Shown here: positions 1-64,000 of the stretch, piece after piece
Position numbering within the stretch: position 1 is the first letter of the stretch
Layout: the number at the start of each line of letters is the position of its first letter
Assembly: GCF_963576615.1 (NCBI RefSeq)
Contig: NC_088708.1
Coordinates: 28,713,191 to 28,777,190 of the forward strand
Length of the DNA: 64,000 nt
Direction of reading: 5' to 3'
Source of the DNA: Watersipora subatra
Lineage: Eukaryota; Bryozoa; Gymnolaemata; Cheilostomatida; Watersiporidae
Made by a program: the position numbers and the translations under genes
Notes under the pieces: generated by a model
What the model was told of the DNA's origin: nothing
Database searches by the model: none
Seen by the model: only the letters and a program-made list of their open reading frames with translations

Positions 1-424
1 CTTGAGATAGCTAAGTCACCAGCAACAGTCAAGGGCAGGCTCCTTACACAGAGGTGATTTGAGATGTCTTACATACATACGATGAATAGAAAGAACACTC
101 TGACAAATACTGGCTATACCCAGCCTCCTCTCTATGAAATAGGTCAAAAATGGTGAAAATATAACACTGATTTCTATAATAATGAAAACAGGCACTTACT
201 GTAGAAGCCAATATCCAGCGCATGAGGTGAATGTCACATGTATAAATATGGCATGGCATTAAGAGAACAGAAAATTATTGAAATTTAAAGGGCTTTGGCT
301 CCGATGCTATTATGTAAGGTTTGATTTTCATGAATAAAGAAGTTTACTGAACTCGCTAAGAAGTGCAAGTAAATTGAGATCTCAACAAGGAGAAAACAAG
401 TTATTCAGATATACTGTGTGCTTG

Positions 425-484
425 TGTTGCGTCCGTCAGCGAAGATAACTAATAAGCAGAGCAGCACACAAGAACACATCGTTG
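425..484 (+). other. Candidate 5' UTR exon end (splice donor)
   Basis: A strong donor (TTG|GTAAGT, intron from 485) ends a stretch with no ATG. It could be the non-coding first exon of the small gene at 3200, whose exon follows an acceptor at 3148-3149. This is inferred from splice signals only; the 5' limit of the exon is a guess. Confidence 0.25.
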
Positions 485-1274
485 GTAAGTAACTGGTTCT
501 CGTTGCTGTAATGTGTTTAGCAGATAAATATTAATAAAGAGCGTACATGAAGCTTCCTTGTAAGTTGGTTATAATGGGAATTAAGTTTTTACTGGTTGGT
601 ACTTCATGATAGTCATAAATGCTAAAGAACTCAAATACTGAAGTATTCTAAATGGGTAAAAAAATAGCCTGAATTAAATTAAATATGCTTTTATAATCAA
701 AATAAAATCCAAATACATTCTATTTATACATAGTAGACTGATCCGCTCCACCTTACCAGAGTTTTGTCTTTATGATCTGAACGTTCGGCCTGTGTGACTT
801 GTGATTAAGTTTTAAACTTCAATTTACAGTTTGACCTTTGCTGTCATTCAGTTTTCATCACTCACTATTTTATAGCTTTCAATAAAAAAATGTTGTGGCT
901 AACAGCTAATATATTACAGAGCAAGCCGGTTTTAATATTAGAGTCATAGAAGAGAGTTGAGATACATGGGGCACGAAATGTATCGTATTTTATTTGTAGC
1001 AATATTTTTAAAAATTTGCCAGATATCCAAGCAAGCTGGTAGGTTTTTATGAAGCATACGTACTCTTTTCAAGAATCAAATTTTATATTGCTGAGAAAAC
1101 CAATGTACTGAATGAAGACACAACTTTAAACCACTGGTCCAAGTATCCCGGCCACTAAGAGACTTGGACCAATTGTGGTACATGGAGCGACTACTGCCAT
1201 GTCATTTTGATATCATTGCTTATACCGCCAGTTGTTTTACATTACTACTAGTTGAATGTCAAATGTTGCCCGAA

Positions 1275-1630
1275 TATTAAAAAAAGTATTTGCGTAGAAA
1301 ACTTATTTTTATTTATATATACAGCATTTACCATTTTAACTTTTAAACTTCATACCATGAGAAAAGTTTTTTGTGCAGTTCAAATAAATTTTCAAGAAAA
1401 CAATGTGTACATGTATATAAAGAATGTTACTATTGCAGCAGAACCTCGTTGTATTCAAAGTTTTGATGGACGATACTGGTACAAACATAAAAATAAGATA
1501 TCAAACATTCTTGGTCTAATACTTTGTCTGACCGAGTAGAGAGATAATGTAAAGGCAATTTCTACTCCAGATAATTAATACAATTGTCCATGTGAAAAGC
1601 ATTTAGTTTTTACAGATTTACCAAAACTGG
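1275..1630 (+). repeat. Interspersed repeat, copy related to 57225-57750
   Basis: This segment aligns over its length with 57225-57750, sharing for example ACTTCATACCATGA and ACAAACATAAAAATRAGATATCAAAC. The second copy carries about 170 extra bases near 57348-57520. The open frame seen here (95 codons) is part of the repeat and shows no domain. The family and its ends are not recognised. Confidence 0.6.
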
Positions 1631-1639
1631 CAAGATGGG

Positions 1640-2480
1640 TGTAATGGCACATTTGAAACTGAAACAGCACATTTGAAAATTACAATTTAAAAATAGGTAA
1701 TGGTAAAAAAAATCAGCTTTTAAAAATATTTCAAAAAGTAACAAACGCAAAAGGTAATGTTAATCAATAATAAAAAGTGCCCATTTAGCAGGTGCAATCG
1801 CTAAATGGATATACAGTATGTGGTAAGAGTGCTGGGAATGTCAAGAATGGCTTAGCCTTGTGGTTATGCGAGTGTGTTGGCAAACTTGCATTTGTGATCT
1901 TTGGGAGATCAAATCCAGCAAGAAGGTGATTTTTGTTGCTAAAACTTTATTGCTATAACTAGAGAGACTAATGACAGACAGAGAAACTTTGAGGTTTACT
2001 TACATAGATTAGGGATTATAAGGAAAAAAAGATGAAAATAACAAATATAATGATAGTAAGATAATAAAAAGGGTGATAGGATACATGGGTCAATGGTGAA
2101 ATAGATGCATTCTTGGCCCGTGTGTCCTATGAAGTACACGTTTACACAACTGAACTTTTTCTCAAAACTAAAATCATTATTTTTTTTCATGCTTTGCTGC
2201 AAAAGGAGAGTAACCTTGAAGCAATTCAATAACACAACAAATTGGCTGCCTGATATTTACTAAGTAATTATGCTGCAGAAAGCTTTTGGTAAAATTTCAT
2301 TTAATTGTTTGAGAAAAAGGTTTTTACTTACCTTTCTTTTTAAACTCTTTTCAAAATGGTGGTTTTGGTGTCAAGGCCACAAGTACCTGAAAGATTATTG
2401 GATGGTAGGATATAAGCAATGAGGATTTAGCTCAAACCTTTTCATGAGTGTTGGCACAGATATCCTACTAGCTCACCTAT
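1640..2480. other. Intergenic, nothing recognised
   Basis: AT-rich sequence on both sides of a tRNA-like fragment near 1850-1925 (TTGTGGTTATGCGAGTGTG, then GGGAGATCAAATCC), which may be an old SINE head. I see no gene, tandem array or clear element. Confidence 0.4.
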
Positions 2481-2482
2481 CC

Positions 2483-2538
2483 CATAGACCTATTAACTAT
2501 ACTTAGTATAGTTACTTAGTATAGTTAATAGGTCTATG
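2483..2538. repeat. Palindrome, perfect 20-bp arms (CATAGA...TCTATG type)
   Basis: Two perfect 20-bp inverted arms, CATAGACCTATTAACTATAC and its complement, enclose a 16-bp centre. A near copy lies at 62911-62948, and a palindrome with the same outer bases at 49402-49449. This suggests a tiny mobile or amplified palindrome family. The sequence can form a cruciform or RNA hairpin; no function is known to me. Confidence 0.75.
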
Positions 2539-2544
2539 ACCTAT

Positions 2545-3145
2545 CCCAACTCTACCCTGTTTTCAAACATTAAAAGCTGAGATAGAAACAAAACTAGTTT
2601 TTTGCTACTACTGACTGATTGAGCGTGTTGCAGTTAATAAAATAATAATTATACTGAATTTTTCACAAATTATTTTAACTTCATTTCGTGTTTCAAGTAA
2701 CAGTAATTTATTTTGATAGCTAATTTAACTGGCTGCTTTTTAAACGAGTTGTAAGACCTAGTTAATAACTCTATGATTGATAACTTTATAAATGATAAAT
2801 CTATAGCTAGTAACTCTATGATTAACAACTCTATGGTTAATAGCTGTAAGTAAAATTAAACTTAGTTAATAGTTTGATAGATTTGCTATCACGTCAATAT
2901 AGACTTGTTCAAAACAGCAAATTTGTAAGCGTTTTTCAAATGTTTTTGCACGTAGGCCTACTCACGCTAAACACTTTGGTGGAGTAAAATGCGGTTTTAA
3001 ATTTTCTTATACACAAAAACATTATCTTCTCTTCGTATTTTTTGAGAATTAGAGAAAGCAATCCCAACTAAGTATTTAATAAATTGCAATACATGTAGGT
3101 TATCTGTTCCACAAACATTAATATCTATTACAATTGTTTTGTGAT
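2545..3145. other. Intergenic or intronic, nothing recognised
   Basis: AT-rich. Loose repeats of about 18 bp around TAACTCTATGATT occupy 2760-2850. If the small gene at 3200 has an upstream exon, this is intron ending in the acceptor TTTTGTGATTTAG at 3149. Confidence 0.35.
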
Positions 3146-3199
3146 TTAGGTTTACTCATGAAGTGTTGACGCCTTGAGGACTGAAGGTAAAAACGCATT

Positions 3200-3625
3200 A
3201 TGAGTGTAGAAAAGTGTTTGTGCATGAAACACGAGAGGAAACTGTATGTCTGTTTGGGATCTACTCGCAGTCAGCCAACAGCAACGGTCAATTGTCCACC
3301 CAAGTCGACAGTTGTACTGGACATACCCACAGTACGAATAACTAATTCTACCCAACCGTCAGTCAATAAAAACTTATACTTATTCAAGTCAGCAATTGAG
3401 CTGCCACCCAGAAAGGTATTCGCAGTCCTTCAAGATGTCTCAACTCAAACAGAGAGCCTGAAACAAGAGTTAACTGAAAATGAGATTTTAGAGGAAAGAT
3501 TAGCCAATAGGAGGAAACTTACGCAGAGTCTGCGCAAAAAATATTTGTCCTTGTCTGATACAGACCACACAAGTAGCATACATCCTTGGGAGCTTCAGCA
3601 TCTCACAAATTTATCACTGGGATGA
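3200..3625 (+). CDS. Small unrecognised protein with short coiled coil (141 aa)
   Basis: An ATG 50 bp downstream of a good splice acceptor (TTTTGTGATTTAG, exon from 3150) opens a 141-codon frame ending at TGA. Residues about 26-55 hold a patch (TVNCPPKSTVVLDIPTVRI) resembling a patch in the product of 31602-31964. Residues about 84-116 are charged and heptad-like (LTENEILEERLANRRKLTQS), so a short coiled coil is likely. The LxENExL run preceded by PPRKVFAVLQ faintly recalls geminin-family coils, but the match is too short to name it. No signal peptide or membrane segment is visible. Codon use and composition differ from the surrounding AT-rich DNA, which supports a real gene. An ATTAAA at 3690 could be its polyadenylation signal. 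The function is unknown. Confidence 0.55.
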   Translation: MSVEKCLCMKHERKLYVCLGSTRSQPTATVNCPPKSTVVLDIPTVRITNSTQPSVNKNLYLFKSAIELPPRKVFAVLQDVSTQTESLKQELTENEILEERLANRRKLTQSLRKKYLSLSDTDHTSSIHPWELQHLTNLSLG

Positions 3626-3689
3626 CCCACAACACGATGTGTGCCGATAACAACTCCTTAACTTGAGCTGTTTTTTCTCTTTGCATTTA

Positions 3690-3695
3690 ATTAAA
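3690..3695 (+). terminator. Possible polyadenylation signal ATTAAA
   Basis: The common variant ATTAAA lies 65 bp after the stop of the 141-codon gene. It is in AT-rich sequence, so chance occurrence is possible. Confidence 0.3.
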
Positions 3696-3873
3696 TCGAT
3701 AAATAGAACAGTGTTATTTTAAGGTTTCATATATCGCAATTCTTTGGAAATGTTTGATACCAACAGGTTGTACATACGTAAGAAACTCTCTGCTACCTCC
3801 TAATGTTCGCAACCGCAACCATGCTTCTATAACCTCTTGACCTGTCTGTTTTAATGCTTATTAACATCTTACT

Positions 3874-4182
3874 AACAAGTGTGCTTACAGTGCATCATGT
3901 CAAGTGTGCTTACAGTGCATGCTTACAAGTGTGCTTACAGTGCATCATGTCGAGTGTGCTTACAGTGCATGCTTACAAGTGTGCTTACAGTGCATCTTGT
4001 CGAGTGTGCTTACAGTGCATCATGTCGAGTGTGCTTACAGTGCATGCTTACAAGTGTGCTTACAGTGCATCATGTCGAGTGTGCTTACAGTGCATCATGT
4101 CGAGTGTGCTTACAGTGCATCATGTCGAGTGTGCTTACAGTGCATCATGTCGAGTGTGCTTACAGTGCATCATGTCAAGTGT
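3874..4182 (+). repeat. 25-bp minisatellite, about 12 units
   Basis: Units have the form TGTGCTTACAGTGCAT plus CATGTCGAG or GCTTACAAG. Because 25 is not a multiple of three, all three forward frames are open (102-153 codons), giving cysteine-rich translations that are artefacts of the repeat. Confidence 0.95.
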
Positions 4183-4487
4183 ATGCAGGTCATCAGTTCA
4201 TCTAGTGATTGATAAATTCCATGTTTTTGCATACTGTTATAATTCAATGTTGATAGATTGCACGGTGTACCGAGTTTATAGATGGATAGAAAATAATTCA
4301 TGTATTCTAAGCTAAGAATGAGATTTCCAACAAAATGAATTTAAATGCCAAGCCAGTCACATGTTCAAACATTTTTAATATTTTATATTTATAACACTTT
4401 TATGTGAAGTGAAAAACAAAATTGTTTGTACTTATAAAAGAGACAAACTACCAACCTTTACAGTATTCTGTCACTAAACATAGACAT

Positions 4488-5032
4488 AACGTAACACGTA
4501 ACACTTTCAATAGCTCTATCAAACTAGATTCACATACCATATCTGTTAACACCTTCAATAGAGACAAAATGATTCTATCAAAAGAGATTCACATGCAATA
4601 TCTGTTAACACATTCAGTGGGGATTACATGGTTTCGTTAGAAGAGGTTCATATACAATATCTGTTAACAATTTTGGTGGAGACAACATTGTTCTGTTAAA
4701 AGAGGCTCACACGCAATATCTGTTAAAACTTTCAGTGAAGATGACATGGTTTTGTTAGAATAGGTTCACATACAATATCTGTTAACATTTTTAGTGGAGA
4801 TAACATGGTTCTGTTAAAAGAGGCTCACATACAATACCTGTTAACATTTTCAGTGGAGATAACATGGTTCTATTAAAAGATGTTCACATACAATATCTGT
4901 TAACATTTTTAGTGGAGATAACATGGTTCTGTTAGAAGAGGTTCACACGCAATATCTGTTAAAACTTTCAGTGAAGAGGACATGGTTTTGTCAAAAGAGG
5001 TTCATATACAATATCTGTTAACACTTTCAGGT
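4488..5032 (+). repeat. 59-bp minisatellite, about 9 units, degenerate
   Basis: Each unit carries CAATATCTGTTAACA, then a TTCAGTGGAGATAACATGG-like part and GTTAGAAGAGGTTCA. Units differ by about 10-20 percent, so the array is old or not homogenised. Confidence 0.9.
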
Positions 5033-5290
5033 GAGACACTGTCAGTAACGTTTTCAAATAATTAGGAGGCCCGAGCCTTCAACCAGAATCTACCAAGTTA
5101 TGGTTTTTTGGTGGTGTCAAGAGAACCATAATATGTCAAAAGCTGTTTTATCTTTCACTGCAATATGAACATAAACTAACAAAAATAATATAAAAACTTA
5201 GCAGTTTGCAACAATATATTATCAATTGTTTTTAATTTTTATTACCTGTAGTAAATAAATTGAAATAAAGAAGCTGTGCCAGATGAACAT

Positions 5291-5340
5291 GGTTACTTGG
5301 TTACTAGGTTGCCTGGTTGCTAGGTTACCTGGTTACTAGT
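5291..5340 (+). repeat. Short GGTTACTA/GGTTGCCT tandem repeat
   Basis: About six 8-bp units of the form GGTTRCYW in a row (GGTTACTT, GGTTACTA, GGTTGCCT and so on). Confidence 0.8.
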
Positions 5341-5446
5341 TTGCCTTACACAAAAATGAATAGTTATCCATGCCTTGATGGGCTGATGATGATCAGGACA
5401 GCTGCTTTTAACATGTTTTTAAAGATATATATGATAATATTATACA

Positions 5447-5510
5447 TTTCTTATAATAATCAAGCAGTCATATATATACATATATATGACTGCTTGATTA
5501 TTATAAGAAA
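5447..5510. repeat. Perfect 30-bp-arm palindrome with 4-nt loop
   Basis: Arms at 5447-5476 and 5481-5510 are exact complements around TACA. The arm starts TTTCTTATAATAATCAAGCA. Such a perfect hairpin in diverged sequence implies recent origin or ongoing correction. No open frame or promoter is tied to it. Confidence 0.9.
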
Positions 5511-5514
5511 TCCA

Positions 5515-6475
5515 AAGTAGCGTTGTTATTACTGTGGTATAAACTATGGTTATTCTCACCAGCGTAGCTTTTCTAGTTATCCCATTCTTGTTTTCTCTGT
5601 CCAAATACAACAATAACAAGCTAAGACAATCAATTAAGGAATTTATAATATGTAATAAAGCTTGTTCAATTCATGTGTTAGTTGAAGTAGCTTCACCTAG
5701 TAGGATATTACGTGTTAGATGGATACGATAACGCGCTACCCTGTATCTATATTGCTTGCACACTCAGGCTAATCTATATGTAAGACTTTAATCACTGAGA
5801 AACAAATGCTGCAGGAAGCGTTTAAAATAATAATAATATAATAATATTAATAACTAAATGAAGAATCAAAAACAAAAGAAAGGTAAATAAAACACCAGTC
5901 ATAACTATAGTGAGTCTGGTTTGACTACAACAGTCATAGAACTGCTGAATGATTGTCTCAAATAAACAAAAAATATAAAAAATATGAAGTGGTATATAAC
6001 AAACATAATATTATTAATTGTAATATTTAAGAAGGCAAAAGCTGCTTTAAATGTAAAAAATCTAAACCGTAGTTATAAATATTACTTTGGGTTTGAGTTT
6101 CGCTAGAATCGTTAAAATTCACAAATATAAACTGTAATTTATCGTAAGTTGTTTTATAGGGAAAGTTGTACAAACCCAATTTGTGTACTACAGCATAACT
6201 TAGGGGAGTTGTTCTCTCTGTGAACTAGGAAAAAGAAAGTGGTCACCATTTTGATTTTTGTGTTGTGTCCATCACAATGGTGATAAGTTTTATTAAATCG
6301 ATAATATTTAGCTATAAGACTAAATTCTAAGTTTCAATTTGAACTGATATGCTGTTCCTCCTAGAGTAATTTGACAACTTAACCTGACAATAGTGAATAG
6401 GCAACTACTCTTTTTGCGCACAGGACAAAAGTTTGTTTAATTTTTATGGTAATAACAGCAGTGTCCATTAGTCTG
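5515..6475. other. Intergenic, nothing recognised
   Basis: AT-rich sequence with no coding signal, tandem array or clear repeat ends. Confidence 0.4.
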
Positions 6476-6477
6476 TC

Positions 6478-6725
6478 TGTCCGTGTGTTTGTTTGTCTAA
6501 AGCCACACTAAAAGCATTAGGAAAGAACTACCTCGCACAGGATTCGAACCCCCACACTCCACTTTACAAACTGGCGCTCTAACCACTACACTACTCAGCT
6601 GCTTAAGCACTTCATGAATTATGCATATAGTGATTACACATGACGATCTCTCATGGTGCACAGGACTGCCAAGCATGCTAGTAATGATAAAAATGAAAGT
6701 TACTGATTTATTAGCTAGCCAAAAA
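6478..6725 (-). mobile_element. tRNA-derived SINE-like repeat
   Basis: Read on the - strand it has a polymerase III A box (TAGTGTAGTGGTTAGAGC, about 6578-6595) and a B box (GGTTCGAATCC, 6540-6550), the layout of a tRNA head. It is followed by the family tail with AAACAAACACACGGACAGAC. Related copies lie at 15900-16148, 22780-23010, 36041-36275 and 36723-36873. The + strand side ends in CATGACGATCTCTCATGG, a motif shared by several copies. SINEs are copied by LINE reverse transcriptase; no partner is assigned here. Confidence 0.75.
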
Positions 6726-6976
6726 ATCATAAATACATAAATTATATGGTAAACATGATAAATAATTTAAAAAGTTAATAATTGACTTTTAAACCAGATA
6801 CATATATTGCAGCAGTAAAGTTGTTTGTAAAGCCTTTGCGCAAAGCTCATCACTTTTGTGATTTGAGCACTCTGGTGCCAGCACATTGACTTTTTTAAAG
6901 TCTGTGAAGCAACTTTGTTGTTTCATGGCAGGAAGTCAACTCTCATTGGTAATGGGATTTGTGTCCCTTGCCTAAG

Positions 6977-7033
6977 CTCTGAGCTGCACTGATGAGGCTT
7001 CAATAGCCGAAACAGTACTGTCTGTAGCATGAG
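6977..7033 (+). ncRNA. Hammerhead ribozyme, type I, copy 1 (complete core)
   Basis: Core order as in type I hammerheads: stem I strand GCTGCA (6983-6988), CTGATGA (6989-6995), stem II GGCT/AGCC with a 5-nt loop (6996-7008), GAAA (7009-7012), stem III CAG/CTG with a 2-nt loop closed by the A-T pair, then TC with cleavage after C7022, then stem I strand TGTAGC (7023-7028). Stem I pairs over 6 bp with one G-U. Beyond an internal loop, CTC (6977-6979) pairs with GAG (7031-7033), where tertiary contacts with loop II are usual. Every conserved core base is present. The very short stem III is like that of animal retrozymes, which often cut best as dimers. Confidence 0.9.
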
Positions 7034-7236
7034 TATTATGCTCCCTCACTTCGGTTTGGTTGAGCGCTCTGTGAGAGGTGCGGCACTACTAGCCTTTGCG
7101 CAAAGCTCATCACTTTTGTGATTTGAGCACTCTGGTGCCAGCACATTGACTTTCTTAAAGTCTGTGAAGCAACTTTGTTGTTTCATGGCAGGAAGTCAAC
7201 TCTCATTGGTAATGGGATTTGTGTCCCTTGCCTAAG

Positions 7237-7292
7237 CTCTGAGCTGCACTGATGAGGCTTCAATAGCCAAACAGTACTGTCTGTAGCATGAG
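7237..7292 (+). ncRNA. Hammerhead ribozyme, copy 2, one core base missing
   Basis: Same as copy 1 except that AGCC is followed by AAAC instead of GAAAC: the conserved G after stem II (position 12 of the standard numbering) is absent. That G is needed for catalysis in known hammerheads, so this copy is probably inactive. Predicted cleavage would have been after C7281. Confidence 0.85.
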
Positions 7293-7495
7293 TATTATGC
7301 TCCCTCACTTCGGTTTGGTTGAGCGCTCTGTGAGAGGTGCGGCACTACTAGCCTTTGCGCAAAGCTCATCACTTTTGTGATTTGAGCACTCTGGTGCCAG
7401 CACATTGACTTTCTTAAAGTCTGTGAAGCAACTTTGTTGTTTCATGGCAGGAAGTCAACTCTCATTGGTAATGGGATTTGTGTCCCTTGCCTAAG

Positions 7496-7552
7496 CTCTG
7501 AGCTGCACTGATGAGGCTTCAATAGCCGAAACAGTACTGTCTGTAGCATGAG
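7496..7552 (+). ncRNA. Hammerhead ribozyme, copy 3 (complete core)
   Basis: Identical core to copy 1, with predicted cleavage after C7541. The array ends within a few bases of its stem I, at the start of an (AT) run, so the insertion boundary seems to fall close to the ribozyme. Confidence 0.9.
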
Positions 7553-7553
7553 T

Positions 7554-7554
7554 A

Positions 7555-7585
<31 letters not shown>

Positions 7586-7592
7586 TATATAT
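7554..7592. repeat. (AT)n microsatellite
   Basis: A near-pure AT run directly at the end of the hammerhead array. It could have been the target or have grown at the junction. Confidence 0.9.
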
Positions 7593-8910
7593 ATGGAGTG
7601 CAGCAAGAGAGAGAATGATACTTTAAAGGCTCATTATGGAACTCTCAATATTCAAATCAAATTTGAGAACTTGCACAGACTTGACTCTGCACATTATATA
7701 GAATTTCTAACACAATATGATTCTTACGTAATAATTTCTTACGTAATATGGTGCAAAACTTCACATAAAAGCTTTGCATTCAGTATAATTTATGCAAAAG
7801 GCTTACGTTATAGAAGACTCTACTGTGATGGTTCATATTGATAGTTAGATATATGATTCAGACAGAAGCATTTGACCAAGTCCAACATTTCTGTCTGTAC
7901 ATTTATCTTTATGTGTCTGACTATCAAGATAAACCGGCCTTTAGATCTCAACTAGATGAAGAACCAAAGGAGTTAAAAGGTAGATGAAGCGAGCGTAATC
8001 TTGTGGAAACTGTAAATATCTGTTATTGTTATTATAATAAATTAACTGTATATCATTTTGGTTAACCAATGATTGTTTGTTTTTTTGCTCATCCTCTCTA
8101 ATCATAGTAATATCTACTTTTCATCTCCATACCAACCAAATTCCTCAACAAGGTGGTAATGTATTTCTTAGAAATCAGATAAATTTCAATCATTGTTAGA
8201 TGCAGACAAGCGACGCAAATCAATTTGCACTCGTACCCTATCATGGTGACGTTGTAATCTTGCAATATGTTCATCAGAGGGTGCTGGCTTCAACAGTTAT
8301 GAGTTGGCCCATGGCATAACTAGAAACTGATGCTAATTTCCTCGATCCGCCTGACCTATATAGTCAAGACAGTAAGGTAGGAGAGCTACTGGAACAGATG
8401 GGCTAAAAACTGGGTGAGTTGGAAGAGCGCCAAAATAGAGAGCCTTTGTACTCAGACTGTGTACACTAGTCTGGGTAATAAGTCTTTAGTAATGCCTAAA
8501 GTAACTGTGGCAGAAACATAAATGTAGTATAATATAATATTATATATTATAATTATACTACATTATATATACACTACTACTATATTATAATATATAATAT
8601 TATAATATAATATACATATTCTATGTAAAATAAGAGTGTTGTGAAATAATACACCAAATAGTGCTGCCTCATGATGGCTGACACAAACTACATGAAAATA
8701 TTTTTTTACTGCAAGTTATTCCTTCTATCATAGTCTATAAAAATATTTCTTTCAATTTATTTATTTTTATTACAAGAGTGAGTAAATGAGCATAAATGAG
8801 AATTTAAACCCCCTTTTAAAATGATTCATCGTTTACTTAAAGCTCTATAAATAAAAAACTTAACCCCAATTATATTGATATAACTAGCCCTATCTGAGTT
8901 TCATTGCTTG
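7593..8910. other. Intergenic; AT palindromes at 8525-8625
   Basis: No gene is seen. The start (GCAGCAAGAGAGAGAATGATA) resembles sequence after SINE-like copies near 16715 and 23060. Positions 8525-8625 are alternating AATATTATA runs able to form several hairpins. Confidence 0.4.
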
Positions 8911-9825
8911 TTAAAAGTTTATTTGCAACAGAATTCACATTACAGTTATTTGGTATTAAAAGATTCACCATGTCTAACTCAGATGTGTTGTAGGTACAAA
9001 ATATGTGGAAATGTGATTACAAGCTCTTAAAAGCTCAAAAACAGTTAATCGCAGCCATCACGAAAACGCCATAGGTTGGGTCCCTCTCCAAAAGGGCTCA
9101 AATGGGGCTTAGTTGAACAAGATGTGCTTCTGTTTACACATTCACGCAATCTCATTCATCGAAATATTTTCACAAATATACTTCCCGCATTCAATAAAAC
9201 CATGTCTATTGCCCTTACGCGTCTATTTCATCATCATTGTAATGCTGTCACTTTGAGCACTGATCTCTCAAAACCTACCGCAAAGATTCGTCGAATTTTT
9301 CAACCTTAGCTCGAACGAGTGCATATCATCTTTTGATAAACATGACGAGCCTGTTAGTTACCTGTGATAGTCGAAAAATGCTGCAGAAATTGTTCGCGCC
9401 ATTTGACCAGAAGTATGGGTCACATGATCAGATTACGACTAGATGATTAGATCGAGCTAATATGAAACTGTAAAGTAGCGAGCATCTATATTTGATAAGG
9501 GCTTTCTGGTAAAACCCGAAGTGTTTGTCATAAACTAGTGCTACGAGACGTTTTATATTGAGCTTTTTATTGGCCTTTCATTTCACATGATCACATCATG
9601 TGTCAAAACAATAACAGTGTTGAGTTGAGTATGTCATCGAAGTAAAAGGATTCCAACCTATGGCGTTTTCGTGATGGCTGCGATTAACTGTTCGGTTTTG
9701 AGCTTTTAAAACCTTGTAATCACATTTCCACATATTTTGCACCTACAACGCAGCAGAGTGAGACATGGTAAACCTTTTGATACCAAATAACTGTAGCGTG
9801 AATTTTGTTGCAAGTCAACCTTTAA
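8911..9825 (+). mobile_element. TTAA-flanked TIR element, copy 1 (0.9 kb, non-autonomous)
   Basis: TTAA at both ends (8911-8914, 9822-9825) bounds long inverted repeats of about 165 bp. They run from the outer end through ATTCACATTACAGTTATTTGG, GGAAATGTGATTACAAGC and TTAATCGCAGCCATCACGAA. A second copy, with its interior reversed, lies at 57807-58719. The longest interior frame (77 codons) has no recognised domain, so the element depends on another transposase. TTAA duplications are typical of piggyBac-type transposases, but the terminal bases do not match the usual piggyBac start, so the superfamily is open. Confidence 0.8.
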
Positions 9826-10107
9826 AGATAGCCTAAATTTCTCTATTTCTGAATAACTATCCGGTAGAATCATAGTCTTTGTTCATATTGTGTTTGTCTA
9901 TTTCTGCTCTTAGCGTAGACATGACCAGAGTCGAATAGAAAGGAACAAAAAAGGAATATTTAGATTATTTGCTGTTAATAAAGAAAATCATGCAACGGAA
10001 ATATGACAAAGTTACAAAAAATAGTGTTCTGACATTAATATTACAAATTGCAAGCTCGCTGAACAAAACGATGTTTTATTTAGTGTTTCAAACTAGTGTA
10101 AACAACT
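9826..10107. other. Intergenic, nothing recognised
   Basis: AT-rich stretch between the TTAA element and a dispersed repeat. No signal seen. Confidence 0.35.
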
Positions 10108-10200
10108 TGAGATTTGTCCTACCTCTGCTGCTCTCTGGGTCAATCACCGGAGTTACATTTACTACTATTGCCTGTGGTCCTAACAACCCTACCTTTCAGC
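10108..10200 (+). repeat. Dispersed repeat, copy 1 (partner at 11756)
   Basis: Shares a block of about 92 bp with 11756-11848, including TTGAGATTTGTCCTACCTC and ATTGCCTGTGGTCCTAACAA, at about 90 percent identity. Similarity continues weakly on the 3' side. The open frames crossing both copies are not supported as genes. Confidence 0.75.
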
Positions 10201-10745
10201 AGTTGCACATTATGAACGCTTGGTCTTACAAAATGGTCCTAATCCAACTGATTTTTTGTGTTTCTCTCTCAACTCTTTGCCCAGACCACTTGTAAACTGT
10301 TCATGTTCATTCTAAACCACTACATTGTTAAATTTTTACTTTTGTGCATAATATACCTTTGTCCTTGACATTGCCCTTGACATTGCTCTTTACAAGTTCA
10401 CAAGTTCTATAAGATATGTGTTAATACACAGGGGAGGGTATGCAGAAGCAACCTAATACCTCTCTTCAATGTAAGGCTAATCTTAGAAATAAGGCTAAAT
10501 GGATTTCTGAGTGTAGCTTTGAGGGCTGCCTCATAGCCATGGATGGTGACAAGCAAATCTGTGTAGTTTTAAACTGTTTTAAAATAACATTTAAAAAGTT
10601 AAATTAAGAGCTTGCAAGCGACTCCAGCGCTGGTCTACCATGCCTCTTGCTATGGTTATGTGTTCAGGGCTGCCTCAGAGTAACCCTCACTGTTAGCAAC
10701 AGTTTTCATTATTGGCATCATCCTGAGCTAGATGTGAAGAACAAC
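10201..10745. other. Intergenic, nothing recognised
   Basis: No coding signal or array beyond a short duplicated CCTTGACATTGC near 10370. Confidence 0.35.
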
Positions 10746-10912
10746 AAAATACAACAATAAAAAAGTGCATAAATTTTTCAAAAATATATTCTTTTTATCA
10801 TATAATTAACAAAACAAACAACAACATAGTACAGAATATACATGTACACCGTATCAGAGTTCCATGTTGGATATGTTTATTTACAGTTTTGCCTAAAGTT
10901 AGCTTTAAAATA
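10746..10912 (+). repeat. Dispersed repeat, copy related to 17420-17570
   Basis: Aligns with 17420-17570 (shared AACAATATAGTACAGAATATA-like and GTTCCATGTTGGA segments). Part of a family whose other portions also occur at 13025-13190 and 13600-13745. Confidence 0.6.
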
Positions 10913-11755
10913 GCAAGATGGCCTCCTCTAATCTGCAAAAGACTCAATCAAGCAGATTACTATAGATGCTGCTTATAAAAATCAAGCAGATAGAATATGC
11001 GACATGTAAACATTGCCTTTATATTATATGCATGAACTTGTAGCTTACGCCTTTGGCTTTTTATGCCTTCATATCTATTTTATTTATGAAAAGTTCATTT
11101 AGTTTCTTTGTATAACTCATGGCGGGTGCCTGGCCTAGCCTAGGGTTCTCTAGCGATAAAATCACATTAATTACACTGTACATGTCTTAGACTCACGGGC
11201 TGGCACAGATTTTAACATTAATCATTGATAAGAACTCTTGACGATGTCTATGCTTGAGGTGCAGTGTGTGGCAGACGAACCATTGATTCAGGTATGCTTA
11301 TCAGATATTGCCTGCTATCTGGACTAATGAAGCCTTACAATTGTACCCAATAGAGCTAGACATGATAACTACATGTCAAAAAAGAAAACTTCTACATAAA
11401 ATGTGCTCTTGGAATCATAGCTAATGAACTTTAACATTTACACCAATTTCCACGAAAGTCATGATTCGTGTTCAATGTTAGAGTTATTGTAGCTAACTTT
11501 AGCTGTGTTTACAAATTGATGTGTTAATCCTAGTATGGTTCTACGCATGAAAATTCTTTGTTAAAGGCTCAATGGTATGACTAGATGGAGACATAAATAT
11601 CTATTATCACCTCTCGATCAATTAAAAAATAATGTTCAGACAAAGCAGACTGAAAATCCTACTCAAATCTTACAACCAATTAAACTCAAGCTCTACTTCT
11701 TGACCTTTTGGTCGGCACATCTAAAAATCTAGTGAGTCCCTTTTGTTATAAACTG
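10913..11755. other. Intergenic, nothing recognised
   Basis: Ordinary AT-rich sequence with no supported gene, array or element. Confidence 0.35.
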
Positions 11756-11850
11756 TCTTTGAGATTTGTCCTACCTCTGCTGAATTCTGGGCCAATCAGC
11801 GGAGTTACATTTACAACTATTGCCTGTGGTCCTAACAACCCAACCTTTTT
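11756..11850 (+). repeat. Dispersed repeat, copy 2 (partner at 10108)
   Basis: Same orientation as the copy at 10108-10200 and about 1.65 kb away. Flanking CTAAACCATTATATTGTTACATT also matches the other copy, so the true unit is longer than the well-kept core. Confidence 0.75.
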
Positions 11851-12104
11851 AAGTGATCATGATTATGCTAAACCATTATATTGTTACATTAAGGCTTCAT
11901 GGGGTTGTTAAAGCCCACCGATCATGAGTTTATGTCAAACTATGTGACGTATCACAAATAAAACTATTTAGCAAAGGTGAAGGTAAAATTATTTTGATTT
12001 ATTTATAATTATTATTATGACTTATTTTTATTTAAATTAAAGATTTATTTTGTATTAGCATTAAGCTTGGCATTGCCTGAGATTTTGCTCATTTTCAAAC
12101 AAAT

Positions 12105-12945
12105 AACTCACAGCATTCTGTAGATAACCCACAGCATTCTGTAGATAACCTACAGCATGCTGTAGATAACCCACAGCACTCTGTAGATAACCCACAGCAT
12201 TCTGTAGATAACCCGCAGCATTCTGTAGATAACCTACAGCATTCTGTAGATAACCTACAGCATTCTGTAGATAACCCACAGCATGCTGTAGATAACCCGC
12301 AGCATTCTGTAAATAACCTACAGCATTCTGTAGATAACCTACAGCATTCTGTAGATAACCCGCAGCATTCTGTAGATAACCCACAGCATTCTGTAGATAA
12401 CCCACAGCATTCTGTAGATAACCCACAGCATTCTGTAGATAACCCACAGCATTCTGTAGATAACCTACAGCATTCTGTAGATAACCCACAGCATGCTGTA
12501 GATAACCCACAGCACTCTGTAGATAACCCACAGCATTCTGTAGATAACCCGCAGCATTCTGTAGATAACCCACAGCACTCTGTAGATAACCCACAGCATT
12601 CTGTAGATAACTCGCAGCATTCTGTAGATAACCCACAGCATTCTGTAGATAACCTACAGCATTCTGTAAATAACCTACAGCATGCTGTAGATAACCTACA
12701 GCATTCTGTAGATAACCTACAGCATTCTGTAGGTAACTCACAGCATTCTGTAGATAACCCACAGGATTCTGTAGATAACCTACAGCATGCTGTAGATAAC
12801 CTACAGCATTCTGTAGATAACCTACAGCATTCTGTAGATAACCCGCAGCATTCTGTAGATAACCCACAGCATTCTGTAGATAACCCACAGCATTCTGTAG
12901 ATAACCCACAGCATTCTGTAGACAACCTGCAGCATGCTGTAGGTT
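12105..12945 (-). repeat. 21-bp minisatellite, about 40 units
   Basis: Units CAGCATTCTGTAGATAACCYA repeat for 840 bp with few changes (mostly C/T/G near the end, and CATTC/CATGC). As 21 is divisible by three, the reverse strand is open in two frames. One of them gives a 315-codon run of a 7-residue unit (YLQNAVG). No signal peptide, non-repeat domain or splice-supported exon goes with it, so I treat it as satellite DNA. Confidence 0.9.
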
Positions 12946-13024
12946 TTCAAAGAAAATTGCTACCCTGCTTTCACGACGACAATCCATGAATATGTTGATT
13001 GAGGGCAATTGAGGGTTTTTTGAG

Positions 13025-13745
13025 TTTCTAATCAGATGAGTGTTTAAAGGGCTGTTTCTTAGGAACCAGGCGGAGTTATGAAACCAAATACGGTATTTTT
13101 ACTGATTTAGCAGAAGGCATGAAGCACATGCGCATAAAGTTTGGACAAAATTGGCCAAAAAGTATAGAAACATATGGCGTATATGTAGATTAACACACAC
13201 GAGCAAGAGCATGCTCGTACTCACGCAGACACGCAACGGCAAAGTGTGATTTATTCGTTTGTATTAATATAGGTATAATACTGGTTGAGACTTGTACCAT
13301 TTGATATACCATGAAAACTTCTCAAAACGAGCAAATCAAGTTGAGCATTAAAATTGTTTATACAATTTTATTAGATTTACAGCAGCATTTTAAAAAGTTG
13401 CCAAATAGTGCAACTATAGGCTCAAGGACCTGTAAGTAAAAGTTATAAAATATTCTTTCCTTAGCCTGCAGAAGATAAACATTTAGCTGTCTGCATTATT
13501 TTCCACGCATTGGTCAGAGGGTAGATAGACACTGCTAATGAGGTGGAAAAGGGTGATAGAAGAGAATGTAGCAGGCAGAGCATGCTCACGGCACTTGGTG
13601 TCAAACGTATGATAAACTGGAAAAAAGACATCTCACCATATTCTTCCCTGAAAAGCTTTTTGGAGAGTGGGTTGGAGTTTGAGAGAATTTGAAGAGTTTG
13701 GGAGAATCACCACTTCTCTTTTAAAATAAAATATCATCCTCCACT
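13025..13745 (+). repeat. Dispersed repeat segments related to 17290-17700
   Basis: Two parts, about 13025-13190 (ATCAGATGAGTGTTTAAAGG, TGAAACCAAATACGG) and about 13605-13745 (AAAAGACATCTCACCATATTC), match the order of segments in 17290-17700, separated here by about 400 bp of other sequence. Diverged; no coding capacity seen; ends unknown. Confidence 0.5.
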
Positions 13746-15589
13746 ACCCTTTGGAAATGAAGTATAACCTGAAACGCAATTGCTAGAGAGTTCAAATAAA
13801 TTTTATTATAGCATTTCATTTATTTGTCTCTGTCTCCTTTAGTTTATTTACTTCAATGCTTACAGAGTAGCTAAGTTTGAAGATATACAAATTAAAAGAA
13901 GATAACAAGTATTTCTGTTGTACAATAGACATCAAAGATCTGGTCGCTATGGCAATACCAATCAGTGAGTGCATGGTCATGCCATATGTAAGTAACCTTA
14001 AGCAATTGTAATGTAAGTATGCCTAAGTAACTAATACTATCATCAACTCGTGGCTTGTTGGAATGAATATAGATTTTAAATAGTCTGTTTCTAGACACTT
14101 ACCTCAGCTTTAAAACCAACAGATGATCATAAAGTAATTACATATCACTCTCTCATCAATGTTTTACTAGTGTGCGTATTCTCCTGGTCAGCTTTGCCTG
14201 CTAAAAACATTAACAAATATTTCCTGAAATTCTACCAAAAAAATGAATTAAAGTGAAATCTTGTACAATATCTGTTATTAAAAGCTCAATTAGTTTGTGT
14301 TTGAGTTGTTATACTTCAGACACTCAGGCGTTATCTTTTCCTCCATTTTGGGCTTTTCAAGTTCATTTAGTTTTCACTTAGTTTAGTTTAGGTTCATATA
14401 GCAAACTTACAAGTGTGCAAGTTTATACTGTATATCATTTATATATATTATACACCACCTTATAACTTGCAAACTTAGCAATTTTATACGGTGATGAAAT
14501 ATTTATGTTACAAAAGGATGCACTTTTCTATCTGCACTATTTATTCCTGTTGCTATAGAAGCATTGAGGGTCAACAAGATTGATTTGAGCATCGTATGTC
14601 ATGGAAGCCAAAATTGTTTTTTGAGTGTTCTTGTAGGTAGTTGCTACCTACAAGAAGTTGCTACCTAGTTTACAGCCTGAAAAGGCACATAACTAGTGAT
14701 TCGTTGCGACAGAAAGTTGTAGACGTTTCTGTTCTTCAGTTTATAAGGCACTTTTGTTGACAACTGTATGCAATTTTCATTCATAATCACTTTCGAGAAA
14801 CTGAATTTGTGTAAAATGATGGTGCATTATCGCGATGAAAAAACTGAGCGAAGGCACATCAAACGCAACTCCTAAAATAAATCATTGAAATGTATTGTTT
14901 CAGGTTGATTAGCGGTTTTATTAAGTTGTCATAATTAGTTGCTCAGTCAGAGATCTGGTGATTGGGCAAAAGCATGTCCTGCAACTATAGTAAGTACAGC
15001 ATACTATGGTTATATAAATAAGTATATAAAATTAAATAATAAAATATTAAAGCGGTGAAGTAGAATTATGAGGTGACAACATCTAATAACTAATCTCAAA
15101 CACTTGAAAGATGTTATCTAGTACATAATAAGGCAACTAGCTCAGAGCCAGTTTGATGTTTTGACACAAACTAAACAGCAGAAACATAATTATTCTCTTA
15201 GTTAAGACTTGGCTGTAGTACATACTTGAGCCAGCATTCTAATTTGTATTTATCTCCCCTAGCTAAATAATATATATCGTATTTCTTGTAATATTATAAA
15301 TTAAATATACTCTAATGTAACCACCGAATCTCTAAATATAATAGTAGATATTTGAAACAGTGAGATAAGAAAGAGTTACGTATCTTATTAAATACAAGAG
15401 TTCTAATTTACGGCACTGTGAGTCTATGGTCTCAGTTAGTAGAGCATCTCAAAAATTGGATTGTTGACACTAATAAACACTGACATTAGAGGTAGATGTT
15501 AAAGCTCGATGTACCTATAATAGGTGTTGGGCAAAATCTACAAATGTTACGGAGTAAAAAATAAGATATGACACCTGATTGGTAAAACT
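13746..15589. other. Intergenic; one small hairpin
   Basis: No gene recognised in 1.8 kb. An inverted repeat CTTGTAGGTAG/CTACCTACAAG lies at about 14631-14655. A 68-codon reverse frame at 13892-14098 has no support. Confidence 0.4.
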
Positions 15590-15790
15590 CACAGATAGAT
15601 CATTCGATAGACAATATTATATCATAAACCTCCTATACCTGCTGTAGATTCCACATAATGTAAAAAATTTATGTAAAGTTTTTGCTTCGTACAACATAAA
15701 AACTTGATATATAAGGTAAAATGTCAAGCCGATGCTTGTTCTCAGATTCGAATTGAATAATGAGAGTCCCATAGTTAGCCTCAAGGGGAG
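15590..15790 (+). repeat. Dispersed repeat, copy related to 49530-49710
   Basis: Aligns with 49530-49710, ending in the shared block GAGTCCCATAGTTAGCCT. Both are followed by SINE-associated sequence, so this may be the 5' part of a composite repeat. Confidence 0.65.
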
Positions 15791-16148
15791 CGCACACCTT
15801 CAATGTCAATTTACATGAACTTTAATATTTTTTCTAGACAGCAAGGTCTACTCTGAATAAGAAAAATTATTAAAAACATTTTTTATGTCTAAAATAAAGT
15901 AAAACAAAAATAAATCTTCACTATAATAAGAGCTGTGTTTGTTTGTCTGCTTATCCATCAGTCACCGAGGTTCGAAGTTAGGATAAAATACAGCTTTTGA
16001 CAAGACTCCAACCTGTGACATTCAGTTCAGTATACTGACACTCTAACCTCTGCACCAATTGATCGCCTTTAGTATTTGTGAATAATTATCGCAGCTACTT
16101 ATTCTCTGAGCTTTATCCAAACACCTGACCATCTCTCATGGCAAGCTA
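15791..16148 (-). mobile_element. SINE-like repeat with flanking family sequence
   Basis: On the - strand, an A-box-like TTGGTGCAGAGGTTAGAGTG and a B-box-like CAGGTTGGAGTC precede a tail with CAGACAAACAAACACAGC and TTATTATAGT. The whole 15791-16148 block aligns with 22615-23010, so the repeated unit is larger than the tRNA head. The + strand end CACCTGACCATCTCTCATGG is the same terminal motif as at 6640 and 22980. Confidence 0.65.
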
Positions 16149-16694
16149 GACTGCTAGGGTACTGGTAAATATAGAGATACTCCTATAGACTGCCAGGGTA
16201 CTGGTAAATATAGAGATACTCTTATAGACTGCTAGGGTACTGGTAAATATAGAGATAATCCTATAGACTGCCAGGGTACTGGTAAATATAGAGATAATCC
16301 TATAGACTGCCAGGGTACTGGTAAATATAGAGATAATCCTATAGACTGCCAGGGTACTGGTAAATATAGAGATAATCCTATTGACTGCTAGGGTACTGGT
16401 AAATATAGAGATACTCTTATAGACTGCTAGGGTACTGGTAAATATAGAGATACTCTTATAGACTGCTAGGGTACTGGTAAATATAGAGATACTCTTATAG
16501 ACTGCTAGGGTACTGGTAAATATAGAGATACTCTTATAGACTGCTAGGGTACTGGTAAATATAGAGATACTCTTATAGACTGCTAGGGTACTGGTAAATA
16601 TAGAGATACTCTTATAGACTGCTAGGGTACTGGTAAATATAGAGATACTCTTATAGACTGCTAGGGTACTGGTAAATATAGAGATAATCCTATA
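16149..16694 (-). repeat. 39-bp minisatellite, 14 units
   Basis: Units of the form GACTGCTAGGGTACTGGTAA plus ATATAGAGATACTCTTATA. It seems to have grown from the end of the SINE-associated repeat, whose single-copy form (ACTGCCAGGGTA...) occurs elsewhere. The 186-codon reverse frame is a 13-residue repeat made by this array and is not a gene. Confidence 0.95.
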
Positions 16695-17289
16695 TTCCAT
16701 TTTCATCTCTCAAGTGTGGCAAGAGAGAAAGCGATAGTTTTAATTTACTGTAAAACTACTGTAGTCATGAATCATAAACCGAGTGAAAGTGGTAAGAAAA
16801 AAAGGAGAAAGTCTGTCGATACAATAATACTACAGTTACTGTACAGTAATTAAATCAACAAGGTATAAGTCTAATTTGTTCTTTTCTGAAGAGCTAGAGG
16901 GGGTGAGTTTGGAAATATTTTAAAATGGATTAGGCAATTTATATGTATTTTACTGGCTGTATAGCGTAAAGTCTCTATATATGGTAAAATATCTATAACA
17001 TAAAATGTCTATAAAATAAACGTTACGGAACAGATTATTTACATTGTAGGAGCTTCTACTGTAGTCTGGTACCACTGAGAAAGCAAGCTGGCTCTTTTTT
17101 GAGTGGAAGGGGTGGGGTCGAAAGACTTGGGACTGATGTAGCTAGCACAGGAAGAATTGTGGTCGAATGCCCTTCCTAAAACCACCAATAGTTCTTGTAT
17201 GACTGAACCTGCTGTTCATAGTCAGCACCCTAGTCCCTGAACCACGGCTGCTCCCTAGCAGTAAGTCAGCGATGCCTTTATTTCATTTT
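16695..17289. other. Intergenic with diverged repeat
   Basis: About 16870-17070 looks like an inverted, diverged relative of 22370-22500 (GTTACGGAACAGATTATTTACATTG against the reverse of CAATGTAAATAATCCGTTCC). No gene seen. Confidence 0.4.
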
Positions 17290-17700
17290 CAATCAGATAG
17301 ACCGTAGGTGTTTAAGGTTTTCAGGCGCCAGACACGGATTGAAACCAAATAGTTTTGGCAATTTACCGGAAAGAACGAAGCGTATGCATGTGGAGTTTTC
17401 ATAAAAACGGGCAAAAAATGTAACATTAAAAAAAAGCATAAATGTTTTTAAAATATATTCTTTGTTTTATATAAATAACAGCACAAACAACAATATAGTA
17501 CAGAATATAAACAATATCAGCGTTCCATGTTGGAAATGATGTTTATTTATAGCTTGCCCAAAGTTAGGAAAGAGGAAAAAGACATCTTACCATATTCTTC
17601 TCTAAAATGATTGTTGTAGAGTGTGAGTTTGATTTGGTAGAATCCACTACTACTGGTCTGAAATAAAACAGAAACCCCCCTGCCTTTTTAAAAGGGCAGT
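17290..17700 (+). repeat. Dispersed repeat related to 10746, 13025 and 13605
   Basis: Contains, in one block, segments found apart at 13025-13190, 10746-10912 and 13605-13745. It is therefore the most complete copy in the window. No open frame or terminal repeats identified. Confidence 0.5.
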
Positions 17701-17984
17701 GGGAGGTAATAAAAATCGTGAAAAATGTGGAAACACATAGTATTTACTCAGACTAACAGGTATCCACACAATGAAAAAATGGAAATTATTAAAATACATT
17801 TTCAATAAATTAAATATATATTTTAATTTATAATAAAAAGTTTTATTATAAATTAAAAACTTTTAATGATAATTTTTAATAATAATAAATATATATTTAA
17901 ATATGTTGTTATTTTTATAGATGATAGTGGATAGATACACTTTGACAAAGTTTTGAGTATGAAAACTACTGAACTAGAAGTTTC

Positions 17985-18185
17985 GCTTATATTCAAAGGG
18001 TCACTTACAGCAAAATTTAAAATTTTATTAGAAAGTATAGATATTTGCCAATCATTTCAGATTCTATTTGTTGTTTTATGTGATCTGGCTGCTAGGATGT
18101 TTCTCGAGTGAAATTAACAAAATTTCATAGCTGTTAAAAGGCCTAGAAGAAAAAGACATGAGTTAGTGACCCTTTAAAGGATACA
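17985..18185 (+). mobile_element. MITE-like element with GGGTCACT ends
   Basis: Left end TTCAAAGGGTCACTTACAG is mirrored on the right by GTTAGTGACCCTTTAAAGG. The interior (TTTTATTAGAAAGTAT, GTGATCTGGCTGCTAGGATG) matches the arms of the foldback at 38047-38472, so both belong to one family. No coding capacity. Confidence 0.6.
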
Positions 18186-18501
18186 ATTGCCCAGACTAAC
18201 AGAGGAATTAATTAGCTCTTTTGCTAATCAGAACAAGTGTCGTGCCAGCCAATAACAAGTGCTTTCTAAATGCACAAGACCGACATGTTTATGGTTATCA
18301 ACGGTCTGTTTGTAGCAACTGCACAAAATGTACTCATTAAAACAGCTTTTAGCTGGCTGCCAATTGCTTACTCGTCAATTTTGATTAGTCTAAAAATAAA
18401 CAGGTAGATATTCACTTTCAAAGTGTGTTATGGAATGTTTTATATCAAGATCAATAGAAGCAGTTATACATCCTTCTGATCGTACCAGCAATAGATCTAA
18501 C

Positions 18502-18573
18502 ATGCCGTCTTCTGTTCAGAGCTCTTTAGCATTTCTCATGTCTCATTGGTCGATTCTGAGCGCAGGTAAGCAG
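18502..18573 (+). CDS. Candidate first coding exon with twin splice donors
   Basis: ATG opens a 24-codon frame ending at two overlapping strong donors, GTAAGC at 18566 and GTAAGT at 18574. The second leaves phase 0, the first phase 1. The short peptide is hydrophobic in the middle (SLAFLMSHWSILSA), compatible with a signal segment. No downstream exon could be matched, so this rests on start and donor alone. Confidence 0.25.
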
Positions 18574-18599
18574 GTAAGTGGTTTACATATAGATTAATA

Positions 18600-19580
18600 A
18601 TTGATTGTTTGTAAATATTTAGAGTGCATACAGACATTTTGCTGTAAGTCTGTAGATATTGCAAGGTTATAAAATCCCATAAAATCTAATACCATTTCCA
18701 TTTTCCTGCTTAATAAATATTACTGCATTATTTCTCTATGGCTCTAAAGCTCCCAAATGAATTCATAAAAAAGACACCTTGCAAAAAGCTCCATTAGATT
18801 CTATGTGTATATTTTAGGTTCGCTGTTAGATAGGTTGAATATGTTAAATGAAATAAAGCGAAATATTTTGACAGCAAACCATATTATATCTCATTGTGGG
18901 ATTGGTTACCAACAGGAAAATATCTGAGGAATTACGAAAGTGCGTAGAATGATGCAATAACCAAGCACAATCTATCATCATCTCAAAAATAAATAGTATT
19001 CTAAAACAACTTTAAAAAAAGAGAATTTAGTGGAAATAAGCCGAGATGTCTGCCATCGACACAAGGGTGGTTCGTAGCAACTTTTGTTCCTGTAAACTTT
19101 TGTGGAGAAGCCAATTTCTCATTCTCATGACAGAACTAAAATAACTATAAAATAACAGAACTATAGCTAAAATTGTATGTTTCAGAAAAACTGTACAGCA
19201 AGAGTTTGAACTTCATCATCTATTAGGTGACACTATTCAGCGCGGATAAACATTTAGAGAATGCATGCTTGCCCGCAAAGAGCAATGGTGGTATTTTAAA
19301 ATTGGAGGCCACAAACCAATTTTTACACTAGTAGGCAAAACATTTTAGACTCTTAAATATGCCAACAATTAGTGAAGAAGTTTAGGAGAAAGTAGAATTC
19401 TTCGTGTGAAGGCCAAGGATAGACTAGAAGCAGGTATAAAAATTCTTTTAAAGAGTGTGAAACTGTTGAACACACTGTAAGGGAAACTGCCAAGTTCCCT
19501 TTACTGCTCCACAACAATCAAGACCACTGAGTGCAAGGCAATAAAAAATATATCTGAATATGTATATAAGCATACAATCA
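18600..19580. other. Intergenic, nothing recognised
   Basis: No supported gene, array or element. It could be intron if the exon at 18502 is real. Confidence 0.35.
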
Positions 19581-19589
19581 ATTCCAAGT

Positions 19590-19830
19590 GCGCTCATGCA
19601 ACGAACAGCATGCCAGGGACTGCCAGGGATCTCTGCTCATCGTCGCTGCAGGCACTCATTTGATATTCTTCATCCTCGATTGGTAGCATGTTAGACTCGG
19701 CAGTCGACCGTTAGCCAACCGGAAGCCTCTCCGGCGGTTATGTCTTCTGCCAAGCCGGGGCTCAGCTTGGCCATGACGTCGGGTTCCGAGGTTGGCTAGG
19801 CAGCCGGCCTTGACCTCGATGATCTTTCAC
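19590..19830 (+). ncRNA. GC-rich structured island, tRNA-like (SINE or ncRNA)
   Basis: About 240 bp clearly richer in GC than everything around it. AGCCAACC (19713-19720) pairs with GGTTGGCT (19790-19797), and inside that lies GCCAAGC/GCTTGGC (19749-19755 with 19765-19771, 9-nt loop). A tRNA-A-box-like TTGGTAGCATGTTAGACTC (19679-19697) and a B-box-like GGGTTCCGAGGTT (19781-19793) suggest polymerase III transcription. It could be a SINE head, a degenerate tRNA or an independent structured RNA. I could not fit a full tRNA cloverleaf. Confidence 0.4.
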
Positions 19831-20696
19831 CGCAATATATTCTAGCTGACTGAAAGTGTAAAACATAAGATGAAATCATACATAACTCTCAGCGGACACT
19901 TTGGCGAAATAAGCATGTGGTATGAGTCAGTAATGTTGAACAAGATGAAGCATGGTTTATAATAAGTGATAAAGTGAAGTAAGGTAGAAATTCAGTTGTG
20001 ACTATGTACTAGGAGAGTTCTTTTCTCTGATTGATAGTGGTCAACTTACAGCTATAAATCTTGCCTATTTCACCAAAAACTCTTCATCTCAAGTTGCAAT
20101 ATCTTTATAATACCAGCATGAGTTGTGTATTGACCAGGTCAACTGGTCAAGTAATTTTGAGAGGCTTTCTGATTTTCTACACGTACCCTTCAAAAAAACA
20201 TATAAAATATGTAGGCCTTAAATAGAGATACACAATTGTGTATCTACAATGTATCCCTGGACTTAGAAGTTATCCTCTACTTGCTGCTTTTATAACACCG
20301 TAAATACTCTATTGATTAGACACTGACTTACTGACGAATCCAATACAACCATTTTTGTCAGTTATAACATAAAAATGTTAACTATTTACGAAGCACTTGG
20401 GTTGCAGTTTATACGGTGCTTTCTGATTCTCTACCTGTAAGGGAGGGGAGACACGAGTGAGTACAAATGTGGTGTTTGAAGTTCAATCACATGCTGCTCA
20501 TTATTGTAGGAGAATAATTATAGTTTTTACTTTGCCTGCATATTAATTGTCAGTCAGTTCTTCGCTATTATCAAACAGCTAGAAGTTACCTTTGTTTAAT
20601 GAACTATAAATGCAATGTATTTCGAGTTATTTATAACGTCATTTACCAAACTTTATTAAAGATTCACCTTGAATGGCTATTGCAATTTTTATCAAA
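19831..20696. other. Intergenic, nothing recognised
   Basis: AT-rich sequence with no supported feature. Confidence 0.35.
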
Positions 20697-21005
20697 AAAA
20701 TTGCTATTGCAATTTTTACGAAAAAAAGAAGGATACTTTCGTTTTTTCGTGACGTAATTGTATCGTTGTCGGCCATCTTTATAGATAATTTTATCGTTAA
20801 AAACACGAAACCTTTGCAATAAATGTTTGAAAACGATGCTTTTGTTTGCAAATTTTTTATAGTACCAAAGCAACACCAAAAAGTACTATTAAATAAAAGA
20901 AAAACGTTCGTTTTCTACAAATATGGCGGCTTTTTCGTGAACGAGTGCATGTGCAAACGGCTTGATGACGTAAAAAAACGATGGTATCCATCGTTTTTTG
21001 AGAGG
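20697..21005. mobile_element. Short element with imperfect inverted ends
   Basis: Left AGAAGGATACTTTCGTTTTT followed by CGTGACGTAA is mirrored on the right by TTACGTCA-type sequence and AAAACGATGGTATCCATCG. The layout, about 310 bp with no coding, fits a MITE. The arms differ at several places and no target duplication is clear. Confidence 0.45.
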
Positions 21006-21009
21006 CGTG

Positions 21010-22600
21010 TTCGGCCACGTGTAACCACAGATGACGGTTTGAAGAAAGAGTGTATCATATACCGTAGCATTCAAACTCACGACATACGGCTTAACAGCCG
21101 GGCACCCTAATACCTGCGCTAGTCGTTTAACTTCCGTAATATAAGCATTATTGTGCACATACTTATTCTCAGTGCTTTATCGACACATCTGATGATCTCT
21201 CATAGCACATCGGACTGTCAGGGTATTGACAGTTATAAAAGAACTCATTGCGAATCTATGTCTAATCACTTAACTAAAATAGATTTGAAATACTTTGGCA
21301 AAAAATCCTCATTGTGCAACTTACCAGAAACCTTGAAGGTTTTAATGAGCTCGTAAGTTGAATAAGGAACTTTTGGTGGAGCACAGAAAAAACCTGACAA
21401 TTCATAAAAAAAGACCAGAACACTTTTCCTTCTCTCCTAAAAGCTGTTGCATTCGAAAAAATGTCCTTTTGCTATCTAGCAAAAACTTTTGAAAAAATGT
21501 CCAAAAAATGTGATCACCAGACGTAGACAGACAACATATGCGTAGCCATGTAGATAGAGTTATGGGTCACAAATTACTAGATGTCTATTTGTATAGGCAG
21601 TCACTACGGAGAATTCTACTACACTAATAATTTTCTCATCTGACATTTGATGAAGTCAATCTTTATCAGATGGGAAAGCAGATACAGTGCATCAATCCAG
21701 GCTTACTATAACTTGTGTCAAAATATAGGAATTATTTACAGCACCAAAGAACTCAAGACATAGCCTACAGTTATGGAATCAAAATGCAAACCAGATCATA
21801 TATTTATACGGTTTCCAAGAACATATTTTTACTGGTAGTTATTCAATACTGATGAAGACACGCCATCAGAGTATAAAATAATCACTAAATGACATCTCTG
21901 GCATGACTAATAGCCCGCACTACTTTCATTGTGTAAATTTAGTCAACTATAGAGAGGTTTTGCAGTTTTTTGAATTTCTACAAACTGTAAATCAATAACC
22001 AGATATACAAAAAGGAGAGATTTCATAATAGTGAGTGGACTCGGAAGTTCCGTAGGTGTATTAGCTATTACTGTCAACTCCTCAGCCTCTTCCGACTTCA
22101 CTTCCTAAATGTTTAATTGTTTTGACAATGTTTGGGGTTTGGATGGTTGTCCGATGTGACCAAGTCTGTCCAAACAATGACAACTTTGACCGATAGGTGG
22201 CTCTTGCGAAAGAGGCGGCTTGCGACGCATGCGTATGAATTTCCCGCCAGAGTGTTGTAATATAATTTTTGTTTGTTATTATTACTGCTATTAATATTAT
22301 ATTGTACCCTATTGTAGGTATAACCATGTTTTACTCTCTCATGTACAGTAGGCTCTTTTACAATGTAAATAATCCGTTCCAGGAATGTTTACGTTATAGG
22401 AGTTTTACATTATAACAGCAGTAAAATGCTCGTAAATTCCATTCTAAGATCTTTCCAAACTCACCCCTTTGGCCATGCAAAAAGGGAAAACTTGACAACT
22501 TTTTTAGTTTGTGGGCTTTACTGTAACTGCAGTATTATTGGTTTGCATAGACAACTTTTTTCCTTTTTCTGATCAATCTTACAGGTTTTATAGACCAATA
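21010..22600. other. Intergenic with SINE-end and diverged repeat pieces
   Basis: About 21185-21235 carries the SINE-associated motif (CATCTGATGATCTCTCATAG, CGGACTGTCAGGGTATTG). About 22370-22500 is the reverse relative of 16870-17070. The rest shows nothing. Confidence 0.4.
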
Positions 22601-22614
22601 TTGCGGTAATTTTA

Positions 22615-23390
22615 CGTAAGTCGATGTGGAGCGCGCATCTTCGACGCTCATTTACAACGAGTTGCTTATTTCTTCTAAACAGCAAAGTCTAATCTGCAAA
22701 GTAAAAATAACAACAAACATTTTAGACGTCTATAATAAAGCAAAACGACAAAATATTTTCCCAATAAAAAAGCGGGACTAGTCTGTATCATATCTGTATT
22801 CAGGGGTCAAGGTTAGAATAAAAGAGAACTTTTGACAATACTCCAACTCGTGACATTCAGATTGGTGGGACGGTACTGTAAAAAGTGCACTGTAACACAG
22901 CAATCGACCATTTTTTTTAATTGCCTCCAAGTATTTATGAACGATTGCGCAGCTACCTATTTTCTGTTTTGTCGACACATCTGACGATCTATCACGACGA
23001 ACTAGAATCTCATAAAAGTTGTATATATACTAGATATAACGCTATACGCTTGTAGTTTTTCTTCTTGCAAGTGCCGCAAGATATGTAAATATGTAAAATA
23101 CGTAAAATTCAAATCGAATTTGCGAACTTCTGGTATGGCTTTATGTATTACGTTAACTGCAGTGTTTAATGTGAAGCCATGAAAGATTGGCATGTGTACG
23201 AAGTATGGGCCCAATTTTGTCCATAATATATCCAGTTGGACAGCATAGTGTATTGGATAAATATTTGTCTGCAGAACTGGAGGTGCTGAATTCAAAACTG
23301 GTTTGCAGCAGATTAGAAAATCCTGAAACCTTATCATTGTAAGTGGACAGACGGATGGACAGACAGACAAACATTAAGATTTATATATAT
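22615..23390 (-). mobile_element. SINE-like composite repeat
   Basis: Positions 22615-23010 align with 15791-16148, including the tRNA-like head on the - strand. Positions 23050-23390 add a second, + strand tRNA-like stretch (TAGTGTATTGGATAAATATTTG; GGTGCTGAATTCAAAAC) with a GACAGACGGATGGACAGAC tail. So two SINE-like units appear to sit in opposite directions. The reverse frames of 73 and 122 codons here are inside repeats. Confidence 0.55.
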
Positions 23391-23574
23391 ACATATGCGT
23401 ATTGTAGCCTAGGAGTTTGTGTGCAAGAAAATATAGGCTGTTTGATGTAAAGCACAGCACTCGAGTTTCAATGTCTGGGCATGGCTCAGTCTGTGTGTGT
23501 CTGATAAAACAAAAGCTGTTGATAGACAATTTAAATAACTACAGCTGACTCCACAAGTTACAGCATCCCTGTCT

Positions 23575-24110
23575 AACGGTTTTTTCGCCTTATGATGTGG
23601 AACACAAAGTTTTTTTCGGCTCCTTGTAATGGCATTTTCCTCGCCATACAACATCAACCAAAATCACTCTCAAAATTCAAATTTGGCGGTCTGTGTGCTG
23701 CATACGTCAGAGTCATGAGGATGCCAATGTGCTATTTACCAAAATCCCTCCCACAATGCCTGAAAGAGACACGATGCTCGCTCTCTCTCAGTTCAGCATT
23801 CTTCGTGTTTTGTAAAGGCTTGATCTTGCGTGAGTAAAACGATATCGAATTTATGATGCATTTTAGTGTTTAATATAATATTTACTATAAACTTTAATTC
23901 ATTATATATAACTATATAATTATATAACTATTTTGTTACTAATTTTTAATACGTACAGTGCGTATATAAAATTTTAATGTTGTTTTACCGTGGGTGTTCG
24001 CATTAGGTAATTATTATCAATTCCTTTACCCCTCTATACGGCATTTTCACCTTACAATTACAATACCAGAAGAAATTAATGTCGTATGACGAGAGGGGGG
24101 TCTTCTGTAT
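23575..24110 (+). repeat. Direct repeat, copy 1 (partner at 28140)
   Basis: Shares its start (TTTTTTCGCCTTAYGATGTG), middle (CACAATGCCTGAAAGAGA) and end (TTTTGTTACTAATTTTTAAT and onward) with 28140-28850, same strand. The second copy has extra sequence at about 28400-28660. The start motif recurs near the end as TTTGCCTTACGATGTCGAC in copy 2, so the element may carry short direct terminal repeats. Family unknown; non-coding. Confidence 0.7.
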
Positions 24111-24429
24111 TGCCTTATCTATAAGTAAAGAATTGTAGTTATGCTATAAAAAATTGAAAAGAGATATTCCACACCGTAGTTATCTGATTCAATGAAGAAA
24201 CCCAACTTGAATAATTGTTAGGTTTTTGCAAAAATTATCTTAATAGTTCCCATAAACTATTTTATTTGTTTCTATTTATTCATAGGCCAGTTCAGTGTTA
24301 GATAGAGTTACATGTATTTGAGCTCAGGTAGCCAAGTCTATTTCTATATTAATAATAGACTTATTCATCCACACCCACTTAAAGCTTCGATTATTGCCAC
24401 ATTTGCATCAGCAAGGATGCATCCTACTC

Positions 24430-24583
24430 TATAGGGTAATGTTATAGTCCTTCCAAAGAGACTCCATGTGCCTAAGTCTATAGGGTAATGTTGAAGTCCT
24501 TCCAAAGAGACTACATGTACCTATGGCTATAGGGTAATGCTATAGTCCTTCCAAAGAGATTACATCTACCTAAGGCTGTAGGG
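24430..24583 (+). repeat. 49-bp minisatellite, left part (split by a hAT)
   Basis: Three units of CTATAGGGTAATGTTGAAGT plus CCTTCCAAAGAGACTACATC plus TACCTAAGG, then CTGTAGGG, which is the duplicated target of the hAT insertion. The array resumes at 27500. Confidence 0.9.
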
Positions 24584-24735
24584 CCCAGGTGCCCAAATGG
24601 AGGCTCGTGGGCCTGATCAGGCCCTCCAGCTGTTCTGATCAGGCCCCCCAGCTGTTATAATTTTTTTTAATGTTTTGCAAATTTTAAAGAGTTTGTTTGG
24701 CAATGCATTATTGTCAATTTATCAGTAGTAATTAT

Positions 24736-25130
24736 TACCGTACTTTTCGGACTATCAACCGCACCTTTATATAGGCCGCATCTGCTTTATTTTCAAAAAA
24801 GGTAATAAAACACTACATAGGCCGCACCTTTTTTATATGCCGCAGAACTCATGACAGTGCTTTTAACACGGCAGCAACTTTGCAGGAACAGTGCCATTTG
24901 GCACTGCTTCGTATTAATTGACGCATTTTAACCCAGTGGCTAACGGAACAGTCCTGCAGTAGGCATTTTTTCATTTTTTATTTCACCGCTAGAAGTGCAC
25001 TAACCGCAGATTCCGGTTAATGCGCCCTAGCGGTGAAAGAAAAAACTGCAGAATAGCCGCAGCCTCTAAATCAGCCCTTGGCTCAAAACATCAGAAAAAA
25101 GTAGCTGCTAATAGTTCAAAAGTTCCGGTA
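24736..25130. mobile_element. Nested TIR element (TTTTCGGACTAT type)
   Basis: Left end TACCGTACTTTTCGGACTAT and right end mirroring it (AATAGTTCAAAAGTTCCGGTA) with repeated GGCCGCACCT inside. This resembles a widespread animal repeat with ends reading TTTTCGGACTATAAGCCGC. An internal inverted repeat (TTTCACCGCTAG/CTAGCGGTGAAA, about 24981-25038) is also typical of it. It lies inside the hAT, between the terminal repeat and the transposase start, so it arrived later. Superfamily not assigned. Confidence 0.65.
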
Positions 25131-25261
25131 GTTATCTGAAATCACCTGACCAGCATTCTCGACCATACTAGAATTTAGTTTTGCGTTAGCGTGGGAGATT
25201 TCTCAGCATAAATTGCTTGATTGTATGACTAATGACTTAAAAAAATAATTCGTAAGCAATC

Positions 25262-27271
25262 ATGGATCAGATATTGGTAGACAGAGAAAACCGACATTTT
25301 AATCCAAACTGGACTACACAATTCTTTTTTTATGAAGTAAAAGGGAAACTTACATGTTTGATATGCAATGAAGCAGTTGCTATAAACAAGGTAGCAAATA
25401 TCAAAAGGCATTACGCTCAAAACCATCCTGACTATGACGGAAGATTTCCTCCAGGGACAGCTAGGAGGCAGGAAAAGCTTGATAGATTAACAAGGCAGGC
25501 TAATGGACAAATGGCTATGATGAGGGGAGCTACAAGCTTGCAACAAAAAGCAGCTACTGCTGGTTATGAGGTTTGTTATAAAATTGCCAAAGCAATGGTT
25601 CCATACAGCAACGGCAATTTGTTCAAAGAATGCATGGTTTCAGCCGTTCAAGCGCTCTACCCTGAAAAGCTAGATATTCAGCAAGCGGTTCGGTCAGTAC
25701 CGCTATCTAGGAATACTACGTGTGCCCGATGGATAGAAGCTATTGCCAATCATTTGACTGAAGGTGTCATATATAACATGAACAGGTGTAAATCATTTTC
25801 AGTTGCAGTAGATGAGAGTACTGACATAAACGATGTTGCTCAGCTGAGTGTGTTTGTTCGGTATTATCTCAACAACAAGTTTAGTGAGGACCTTGCAGCA
25901 GTTATTCCACTGACAGAACGTACGACTGGAGAAAATATATATCTGGCATTCAAGGCTTACATGAGCCCCCCTAAAGTGTCAATGCATAAGATAATTTTTG
26001 TAGCAACAGATGGCTGCCCAGCTATGGTGGGTGTATATTCTGGTTTTGTGAATCGCCTGAAAGATAACAATCCTCAGATGATTGCATTTTATTGTATCAT
26101 ACACAAAAGCATTCTCTGTGCACAAATAAAAGATGAACATGGAAGTCTTAGGCTGGACATAATGAAACTAATAAACTTTCTCAGATCAAAATTATCTCTA
26201 CGACACCGCCAGCTTAGAAAATTTCTACAGGAGTCTGATTCTCAGTATGATGAATTGTTAGTACACAACAATGTCAGGTTAGTACCATATTGCTATCTTT
26301 GAATTATATTTGACATACTTATTTTCATTACATTATGATGAGGTAAAAAAGCACAGCAAAGTTGTGAATATTGTCAATTATTTTTAATATACAATGTACT
26401 TTAATGTACTTTTGCAGATGGCTGAGTAAGGGTAGAGCTTTGCAAAGAGTATGATCTGTAAGATTGCATATTGAGCAGTTTCTTAGTGAGATTGGAGGAG
26501 ATGCAGCAGAAGGATTTTTAGAGATTCTCAGATCGGAGCATTCACTGAGAGATATGGTAAAAAACCTTTTACCATATCTGGCTTTTCTGACAGACATTTT
26601 GGCTCATCTGAATGACCTAAATTTGAAGTTGCAGGACGAAAGTCGTAATGTGGTAGAAGCCTGGCAGGCAGTAACATATTTTAAAGACAAACTCCACTGC
26701 TTTCACGAGGACATAAACAGTGATATGAACCACTTTCCAATCATCAGGGAATTTGTGAATGGTCGTGATGATGTCGAGGACCTTACAACAGCACGCGCTT
26801 TTCTCATTGATGTTTCTTCAGAGATGGAGTGTCGCTTTGCTGCCTTTGATAGTATCAATGGCATTATTGAGCTGGTTGAGTGCCCATTTCAGGCACATCA
26901 GCTTTGGAAAGCCCAAGTTGATAACTTTCCTCATGTTCAGAGAGGTGTGGCAGAATTAGAGCTGTGTGATTTAAAGGCAGATATACTGGCTAAAGCTCAA
27001 TTTGCTGATCAAGCTATGGTAGGGTTCTGAACGCAACTTGCTGTACAGGAGAAGTATCCTATGCAATATGGCAGTGCACTTACTTACTTTCTTTGTTACA
27101 ACCTACTTGTGTGAATCAATGTTTTCTAAGCTGACATTTATAAAAAGTAGGTATCGTAGTGTACTGACAGAGGAACATACTCAACAGCTCTTAGCCGTAG
27201 CAGTAACCAAAGATAAACCAGATACTGCAACAATAGCTGCAAAGCAAACTTGCTTCCATGTGTCTCATTAA
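25262..27271 (+). pseudogene. hAT transposase with BED finger and an intron, interrupted
   Basis: The ATG-led frame encodes a BED-type zinc finger (residues about 31-58, CLIC...RHYAQNH), a catalytic region with SVAVDESTD and FVATDGCPAMVG, and the CIIHKSILC motif. A 140-bp GT-AG intron (26278-26417) joins VR to WLSKGRALQ, restoring the conserved VRWLS of the family. The C-terminal dimerisation region follows (LTFFVTTYLCESMFSKL, then KSRYRSVLTEEH). It resembles the hAT transposases that gave rise to vertebrate ZBED5/SCAND3-type genes. In-frame TGA codons lie at 26452 and 27028, and the reading frame changes near 27060 between EKYP and the dimerisation region. The protein cannot be made whole from this copy. 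Confidence 0.9.
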
Positions 27272-27499
27272 CATTACAGATATTTCTTCTGCACTGTAGA
27301 TTTTGTTGAGAATAAACCTAGATATGTTATTATGTTACGCCTTGTTACTTTCATGTTTATGTTCATGTATATATGTTTACTTACACACTACTTAAAATAC
27401 ACATATGTTTACATATATACAGCTGTATTCATGCCTGGCCCTCCTGATAAGGCCTGGTTACCTGTTTGGCCCTCCAGCAAAAGTATTTGGGCACCCCTG

Positions 27500-27725
27500 C
27501 TGTAGGGTAACGCTGAAGTCCTTCCAAAGAGACTACATCTACCTAAGGCTATTTAGGGTAATGCTATAGTCCTTCCAAAGAGATTACATCTACCTAAGGC
27601 TGTAGGGTAACGCTGAAGTCCTTCCAAAGAGACCACGTGTGCCTAAGGCTATAGGGTAATGTTGAAATCCTTCCAAAGAGACTACATCTACCTAAGGCTA
27701 TTTAGGGTAATGGTGGCGTCTTTTT
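27500..27725 (+). repeat. 49-bp minisatellite, right part
   Basis: Continuation of the array at 24430, about four and a half units, some with a 2-bp insertion (CTATTTAGGG). First bases are the duplicated CTGTAGGG. Confidence 0.9.
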
Positions 27726-28139
27726 AAAAACCCAATACGCCTTTTAAATGTTGCATGAAACGTCTAGCCAGTTAGAACCTTCTTCTAACTATTCCATATT
27801 TTATATTATTATAACAATTTATTGGCAATACTTTCATTTCAAATAGAAATATTTGTCATACACATTTATTATCTACCTCTAAGAATTTTCACGAGACAAA
27901 TGATACATTTTTGTTGCAAAAAAGAGCATTCCAATTAATTGCAAATGTACATCATATTCCAGCATATATTTTATTCCAACGAAAGATTTTTTAAATTTAA
28001 TCTTTAAATCTTTGCATCTTTATACTAATATATGTAGTTCCTTCTCAGATCTGCTTCAGATATTAAAAGTGTCATCTTTTAGAGTAATGTTCCTATAAGA
28101 GTACACTGTAAATATACATGTAGCCTACAGGGCGCCCTC
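27726..28139. other. Intergenic, nothing recognised
   Basis: AT-rich, no coding or repeat signal seen. Confidence 0.35.
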
Positions 28140-28850
28140 GAGTTAGTATACAATTTTTTCGCCTTACGATGTGGAACACGATGTTTTTTTGTCCCTTTTA
28201 AACGATATTTTTGTCACCATACAATAGGCTATCAACGAAAACTTCTTTCGAAATTCGAGTTCAGCAGTCGGTGTGCTAAATACGGTGGAATAACAAAGAT
28301 GCTAGTCGCTGCAATCCCTCTCACAATGCCTGAAAGAGATACGATGCTCATTCTCTCTCAGTTCAGCATGATTTATTAAAAGTTATAGTAAAAACGAAAC
28401 TGGAAATAGGTGATAAAATTTTAGGTGATGACAAAGTGGAAGTTGAGTTTAGTAAAATACATACTAAAACGTCGCTTCAAGTGTTTGTTCGACTAGCTAA
28501 ATCCATTTAAGTTAAATTTAACGTTTTTGGTATACATCTGTCTCGAAGGCAAGAACTACCTATGAAACGTACTGCACCTATTACATTGTAATGTTACATT
28601 TTATTGCAGATCGTAACCACTAAACACAGTAAAGCTACTGCAGGTAACTATAATTACTAAAGTTAACGTTCTATTTTGTTACTAATTTTTAATATGTACA
28701 GTACGAATGTAAAATTTTGATGATCTCCATTACGGTATGTTTGCATTAGATAATTACTATGGGTTTCTATACCCTTCTATACAACACTTTTGCCTTACGA
28801 TGTCGACACCAGAACAAATTAAAATCATATGGCAAGAGTCCGTTGTACTG
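28140..28850 (+). repeat. Direct repeat, copy 2 (partner at 23575)
   Basis: Same strand as the first copy and about 4.5 kb away, with the minisatellite and hAT between them. Identity is about 75-80 percent by eye, so the two are not a recent local duplication. A dispersed family is more likely. Confidence 0.7.
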
Positions 28851-29212
28851 TAAATATACAGGTACCACAAATTGTGTAATTTATCCCAGAGCCTTTAACA
28901 ACTTCAATATAAATACTTTGCATTGAAAATAGATTTCATAAAACCAGTGTAAAACTATAAGAATCAAATAAAGATTACTAAAAGAGTTTTTATTGTCTTT
29001 CTACATTCACTTTAGAAGTATTAGCAATGGAGATGCAGCATACGCGGCATAACGTACTCTAACATTGTTTACATAAAATTTAGCTTATTAATTTATTTTA
29101 CTTTGTACTTCATTTTTTCATTTTCTTTTTATCTCTTACCTTTGGTCTCTCCGTCCTCTCTCAAAACAGCAATGAATTGAAAAATTTTGAATGTTCTATG
29201 TTGAAAATTATT
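28851..29212. other. Intergenic, nothing recognised
   Basis: AT-rich; no supported feature. Confidence 0.35.
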
Positions 29213-29312
29213 TTAGTTCTAATACATGCATTAGCTCGAGTTCTGATACATGCATTAGCTCGAGTTCTAATACATGCATTAGCTCAAATTCTAATACATG
29301 CATTAGCTCTAG
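29213..29312 (+). repeat. 24-bp minisatellite, 4 units
   Basis: Units AGTTCTAATACATGCATTAG plus CTCG; each contains the palindrome CTAATACATGCATTAG. It explains the serine-rich 72-codon frame. Confidence 0.9.
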
Positions 29313-29436
29313 TTCTGTATCTTATGTTGGAAATAAGACTAATAAAATAAATAAAATTGTTAAATGGATTTTCTGTACGTGTAAAGCACACTTTATTAAA
29401 AGCCTATGATCCTATGTACTCTGGGGTAAAAGTTCT

Positions 29437-29650
29437 GACAAGGGGGACAGGCTTGTAATGGATGATCTGAAACTTTATGGGATGTCTAAAGCTGAGCTAG
29501 AGGCCATAGTAAACACACAGTATTTACAAGTGATATACGTGTGAAGCTTGGATTGCAAGAGTGTGCCATGTTGGTATTGGTATGCCGGAAAGACAGGTGT
29601 TGCAAGACTTAGGAGAATGGATTCCTAGAAATGCCACTTTGTAAGCGCTC
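29437..29650 (+). mobile_element. Non-LTR retrotransposon fragment (reverse transcriptase)
   Basis: Translation gives DRLVMDDLKLYGMSKAELEA, the MDDLKLYG box of LINE reverse transcriptases with the catalytic DD. After a one-base frame change comes DIRVKLGLQECAMLVLVCRK, the expected next block. Only about 70 codons remain, with no endonuclease part or tail. Clade not determined. Confidence 0.65.
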
Positions 29651-30240
29651 TCGTGTTCGAATAAAGATCTATTCAAATTTGTTCTAAGACTTCGAATTTG
29701 TACAAATATTAGTTGATTTGTATTTCTCTCAAAATAGTAACACAGTTAGCCTTGGAACTAGTTATAGGCTAACATTAATACAATTGACAAAAGAAAAACA
29801 CCTACACTTTGAAAAAGCATGATTCAAATGTGTTCTAAGAGTTGATGGCTTGTGTAAATATTGTCTGAATTTCACTCAGCTCAATAGCTTTGTAGCCTTT
29901 TAACCAGTTATTGGCTGAAATTAAAGCAAGCAACAAGATAATGACTTAATTTTAGTTTTGAGTTTGTAAGAGAAGACAATCAGGAAGTCTTGTCTGGAGG
30001 TTTACATTCTAAGCATTTACTATTTAAGTAATATAGTATTTAATATTTTATAATTGGCATATCTATTGAATAGCTGGAGAGCTCACCAAATGGCCACCTG
30101 CATAAGCAGAAGTGAAGCTGTCTGGGTAAGGAGGGTATGACTTCGTGTCATAAACAATTTCCGCAATATACTCATTCATTATAATTACTTGCAGTACAAG
30201 TCTGTACAATAGGCCTACCTAATAATTCATTAATTATTAA
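29651..30240. other. Intergenic, nothing recognised
   Basis: Two diverged copies of a segment of about 110 bp (near 29650-29800 and 29815-29950, sharing AAATTTGTTCTAAGA-like and TTTGTA-like words) suggest an old local duplication. No gene. Confidence 0.35.
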
Positions 30241-30418
30241 CTTTTCATATTACTGTATCATAATATTATTGTATCATAATATTACTATACCGTAATATTA
30301 CCGTATCGTATTATTACCGTATCATAATATTACTGCGTCGTAATATTACCGTATCGTAATATTACCATATCGTAATATTACCGTATGATAATATTATTGT
30401 GTCATAATATTACTGTAA
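30241..30418. repeat. 16-bp minisatellite, about 11 units
   Basis: Units AATATTACCGTATCGT with C/T and A/G drift. Extremely AT-rich and nearly self-complementary around AATATT. Confidence 0.9.
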
Positions 30419-30703
30419 TTAAATATTATATTTCTTACTCTAGTGTAAATTTATATCATCTCATTCATATATTACAAGTAATGCCACAAACTTTTCAGAC
30501 AAGAGCTTTGAGTAAAATCCAAGCTCGCTCCTACTAGCAACTAAATATAAAACTAATCAAAACCAAAGCCTGTCTACTTGGGACAAAACAACTATTTGAA
30601 GTTATCTGTTAGGCATCAGCCGCAGTCTGCATCCAGTTAGACTGAACAGCAACATCGCATATCAAATTACTGCTTGGTGGTAAATTTTCCTCCGTAAACA
30701 ATC

Positions 30704-30919
30704 TCAAATGAATTCTTTGTCTAACCACGGAGTGGGAGCGAGTGGTTCACTGGAGCAGATAAAAGCCTTTGATACGCCATCAGGTTGAGTCATTTGTTGT
30801 ACTCTCGCCTGGCATAAAAGCTGCAGTAGATCACGATTAGGCATCACTGATCGCTTAGCTGGCGTTACGCGCAGGACCTTGAAACACGCGTGAAGCTCAC
30901 GAGCAGGTGCTTGAAACAC
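30704..30919 (-). CDS. Hypothetical small protein (71 aa), weakly supported
   Basis: ATG to TGA on the - strand, in a locally more GC-rich stretch with balanced amino-acid use (MPNRDLLQLLCQARVQQMTQ in the middle). The LLxLLxxxxVQQM run loosely recalls a GoLoco motif but lacks the usual DDQR, so I do not assign it. The N-terminal part (residues 1-20) is made by an approximately 32-bp direct duplication (TTGAAACACGMGTGAAGCTY). No splice sites or polyadenylation signal were tied to it. It could equally be an exon of a longer gene or chance. Confidence 0.25.
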   Translation of the reverse strand: MFQAPARELHACFKVLRVTPAKRSVMPNRDLLQLLCQARVQQMTQPDGVSKAFICSSEPLAPTPWLDKEFI

Positions 30920-30999
30920 GAGTGAAGCTTACAAGCAGGTGTGTAGTTTTTAAACATTTCATATGTCCCAACAACTATAGCAGTCTGTCACTTGGGTAC

Positions 31000-31041
31000 A
31001 GCATTTATTCTTGTGTTCGTTATTGTGCTAACAAACAACAG
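31000..31041 (+). other. Candidate 5' UTR exon end of the 31602 gene
   Basis: AACAACAG|GTAACT is a fair donor (intron from 31042). It would pair with the acceptor at 31594-31595, giving a 554-bp intron. Non-coding. Inferred from signals only. Confidence 0.25.
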
Positions 31042-31601
31042 GTAACTTTGTATGTGCATTTTACCTGGTAGATATGATGGTTCAGCAATCAGACATAAAC
31101 TCCTATTACTATACATATTTAAATTATGGGTTTTAATTATTATTCTAGCTGATTATAGCACAGAAGAAATCTTTAGCAGTGACAGTAAAATGCAATAGGT
31201 TATTTATTTCTGTTTTGATAGCTAAATATTTTATATGCATACCTACACACCATGCTAGATCTTCATTAACTGCATTTTTTTGCCATTTTGCGAAAATGTG
31301 TTTCAAATACATGTAGCGATGTTAACCAGTGGATATTGCATACATCGCAAAAGACGGCGGGGATTAAGTCTAATTTTTGTTGAGGGCATTCGCAAGAGTG
31401 AACGAGACGGTGTGATCTTTTTGTAATATAGTATATACATATACCCTTGTCTTTTCTTCTCGCTGCCCACTGCCTTCAAGTAGGCCTACTATCTGCCACG
31501 TACTATCTATGTGTTAACCCTAATCTAGTTTCTAGCTCTAGAATCACCTCCAAAGTGTACAACTACTACTATCTCGCACCTATTCAAATTTTCAGTTCCC
31601 A

Positions 31602-31964
31602 ATGGAGTCCCTTTCCTATTCAACGCAAGAACCCAACACGGTTATTCGGTTGGCTACAAAGCAGACAGTAAAAGTTTCCTGCCCCCTTAACAAAACTCTT
31701 ACACTGGACGTACCCGTGCGAGTGAGCAATCAGAAACAGGTAGCATCGCAGCCTCCACCGTCCATCACAACAGATGAGATCGATGCTGCTTTGACACATA
31801 CCCGCTACTCAGGGCCAGGCAAAGGTTATAGCAACGGAGTCGGTCGCAAAAGTAACACTTGTATTAGTGACTCTGGTCTTGCTAAACATAACTTGATAGT
31901 ACCGAAGCTCGCACCGGTACAGCAGATACTCTGCACGACACCCGATGATCCAGGAATTCTCTAG
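31602..31964 (+). CDS. Small unrecognised protein (120 aa), related to the 3200 gene
   Basis: The exon begins at 31596 after a strong acceptor (AAATTTTCAG). The ATG follows 6 bp later and the frame runs 120 codons to TAG. Residues about 12-46 (RLATKQTVKVSCPLNKTLTL, then DVPVRVSN) match the patch in the 141-residue protein of 3200-3625 in order and spacing: T-V-x-C-P, T-x-x-L-D-[IV]-P, V-R-[IV]-[ST]-N. The remainder (TTDEIDAALTHTRYSGPGKG) is different and has no coiled coil. No signal peptide or membrane segment. An AATAAA lies 169 bp after the stop. Function unknown; the shared patch may be a short binding motif. Confidence 0.55.
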   Translation: MESLSYSTQEPNTVIRLATKQTVKVSCPLNKTLTLDVPVRVSNQKQVASQPPPSITTDEIDAALTHTRYSGPGKGYSNGVGRKSNTCISDSGLAKHNLIVPKLAPVQQILCTTPDDPGIL

Positions 31965-32132
31965 TTTCATACAGAGTTGCTGATAATATCTTCTCTTACC
32001 ATGCTCAATCCTTGTTCTTATCCACAGTTTTTTATCAATTATATTATTATTATTTTATAAGTTTACCTACCAGGATTTTATTGTTTTTGTTTTTTAGCCG
32101 TTAACCATATTTGGTTATCTATCATATTACGC

Positions 32133-32138
32133 AATAAA
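32133..32138 (+). terminator. Polyadenylation signal AATAAA
   Basis: Canonical hexamer 169 bp after the stop of the 120-codon gene, followed by a TG/T-rich stretch. Confidence 0.5.
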
Positions 32139-32139
32139 C

Positions 32140-33540
32140 CACTATATCTTGCAACAGCTTCTAACCTATTATAAATTCCTAGACTAAACAGAACAGGTAA
32201 TTCTGACACTTTTAGCAAAGGTTTCTTTAGTAAAAAAAGTTGGAACTACTAGACAATGCCTATTGTTGGATCTACACCAATAACTAACGTGTAGACAACT
32301 CCTTCCACCAAGTGAGTTTATAAATTAATAAAGGGTAGCTAGTACAAAATAGATTCTCAGCAAAACATACACAAACACAGATTAGCGGGTGACTAAAAAT
32401 GAATTTGTCAAGCTATCGGAAAAAACTTGATAATAATAAAAATGGCAAAAACTGACTCATTAATAACGACGAGTACTGAAAGGTAACCATCATAACATCA
32501 AAACAAATATTATACATTTGCTACACATTCATTAGGAGTTGACTTGGTAAGTTGTACATGCGCGCTGAGATATTTGAGAAACATCAGCAGGCGCAACAAT
32601 GATGTGTTGCCATCATCATTGTTGCCATCTAAAATAGAATAGCACTTCAAATAGAAAATTCTGACATCAATGGCTGACAGCTTGATAAGGGAAGATGTGA
32701 AAACATAAGCCAAGTGCCAGGAACAGAATAGGAACAGCTTTTCACGTAGTTGCTTTACTCCTAGCCTTATTTCTAACTTTACGAAAGAAAGGAAATTATT
32801 GAAGAAATGCAGAGAGATTAGCTTTAAAACCAGCCTAATGAAGAACAACTGCAGAATCAAAGGCTAAACCAGAGAACAGTCCTGGTTTTAGCAACCAATT
32901 AACAAAAGAGAAAAAAGAAGGAATTTACTCTATAAAAGTGCCAACATGTATCATGGGTTAAACGAACTGTATAAAAGCTCTTAGTGCCTTGGAAAACAGT
33001 TCTAGTTGTCAAAATCAATAAAAGTGCAATTTCATTTTAAACACTTATTTCTGTTTAGTATTTTACGACTACCTTACTAGCAATATGTGTTAATCTATAT
33101 GTACTATACATTGAGATTCCAGCAAAGCTTGCGCTATGTACAAAATTGCTATTTGATGGAGCGTTCTCTAGTTAGTCTCACATTATTCGTATACACTATG
33201 CTAGCGAGATAAGACAAGCAAACATTGTTATAATAACCCAATGCTAACACTCCACTTGTTATCTTTATGGTCTGTGCATTCAGCAAACACCGGTGACGTT
33301 TCTTTTGGTCCTGTAGCGCTAATCTTTTTGCTAAATGAGGCGGCAACTTCTGAAAGGCCTTTGACAAATAACTTTAAGCTAAATTTTTTTAGTTATGCTT
33401 AGTACAGATCATTTGTGCGATCAAGGCTGAGTCCAGTTAAAGGTCTGCATTCCTTCTCATTTCTTTTGTCAAACAGTAATGCCTGATTAGGAATTCTTGC
33501 TTTTCAATAATAACGAAGTACTTAATAATCAGGTAAATCT
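32140..33540. other. Intergenic, nothing recognised
   Basis: A 116-codon reverse frame (32510-32860) has no domain or splice support. No arrays or element ends seen. Confidence 0.35.
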
Positions 33541-33542
33541 AT

Positions 33543-33865
33543 AAATGAATCACTACTATATGGTAACACCACCTGACTACTATAAGGTAACACCGCCTGC
33601 CTACTATTTGGTTACACCACTTTACTACTGTATGGTAACACCATTTACCTACTGTATGGTAACACCACCTGACTACTATATGGTAACACCACCTGACTAC
33701 TATATGGTAACACCACCTGAGTACTATATGGTAACACCACCTGACTGCTATATAGTAACACCACCTGACTACTATATGGTAACACCACCTGACTACTATA
33801 TGGTAACACCACCTGACTACTATATGGTAACACCATCTGACTACTATATGGTAATACTGCCTGAA
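33543..33865 (+). repeat. 24-bp minisatellite, 13 units
   Basis: Units TACTATATGGTAACACCACC plus TGAC. Open in several frames on both strands because the unit length is a multiple of three; the 8-residue protein repeats are artefacts. Confidence 0.95.
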
Positions 33866-34373
33866 TAGTTTTATTTTAAATAAGACAGAAGCATAAAAAA
33901 CTGACATCCTGTGTAAATAAATTTGATTGACGTTTACGTTACAAATGGTTGACGTCCTTTCGGTACTTATATCGGGTTTTTTTGAGGATCGGATCTACTT
34001 GTTAATGTTTTAAGTCATGCATGCTGACTGACTGTTTAACATTAGAGTTGAAAAAGCTGATAAACGCCATTGAAAACGTGTTTGCAGTGTTATGTAATCC
34101 CTACAACCGTCTTGTCTAAATGATGTTTATTTAGGGTGCCTTATTTTATAGATATTAAATTTAAAACTTCTCAATATGGTAGGTACCTTAATGACAATTC
34201 TATAAATTCACTTTTGTCAGGAAGTAAGGGCACCTGCTGGCAGTTGTCAAACTGACATGGATCAACATAAGCGAACCAATTAATATCTTTATTAAAGATG
34301 TAGCAGCTGCCAAAACAAACAGCTTTATGTTAATCAAGAGTGATTTCCTTATGGAACAGTTTATGGTCATTCA

Positions 34374-34460
34374 TCAAGGCTACATACGAGCAGTAGTACA
34401 GGTCAAGGCTACATACGAGCAGTAGTACAGGTCAAGGCTACATACGAGCAGTAGTACAGG
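34374..34460 (+). repeat. 29-bp repeat, 3 exact units
   Basis: Units TCAAGGCTACATACGAGCAG plus TAGTACAGG, three identical copies, so a recent expansion. Confidence 0.95.
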
Positions 34461-34464
34461 TCAA

Positions 34465-35390
34465 TGATAAATGTAATTGTAAATTGTTAAAGCTATAATT
34501 ATAGCAAACTATGCACTTGGTTAATACATGATGCTATAAGTAACACATTATAGCTATACCATTTTCTATCTGAGGCTTCCTTAGAACCTTTTTAAAGATA
34601 GCCTGCTATTGATTACAAAAACAAACGTATTACCCATATACTTATGGGTGCTCTGTTCAGGTACAAATCTCTGAGGAGCTATCCCATACCGCTGTTGATG
34701 AGTACAAGCAGTCAAACTGTGTTAAAAAGTCAACAAAACTTATTACTATTGGATTTTATTCTTGTTTTTATCAACTTGTTTATATATTACAAAAATATCA
34801 CACGAAAACTTGTCCATTTTAAGTGCATTGATAAAAAAGTGGCAATATAGCAGTGTTTTATTTTTTTACCAGATATGTTTAGGAGATTTCTAGCTTCCCT
34901 ATGTGCACTTCTTTCATATATGCATAGAAATGTATCGTTGGATGATGCAACCAATGAGCGATCGTTGAAATCTGTGCGTATCAAAAAATCTGGCGTTTTC
35001 CTCTGTCCGTTGCTTTCAACGCAATGTACAAATCTATGTACAAAAATATTTTTAGCATGTTCAGTGAGCATAGCCTACAAACATTAACTATTTATAAAGG
35101 TATTGAGAGGTGTAACCTTACCCGCTGTCAACAAGGCCTCTCCTATTGTGAGCTCCTAATCATCACAAAACTGCTGTAATTCCTCCACAATGGCTAGAGG
35201 TACGACGACTAGATTTTAAACGTTTATAAGCAGGCTGAGAAAAACGAATTTTAATTGGTTTTGACATAAATTAAAACATGAAAAAATTATTATTATTATA
35301 CATATAGTTTGTAAACTTCTCGTGCCGCTTCCTCTAGGAAGCAGAGTTTATGACAAACATATGAGAGTACTATTAATCCAAACATGAGAA
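34465..35390. other. Intergenic, unassigned overlapping frames
   Basis: Overlapping frames on both strands at 34787-35087 (94 codons reverse, 70 forward) have no recognisable domain. The forward one follows an acceptor-like TTTTTTTACCAG. Left unassigned. Confidence 0.3.
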
Positions 35391-35947
35391 GGGCCTATTG
35401 CAGACACTCATTTAAAAGTAAAATACACACAAGTAACTAGAGAAATATTACCTATACATGGTGTAAATTACATAACAGTTTATTTTATTTATTGGAATGA
35501 AATTGTGGACTGCTGCAGCTTTAATTGGAAAGACAAAACAGTCCAACTGCTATGATATATTCTACTACGTGTGGAAGCTGCGCGCACACTAGCTAGCGAT
35601 CGAGCAGACTTCGTCAAATCTTGATCAGGTAACAAGTTTCGAAAAAAACTTTTGAAAAAACTTTTGTCAACTGACTAAAAATGATTCGCGAAAATTCACA
35701 AAATTTTTTACCTGATCAAGGTTTGACGAAGTCTGCTCGATCGCTAGCTAGTGTGCACGCAGCTTCCACCCAGTAGAATATATCATGACTGTTGGACTGT
35801 TTTGTCTTTCCAATTAAAGCTGCAGCAGTCCACAATTTCATTCCAATAAATAAAATAAGCTGCTATGTAATTTACACCATGTATAGGTTAGGTAAGATTT
35901 CTCTAGTTACCTTGTCTTGTAGATTAAATGATTGTCTGCAATAGGGA
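35391..35947. mobile_element. Foldback element, arms about 240 bp
   Basis: 35391-35632 and 35708-35947 are inverted copies, about 90 percent identical by eye, around a spacer of about 75 bp. Shared blocks include CCTATTGCAGACA at the outer ends, GTAACTAGAGAAAT, GTGGACTGCTGCAGCTTTAA and GATCGAGCAGACTTCGTCAA. No open frame fits a transposase, so this is a foldback MITE or an inverted duplication. A transcript would make a long double-stranded RNA hairpin. Confidence 0.85.
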
Positions 35948-35949
35948 AT

Positions 35950-36040
35950 ATTTATACACATAATTATTACACATGATGATCTCTCTTGGCACACAGTACT
36001 CACGGCTAGACTGCAAGTGTACTAATATTATTAAAAGGTA
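35950..36040. repeat. SINE-associated end motif
   Basis: CACATGATGATCTCTCTTGG and AGACTGCAAGTGTACTA are the same end sequence seen near 6640, 16130, 21190 and 22980. Confidence 0.5.
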
Positions 36041-36275
36041 ATTAAATGAAGGAATATCGATTCAACACAGATTATTGAACATCTTGGAATAATTATGTGC
36101 ATAATTATTCCAAGGTGTGGCAAGGAACCCCAGTGCTGCATGGTTAGCACCTTGATCCACTGTGCTGAATATATGAGTTTAATTCCTATGCAAAGCATTT
36201 TTTCCTAACGCTCAAAGCACGGCTTCAGACAGACGGACAAACACGGTTTTTATTATAGTAAAGATTAAATATATG
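36041..36275 (+). mobile_element. SINE-like repeat, + strand
   Basis: A-box-like GCATGGTTAGCACCTTGATC and B-box-like GAGTTTAATTCC, then a tail CAGACAGACGGACAAACACG and TTATTATAGT, the mirror of the copy at 6478. Upstream lies a perfect palindrome CTTGGAATAATTATG/CATAATTATTCCAAG (about 36093-36124). The first 150 bp recur at 36723-36873. Confidence 0.7.
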
Positions 36276-36722
36276 ATCCGTAGCCATGGTAATTAAGTTA
36301 ATTATCTCTCATCATTAACTCCCTTTTCACTAGTGGCACTATTTGACGTCACTGAAAACAGCAATTACATGTATCTACTGCAAGAATTTTATATTTGATT
36401 CGAAGATGAAATGACAAAACAAGTACAATGCTATTGATAGAATCAAGATAAAAATAGTCCGAATCAGAATGTTCCGGTGACAACACACTGTGGGTGTACT
36501 GATAAGAGGACATTAGTAAAGGTGTTTACTCGGCTATTCATCGGGTCACTAGATATGATCTAAATCTAGTTGTGACATCGATTGCTGTTTTCTGACTGAG
36601 ATCATCAACTGAGGTGTGGTGCTCTTAACTCAATGTATGTTGCTTATTACATCTCTCAACTATCGTGAATGAAAATGTGCCTTGATGTAAAAATAAAGCC
36701 AAGGAAAGAGAGAGTTTTCAGG
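36276..36722. other. Spacer between two SINE-like copies
   Basis: No gene. Contains TGACGTCA-type and AT-rich sequence, nothing diagnostic. Confidence 0.35.
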
Positions 36723-36873
36723 TAATTGAATGAAGGAATATCGATTCAACAAAGATTATCGAACATCTTGGAATAATTATGTGCATAATTATTCCAAGAT
36801 GTGGCGAGGAACCCCAGTTGTGCATGGTTGGCACCTTGATCCACTGTGTTGAATATATGAGTTTATTTCCTAG
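36723..36873 (+). repeat. SINE-like repeat, second copy (head only)
   Basis: About 93 percent identical by eye to 36041-36190, including the 32-bp palindrome and the A box. It stops at GAGTTTATTTCCTAGG, before the tail. Confidence 0.7.
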
Positions 36874-37251
36874 GTTTTTTCACAAATTTTATTAGGAATA
36901 TTTAATTTTTGCCTAAATAAAATTACAGCTCAAATTTGAATGATGAGTTAAGTTAATTTCATTCATACTGAGTCAGTTGGATTTCAGAAAGCCATTTAAT
37001 AGATCGTGTTGGTCAGAAGTTGGCAAGTTGTGTTCAAATGCGAACATGAGCACTTCTGAAATAGATTCAGAGAGGAGATGACACCCTCTTGTGCCCAAAA
37101 GGTAGAAAATGTACACATCATACTTTGAGAGCTGTTAATGTGAATGCTAGAGGATATTTGGTTACACCACATAACAGCAAAGTCCAATCTGGGGAGATTT
37201 TTGTGGGATAGCTAGATAGGGTACATAGGTTGCTGAAGAACTTGCTTAGTT
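36874..37251. other. Intergenic, nothing recognised
   Basis: No supported feature. Confidence 0.35.
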
Positions 37252-37880
37252 TTCCACTTCTGTCTCTAACAAGATTCCACTTCTGTCTCTAACAAGATTC
37301 TACTTCTGTCTCTAACAAGATTCCACTTCTGTCTCTAACAAGATTCTACTTCTGTCTCTAACAAGATTCCACTTCTGTCTCTAACAAGGTTCCACTTCTG
37401 TCTCTAACAAGATTCCACTTCTGTCTCTAACAAGGTTCCACTTCTGTCTCTAACAAGATTCTACTTCTGTCTCTAACAAGATTCCACTTCTGTCTCTAAC
37501 AAGATTCTACTTCTGTCTCTAACAAGATTCCACTTCTGTCTCTAACAAGGTTCCACTTCTGTCTCTAACAAGATTCCACTTCTGTCTCTAACAAGGTTCC
37601 ACTTCTGTCTCTAACAAGGTTCCACTTCTGTCTCTAACAAGGTTCCACTTCTGTCTCTAACAAGATTCCACTTCTGTCTCTAACAAGGTTCCACTTCTGT
37701 CTCTAACAAGGTTCCACTTCTGTCTCTAACAAGATTCCACTTCTGTCTCTAACAAGATTCCACTTCTGTCTCTAACAAGATTCCACTTCTGTCTCTAACA
37801 AGATTCCACTTCTGTCTCTAACAAGATTCCACTTCTGTCTCTAACAAGATTCCACTTCTGTCTCTAACAAGATTCCACTT
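37252..37880 (+). repeat. 23-bp minisatellite, 27 units
   Basis: Units TTCCACTTCTGTCTCTAACA plus AGA or AGG. Pyrimidine-rich strand, almost no divergence apart from C/T and A/G at two sites, so young or actively homogenised. No spacers, so not a CRISPR array. Confidence 0.95.
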
Positions 37881-37938
37881 ATGCGTAACCTACACATACC
37901 CTGAACAGGCTCTAATGGTTTTTTAATCTTTATTATAA

Positions 37939-37975
37939 TCTATATATATAAATCTCCGTGTTTGTCTTTTATTAA
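37939..37975 (+). repeat. Fragment of a Helitron-like 5' end
   Basis: TCTATATATATAAATCTCCG follows an A, as at 48922 and 51488. Only the start is recognisable. Confidence 0.35.
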
Positions 37976-38046
37976 TTATTTTCAATTGTTAAGTTTGGCT
38001 AAACCTGGTCTTTTCACTTACCTCAATTATTATTCATCAATAAAAA

Positions 38047-38472
38047 TGAACTTACACAATATTTTAGTAGATTTTATAAGAAAGTGTCGGTATTTTTCTA
38101 TAATTTGTGATTGTTGTTGATGATTGATGTGATCTGACTGCCAGGATGTTTCAAGATTAAAATCGATAAAGCTTGATCACGATTAAAACTCTCCGATCAA
38201 TGGAAATTGCGATTATGATGTCTTTAATCCAAAGGGGTCGACAAAATAGAGACGGAATAACTCTTCAACTATAGCGCAATATCGACTAGTGATGTCGTTA
38301 CGCACATATTTTTCTTCTGAGCTCTCTAATCGGGATCAAGTTATATCAATTCTGATCTAGAAACATTCTGGAAATCAGATCACCACAAATATCAAAAACA
38401 CTCCCAAATGATAGAAAAATGCTGATACTTTCTAATAAAATCTACAAAAGAATTTGTGTAAACTCATCATTA
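38047..38472. mobile_element. Foldback element, arms about 150-190 bp, imperfect
   Basis: The left part (AACTTACACAATATTTTAGT, TAGATTTTATAAGAAAGTGT, GATCTGACTGCCAGGATGTT) returns inverted on the right (about 38305-38472). The single-arm relative is the MITE-like element at 17985-18185. No coding capacity. Confidence 0.65.
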
Positions 38473-38474
38473 AA

Positions 38475-39525
38475 TTACAAAAGAATTTGTGCAGCCAGAT
38501 TTTCAATAATTATACAGGCACCTGTCTTTGCGCCTCCCGCAAGCGCTGGTTTTCACATATGAGAGACTACCAGCAGACCAGCAAAACAATCTAATCACGA
38601 TCATCAAAATTCTTACATTTTTGGCAATACTTCAGCTAGAGTATGGAGGCTTTTGGCAACCTCATCAATTGTTTTCTAACCACTTGTTAGCATACCTTTG
38701 GGTTTTAAACGAAAAAATAAAGTGGAGGCATAAATGGTCATCATGAGATAAAAGTTGACAAACTCTAAGCATGTGAACACAGATAGAAAAGATAGTTGGA
38801 TGATTCACTGCTATCCAGGCAAAGACTGCTAGAGCATGCATTGTTCTGACACAGCCTCCATATTGAATTGAAAAATTATTAGTGTTCTGCTGTGCAGGTA
38901 GGGCATTAATATATCCGATTTGTAAAATAGTTTCCACTTTAAAGGCGACAACAGGTCATGGTTTGGAGACCATGCGTATCGTATTGTATCAGACTAATAT
39001 CAACAAGATGCATTGGGTCACTAACTTGATCGACGAAAGGTCGATGTATTAGAAGATCAATAGAAATTAGGTTAGTAGCATTGTTGATTGTAATACTAAT
39101 TTACAGATCGATCATGTAAGGAAAATATCGTTCACAAAAAAGTCAACCCTGACAGACTGACCCGATGGCTGCCAAAAAATAACTGTAGAGCAGTGAAGCT
39201 ATAAATAGGATGGACAACCTACAAACATTAAAGATATTTTTAGTAAGAAAATGATTTTATAAACAAAACAATAAAAAATTACAACCAAAGTGTACAAATT
39301 TTGGTCTGTCATCCTTGCTACTGACCTTGACCTTATTACTTTGCTGTTCACTAACACATAGAATACGCACGACCTTACGGATTTGATAAAGAAAGGTTGA
39401 TATTGTGAAGTGTGAGTGTATTTTATTTCATCAATTAGTAGAAATATAATATTAAGCAAAATGAAGATATAGTTATAATATTGATTAAGTTAGACAAAGT
39501 AATTGAAAGCTTAGTTCCTACTTGT
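38475..39525. other. Intergenic, nothing recognised
   Basis: About 39015-39060 contains GGGTCACTAACTTGATCGA, the terminal motif of the 17985 family, so an old copy may lie here. No gene. Confidence 0.35.
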
Positions 39526-39529
39526 TAAG

Positions 39530-40345
39530 GCATGATGAGGCCTGCGTGCGCAGTAGCGCTGCAGCTAGTCGAGGCGCTGGCCCCACAGGAATTGGCAAAC
39601 TCAAACAGCATGTCTGAATTAATCTTGGTTTAACAAATGGCTTTTACCTTATATCTAAAACTAAATGCAGAGGTTTTGCATAAGTCTATTGGAAGACTGT
39701 TCCATTATAATGGTACTATGTATTCGATTGTTTTTTGACCTGAAGCAGTATAAAATAATGGTAAAGGTAGATTGGTTTCTAAAAATCTGATGTTATAGTG
39801 TAAATCTTTCTTTGTTTCGTCATGACTTGAATACAATTTTGAATAAGCTATTAAGAGAATTTTATACTGGTAAAGTTGATCAACAGGCAACACAGATAGC
39901 TGAACAAACAGGGACCGAGATGAAGTCAGTGGTGGTTTATTAAATATTATGCGCATAAGACGTTTTCGTGATATTAGTATTTTTGAAATAATAAAGTGGA
40001 GCGTTTTCCCATGACTCCAGACAGTAACTAATTTTTGAGTTAATAAACGCGTTGTATATTAGTTTCATAATACTTCTGGGTAAAAATTTAGAACATCGAC
40101 TAATCAGGCCTGACATAGATCCTATCTGCTTATTTAGCATATTGATGTGTGTATCCAACATTAGATGACTGTCTAAATGAATTCCTAAAAATTTGATTGA
40201 AGATGTCTCCTTTAACTCCGAATCAAATAATTTTATTGATTTTTTTTATTTAATTTTCTTTTGATGATTTCTCATTACAATGTACATTGTTTTGTTCATG
40301 TTTACAATTAATTTATTTGTATTACACCATTGTTCAATTTTTGGA
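39530..40345 (-). mobile_element. Non-LTR retrotransposon fragment, 3' part of reverse transcriptase
   Basis: On the - strand: WCNTNKLIVNMNKTMYIV, then IKFLGIHLDSHLMLDTHI, then LPRSIMKLIYNAFINSKISY, then IIFNKPPLTSSRSLFVQL, and finally LWNSLPIDLCKTSAFSFRYK. These are, in order, the connection and thumb blocks of Jockey/CR1-like LINE reverse transcriptases up to their C-terminus. At least one internal stop (near 40250) and one frame change (near 39950) mark it as dead. The 5' part, with the catalytic core and endonuclease, is missing, as is usual for 5'-truncated LINEs. Confidence 0.8.
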
Positions 40346-40392
40346 AGTTAAATATTAACTATATCGATGTCACGGAAGTGGCAGTATTTGCC

Positions 40393-40438
40393 CAGTATTT
40401 GTTAGCTGGAAGTGCCACGAACCAGCTGACAAATACTG
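40393..40438. repeat. Palindrome, 17-bp arms
   Basis: CAGTATTTGTTAGCTGG and CCAGCTGACAAATACTG around a 12-nt loop, one mismatch. It lies next to the 5' break of the LINE fragment. Confidence 0.75.
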
Positions 40439-40439
40439 C

Positions 40440-42190
40440 AACTTTATACTTTTGCAAAATTAATTTTTTAGGAGAGCACCCATGGACACCGGCTGTTCGA
40501 CCTTCTTTAAATATTACCAACCCTAGAATATGTACCTTCATGAATTGGGATCCTTTTGTGAACAAACTCTGGATACAGAGATTAACCTACATGTAAGTAG
40601 TTAAAATGCAATACAATTGCAGCCAACACTCAATTAAATATTCTATTCTAGAGCAACCAATTAATACCAAATATTTCATTAATTACGTTAAGTACATGTG
40701 TTTGAAGCTTAATGTAAAACACAAAAATGTTAAAAATTACTTTTCTGTTTTCCTTTCTCAGCTAAACATTAAATAATAAATGTCAAAAACCTATAGTGTA
40801 TTTCCTCAGACAAACTTTTGAGTGTAACGATAACATATTATATCCTAACACAGTTATATCCACTGGTGAGACCTCGAACAGTACCAGATGTTGATTGAAC
40901 AAAGTTACCTTTGGTGTCATATTTATTTCACTCTACGTAAATGTAAAACATCTTTGAATGAAACCTTGAGTTGAGTCTAATAGAATCGGTTGCATAAAGT
41001 AAAACTTCCCGGAAAGTGAAGGCCACAGTTGAGTGACACCGACACAAATAGCTCAACCATGGCTGCATTCCACTCTTTGATACATATTGTGATTGTTTGA
41101 ATGCAAGACTGGCAAATCTTATATCTCATGTTCTCTTTAAAGTAACAAATGGACTGTATAATAAGGAGAAAGGTTGTACTCAGTATGTCAGACAGGTGAT
41201 AGCTGGTAGTCATAATATACTGTATATAGCTGGTGTTTAATCAAGCTGTAAAAAAGCAATAACCACTTAGCTCTTTGGCAAGTGGAGGTAAAGAAATGAT
41301 ATTGAAGGACTGAAGACCTATTTTTGATCTATCATATCCCTGGTGTTATGAATAACACCTGGTAACACCTGGTAACATTAATCAATTCAGATAAATGTGA
41401 TAATAGTAATTATCGTTATAGCAATTACACTGTTAATAATAAAATAGTTAATAATAATAGTGTGGAAACCAAGCCAAAAACTGGTTTTGCAACAAATTGG
41501 ATTTCTACAATAATAATAGCGATGATAATAACTACAATAATAATCATAATGTATGTAATAATTATAACGCCAAATGCTAATAAAAAATACCCAAATATAT
41601 TATATCTGTATAATAGCCCAACTCATCCCAATTCAATGCAATAAGATTTGGTAGAGCAACATACAGTACTACAACAGTGAAAGATAAACTTGCAGCTGTA
41701 ATATTTTATGTATTAGAAAGAACTGGTATACATCTCAATACTTTTTATTCAAATGTTTTAAACACCTGCTTTTGAATAGAACATTTTTATTCGTCATTTT
41801 AAAAGATGAGTCACAAACTTAGGTAAGCTACCCACCACACCTATTACACGCGCCTATGAACACAGTCATGTTTGTTAAATCATTCAAAGGAAGTAGACAG
41901 ATTCTTTGTTGCCACACACCGGTCTCAAATGTACTAGTGTTTTATTTCTTATCACATTCCACGTCACTCATTTTTATAGCCTACTTCATCGATTACTCCT
42001 GCCTGGTTTAACAAGTGCAAACGCATCTGTCGCTATAAATGTGGAATCTTATCATAAACTCAGTACTTCATATCGTCTTTTAATTGACTTGGGAAAACAT
42101 GTCAAAGATGCTTGTTTGCACACTCTAACTCACATGAATACCGAGCTGCATACCAAAACATCGTGAGTACATGTTGAACTCCAAATTAAC
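40440..42190. other. Intergenic, nothing recognised
   Basis: A run of AATAATAATA-type sequence at 41400-41570 gives a spurious isoleucine-rich frame. No supported gene. Confidence 0.35.
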
Positions 42191-42198
42191 GTTTATTG

Positions 42199-42744
42199 CA
42201 GAAGTAGGGAACCTATGGCTCTTGAGCCATATGTGGCTGTTTGATGATTGCATCTGGCTTTTTGATAAATCAGTAGAAAAATAATCCATAATTTGGCTGT
42301 TAATTTAATCAACATAATAATACAAATAATGCCGAAATTACAGTAACAACAAACAAAATAAAAAATAACATTCATTTAATAGAAATATATTTTCATTTGC
42401 AACTTTTTGATGTGGCGGGCGCAGCAAAGAGTTTCTAGTGCTTTCTGTAATCCGCACTGCGCAGGCCGCACAGAGAGCGCACGACTCCTTTTTAGATCAA
42501 AAAGTAAAAACTTCAAACCAAAAGATGGCAAAAAGAAAAAATTGTTATTTGAACTGTTATTGTTGTTCAAAATAAATCCAGTTTTCTCACACTCTAAAAT
42601 TGCTCAAACATATTAAGTTTGTTGGTCTTACTTTTCAATTTTATGTTTTCGAGATTCAAAATATACATACGGCTCTCCTAGAATTAAATTTTGAAACATG
42701 TGTTTTTTTTTGGCTCTCTTAGTCAAAATGATTCCTGAATCCTG
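42199..42744 (+). mobile_element. Non-autonomous hAT element with 8-bp target duplication
   Basis: Flanked by GTTTATTG (42191-42198) and GTCTATTG (42745-42752), 7 of 8 identical. Ends CAGAAGTAGGGAACCTATGG and, on the right, ATTCCTGAATCCTGG, mirroring each other. The repeated GGCTCTTGAGCC and GGCTCTCTTAG blocks are typical of a widespread animal hAT family. A 69-codon + strand frame ending in a lysine-rich stretch (KPKDGKKKKLLFELL) may be the start of a lost transposase. Confidence 0.82.
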
Positions 42745-42752
42745 GTCTATTG

Positions 42753-44066
42753 TCTCCTGATCCTTTAAAACAGAAACAAATTAGTCAACATATTCATATT
42801 AGGGATCTGTTAGCTCGTTTCACAATTTGAGGTCTAACACTAGTTGCCCTTTTTTATATTTTAAGAAGGTTCGGCTTACCTGTGATGTAGCCAGAGGTAC
42901 ATTTTTCTTGCGCCAAGTGAAACTTGAGCCAAAGATTTATATAATCTAAAGTGTGATACAAACAGAACCAACGAATGACAGTGAAACTCAAAAAGTTTGC
43001 CTGTAGTCAACCAAACTGCAAAAGATAAACTTTACCAGCAGAAATAATCATATTTTAAACAATTTATTACAGTTAGAAGCAAGTAACTTGGTAGAACATA
43101 AAAACATGACCGACCTAAAATGTATTTAAATCAGGGCTAACAAATACATAACATGGATCTAAGACTATAGATTTGGGTATATTTTAACATTCAAACAATA
43201 GTACTGAAACATATTGTAGCTGATGGATGGCTTTGGCTTATTAAAGCACCTTCTCTAATCACTTGACCTTGAACTTGTTAAAATATTTGTAAGAAGGTTT
43301 AGCCAACTCTGGACCTAAGGCAATGACAATTTTTTATTTGATAACTTTTGTTTCACTATGATACCACATTATATTGCTGCATCAATACTCAGTACTGTAT
43401 TTCACAGCTAGTGTAGACAATGTGTTTTTCAATAAAGGTAAGACAACTCACATAAAGGTCTCATCTTTCTGCTGTTACTGTACTGAGCATTTATCTTTTT
43501 AAAAGTCCATTTCTAAGAATACGTTGCATAATACTTCTCAGAGAAGACTGTGAACTTCCTGTCAATTACAAACAAGAATACCTACAATAATATTGCTAGG
43601 AATAATAGAACTAGCAAACATACCTTTTATTATGACGAATAACCTTAGGAATGTTATCATGAAATGGACTAATCATTTAAATGACAAATATTGCACCGAG
43701 CCCTGAACTAGTTATCATATCTGTATAGTTACTGTATCATATATGAGATTGTTAGCTAAGAGTTTCTGTCTTAATATAGATTATGACTATTTTTGTATCC
43801 TTACATTCTGTTCATTATCAGCAGCCTAAAGTAAACATGGCAGAAATTAAAAATGGTGGAAAGTCAGCATAGGTTTCTCCTGGCATTATTACTGGTCAAC
43901 TGAAAATTAATATGAGCTCCCAATTGAGTGTGTTGAAGAGCGGTAACTACACAAAAAAATTTTCACAGATTTTGCTAATTGTCATAAATATTATTATTTT
44001 ATATTTATTATTATATAATGATTACTACTGAAAAAGCAAGAATGTGTGACTCATCCTTAAACTATC
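42753..44066. other. Intergenic, nothing recognised
   Basis: 1.3 kb with no gene, array or element ends seen. Confidence 0.35.
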
Positions 44067-44186
44067 TTGTGTTTATAGCCTCAGGTAGAGAGGAAAGTTA
44101 GGAAAGTTGTGTTTATAGCCTCAGGTAGAGAGGAAAGTTAGGAAAGTTGTGTTTATAGCCTCAGGTAGAGAGGAAAGTTAGGAAAG
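44067..44186 (+). repeat. 40-bp repeat, 3 exact units
   Basis: Units TTGTGTTTATAGCCTCAGGT plus AGAGAGGAAAGTTAGGAAAG, three identical copies. Confidence 0.97.
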
Positions 44187-45590
44187 TTGTATGCATGGGG
44201 GCAATTTATGAGCACAATGACGAGTTATCAAATGATATATTTTAAACCATAAACTTCAAAGTTTATTCATCTTATTTTAGACAATATAAAGCATCCTATA
44301 GAAACATTAGTGATGACTTTATGATGTCCTAACATGCTCACACAATTACGTGCATAGCCTTTTAAAAAGGATTGTTATAGACACGACCCTAATTCTGTTG
44401 TCATTTGTTGTTTAAGATGTTAGGCGGAGACAAAACTTGGGAATGCTTTCTATTCTAAAGATTAGAAATTGGTTGAGTTTTTAACAACAGCTAAAGCACA
44501 ATTCTGTTCAAGGGAAAAAGGTTATGCTTTCTATGAGTGAAACTGTCAAGTATGTATTAGCAACATTTGACATGGCTGTAGAACTTTTGATTATCTTTAA
44601 TTTGTTTTATTCAAACTTGTTTAAAGCAGTACAGCTTGTAAAATTTATTAGTATTATTTTTTAAAGTAAAATATATGTGCCTAGTTAGTCAAGTATATCA
44701 TTTGCAGATCCTAAATTGAGGAATATTTCTTGAGTGAACAACTTCAAATAGAGGAAGCAACTCCAAGTTTATTTACAAAACTGAAGCAACTTCAATGGAA
44801 CAGGCATGTATGTTAGCTTGTAACTTATACATGTATATCATTTTTATCATTTTATCTTAAGCTTGGTGAATGTTATAAGAGAGCTAGAGGACTTGGGCTT
44901 TGACCAATAAGATAAGAGTTGATGGCCAATAGATAACCAGGCGCATTTGTCACTGCGGACCTCACATTCAAATCATAAACCTTTGAGATTAGCAAACAGA
45001 TGGAAAAAAATTATTAAGTAAAGCATGAACATGGATGTGATTAAAATCCATCGTATAAAAGACTACACCATCAAGTATGGTCTGCAGACTTAGCATTGTT
45101 CTTCATCTTCATTCTATGTTAGAGTACTCTCTGTTACCGGTATGTTACTCTCTATGTTTTACACTTTTATGTCGTATAAAAGTTACTTTTTATAAAAATC
45201 TCTTTATACAGAGTGTAACTGAACTATATTGATGACATTCTTGCTAAATGTCACTCTACCCAGTACACACTTAGGGGAAGGTAGTCAGTTCAACCACTCC
45301 TTCTTTCTGTATGAAAATAAGGATCTTAGGTTATAGAAGAGACCTCTATTGCTATTACAGATTAAAATTACAGCCTGTCACAGAATATGTTAAAGCGATA
45401 AGATTTTTTTCAAAGAATCAACAGAACAGCGAAGTAGGTGACACTCTAACTCTCTATTGTTGAAATTTTGCTTCCGCTTACTAAATATGGTTTATTGTAA
45501 TGGACAGACAACTACCAAATTAGTAAAGTGTGTATGTTTTAGTTACGGAGTTGGCTGTAATTAAAGAGCTATAAAAATAGTATTTATATA
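44187..45590. other. Intergenic, nothing recognised
   Basis: No supported gene or element. Confidence 0.35.
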
Positions 45591-45591
45591 A

Positions 45592-45794
45592 CTGCTATTA
45601 ATTATATTGCTATATTATTAAATTATATAAATAATTTATATAAATTAATAATATAGTATTAAATATATAGTATATATGTAATACTATATACCCTACATAT
45701 ATATAATATAATATATATATAATATATATATATAATATATATATATAATAATATAGTATTACATATATAGTATATATTTAATACTATATACCCT

Positions 45795-45885
<91 letters not shown>
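45592..45885. repeat. TA-rich low complexity and (TA)n, about 85 bp pure
   Basis: A duplicated segment (ATATAGTATTAMATATATAG with CTATATACCCTACAYATATA) is followed by a pure TA run at about 45799-45882. Likely to extrude cruciforms and to vary in length. Confidence 0.95.
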
Positions 45886-45889
45886 GAAA

Positions 45890-47100
45890 TTGGTTTCAAA
45901 TGTTTACGTTGATGGATATAACTTGATGGATATAAATGTTAGGGTAGATAACTCCATAATCAATAAATGAATGCGAACACTCACAAAATTAGATGACAAT
46001 TGGTGAAGCTGTAAAGTTATTTTTTAGGCAAAACAATTTTAGGCCTGAGACCTTACTCCCCAACTCTTTATTTGATTTTTATCTCTAATAATGCATATAG
46101 AGAGGGCTATGGGAACCAGATTCCAGAACCACAACAACAGAGATATGAGATTAAACTAAAACCAAAATATGGCATGAAAACAATTTGAACATTATAATTA
46201 CTTGGTCATTATACACTCACTGCGCATGCTCTATTGAAAAATTATAATACTTTCGTAGAAGTTCCATAAAGGACAAGGATGGCCCTGATCGATCTGTAGG
46301 CCATGAAACCAATGAGTCTGTTATTTTTTAAGTTTAGTAGCTAAGGCATGTCGATGAGGGAGTATGTCTGAAAGTCAGAGGTTAGTTTTGTGTAGCAAAA
46401 TATAGCTTTTTTACAAGCATTTAAAGACCATGCTGATTAAGTTGACAGTGTGTGATACTGTTTTTGTGAGTAGACAATACAGAGAGTTTTAGACATAAGC
46501 AATTGTGGAAACAGGAAACGACCTAAACAAGCATACTGTGTGTATCGAAACTGAATAAACTAACATCATTTCCTAGATCTCCACGCAAGCTGGAAGTGAG
46601 TATTGGTAGAGACAGTTTAATATGTATTATCTACATGTTGCACTGATTAAGTAGCTTGTATTTATGTTTTTCAATTCAAATATTCAAGTTTAAATTTAAG
46701 AAATTTCAAAAGCAAAGGCACTAACTTTTAAACACTACTTTTGTCAATAATATATGTTGTTGAATTTCTATTTTCCGTAAATTTGAAGCTAATTAAAATA
46801 GAAACTGCTACACTGCCTGCGTAGTTCACCCGATTAAAATAAGAGATTAAACGGAGACATGTATTTACAAGCTGCCTAAAGGGTTATTTAATACAATATA
46901 TATTTACAAAACCCAAACATGATTGTCAATATTGAAAGGAAATCGTTCATTAGTTACACGAATGAAACATGTTTAGGCTGTGACTTATCAGTGTAACAGA
47001 AACCACTAGTTGTCATGCAGCAACACGACTCATTATAGTCATTGGTGACAGCTCTGGCAGGTGTTGGCAGGTTTTCACAACTGACAAGCTCAGTATAACG
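45890..47100. other. Intergenic, nothing recognised
   Basis: Upstream region of the ankyrin gene. No clear promoter element or conserved block could be picked out. Confidence 0.35.
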
Positions 47101-47102
47101 AA

Positions 47103-47124
47103 ATGTCAACTAGAGATACCGCTG
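47103..47124 (+). CDS. Candidate alternative first exon of the ankyrin gene
   Basis: ATG followed by seven codons (MSTRDTA) and one base, then the donor G|GTGAGT at 47125. The exon ends in phase 1, with G as the carried base, exactly as in the exon at 47805-47859. Either could join the acceptor at 50144 in frame. This would give two proteins differing only in their first residues, from two promoters. Based on phase and signals only. Confidence 0.35.
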
Positions 47125-47804
47125 GTGAGTGGAGTGACAGTTGGCTACTTGTTTTTATTGCATAAGCTTGAGGAGCTCGGTAAGAATTAAATCGTTGCCT
47201 ACGAATTGAATGAAACTACATAGTTTCAAAAGTATAGATAAAAAAGTTTTGAGGGAAATAGATGTGATATTGGGAGTTGTCTATCATTAGCTGCACAAAT
47301 TTGATGAATGCAATGGAATAGGTCACATATAATAGTTCAGTATGAGAGAATGGCTTTTAAGGTAATTAATTGAGATTAGAGTGTTGGAGAACTGTAAATT
47401 ATCTCAGATTTTTCTTGTTGTTCATCAGATATCTTTGGCATCAGAAAATTTCAAGGGCTAAAAAATAAAAAAATATTTTCATCACTATCTTTATTTAGAG
47501 TGTTTGTTTATTTGTTGGCACAAGTAAACATTCTAAACGAACTTTTCTACGTAATTCTATTCAGTTTAGAGTTTTATACCATCGCTTCAACGCGTCTTGC
47601 GTTGCATAAATCATTAAAATAATTTTATTCTGAAGTGCTGGCGTACTAAAGTAGATTTCCTGCTGACTTGCACTGACAATCAATAGCAAAAGAGAATGTG
47701 TCCTGAAACTCATTACGACCGTCTTTAAGAAAACTGATGAACTATTGATTAAGTCATTTACTAAACTGCGTGTAATAAGTCTCTCAGCTGCCTGTCACTG
47801 CTCA

Positions 47805-47859
47805 ATGAGCGTATGTAATGTCAAGATGTCTGAAGCTAAAATCGCTGTAAGCCCAACAG
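47805..47859 (+). CDS. Ankyrin-repeat gene, exon 1
   Basis: Two in-frame starts (47805 giving MSVCNVKMSEAK, 47826 giving MSEAK) lead to SPT plus one base and the donor G|GTAAGT at 47860. Joined to the acceptor at 50143 (TTTTACAG), the split codon G|CT reads alanine and the frame continues as MSEAKIAVSPTARLHESM. The intron of 2284 bp is phase 1. The total is 407 residues from 47826 or 414 from 47805. Which ATG is used cannot be decided from sequence. Confidence 0.6.
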
Positions 47860-47931
47860 GTAAGTAGCCTACCACATCATAGCTGATTTGATAGTATTCA
47901 AACTAAAGGACAGGGCAGTATAGGGTACAAC

Positions 47932-47996
47932 TGACAACTGCCAACAGGTATATCAAATTCACCTTGACAACTGCCAACAGGTATATCAAATTCACA
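47932..47996 (+). repeat. 33-bp duplication
   Basis: TGACAACTGCCAACAGGTAT followed by ATCAAATTCACC, twice in tandem, within the ankyrin-gene intron. Confidence 0.9.
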
Positions 47997-48920
47997 CAAA
48001 AAGGTTTGAGCTTTCATCTCAACTTTCTTCTTTGTTGCAGCATAAAATACTGCAATTACTTTTTTTTTAGCTTGGACACAAGACGATTTCTTAACCAATC
48101 ATACAGTTTACTTTGTATCTAGCTCTATTATTGGCCAAAAGCTTGTTTGAATGATATTTCTAAAGCCATTCAAGTATTTACATCAATGAACTGTGTTGCT
48201 TTTCTGTCAGTTTTTATCAATAAAATAATATTTAACGACATGTCTAATCAATAGCATACAGTAGAATACTCTGAATATAGCATATTTTTTGTTTTTAACG
48301 TTTTGAACGTAAAAAATGTATTCTTCAACTGTAAATATTAATTAATCAATGCATCATTATCTTAATCCATCAGAACGACAGGAGATCGTGTCAGGAGGTT
48401 TATATTACTGATCATTCTGAGCCAGATACCTTTCATAAAAACGTTACTGCTTGAATACCATCTAACTATTGAACTAAAATAACTTGAGAAAATCGCAACA
48501 AATGTTGTCATGACCTTGACCTCTTTGCAGCGCTGACCCACAATGCGTAATCTGTTCACTCTTTAGCTCTGGTCAATAAACTCAAATTATGACAGCCAAT
48601 AAAAATAAAATAATTAGCCATATCTGTTTTAATTTAAAATAAGTTGAATTATTTAGTAGCGTAAACATTTTTTATGTTAAAGTAATGTTTTTCAAAATGC
48701 CTTTCGGCAGCTTTTTTGACAGCATGTAAGAGAGACTTAAACCTCATACTGTTGTCATTTCATAATACAGCTGCCTTGCATCTGTCTGGCTTTGTATAGC
48801 TGTCTCTTTTTACTGAGGTTAAATTATACCAGTATGCCTGACTGATACCATATTTAGCATTGTGACAGAGTTCAGTTTGTTGATCATTAGTGTTAGCAGA
48901 AGGCAAGTTCGATTGGCTAA
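47997..48920. other. Ankyrin-gene intron, nothing recognised
   Basis: AT-rich, no conserved or repeated block seen. Confidence 0.35.
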
Positions 48921-48921
48921 A

Positions 48922-49399
48922 TCTATATATATATATTTCTCAAAGTATGTCTGTTTTCTGTACGTATATGTGTGGATATGTTGGTACGCATTCCGGCTAT
49001 AGATCTTAAAATCTTGGGATAAAGATTCCATACCGAAGAAGATTCAATCTTTTGGACCCTACTGTTCGCCAGACCGACGCACTATCCCTAGACCACAGAA
49101 ATTGAATTGCTACCTTGCTAATATAAGTCAGTATATGAGAGCAAATACCCAACAGATTTGCGTCACAGCATGTCATCACGAAAAGCTGTTCGCTCACACT
49201 ATTAAACGCGCTGGCTAATAGCGCGCAGGCTAGTAGCGAGCAGCTCTCACTACTTCTCATTGTTTATTAGGCAAAACACTTTTTTCATAATATGTAGTTT
49301 GAAAGTTAGAATGGCAAATGTTGTTATATGTTAAATACAAATCAATTTTCTGTCCAAAGACCTTTCTATTACCCAGGCAACGCCGGGTAACACAGCTAG
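48922..49399 (+). mobile_element. Helitron-like non-autonomous element (or SINE composite)
   Basis: Starts TC after an A (TCTATATATATATATTTCTC) and ends CTAG before a T. A hairpin (ACCC/GGGT with inner GGC/GCC, 49371-49388) lies 7 nt before the end. These are the three marks of Helitron ends. A relative with the same start and end lies at 51488-51999. Inside, on the - strand, are tRNA-like boxes (GTGGTCTAGGGATAGTGCG; AAGATTGAATCTTC), so a SINE origin or insertion is the alternative. Located in the ankyrin-gene intron; no coding. Confidence 0.5.
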
Positions 49400-49401
49400 T
49401 A

Positions 49402-49449
49402 CATAGATATAGTAAACCCTATAAAGTAATAGGGTTTACTATATCTATG
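49402..49449. repeat. Perfect palindrome, 21-bp arms
   Basis: Arms begin CATAGATATAGTAAACCCTA and are exact complements around AAAGTA. It lies directly after the Helitron-like end. Outer bases CATAGA/TCTATG are shared with palindromes at 2483 and 62911. Confidence 0.85.
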
Positions 49450-49529
49450 GCTAAATATATAGATACATCCAAAATTATGCTTATACCGACCACCTTTTCT
49501 GCCAGAAACAAATACAGTAGACATAACAT

Positions 49530-49860
49530 AGTAGTCCTATACCATAAACTACCTTCTACATAAATTTCACTTAACATAAAGAATTTATGTATACTTCTTT
49601 GCTTCATATTACATAAAAAATTCCATATAACGTAAAGTGTTAAGTTGGCGGAAGCGCTCAAATTCGAATCGAAGAACAAGAGTCCCATAGTTAGCCTTGA
49701 GGATATTGTTTTCTTTCTGGCCGCACTTGGGAGAAAAAACGACGCATAGGGTTATCTCTAATATATATACAAGTACCCTAACAGTCCATTGAGGTATCTC
49801 TATTATATATACTAGTACCCTGGTAATCTAGTGCTCCATGAGAGGTCATCTGGTAAACCA
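49530..49860 (+). repeat. Dispersed repeat, copy related to 15590
   Basis: 49530-49710 aligns with 15590-15790. 49750-49860 carries the SINE-associated end in reverse (CCATGAGAGGTCATCTGG and repeated TATATATAC-AGTACCCT), matching 16130-16200. Confidence 0.6.
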
Positions 49861-50026
49861 CTTTTACTGCCAGAAACAAGTAATTCTTAGATAAACAGTT
49901 TTTGGTTCGCAATGAATAATTGTAAGCCAAACATTTACCATTTATTTTCTCATGCATTTCTCACAAAATACCATGTACATTCAGCCAATAACATAGTTGG
50001 TTCTACATTTTGAAACATTTTGAAAA

Positions 50027-50085
50027 CTGAAATGTGTCAAAAGTCTAACTATACAGCGTATAGTTAGAGTTTTTAAACATTTCAG
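50027..50085. repeat. Imperfect palindrome, about 28-bp arms
   Basis: CTGAAATGTGTC...CTAACTATAC and GTATAGTTAG...ACATTTCAG around AGC. It ends 58 bp before the ankyrin exon, inside the intron, where it could fold next to the branch-point region. Confidence 0.7.
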
Positions 50086-50143
50086 TTTAAGAAATATAAT
50101 TATACGCCGTCTCACCTTCACTTAATCTTAATGCATTTTACAG

Positions 50144-51333
50144 CTCGCCTACACGAGAGCATGATTGATGGTCGACTACAACACTTTTGCTTTCTCGTCG
50201 ACGCTGGTGGTGTAGACATCAACTATGTCAATAAATCAGGAAAGACACCTCTCATCGCTGCTTGTTATCTGACAGCAAGAAGATCTGTCACCTTGGCCAT
50301 GGTCAGAAAACTACTGCAATCTGGTGCAATCCTCAGCAAAGTCGACCCAATGGGTCAAACAGTCTTACATCACGCAGTTAGTCAATGTAAGTTGCGAATA
50401 TTGGAATTATTGTTGGATACAGCAAGAACGGAGCTAACCATACGAGATGCTAAAGCGAATACGCCTCTACATCTAGCTGTCGAGGCACAAGATCTCAGTC
50501 TAATTCGTAAATTAGTTACACACATGAAAGTCTACCAAATATCTTCTGAGGTCTCTAACAATGACGGACTCACTCCACTTTCCCTCGCCTGTCAAAAGGG
50601 CCGAGTTGACATCGCTCGTTACCTCAGCGCTACTGTTCAACATTCTCCTATGAGATCTGATACAGTCATGCATCGCACTGGGAGGCAATGGTTAGATACT
50701 GTACTCTTTGTGCCCTACGATGTTGACCCATTCACTTGTCCAAATTCAACACTGGTACAGTTGCAACCCAAACCTTGGAACTACATAGAGAATGATTGTA
50801 AAATCAACTGTATCACTTACGATTGGCGCAAGACCATCAGTTCTGGTCTGCTTCAGCTAGAAAAATCTCAGAGATCAAATTCGGCTAGATCTGTTCGTGG
50901 CATTTCACCTCCTGCTTCTTCTCACCAAAGACTAGCTTTATCAGCCTCACACTGTTCAAGCAAATCGCAACGATATCAAAAGCAAAAGATAATTAGAAGC
51001 CAAAAAAGCTACATGCAAATGTTGCCATATTTTATGGAATTGAAAGCGACTTCCACGAGTATTTTGCCAGCCGCTCAACTACCCACTGAAGAAGAGAGAT
51101 CTTTGTCAGAACTAGATGGACTAGAGCTCTGTGACATAAACGTTCCCATCTGCAGATCCAATGATATGCTCAGTTTGTCTCTGTCATTTTCTAGGCCAAG
51201 AAAGTTCCAATTAAGGGAAAAAACTACCAAACAGAAAATATCTACAGTTCAGGAAGCCATATCTGCAACCCACGCTTGGTCAAAGTCGCCCATCAAAAAG
51301 AGAAGATCTGTTAATTGTAACCAATCTAGTTAA
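50144..51333 (+). CDS. Ankyrin-repeat protein, last exon (396 codons)
   Basis: Follows the acceptor TTTTACAG. Residue numbers use the 407-residue form. Five ankyrin repeats occupy about residues 12-175, with the TPLHLA signature visible in KSGKTPLIAACY, GQTVLHHAVSQ, ANTPLHLAVEAQ and GLTPLSLACQKGR. Repeat 2 has a longer first helix region (LTARRSVTLAMVRKLL). The C-terminal 230 residues are serine-rich and unstructured, with basic patches near the end (SPIKKRRS) that could serve as a nuclear signal. No death, kinase, SOCS or membrane domain is seen. Ankyrin repeats bind partner proteins; the partner cannot be inferred. The family member is not recognised. A polyadenylation signal lies 107 bp downstream. 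The ATG at 50131 is intronic if the splice is used. Confidence 0.85.
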
Positions 51334-51439
51334 TTCCTACAACTCACCATAACACCTGCGCCGGAGAGGCTTGCAAGACAACTTGATACTGTACATAACA
51401 GAGCATGATGCAATCACGTGATACTGCGATGGTTGCAAA

Positions 51440-51445
51440 AATAAA
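51440..51445 (+). terminator. Polyadenylation signal AATAAA of the ankyrin gene
   Basis: Canonical hexamer 107 bp after the stop, followed by a TG-rich stretch (GTTTGATATCTGACTGT). Confidence 0.7.
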
Positions 51446-51487
51446 GTTTGATATCTGACTGTAACATAAAACTTTATATCAACTACA

Positions 51488-51999
51488 TCTATATATATAA
51501 ATCTCAAAGTTTGTCTGTCCTTCGGTATGTCCGACTACAGCTATTAGCTATTAAAATAGTGGAATGAAGAATCCGTAACGCAGAAGATTTAATCTCGGAA
51601 CCTCCCATTCAATCGTAGAAAATTTGGTCGGATACAGATTTTTCATTCCAATATGTTAATACACACACACACAAGCGCACGCGCACACACGCACACACGC
51701 ACGCACACACGCAAACGCGCACATGCACACACGCAGACGCACACGCACACACGCAGACGCACACACGCACACACACGCACACACACGCACACATGCAGAC
51801 GCGCACATGCACACGCGCAGACGCACACACACACACGCTCACACACACAAACTTTGAGATTTATATATAAGTTACTAGCCTACTCAAATTAGCCATTGGC
51901 AATGTGCCAGACTAATGGCAAATGGTAGGCAAATACATTACCTGCCACTGTTTTATAAGCTGTTTTTAGTACCCGTGCAACGCCTGGACATTCTGTTAG
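51488..51999 (+). mobile_element. Helitron-like non-autonomous element with CA array
   Basis: Starts A|TCTATATATATAAATCTCAA and ends TTAG|T after ACCCGTGCAACGCCTGG, the same ends as 48922-49399. The first 23 bp return inverted at about 51847-51869. Between them is a degenerate (CA)n array at 51658-51848. Non-coding; the frames over the CA array are artefacts. Confidence 0.45.
51658..51848 (+). repeat. (CA)n microsatellite, degenerate with CG
   Basis: CACACACGCACACGCRCA-type repeat for about 190 bp. Alternating purine-pyrimidine, so able to adopt Z-DNA. Confidence 0.95.
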
Positions 52000-52660
52000 T
52001 CATAAGCTATATCCAGCTTACTTTGATTAGCACATGAGCACATAAAACTTAATTCAGAAGTTGCACTGATAAAATATTTAGAGTTATCCTCTATACAGGT
52101 AAATAAATCCTAGTATACAAGATTATTTAGTAAAATATTTGGACTGGTCATCTACATAGCAGCGGAGTAGGCCTAAATGTACAGTATTTATATAAATTTA
52201 CACACTTTGGTTGTTATATTAGAAAAACAAGGACAATTTGAAATTCCAGTTTAGTAACCAAAGCGAAGAGATAAAATAAGTAGAGAGTCATTCACAACAT
52301 GGCCTCATGCTTGTTAATCATGCGTGTATCCATGATGCATTATAGCGATGCCTGACAGAAATAAGACAATGTAATCAAGCTAAGTTCTAGAGACAGAAAA
52401 AACTTAGATGTCAAGCTCATCAGGCTAGGTTTTGGGTTACACCATTCATGATCAACAAAGGAGTGATGGTTATAGCAAATGCATGAAGGTCAAATTATAG
52501 AGAAGTGCTTTAGTGTCGAGTGATCACAACAACAACTTTAGAACCAACTAGGACAATGGTAGGGAAAATTTTGTGACTGAAAAATAACAAAATAGTTCTT
52601 AAGGCCAAATTCAACTCAGCATTTTGGTCATAATTTTAGATTATGATTTTAACAGACAAA
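52000..52660. other. Intergenic, nothing recognised
   Basis: No supported feature. Confidence 0.35.
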
Positions 52661-52664
52661 AATG

Positions 52665-54362
52665 CTGCCATAGACAAGTAGTTGGAGTAGACAGACACAC
52701 TGCCATAGACAAGTAGTTAGAGTAGACAGACACACTGCCATAGACAAGCAGTTGGAGTAGACAGACACACTGCCATAGACAAGTAGTTAGAGTAGGCAGA
52801 CCCACTGCCATAGACAAGTAGTTAGAGTAGACAGACACACTGCCATAGACAAGTAGTTGGAGTAGACAGACACACTGCCATAGACAAGTAGCTAGAGTAG
52901 ACAGACACACTGCCATGGACAAGTAGTTGGAGTAGACAGACACACTGCCATAGACAAGTAGTCAGAGTAGACAGACACACTGCCATGGACAAGCAGTTGG
53001 AGTAGACAGACACACTGCCATAGACAAGTAGTTGGAGTAGACAGACACACTGCCATAGACAAGCAGTTGGAGTAGACAGACACACTACCATACACAAGTA
53101 GTTGGAGTAGACAGACACACTGCCATAGACAAGTAGTTAGAGTAGGCAGACCCACTGCCATAGACAAGTAGTTGGAGTAGACAGACACACTGCCATAGAC
53201 AAGTAGTTGGAGTAGGTAGACCCACTGCCATGGACAAGTAGTTAGAGTAGACAGACACACTGCCATAGACAAGTAGTTGGAGTAGACAGACACACTGCCA
53301 TAGACAAGTAGCTAGAGTAGACAGACACACTGCCATGGACAAGTAGTTGGAGTAGACAGACACACTGCCATGGACAAGTAGTTGGAGTAGGTAGACCCAC
53401 TGCCATAGACAAGTAGTTGGAGTAGACAGACACACTGCCGTAGACAAGCAGTTGGAGTAGACAGACACACTGCCATACACAAGTAGTTGGAGTACACAGA
53501 CACACTGCCATGGACAAGTAGTTGGAGTAGACAGACACACTGCCATGGACAAGTAGTTGGAGTAGACAGACACACTGTCATGGACAAGTAGTTGGAGTAG
53601 GTAGACCCAATGCCATAGACAATCAGTTGGAGTAGACAGACACACTGCCATAGACAAGTAGTTGGAGTAGACAGACACACTGCCATGGACAAGTAGTTGG
53701 AGTAGACAGACACACTGCCATGGACAAGTAGTTGGAGTAGGTAGACCCACTGCCATGGACAAGTAGTTGGAGTAGACAGACGCACTGCCATAGACAAGTA
53801 GTTGGAGTAGACAGACACACTGCCTTGGACAAGCAGTTGGAGTAGACAGACACACTGCCATAAACAAGTAGTTGGAGTAGACAAACACACTGCCATGGAC
53901 AAGTAGTTGGAGTAGACAGACGCACTGCCATGGACAAGCAGTTGGAGTAGACAGACACACTGCCTTGGACAAGCAGTTGGAGTAGACAGACACACTGCCA
54001 TAGACAAGTAGTTGGAGTAGACAGACACACTGCCATGGACAAGTAGTTGGAGTAGACAGACACACTGCCTTGGACAAGCAGTTGGAGTAGACAGACACAC
54101 TGCCATAGACAAGTAGTTGGAGTAGACAGACACACTGCCATGGACAAGCAGTTGGAGTAGACAGACACACTGCCATAGACAAGTAGTTGGAGTAGACAGA
54201 CACACTGCCATGGACAAGCAGTTGGAGTAGACAGACACACTGCCATAGACAAGTAGTTGGAGTAGACAGACACACTGCCATGGACAAGCAGTTGGAGTAG
54301 ACAGACACACTGCCATAGACAAGTAGTTGGAGTAGACAGACACACTGCCATGGACAAGCAAT
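52665..54362 (-). repeat. 35-bp minisatellite, about 48 units
   Basis: Units TGCCATAGACAAGTAGTTGG plus AGTAGACAGACACAC. Variants (CATAG/CATGG, AGTAG/AGCAG, AGACAGACA/GGTAGACCC) are arranged in higher-order groups, for example alternate CATAG-AAGTAG and CATGG-AAGCAG units near 54080-54340. The reverse strand lacks stops in all three frames, giving frames up to 407 codons with a 35-residue period. No start context, domain or splice sites point to a protein. Confidence 0.97.
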
Positions 54363-54369
54363 TGGAGTG

Positions 54370-56550
54370 ATGTTGTTGATGCTGCATCAAAGCTAACTGC
54401 TGTTAATAATTGTTTTATTAAAATCAATTCATTTAGCAATAATTTATGTCTGCTCTATTAAAGCTAACATCTCTGAACAAAAGAAGACCTTCCTTAACTA
54501 GTCCTTTAGTTGCTGATAATTCCCTGACTGTATGATATTTATTATATTACTGTAGTATTTATGTATAATATTTATCTATATATTTACAAAACCTGGTTTG
54601 TTGTGTAATCTCGCTGGATAAGGTCGCACAGAAGAAAAAACACAGGTGATAAGTGCGCTTCATAAAAGATGGCTATGTACGAGACTCAAACTCGTGATAT
54701 TCCGTTTAGGATACCAACACTCTACCAAGTACTCCAGATATGCAGAATAATTTTTGCTATGATAAGAACGGTATTCCGTGATGTTAAACATTCTCATCTG
54801 AGGGAAGAGTTGATAAGATTTACAGCTTGTTCAATGTGAGAAAGCAGGCCTGCTCCAAGCAATGTCAGGCTCAATCGGCGGTCTTAGAACTTTGGGTTTG
54901 CATATAAATGCACCACGATTTAGTTGATTGAAAATTCAAAAATGCACCTTCAAATGCATTAACAATAATTTCCTTCAATAAACACATTCATGGATTGTTG
55001 TCATAAAAGTTTTGCAGCAGTTTGCGTTGAAAATGAGAAAAATCATGAGCTATGCCTGCTTGCCACTAGTTTATAATATTATTGTAATGTTTCATTATGA
55101 TATGTATTTTATAGCTTACCGTAGTAATTATGTATAATGTTTATTATATTAGTGTAATATTTTGTGTAATATTTATTATCTTATTGTAATATTCCCACGA
55201 CCAAACACGAGCGAAGCGATTGGTTGGGAGATTTATGATAAATGCACATGTGCACACAACTCCTGAAAATTATTCATTAACGGCTGTCGCAAACCCTTGT
55301 ACCGAAATCTCATCAACAAATTTAATCAGTTTTGTGTAGAGTCGTTTAAATATAATATCGATACAAAACACATATAAACCTATCTAGATATGTTACCAAG
55401 TCTTTGAAAGGTTACCGCAACATCTTAACACTAACCCATCTGATTGGATTATACATAAATAGACAGATTAATTTGGCCTTAAATTGAAATAAAAACTTTA
55501 CAAGCCTATTTTAATTAAAATTAAGACTGGCATACGAAACGCCGATAAAGCCGTGAGACAGAGAGTAGAAATATTAAGTCGCCAGCATTTCACTAGTCTA
55601 TAGCATTGTTTAATTGCCGAAAGTTTCTGTAATTGACATAGACTGTTTGAGACGTAGACCGATTTACAGGTATAAAAATGTGGTACACAGTTTATCAGCC
55701 TACGTTTTTTGTCCAATTACCGAAGGTTTCATTAAATTATCTAGAACATTAGCCAAATTTCTTTACACCTTATCTATAAGCTAGGGCCGAACTACAACGC
55801 CCCTTTGTGACAAGAATATTTCTTTATTTCACTCCAGTTTGCAGAAAACTTCCAAACGCGTTAATGCTAATGCTTGCTTTCTGTTACATATCGCTGTCAA
55901 AACCATTCCACATTCAACACAACCAACTTTCAACTTTCCAACACAACTTTCAAACTGTGTATATTACACCGCAGCTTGCCATTTTAGTTCTAATATTGCA
56001 TTTCTCCTATTGCAGGGAGAGATATAAACATATCATCTTTTTCTTTCATTATTGCTGTTTGTTGTACATAATAACACCCAGTACATTACAGCTACCATTT
56101 CAGCTACCATTGCAGTTCTCCTATTGCGCTGCACTGCCATTTGACTGCTAATATTGCATTTCTCAACCAGCAGTACCCTTTCTTTTTTCATTATCACTTT
56201 GGTCGTGGGCTGTATGACAGGGGAATTTCTAGTATTGTATGATATTTATTACATACTAGTATTGATGTATAATAATTTTTGTACTTTTTGTAATTTCTTA
56301 CTATCAGTGACTAATTTAAATGACTTGATGGCCTACCTACCTGCATCCACTAGACATTTGTTGGGTAATCCAGCTACAGGAATAAGTCATCGTTACTTAT
56401 AGCCTAGTCAGAATGCGACTGGTAAACAACCTGACGACTTCTGACTCTAAACTCTCTCTCTCTGTAGACATAACTACCAACAATCACTAGCCCTTAACTA
56501 GAGGAATGTTAAAGTTTCGTTGCAAGCGTGTCAGCTGAATAAGCTGCCAA
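54370..56550. other. Intergenic with an old SINE-like piece
   Basis: 54640-54760 holds a diverged tRNA-like head on the - strand (TTGGTAGAGTGTTGG; GAGTTTGAGTCTC). 55890-56150 has short repeats of CAACTTTCMAACACAAC and CAGCTACCATT type that make spurious frames. Nothing else recognised. Confidence 0.4.
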
Positions 56551-56551
56551 T

Positions 56552-56605
56552 ATGCCGACAAGAGCAAAGCTAGATTCATACAAAGACAACATTATGAACT
56601 ATACA
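56552..56605 (+). CDS. Candidate first coding exon (18 codons)
   Basis: ATG opens MPTRAKLDSYKDNIMNYT and ends at the donor ACA|GTAAGT (56606) in phase 0. The peptide is hydrophilic, without a signal sequence. The sequence in front is unlike the surrounding repeats. No matching downstream exon was found, and joining to the 59868 exon gives stops. Confidence 0.3.
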
Positions 56606-56609
56606 GTAA

Positions 56610-57224
56610 GTGATACGTTGAGCTGAAAAACCAACTTAAAAATTTAAAAGTAAAAACTTAAAGGTAAAACTGAAGACCTCTCCACAAGTTAGAGGTCAAT
56701 GAAAAGCATTGAGAAGTAAACGCTCCATCTATCTTTATAGGATCATTCGTTTGTTTAATATTTGTAATTATTCAGTTATTAGCAATTTTTACTATAGCAA
56801 ATATGTAGGTTTCATTACTTAAACCTAGTCTGAGATTCAACAGTTTGTTTAAGAATTGATGATAGCTGTAAAACAGGTGATGATATATTACTATGATTCT
56901 CATACTACATGATAGAACTAACACTGACTACTATACATGAATATGTAGTAGTTTGCGGTATACATAAATATATATGTATATCTATATACATATGTGTATG
57001 TATATATCTATATACATATGTATATCGATAAACATATGTAATAATAAAGTATAGGCTAAAAGTCAGCATAAAGTGCTCGGTACTAAAGTAGAGCTTACTA
57101 TAAATTTGGTAAGAAATTTATTAAAATTTGACTAAACATAAAAACTACTAAAAGTTTCATATTACACAAAAGGTGTGTAACACTCATCAGATAAAATGCT
57201 TAGTGAGGACTAAGTCCTTAGTCC
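56610..57224. other. Intergenic or intronic, nothing recognised
   Basis: Contains a TATATACATATGTG microsatellite at 56960-57040. Otherwise featureless. Confidence 0.35.
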
Positions 57225-57750
57225 TAATAAAAAAGTCTGCATAGAAAATTTATTTTTAGTTAACATATAACAACATTTACTATTCTAACTTTCAAACTTC
57301 ATATCATGAAAAATGTGTTTTGAACAGCTCAAATAAATCAAGAAAAAAAGTAAAACAACTGTAAAGGTGTTTAAAAGGGAAATAATTAGCAGGCAATGGC
57401 TTATTAAAGTGTGTTCTGCTACGATTATAACAAAAAATGATTTGGTAAGGATAAAATTAATATGAAGTGAGAAAACAAAATAATAATCATGAATATGTTG
57501 AATTAATAATAACAGTTAGTACATAGATGTGTGTATAAAAAGGTTACTGCTGCAGCAGAAGCTATCCATAAAAACTTTGAATACTATGATATTGGTACCT
57601 CTCGATACTGGAACAAACATAAAAATGAGATATCAAACTTTCTTTGTATGACACTCTGTCTGGCCAAATGGAGTGAGAATGTAGAGACAATTCCTACTCA
57701 AGATAATACAATTGTTTGCGTGAAAAGTATTTAGCCTTTACAGATTTAGC
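57225..57750 (+). repeat. Interspersed repeat, copy 2 (partner at 1275)
   Basis: Matches 1275-1630 on both sides of about 170 extra bases (57348-57520). The extra block has no clear terminal repeats. Confidence 0.6.
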
Positions 57751-57806
57751 GATCAAACCTTAGAAAAAACTGGAAATGATAAAAGATGGATGAAGAGTTT
57801 TGATTG

Positions 57807-58719
57807 TTAAAGGTTGACTTGCAACAAAATTCACATTACAGTTATTTGGTATCAAAAGATTCATCATGTCTTACTCTGCTGTGTTGTAGGTGCAAAATGT
57901 GGAAATGTGATTACAAGCTTTTAAAAGCTCAATAACGAACAGTTAATCGCAGCCATCACGAAAATGCCGTAGTGTGGAATCTCTTTATTTGGATGACGTT
58001 CTCAAACATTTTGGTTATTGTTTTGACATGTGGTGTTATCACGTGAATTGTAAGGCCAATGAAAGGCTCGATATAAAACTTCTCATAGCACTAGTTTATG
58101 ACAAACACTTCGGGTTTTATCGAAAAACCCGTATCAAATATAGATTCTCGCTACTTCACAGTTTTGTTTCGGTTTGGTCTAATCGTCTAGTTATAATCTG
58201 ATCATGTGACCCATACTTCCTGCCAAACAGCACGAATAATTTCTGCTGCATTTTTCGACTATCACAGGTGACCAACAGGCTCACCATGTTTATCAGAGGA
58301 TGATATGCAATCCTTCAAGGTAAGGTTAAAAAATTAAACAAATTTTCACAATAGGTTTTGAGATATTAGTGCTCAAAGTGACAACATTACAATGATGATG
58401 AAACAGACGCATAAAGACAATAGACATGGTTTTATTGAATGCGTGAAGTATATTTGTGAAAATATTTTGACTAATGAGGTTGCGTAAAAGTGTAAACAGA
58501 AGCCATCATGTTCAACTACGCCCCATTTGAGCTGTTTTGGAAAAGGATTCCGATCTAGGCATTTTCGTGATGGCTGCGATTAACTGTTCATTTTTGAGCT
58601 TTTAAGAGCTCGTAATCACATTTCCACATATTTTGCACCTACAACACAGCAGTGTAAGACAATGAAACTGTTGGTACCAAATAACTGTAGTGTGAATTTT
58701 GTTGCAAGTCAACCTTTAA
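57807..58719 (-). mobile_element. TTAA-flanked TIR element, copy 2 (inverted)
   Basis: TTAA at 57807-57810 and 58716-58719 bounds AGGTTGACTTGCAACAAAAT and its complement. The interior matches 8911-9825 in reverse (for example TTCAACTACGCCCCATTTGAG here against CTCAAATGGGGCTTAGTTGAA). The TIRs of this copy are the better preserved. No transposase. Confidence 0.85.
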
Positions 58720-58967
58720 CAAAGCACAAGCACCACTTTTGTGGTTGCTTTCGTAGACCTTATTTCTTTGGTCTAAGCCAAATCTACTAGGCCTTTACCA
58801 AATCGGTTAAAATGAGTAATTTATTTACTGCTACAAATTTACCTTCATTTCTTAAGTCTATTTGAGTTCTTCTCTTCAAAGGGAATGAGTGAATTGAATG
58901 CTTTACAAAGTTGTCATTGTAATTAACCCAATCAAGACCTACAAACAATATTTGATAAGTTACCCCA

Positions 58968-59022
58968 CCCCTGTGTGACCTCTGTGTGACCCCTGTGTGA
59001 CCTCTGTGTAACCCCTGATGTT
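58968..59022 (+). repeat. 12-bp repeat (CTGTGTGACCYC)
   Basis: About four units of CTGTGTGACCCC/CTGTGTGACCTC. Confidence 0.85.
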
Positions 59023-59024
59023 AT

Positions 59025-59660
59025 TGAAAAGTTATTTTAACTGATAAACAATAATAGATAAACCAGGTTCTACCTTTTTTATATTTTTTTGTAGCAATTT
59101 TTATGAAGCTATTTTATAAAACTTGCGTAATAGTGCACTGAGATTTTTAAATATAGGCGTAAGAAAGGTGCAACCTTACCAAGGGCCAAATTTTATGTTT
59201 TTATTTTTCTTCAGGAATTAGCATTGTTTTATACTGAATAAGTGAAATATGCTAAGCCCCTGACAGCGGATTTTAAAGTTCTCCAAGACTTTTATAAGCT
59301 TTTTATGAAGAGCTAATAAACGTATCATGATATTTTAACAATTTACCTTGATAATCATTACAGAATATTTTCTACAGGAAATTGTATTAGCATAAGTAAA
59401 CAGCCATAATTGACACATCGCTTTCTTGCATGAAGAAACCGCGCACATTCTTGTATTGTATCTAGGCAACCTTTCAGCTGTACAAAACATCTACTTATTC
59501 TGAACCTGCAGTCTTTAGTCTGCAGTATCGAACACTCTCTAAAAAGCTCATTGTCGGTACCCATTGTTCCGCTTAATTAAATATTTCATGCTCGTTAGAA
59601 GAATGTATTCATTGCAGTTGCATAAGAGGCTCCGCGATTATAAAGAAAGAGCAAATGTTT
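59025..59660. other. Upstream region of the 59868 gene
   Basis: No other gene recognised; a 68-codon reverse frame at 59358-59564 has no support. Confidence 0.35.
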
Positions 59661-59662
59661 AC

Positions 59663-59670
59663 TATATAAA
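59663..59670 (+). promoter_or_regulatory. TATA box of the 59868 gene
   Basis: TATATAAA lies about 30 bp upstream of an initiator-like TTGCTCAATTC (about 59690) and 198 bp before the ATG. AT-rich background makes chance possible, but the spacing is right. Confidence 0.45.
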
Positions 59671-59758
59671 TAAAGAAAACTGTTATAGATCTTGCTCAAT
59701 TCTACTCGGCAGCAATTCTACGCGGCAGCAAGCCAAATAGATTGAGTGATAATAGATA

Positions 59759-59841
59759 ATGAGACCCTGTTCACAACAGCCGTTGTGCTGGAAGTAATGA
59801 GACGAACGCAGTTGGCTCCTCGTGCGTTGCTATTGTGCTGA
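59759..59841 (+). promoter_or_regulatory. Two abutting upstream ORFs
   Basis: ATG at 59759 opens 12 codons to TAA (59795-59797). The next ATG (59797-59799) overlaps that stop as TAATG and opens 14 codons to TGA (59839-59841), 26 bp before the main start. If in the mRNA, they would lower translation of the main frame. The TATA position places both inside the 5' UTR. Confidence 0.45.
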
Positions 59842-59867
59842 CATAGTTTGTTTGACTAGACTTGATT

Positions 59868-60784
59868 ATGGCAGCGGTTGACATTTCGCCTCTTAAACAT
59901 TGCGCAGAGCGCAGCAAGTTTACTATGTCCGCATTTGGAGAGTATAGGCAGTTTTCTTCTATTCCTTCAAATACATATTACACTATTTGGGAAACATACT
60001 GCACCACACCATCTTATGGCACACAGGCTAAGAGAGGTAGATTGCCAGATATGTATCCTATGGACTGGAACTATGCTGGAGCAAAAAGGTTGGTGAATAA
60101 TTTAAAAACTCTTCACACCAACCAGAAAGAGACAGCAAAAAGAGACTGTGAAGAGAGTGTGGTACGTCGTCAATACAGCCAGCAGCTGTTTAACCATGCT
60201 CTTAAAGGAACCACAGCTAAATCTACGGCGAATACCAGACTAAAACCTGAACGACCAAAAACAACTAGCCTAGCTACCTATGAGTATGACAGCGTCAGCG
60301 CTGCCTCTCAAAACTGCAGCACTAGCGGTCCTACCAGACACGGGAGTCCACTATATAACAAACGAGCAGACCTCCTCAACAGAATTAGAGTAAAAACTGC
60401 AACAGCTCGGCTAAATTCTGATGAAAAGGGAAAAACCGATGACAATCAGATGAGGATTATGAAAACAATTAACGACAGCAACCAAATATACAAATTAGTT
60501 TCAAATGAATTTGTAGACCAAGCAGCGGCCAGCAAAAGTGTTCCACCAGAAATCAACGTCATATGCACCGCTGAAAACAAACCACCTATTCTAACTGACA
60601 ACAAGGAAAACAGAGATCTTGTAAAACTACTAAATAATGTCACGGATGAGAGAGCAACTATTTTGGAGGAAGTTGTAGACCTTGTCGACACAACAAAGAG
60701 CTTTGAGGACAGTATACAGCCGAAAACTCAAAGTTTGCTGAGCATCAGCCAATCACAAAGGCCTGCTTCATCTAGGTCTGACGG
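59868..60784 (+). CDS. First coding exon of an unrecognised gene (306 codons)
   Basis: ATG (MAAVDISPLKHCAERSKF) is preceded by a TATA box and 5' UTR. The frame is open to the donor G|GTAAGT at 60785, leaving phase 2. The product so far is hydrophilic. Residues about 20-80 hold tyrosine- and tryptophan-rich patches (YYTIWETYCTTPSYG; DMYPMDWNYAGAKRL), which may be the conserved part. The rest is Ser/Thr/Lys-rich and probably disordered, with a short acidic-helical stretch near residues 255-290 (RDLVKLLNNVTDERATILEE). No membrane segment or known domain is seen. Later exons are not found before the window ends, so the protein is incomplete. Function not assigned. Confidence 0.75.
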
Positions 60785-61095
60785 GTAAGTAAAGTTTATA
60801 CAATGTATAGTCGGCGCAGGTAAGCCAAGTTTTTATGAATGATTAACTTAGCAGGTGAGTAAAGTTTACTCAGTTACTGGCCTGGGTAAGTGAGTTTATG
60901 AAATGAATGATCTGCTCATAAATGACAGGTCTAACAGGTGAGTGAAGTTTATGAAATAGCTGGTTTAGCGGGTGAGTTATGTTTACGAATGACTGGCCCA
61001 GTAGGTGATTTAAGTTTATTAAAAGATAGGTCTATGTAGCTGGTGTATTAAGTTTAAGAGTAATTGGTCTAGCGGGTGAGCTAAGCTTATTCAGT
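60785..61095 (+). repeat. Minisatellite repeating the 5' splice site
   Basis: The intron opens with degenerate units of about 34-38 bp of the form GCAGGTGAGTTAAGTTTATG followed by AAATGACTGGTCTA. Most keep a donor-like GGTRAGT (for example at 60820, 60855, 60885, 60931 and 60969). The true donor at 60785 belongs to the first unit. The array resumes at 62365 after an inserted element. Confidence 0.8.
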
Positions 61096-61106
61096 GATTG
61101 GCTTAA

Positions 61107-62364
61107 GTGCCGTAAAACCTCTAATCCAATGCCACCCTTTAATTGAAAGCCACCTCCATTTGACTGCTAATAATGTCTCGGTTACAGCAATAATAATCAA
61201 TTCTCGCGTTGTTTCTGTCCGTATTGAAGTCCATTTTCCAACACTAAAGCTTTTCAGTTTTTTCGTTAAAACTGAAAGCAGCACCACAGAAATAATTAAC
61301 AACTGTATCAGGCTAATAGTAGTTCCTTGTTTAAACAGGTCTTGATGTGTTGACGTATGTGAAAAATGATTTACAGTTACGATAGTATATGAACGTCTAG
61401 TTTTAGACTAAAAGTGCTTAGCACCCATCCGGCTACAAGTTTTTCATTATTTGCGCGAAAATAAAAAATGCTTTGCTAAAACATTGTTTGGATGCTAATA
61501 TTGGCTAGTTCAGCAGTGCAGAAGAATAGTTGAAATGAGAAGACATTGTGGAAGGTATTGGATAGCCAGAAGATGTTCGTTGCATCAAAAGCAACAATCA
61601 GAATGCAACTGGCCGACCAAACCATGCAAATATTTCTGTTTCGAAAATGTAAATTTTTGTTTTTGCTTGTAGTATAACTATGGTTCATTTATGTTACTTA
61701 TTATTGAATGTATATTTGTAGCATTAAATAGATTATCATTATATAACTTATAAATTTGCAAATTTATAGCATATTATTTGATAGCATCCTTGCGTTCATT
61801 TTAACACAGCTTACAATGGATCGACGCTCATAACTCCTCTTCTATTGCACATAAAAAGCCAGTTCTTACTGCAAACTGTACACAGCAAACATATCATTAG
61901 GTGCAATGAGCGTTTATGCAACAGTGTTAAATATAGTTATAAAATAAAAATATATCTTCAAATTTAAAATTAAATAAAAGATTTAAAGCTCCAACAAATT
62001 GCAAAGCAGGGCACAGGCTATAATATCATCGCAGGTTAATTGAAAGCAATAGATATCAACTGGTGGAGATATTGCTTGACTTCCCGATGCATATTTATTT
62101 AAAGATCTTTGACATGTTAGAGGTAAGTTAATAGATTTATTGCATTCAAAAGGATTAATGTTGCTCCAGCCAAATAAGAGTGCAACATTTAGGCAACATT
62201 CGCTTCGCAAGTAAAAGGGTTAAATTTCTCTTCCCAAAATGCTGACAAGCTATTTCAAAAATACAGCGCCACCTCTATTTGAACACCACCTCTATTTGAT
62301 CGCCACTATAATAGGGAAAGGTTGAAAAATAGAGCTTCATAGTGTCCAAATAAAGGTTTTACAG
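61107..62364. mobile_element. TIR DNA element inserted in the donor minisatellite
   Basis: Left GCCGTAAAACCTCTAATCCA and right TCCAAATAAAGGTTTTAC mirror each other, with nearby GCCACCTCCATTTG on the left and, inverted on the right, CACCTCTATTTGA twice. The flanking minisatellite is the same on both sides, which fixes the insertion. About 1.26 kb. Interior frames on both strands are short and unrecognised. A TA target is possible but not proven; superfamily open. Confidence 0.6.
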
Positions 62365-62710
62365 ATAGTTCAGTTTATGAAATGAATGATCTAGCAGGTC
62401 AGTTATGCTTATAAATGACAGGTCTAGCAGGTGAGTTAACTTTATGAAGTGATAGGTTCAGCAGATGTGTTATGTTTATGAAATACTGACTTAGTAGGTG
62501 AGTTAAGTTAGTTAAATGATAAGTCTGGCAGGTGGATTAAGAGTGGATGTGATCTTGTAGTAGTTTTAGTATATAAAGATAACTCGTCTAATAACTGAAT
62601 CAAGTTTATGAGAATGGCTAGTCTAACAGGTGAGTTGAGTTTATGCAGTGACTGGTCTAGCAGGTGAGTTGAGTTTATGCAGTGACTGGCCTAGCAGGTG
62701 AGTTTATGAA
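62365..62710 (+). repeat. Donor minisatellite, continued
   Basis: Further units; the last three (62625-62705) are nearly exact 34-bp copies of GTGAGTTGAGTTTATGCAGT plus GACTGGTCTAGCAG, each with a CAG|GTGAGT donor. Confidence 0.85.
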
Positions 62711-62910
62711 ATGACTGCTTAGTTTATCTGAGAATAGCATGCATTAACCTAAAGACTTCCAGCATAGCTTTTATTTGACACTGATGAACATCATTAAAAT
62801 AGAATATATACATATTTCATGACAACAGGATAACAAAAGTGGCAAAACCACAGACTAACTGTAATATCCACTTGTCATTCTTTAAGATAATTAATTAGCA
62901 GAATCTAACT

Positions 62911-62948
62911 CATAGACCTATTAACTATAAGTAGTTAATAGGTTCATG
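62911..62948. repeat. Palindrome, CATAGA type
   Basis: CATAGACCTATTAACTA followed by TAAG and TAGTTAATAGGTTCATG; one mismatch between arms. The arm is the same sequence as the palindrome at 2483-2538. Confidence 0.75.
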
Positions 62949-62949
62949 A

Positions 62950-64000
62950 TCTAACCAGCTCTTTAGACCTTCACCTCTGACACTGAAATATTTCAAGTAT
63001 AGCAATAAAAAGCGCATATTTTTAGCCAGAGATCCTTAGCAAATAGCAGACAATTAGCTGGCGTGTCATTCCAACCAACCCTAAATAATTGGTTTTGCTA
63101 AAATAAGAGGCTAAAAAGCTTAGGGTTGTAAAGCTTTTGATGTAGGTCAGTAGTTGGAGAGGATTTGAAAATGCCACACACGAAGACAACTTGTATGTAA
63201 AAAGATGGCAATATGGCAGCTGCACAAGCATCTATTGTTAGTGACACTTCTCCAAACCCTGGAATGACTTTATTAAATTGCTCTTCAGAACTAATATAGT
63301 TTTATCAATCATGTTGAAATAAACAAAGAAGAGCATGAAAAATGGTAGATATTTCAATAATAATAATTCCAGGGGAGATAATTCAAACGTATTTGTTAAT
63401 TCCCTCAAACACAAAAGCTCAAATGAAGTTATAAGACTATAGAGTTTTAGTTCTTGAGCCTGTTCATACAAGTCTTTGATTTTATTGGCTAATAAGGTGA
63501 TAATTATTTAATTATTGAGTATGTCAATAATTTGGAGAGTTCGATAAAATATTTGCATGTCAGGTTGGTATCATGTAATACAGCCGAGAGCAATTAGAAA
63601 TTAGATAGGAATACGCAAACAGCGAATGCAATTTTATGTATGGTAATATACAGGCAGGTCTTGCAATAGACTGCCATCATTCATGTTTGATGCCTGAATA
63701 GTAAACTATAATAAATAGTAACTGTAAACATATTTACATTCTGAAGCGCACAGGCTTATAGAAGAGAAGTGTAATTATAGCTATCCATAGCTCTCTATAG
63801 CAATAATAGATACTATGTAAGATTGCAGGGAAAAATTCTGGCATCAATGTAGCTCTCTAACTGAGTGGCGATGATATCGGCTTCAAACATTTGGCTGTGG
63901 CAGTTTCCGTAACCAAGTGCTGTATTTAACTTGTCATCTCAAACCATTTTCAACCAACTGACTCAACCTTATTTTGTGGAGCTTCCTCTATTTAAGTTTA
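62950..64000. other. Probably intron, nothing recognised
   Basis: Should be intron if the 59868 gene continues. No acceptor or exon could be supported; short reverse frames (69 and 77 codons) have no domains. Confidence 0.35.

Follow-up and report, generated by a model that had tools for sequence, protein, structure and literature searches.

Previous studies described animal non-LTR retrozymes in Acropora, Mytilus and axolotl as units of ~170-400 nt with a G+C content below 50% and a type I hammerhead, present as tandem copies from dimers up, without LTR and with a self-paired unit RNA; in axolotl, stem III is short and built around a palindromic tetraloop (PMC7229834, in the excerpts on which our comparisons with this and the other cited papers are based). 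The hammerhead satellites of newts and salamanders likewise combine the type I fold, a weak palindromic stem III and tandem repetition, with repeats of ~330 bp (PMC7229834). Plant LTR retrozymes are also non-autonomous, processed by hammerheads and associated with a circular RNA intermediate, but their hammerheads are of type III and lie in LTRs, their circles have 600-800 nt and their insertion produces 4-bp target duplications (PMC7229834, PMC7761336). A different group, the Penelope-like elements, exemplified by PAc of Anolis (PMC11167929) and rotifer Penelope (PMC3846280), shows a hammerhead near the 3' terminus, an internal start of reverse transcription, AT-rich targets, tandem and inverted copies and an optional 3' tail. 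Unlike a retrozyme array, however, these elements encode a reverse transcriptase and an endonuclease (PMC11167929). The return of retrozyme circles to DNA is presented in the excerpted reviews as proposed rather than demonstrated (PMC7229834, PMC7761336): it has been suggested that circles are copied by LINE or Penelope-like enzymes, either target-primed or primed by small RNAs (PMC7229834), and Penelope-like elements and Terminons have been named as the likely enzyme source (PMC7761336).

The array studied here, which lies in a 64-kb window (the whole stretch of DNA that was analysed), resembles the animal non-LTR retrozymes in unit size, base composition, hammerhead type, tandem arrangement and RNA folding, and resembles the amphibian repeats in its palindromic stem III, although it differs from them in that this stem has 3 bp and a strand forming a 10-nt palindrome. 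The likeness is one of description rather than of unit alignment, and our evidence comes from sequence, whereas circular RNA was shown for the published family (PMC7229834).

The array and its hammerhead ribozymes

An earlier note on this DNA had claimed a tandem array with a unit of ~260 bp, and both a reading of the bases and Tandem Repeats Finder (6831-7558, period 259, 2.8 copies, 99% matches) confirm it (Table 1). The unit has a G+C content of 46.5% and there is no LTR, the array not being flanked by any other repeat. As RNA, the 259-nt unit is more stable than its shuffled versions (z = -4.1, with 0 of 200 shuffles as stable) and is therefore strongly self-paired, while folding of the hammerhead piece alone (81 nt) is unremarkable (z = -1.1, 35 of 200 shuffles as stable).

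Table 1. Coordinates of the array, its ribozymes and the adjoining tract in the window
Feature	Position	Strand	Basis
Retrozyme array (260-bp unit, 2.8 copies)	6831..7554	+	bases, Tandem Repeats Finder, assembly search
Unit copy 1, 260 bp	6831..7090	+	bases; query for assembly search
Unit copy 2, 259 bp, hammerhead without G12	7091..7349	+	bases, array alignments
Unit copy 3, partial, 205 bp, end 13 nt beyond its own cleavage site	7350..7554	+	
Hammerhead 1, stem I to stem I, predicted cleavage C7022^T7023, core letters all present	6983..7028	+	
Hammerhead 2, cleavage site C7281^T7282, without G of GAAA, expected inactive	7243..7287	+	15.4 bits
Hammerhead 3, predicted cleavage C7541^T7542, core letters all present	7502..7547	+	
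ACAGTACTGT, stem III strand, 10-nt palindrome	7531..7540, likewise 7012-7021, 7271-7280	+	
TATTATG inside copy 1, just outside stem I (unit 204-210); where annealing to the RNA circle and the start are proposed	7034..7040	+	sequence, junction position
Expected released RNA, 519-nt dimer, assuming cleavage by ribozymes 1 and 3 but not by 2	7023..7541	+	inference
TA repeat directly adjoining the 3' end of the element proper, target tract	7555..7594	.	bases, Tandem Repeats Finder

By eye, the hammerhead has a 6-bp stem I with one G-U pair (GCUGCA/UGUAGC), the core letters CUGAUGA and GAAA, stem II formed by GGCU/AGCC and stem III formed by ACA/UGU with the loop GUAC, and cleavage is predicted after GUC. 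The type I hammerhead is complete in copies 1 and 3; copy 2 reads AGCC-AAAC and has lost G12, the first letter of GAAA. In stem III, the strand ACAGUACUGU forms a palindrome of 10 nt and two ribozymes could therefore pair, as reported for amphibian retrozymes (PMC7229834). The full conserved core in two of three copies, the wobble-containing 6-bp stem I, the 4-bp stem II, the minimal stem III and the three cleavage positions were all read here as the earlier note had given them. Its spacing of one unit between cleavage sites also stands, but the ~260-nt product that it expected from this locus does not, given the absence of G12 from copy 2. Because ribozyme 2 is broken, the window array, judged by its bases, should release a 519-nt dimer and not ~260-nt monomers.

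A purpose-written type I descriptor, run on both strands of the 64-kb window, gave two matches, both inside the array. In 60 sequences of 64 kb simulated with a first-order Markov model, the same descriptor found 0 hammerheads, which rules out a chance hammerhead. The earlier note had also pointed to the hammerhead covariance model as a check, and here the outcome was divided: Rfam at its curated gathering cut-offs returned nothing across the window, and the search below the cut-off (52 bits) placed Hammerhead_HH9 in all three copies, with 22.8 bits (E = 0.006), 21.2 bits (E = 0.019) and 15.4 bits (E = 1.4).

When copy 1 was used as a query against the assembly that contains the window (784 Mb, 239 contigs), at least 148 matches were obtained, a lower bound biased to copies near the query, as 40 of 1355 candidates were scored. 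The unit is thus not unique to this locus, contrary to one of the outcomes that would have spoken against the reading of the earlier note. The matches listed resolve into 42 arrays, all of which were read with their flanks. Five arrays at duplicated sites, recognized by the similarity of their flanks (L024, L026, L027, L029 and L044), were left out, as was a diverged plus-strand piece of L019. The remaining 37 independent arrays occupy 35 loci (L016 and L037 have two apiece), are spread over at least 10 contigs and measure 1.03-6.75 units. Within the family arrays, 105 of the 115 copies that span the hammerhead keep all checked core letters, the ribozyme has a minor-allele fraction of 0.48% vs 1.73% outside it, and at least two intact ribozymes are retained in 32/37 arrays. 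Dispersed units, tandem copies without LTR, a short stem III, self-paired RNA and a conserved core support the assignment of the array to the animal non-LTR retrozymes, a known kind that every testable feature appears to fit; the retrozyme reading of the earlier note is upheld in this respect, its word animal being plausible. The piece left out of L019, seen also in L055 and in L020 (2412-2541), is a relative ~82% identical to the unit with a damaged core; it, too, ends at unit 206 and represents an earlier wave that shares this 3' end.

Array ends, TA tracts and neighbouring retroelements

Alignment placed the 3' end within unit positions 205-209 in 34/37 arrays (206 in 32, 205 in one and 209 in one), although the exact last base is ambiguous because TA follows. 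The array with its end at 209 is the window copy, whose sequence departs from the unit after 205. Since the cleavage site corresponds to unit 192/193, the arrays extend 11-14 nt beyond it and end at CATGAGTA, immediately outside stem I. The outlying ends, at 195, 202 and 258 in one array each, speak against the circle model considered below, and the array ending at 258 (L043) continues into the next unit and then into an A-run. A TA run of at least 10 is found immediately 3' of 33/37 arrays, compared with 0.22% per position in the control; within 60 bp, such a run occurs on the 3' side of 35/37 arrays, on the 5' side of 32/37 and on both sides of 30/37, against 0.8% in the control. This control consisted of 103 kb, namely the window minus the array and 20 arbitrary 2-kb stretches.

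The 5' ends, in contrast to this fixed 3' end, are scattered over the unit. Three of the 37 fall exactly at the cleavage site (193; P = 4e-4) and nine in unit 193-209 (P = 5e-4), and the surplus at 199-209 may reflect microhomology with TA. In animal non-LTR retrozymes, target-site duplications, where present, are longer than 4 bp; at L041, ATTAATTATATATAT is present on both flanks, and a target duplication is indistinguishable inside TA repeats. The insertion pattern, in which arrays stop at a constant internal position within TA tracts, is what is new here: the excerpts of PMC7229834 make no mention of it, and no TA-targeted retrozyme was found in the titles and abstract openings of the literature searched. 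Because the copy stops just outside stem I, an inserted array ends with a complete ribozyme, and this terminal ribozyme in each insertion suggests a reason for the layout.

Further type I hammerheads, unlike that of the retrozyme, were detected beside the arrays by the descriptor and then aligned. They fall in five families and sit in the 3' parts of elements whose protein motifs are Penelope-like. We take the neighbouring ORFs to code for a Penelope-like protein on the basis of putative reverse transcriptase and GIY-YIG endonuclease motifs read by eye, and the name rests on these motifs since searches of Pfam, NCBIfam and PDB gave no match to the protein; a search for its relatives in viral contigs gave none. 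In 9 of the 11 Penelope-like pieces listed, a TA run lies 41-247 nt after the end of protein homology, the exceptions being L020 (324 nt) and an internal piece of L014 (8 nt). Family A has two 3' termini ~78 nt apart, ~47 and ~125 nt beyond its own cleavage site, with the short form in three places and the long form in three; one short terminus (L049) is followed by ATATAT only. These alternative ends are similar to the optional tail of Penelope-like elements (PMC3846280; PMC11167929, as excerpted). Penelope-like 3' regions were also seen as inverted pairs in L018, L020, L040 and L049.

A LINE ends in the same kind of tract: at 7/7 sites read, TA repeats begin right behind its 3' end or a few T later. 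The LINE piece had a weak zf-RVT match (E = 0.0011, below the cut-off). Across one TA tract, the retrozyme 3' end faces a Penelope-like 3' end at L013, L018, L025 and L040 and a LINE 3' end at L002, L004 and L049. After masking of the arrays, the 35 loci (56 kb) contained LINE in 9, Penelope-like protein in 6 and other hammerheads in 6, compared with 1, 1 and 0, respectively, in 21 control sequences (103 kb). Matches of the 3' region queries consisting of TA or T-rich sequence only, for example at 45794-45830 of the window, were disregarded. The single control locus behind these counts, L067, holds a Penelope-like ORF, and in it a Penelope-like 3' region and the LINE lie on either side of TA repeats; this is the only unbiased case because the other flanks were selected for containing retrozymes. 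As Penelope-like elements and LINE both end in TA tracts, these results narrow the donor of the enzyme rather than prove it. A Penelope-like enzyme would come first and a LINE enzyme second, since an enzyme of the former kind cleaves AT-rich DNA and initiates internally when assayed in vitro, according to the excerpts of PMC11167929, and since Penelope-like elements have hammerheads and the landing site in common with the retrozyme; against this order, the LINE was seen at more loci.

Haplotypes, proposed mechanism and rival explanations

The copies within an array are essentially of a single haplotype. At 13 diagnostic sites, chosen for varying among arrays, 24/1657 comparisons (1.4%) were discordant within arrays and 19957/71696 (27.8%) between them, and the median distance over all sites was 1.1% within and 2.4% between arrays (41 arrays, 861 pairs). 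The seven copies of L039 form a single haplotype, which is shared by L050. Last copies differ on average by 0.75% from their own array and by 2.1% from the last copies of other arrays, and these mean distances, together with the diagnostic sites, favour one template per array. A nearest-neighbour test of the template, which omitted three arrays with last copies short or none usable, found 8/34 last copies nearer to their own array and 12/34 nearer to the last copy of another, with 14 ties. A single haplotype per array is predicted by the copying of one circular monomer, and also by a transcript from a homogeneous array.

The best reading of the data is target-primed reverse transcription of a circular monomer, with an internal start, at TA microsatellites, and we estimate a probability of about two in three that the window array represents a young non-LTR retrozyme copy of the animal type, produced by TA-nick-primed copying of an RNA circle over several turns. 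The transcription, cleavage, circle, annealing, repeated turns and donor enzyme are steps that we infer as follows. Type I hammerheads would cut array transcripts into ~260-nt monomers, and these would be closed into circles, as in the published family. A retrotransposon enzyme would nick the TA tract, and the freed TA end could anneal just outside stem I, with UAUUAU in the 260-nt subfamily or UAUAU in the 259-nt subfamily. Reverse transcription would start at the annealed end, 11-14 nt beyond the cleavage site, and would go from one to about seven turns round the circle until drop-off or, alternatively, until it reaches the terminus of a circle that has opened again at the cleavage site. The resulting array is expected to have a constant 3' end and a variable 5' end, to consist of identical copies and to finish with a complete ribozyme. 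The annealing of UAUUAU to TA would distinguish the retrozyme from the Penelope-like PAc system, whose start site in vitro shows no homology with the DNA that is cut (PMC11167929, as excerpted), a difference that counts against the model.

A more specific form of the mechanism is proposed tentatively, at somewhat less than even odds: a Penelope-like enzyme would load the circles near stem I, UAUUAU would anneal to nicked TA, several turns would follow, and at least three kinds of retroelement, namely the retrozyme, a LINE and several Penelope-like families with hammerheads, would have the TA tracts as their common landing site. If this is true, the junctions in the chromosomes are by themselves a record of an RNA circle copied round and round at its target. 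A constant start inside the unit, a defined target and multimers of one haplotype reduce the published proposal to one testable reaction that comprises one RNA circle, one TA duplex and one of two candidate enzymes.

The nearly constant 3' junction and the homogeneity inside arrays could also arise if an existing array is transcribed as a linear multimer that continues into the TA tail of that array and the resulting UA tail anneals to a TA target, so that the junction is inherited with neither a circle nor an internal start. The three 5' ends on the cleavage site are compatible with such a transcript, as if the multimer had been cut at its 5' end. However, an RNA with one hammerhead per unit should cut itself to monomers, and no variant was seen to recur by rank in the array. 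The 3' flanks, moreover, vary by site, some being imperfect TA common to the 5' flank (L041), and because they differ between sites the TA tail is local. We consider this alternative unlikely, and the copying of a circle is still preferred. Ordinary satellite DNA, shaped by unequal exchange and carrying a fossil hammerhead, would agree with the different unit numbers at duplicated sites (3.39 in L018 and 5.39 in L029; 2.79 in L025, 2.79 in L026 and 1.79 in L027), from which it follows that arrays grow or shrink in place. Satellite DNA is nevertheless highly improbable as an origin for short arrays at 37 sites dispersed on at least 10 contigs, with a constant 3' end inside TA tracts and a ribozyme more conserved than the rest of the unit.

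The array could instead be a piece of a Penelope-like terminal repeat and not a separate element, given that such elements of this genome contain type I hammerheads and terminate in TA. This is scarcely credible, as six 3' region queries had no match to the unit in the loci or the window, TA junctions aside, and the unit recurs as closed 260-bp multimers. An origin from a viroid-like RNA agent that is occasionally copied into DNA would be consistent with a small self-paired RNA with a hammerhead, but the descriptor found no hammerhead on the opposite strand of the array, and the many genomic arrays under ribozyme constraint make such an agent hardly believable as well.

Other features of the window

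A tRNA-derived-looking repeat lies on the minus strand at 6530-6605, ~230 bp before the array, and was recognized by eye from its GGTTCGAATCC box; ARAGORN reported no tRNA in the window. Two ORF pieces at 25256-27030, the first of which contains a Spin-doc zinc finger (PF18658, E = 3e-8), are presumably the remnant of a hAT-like transposase. Long minisatellites with periods of 21, 39, 23 and 35, reported by Tandem Repeats Finder, occupy 12103-12942, 16147-16694, 37252-37880 and 52665-54368, respectively, the 35-bp repeat reaching 48.7 copies, and a 418-aa ankyrin-repeat ORF (PF12796, E = 6e-21) is located at 50077-51333.
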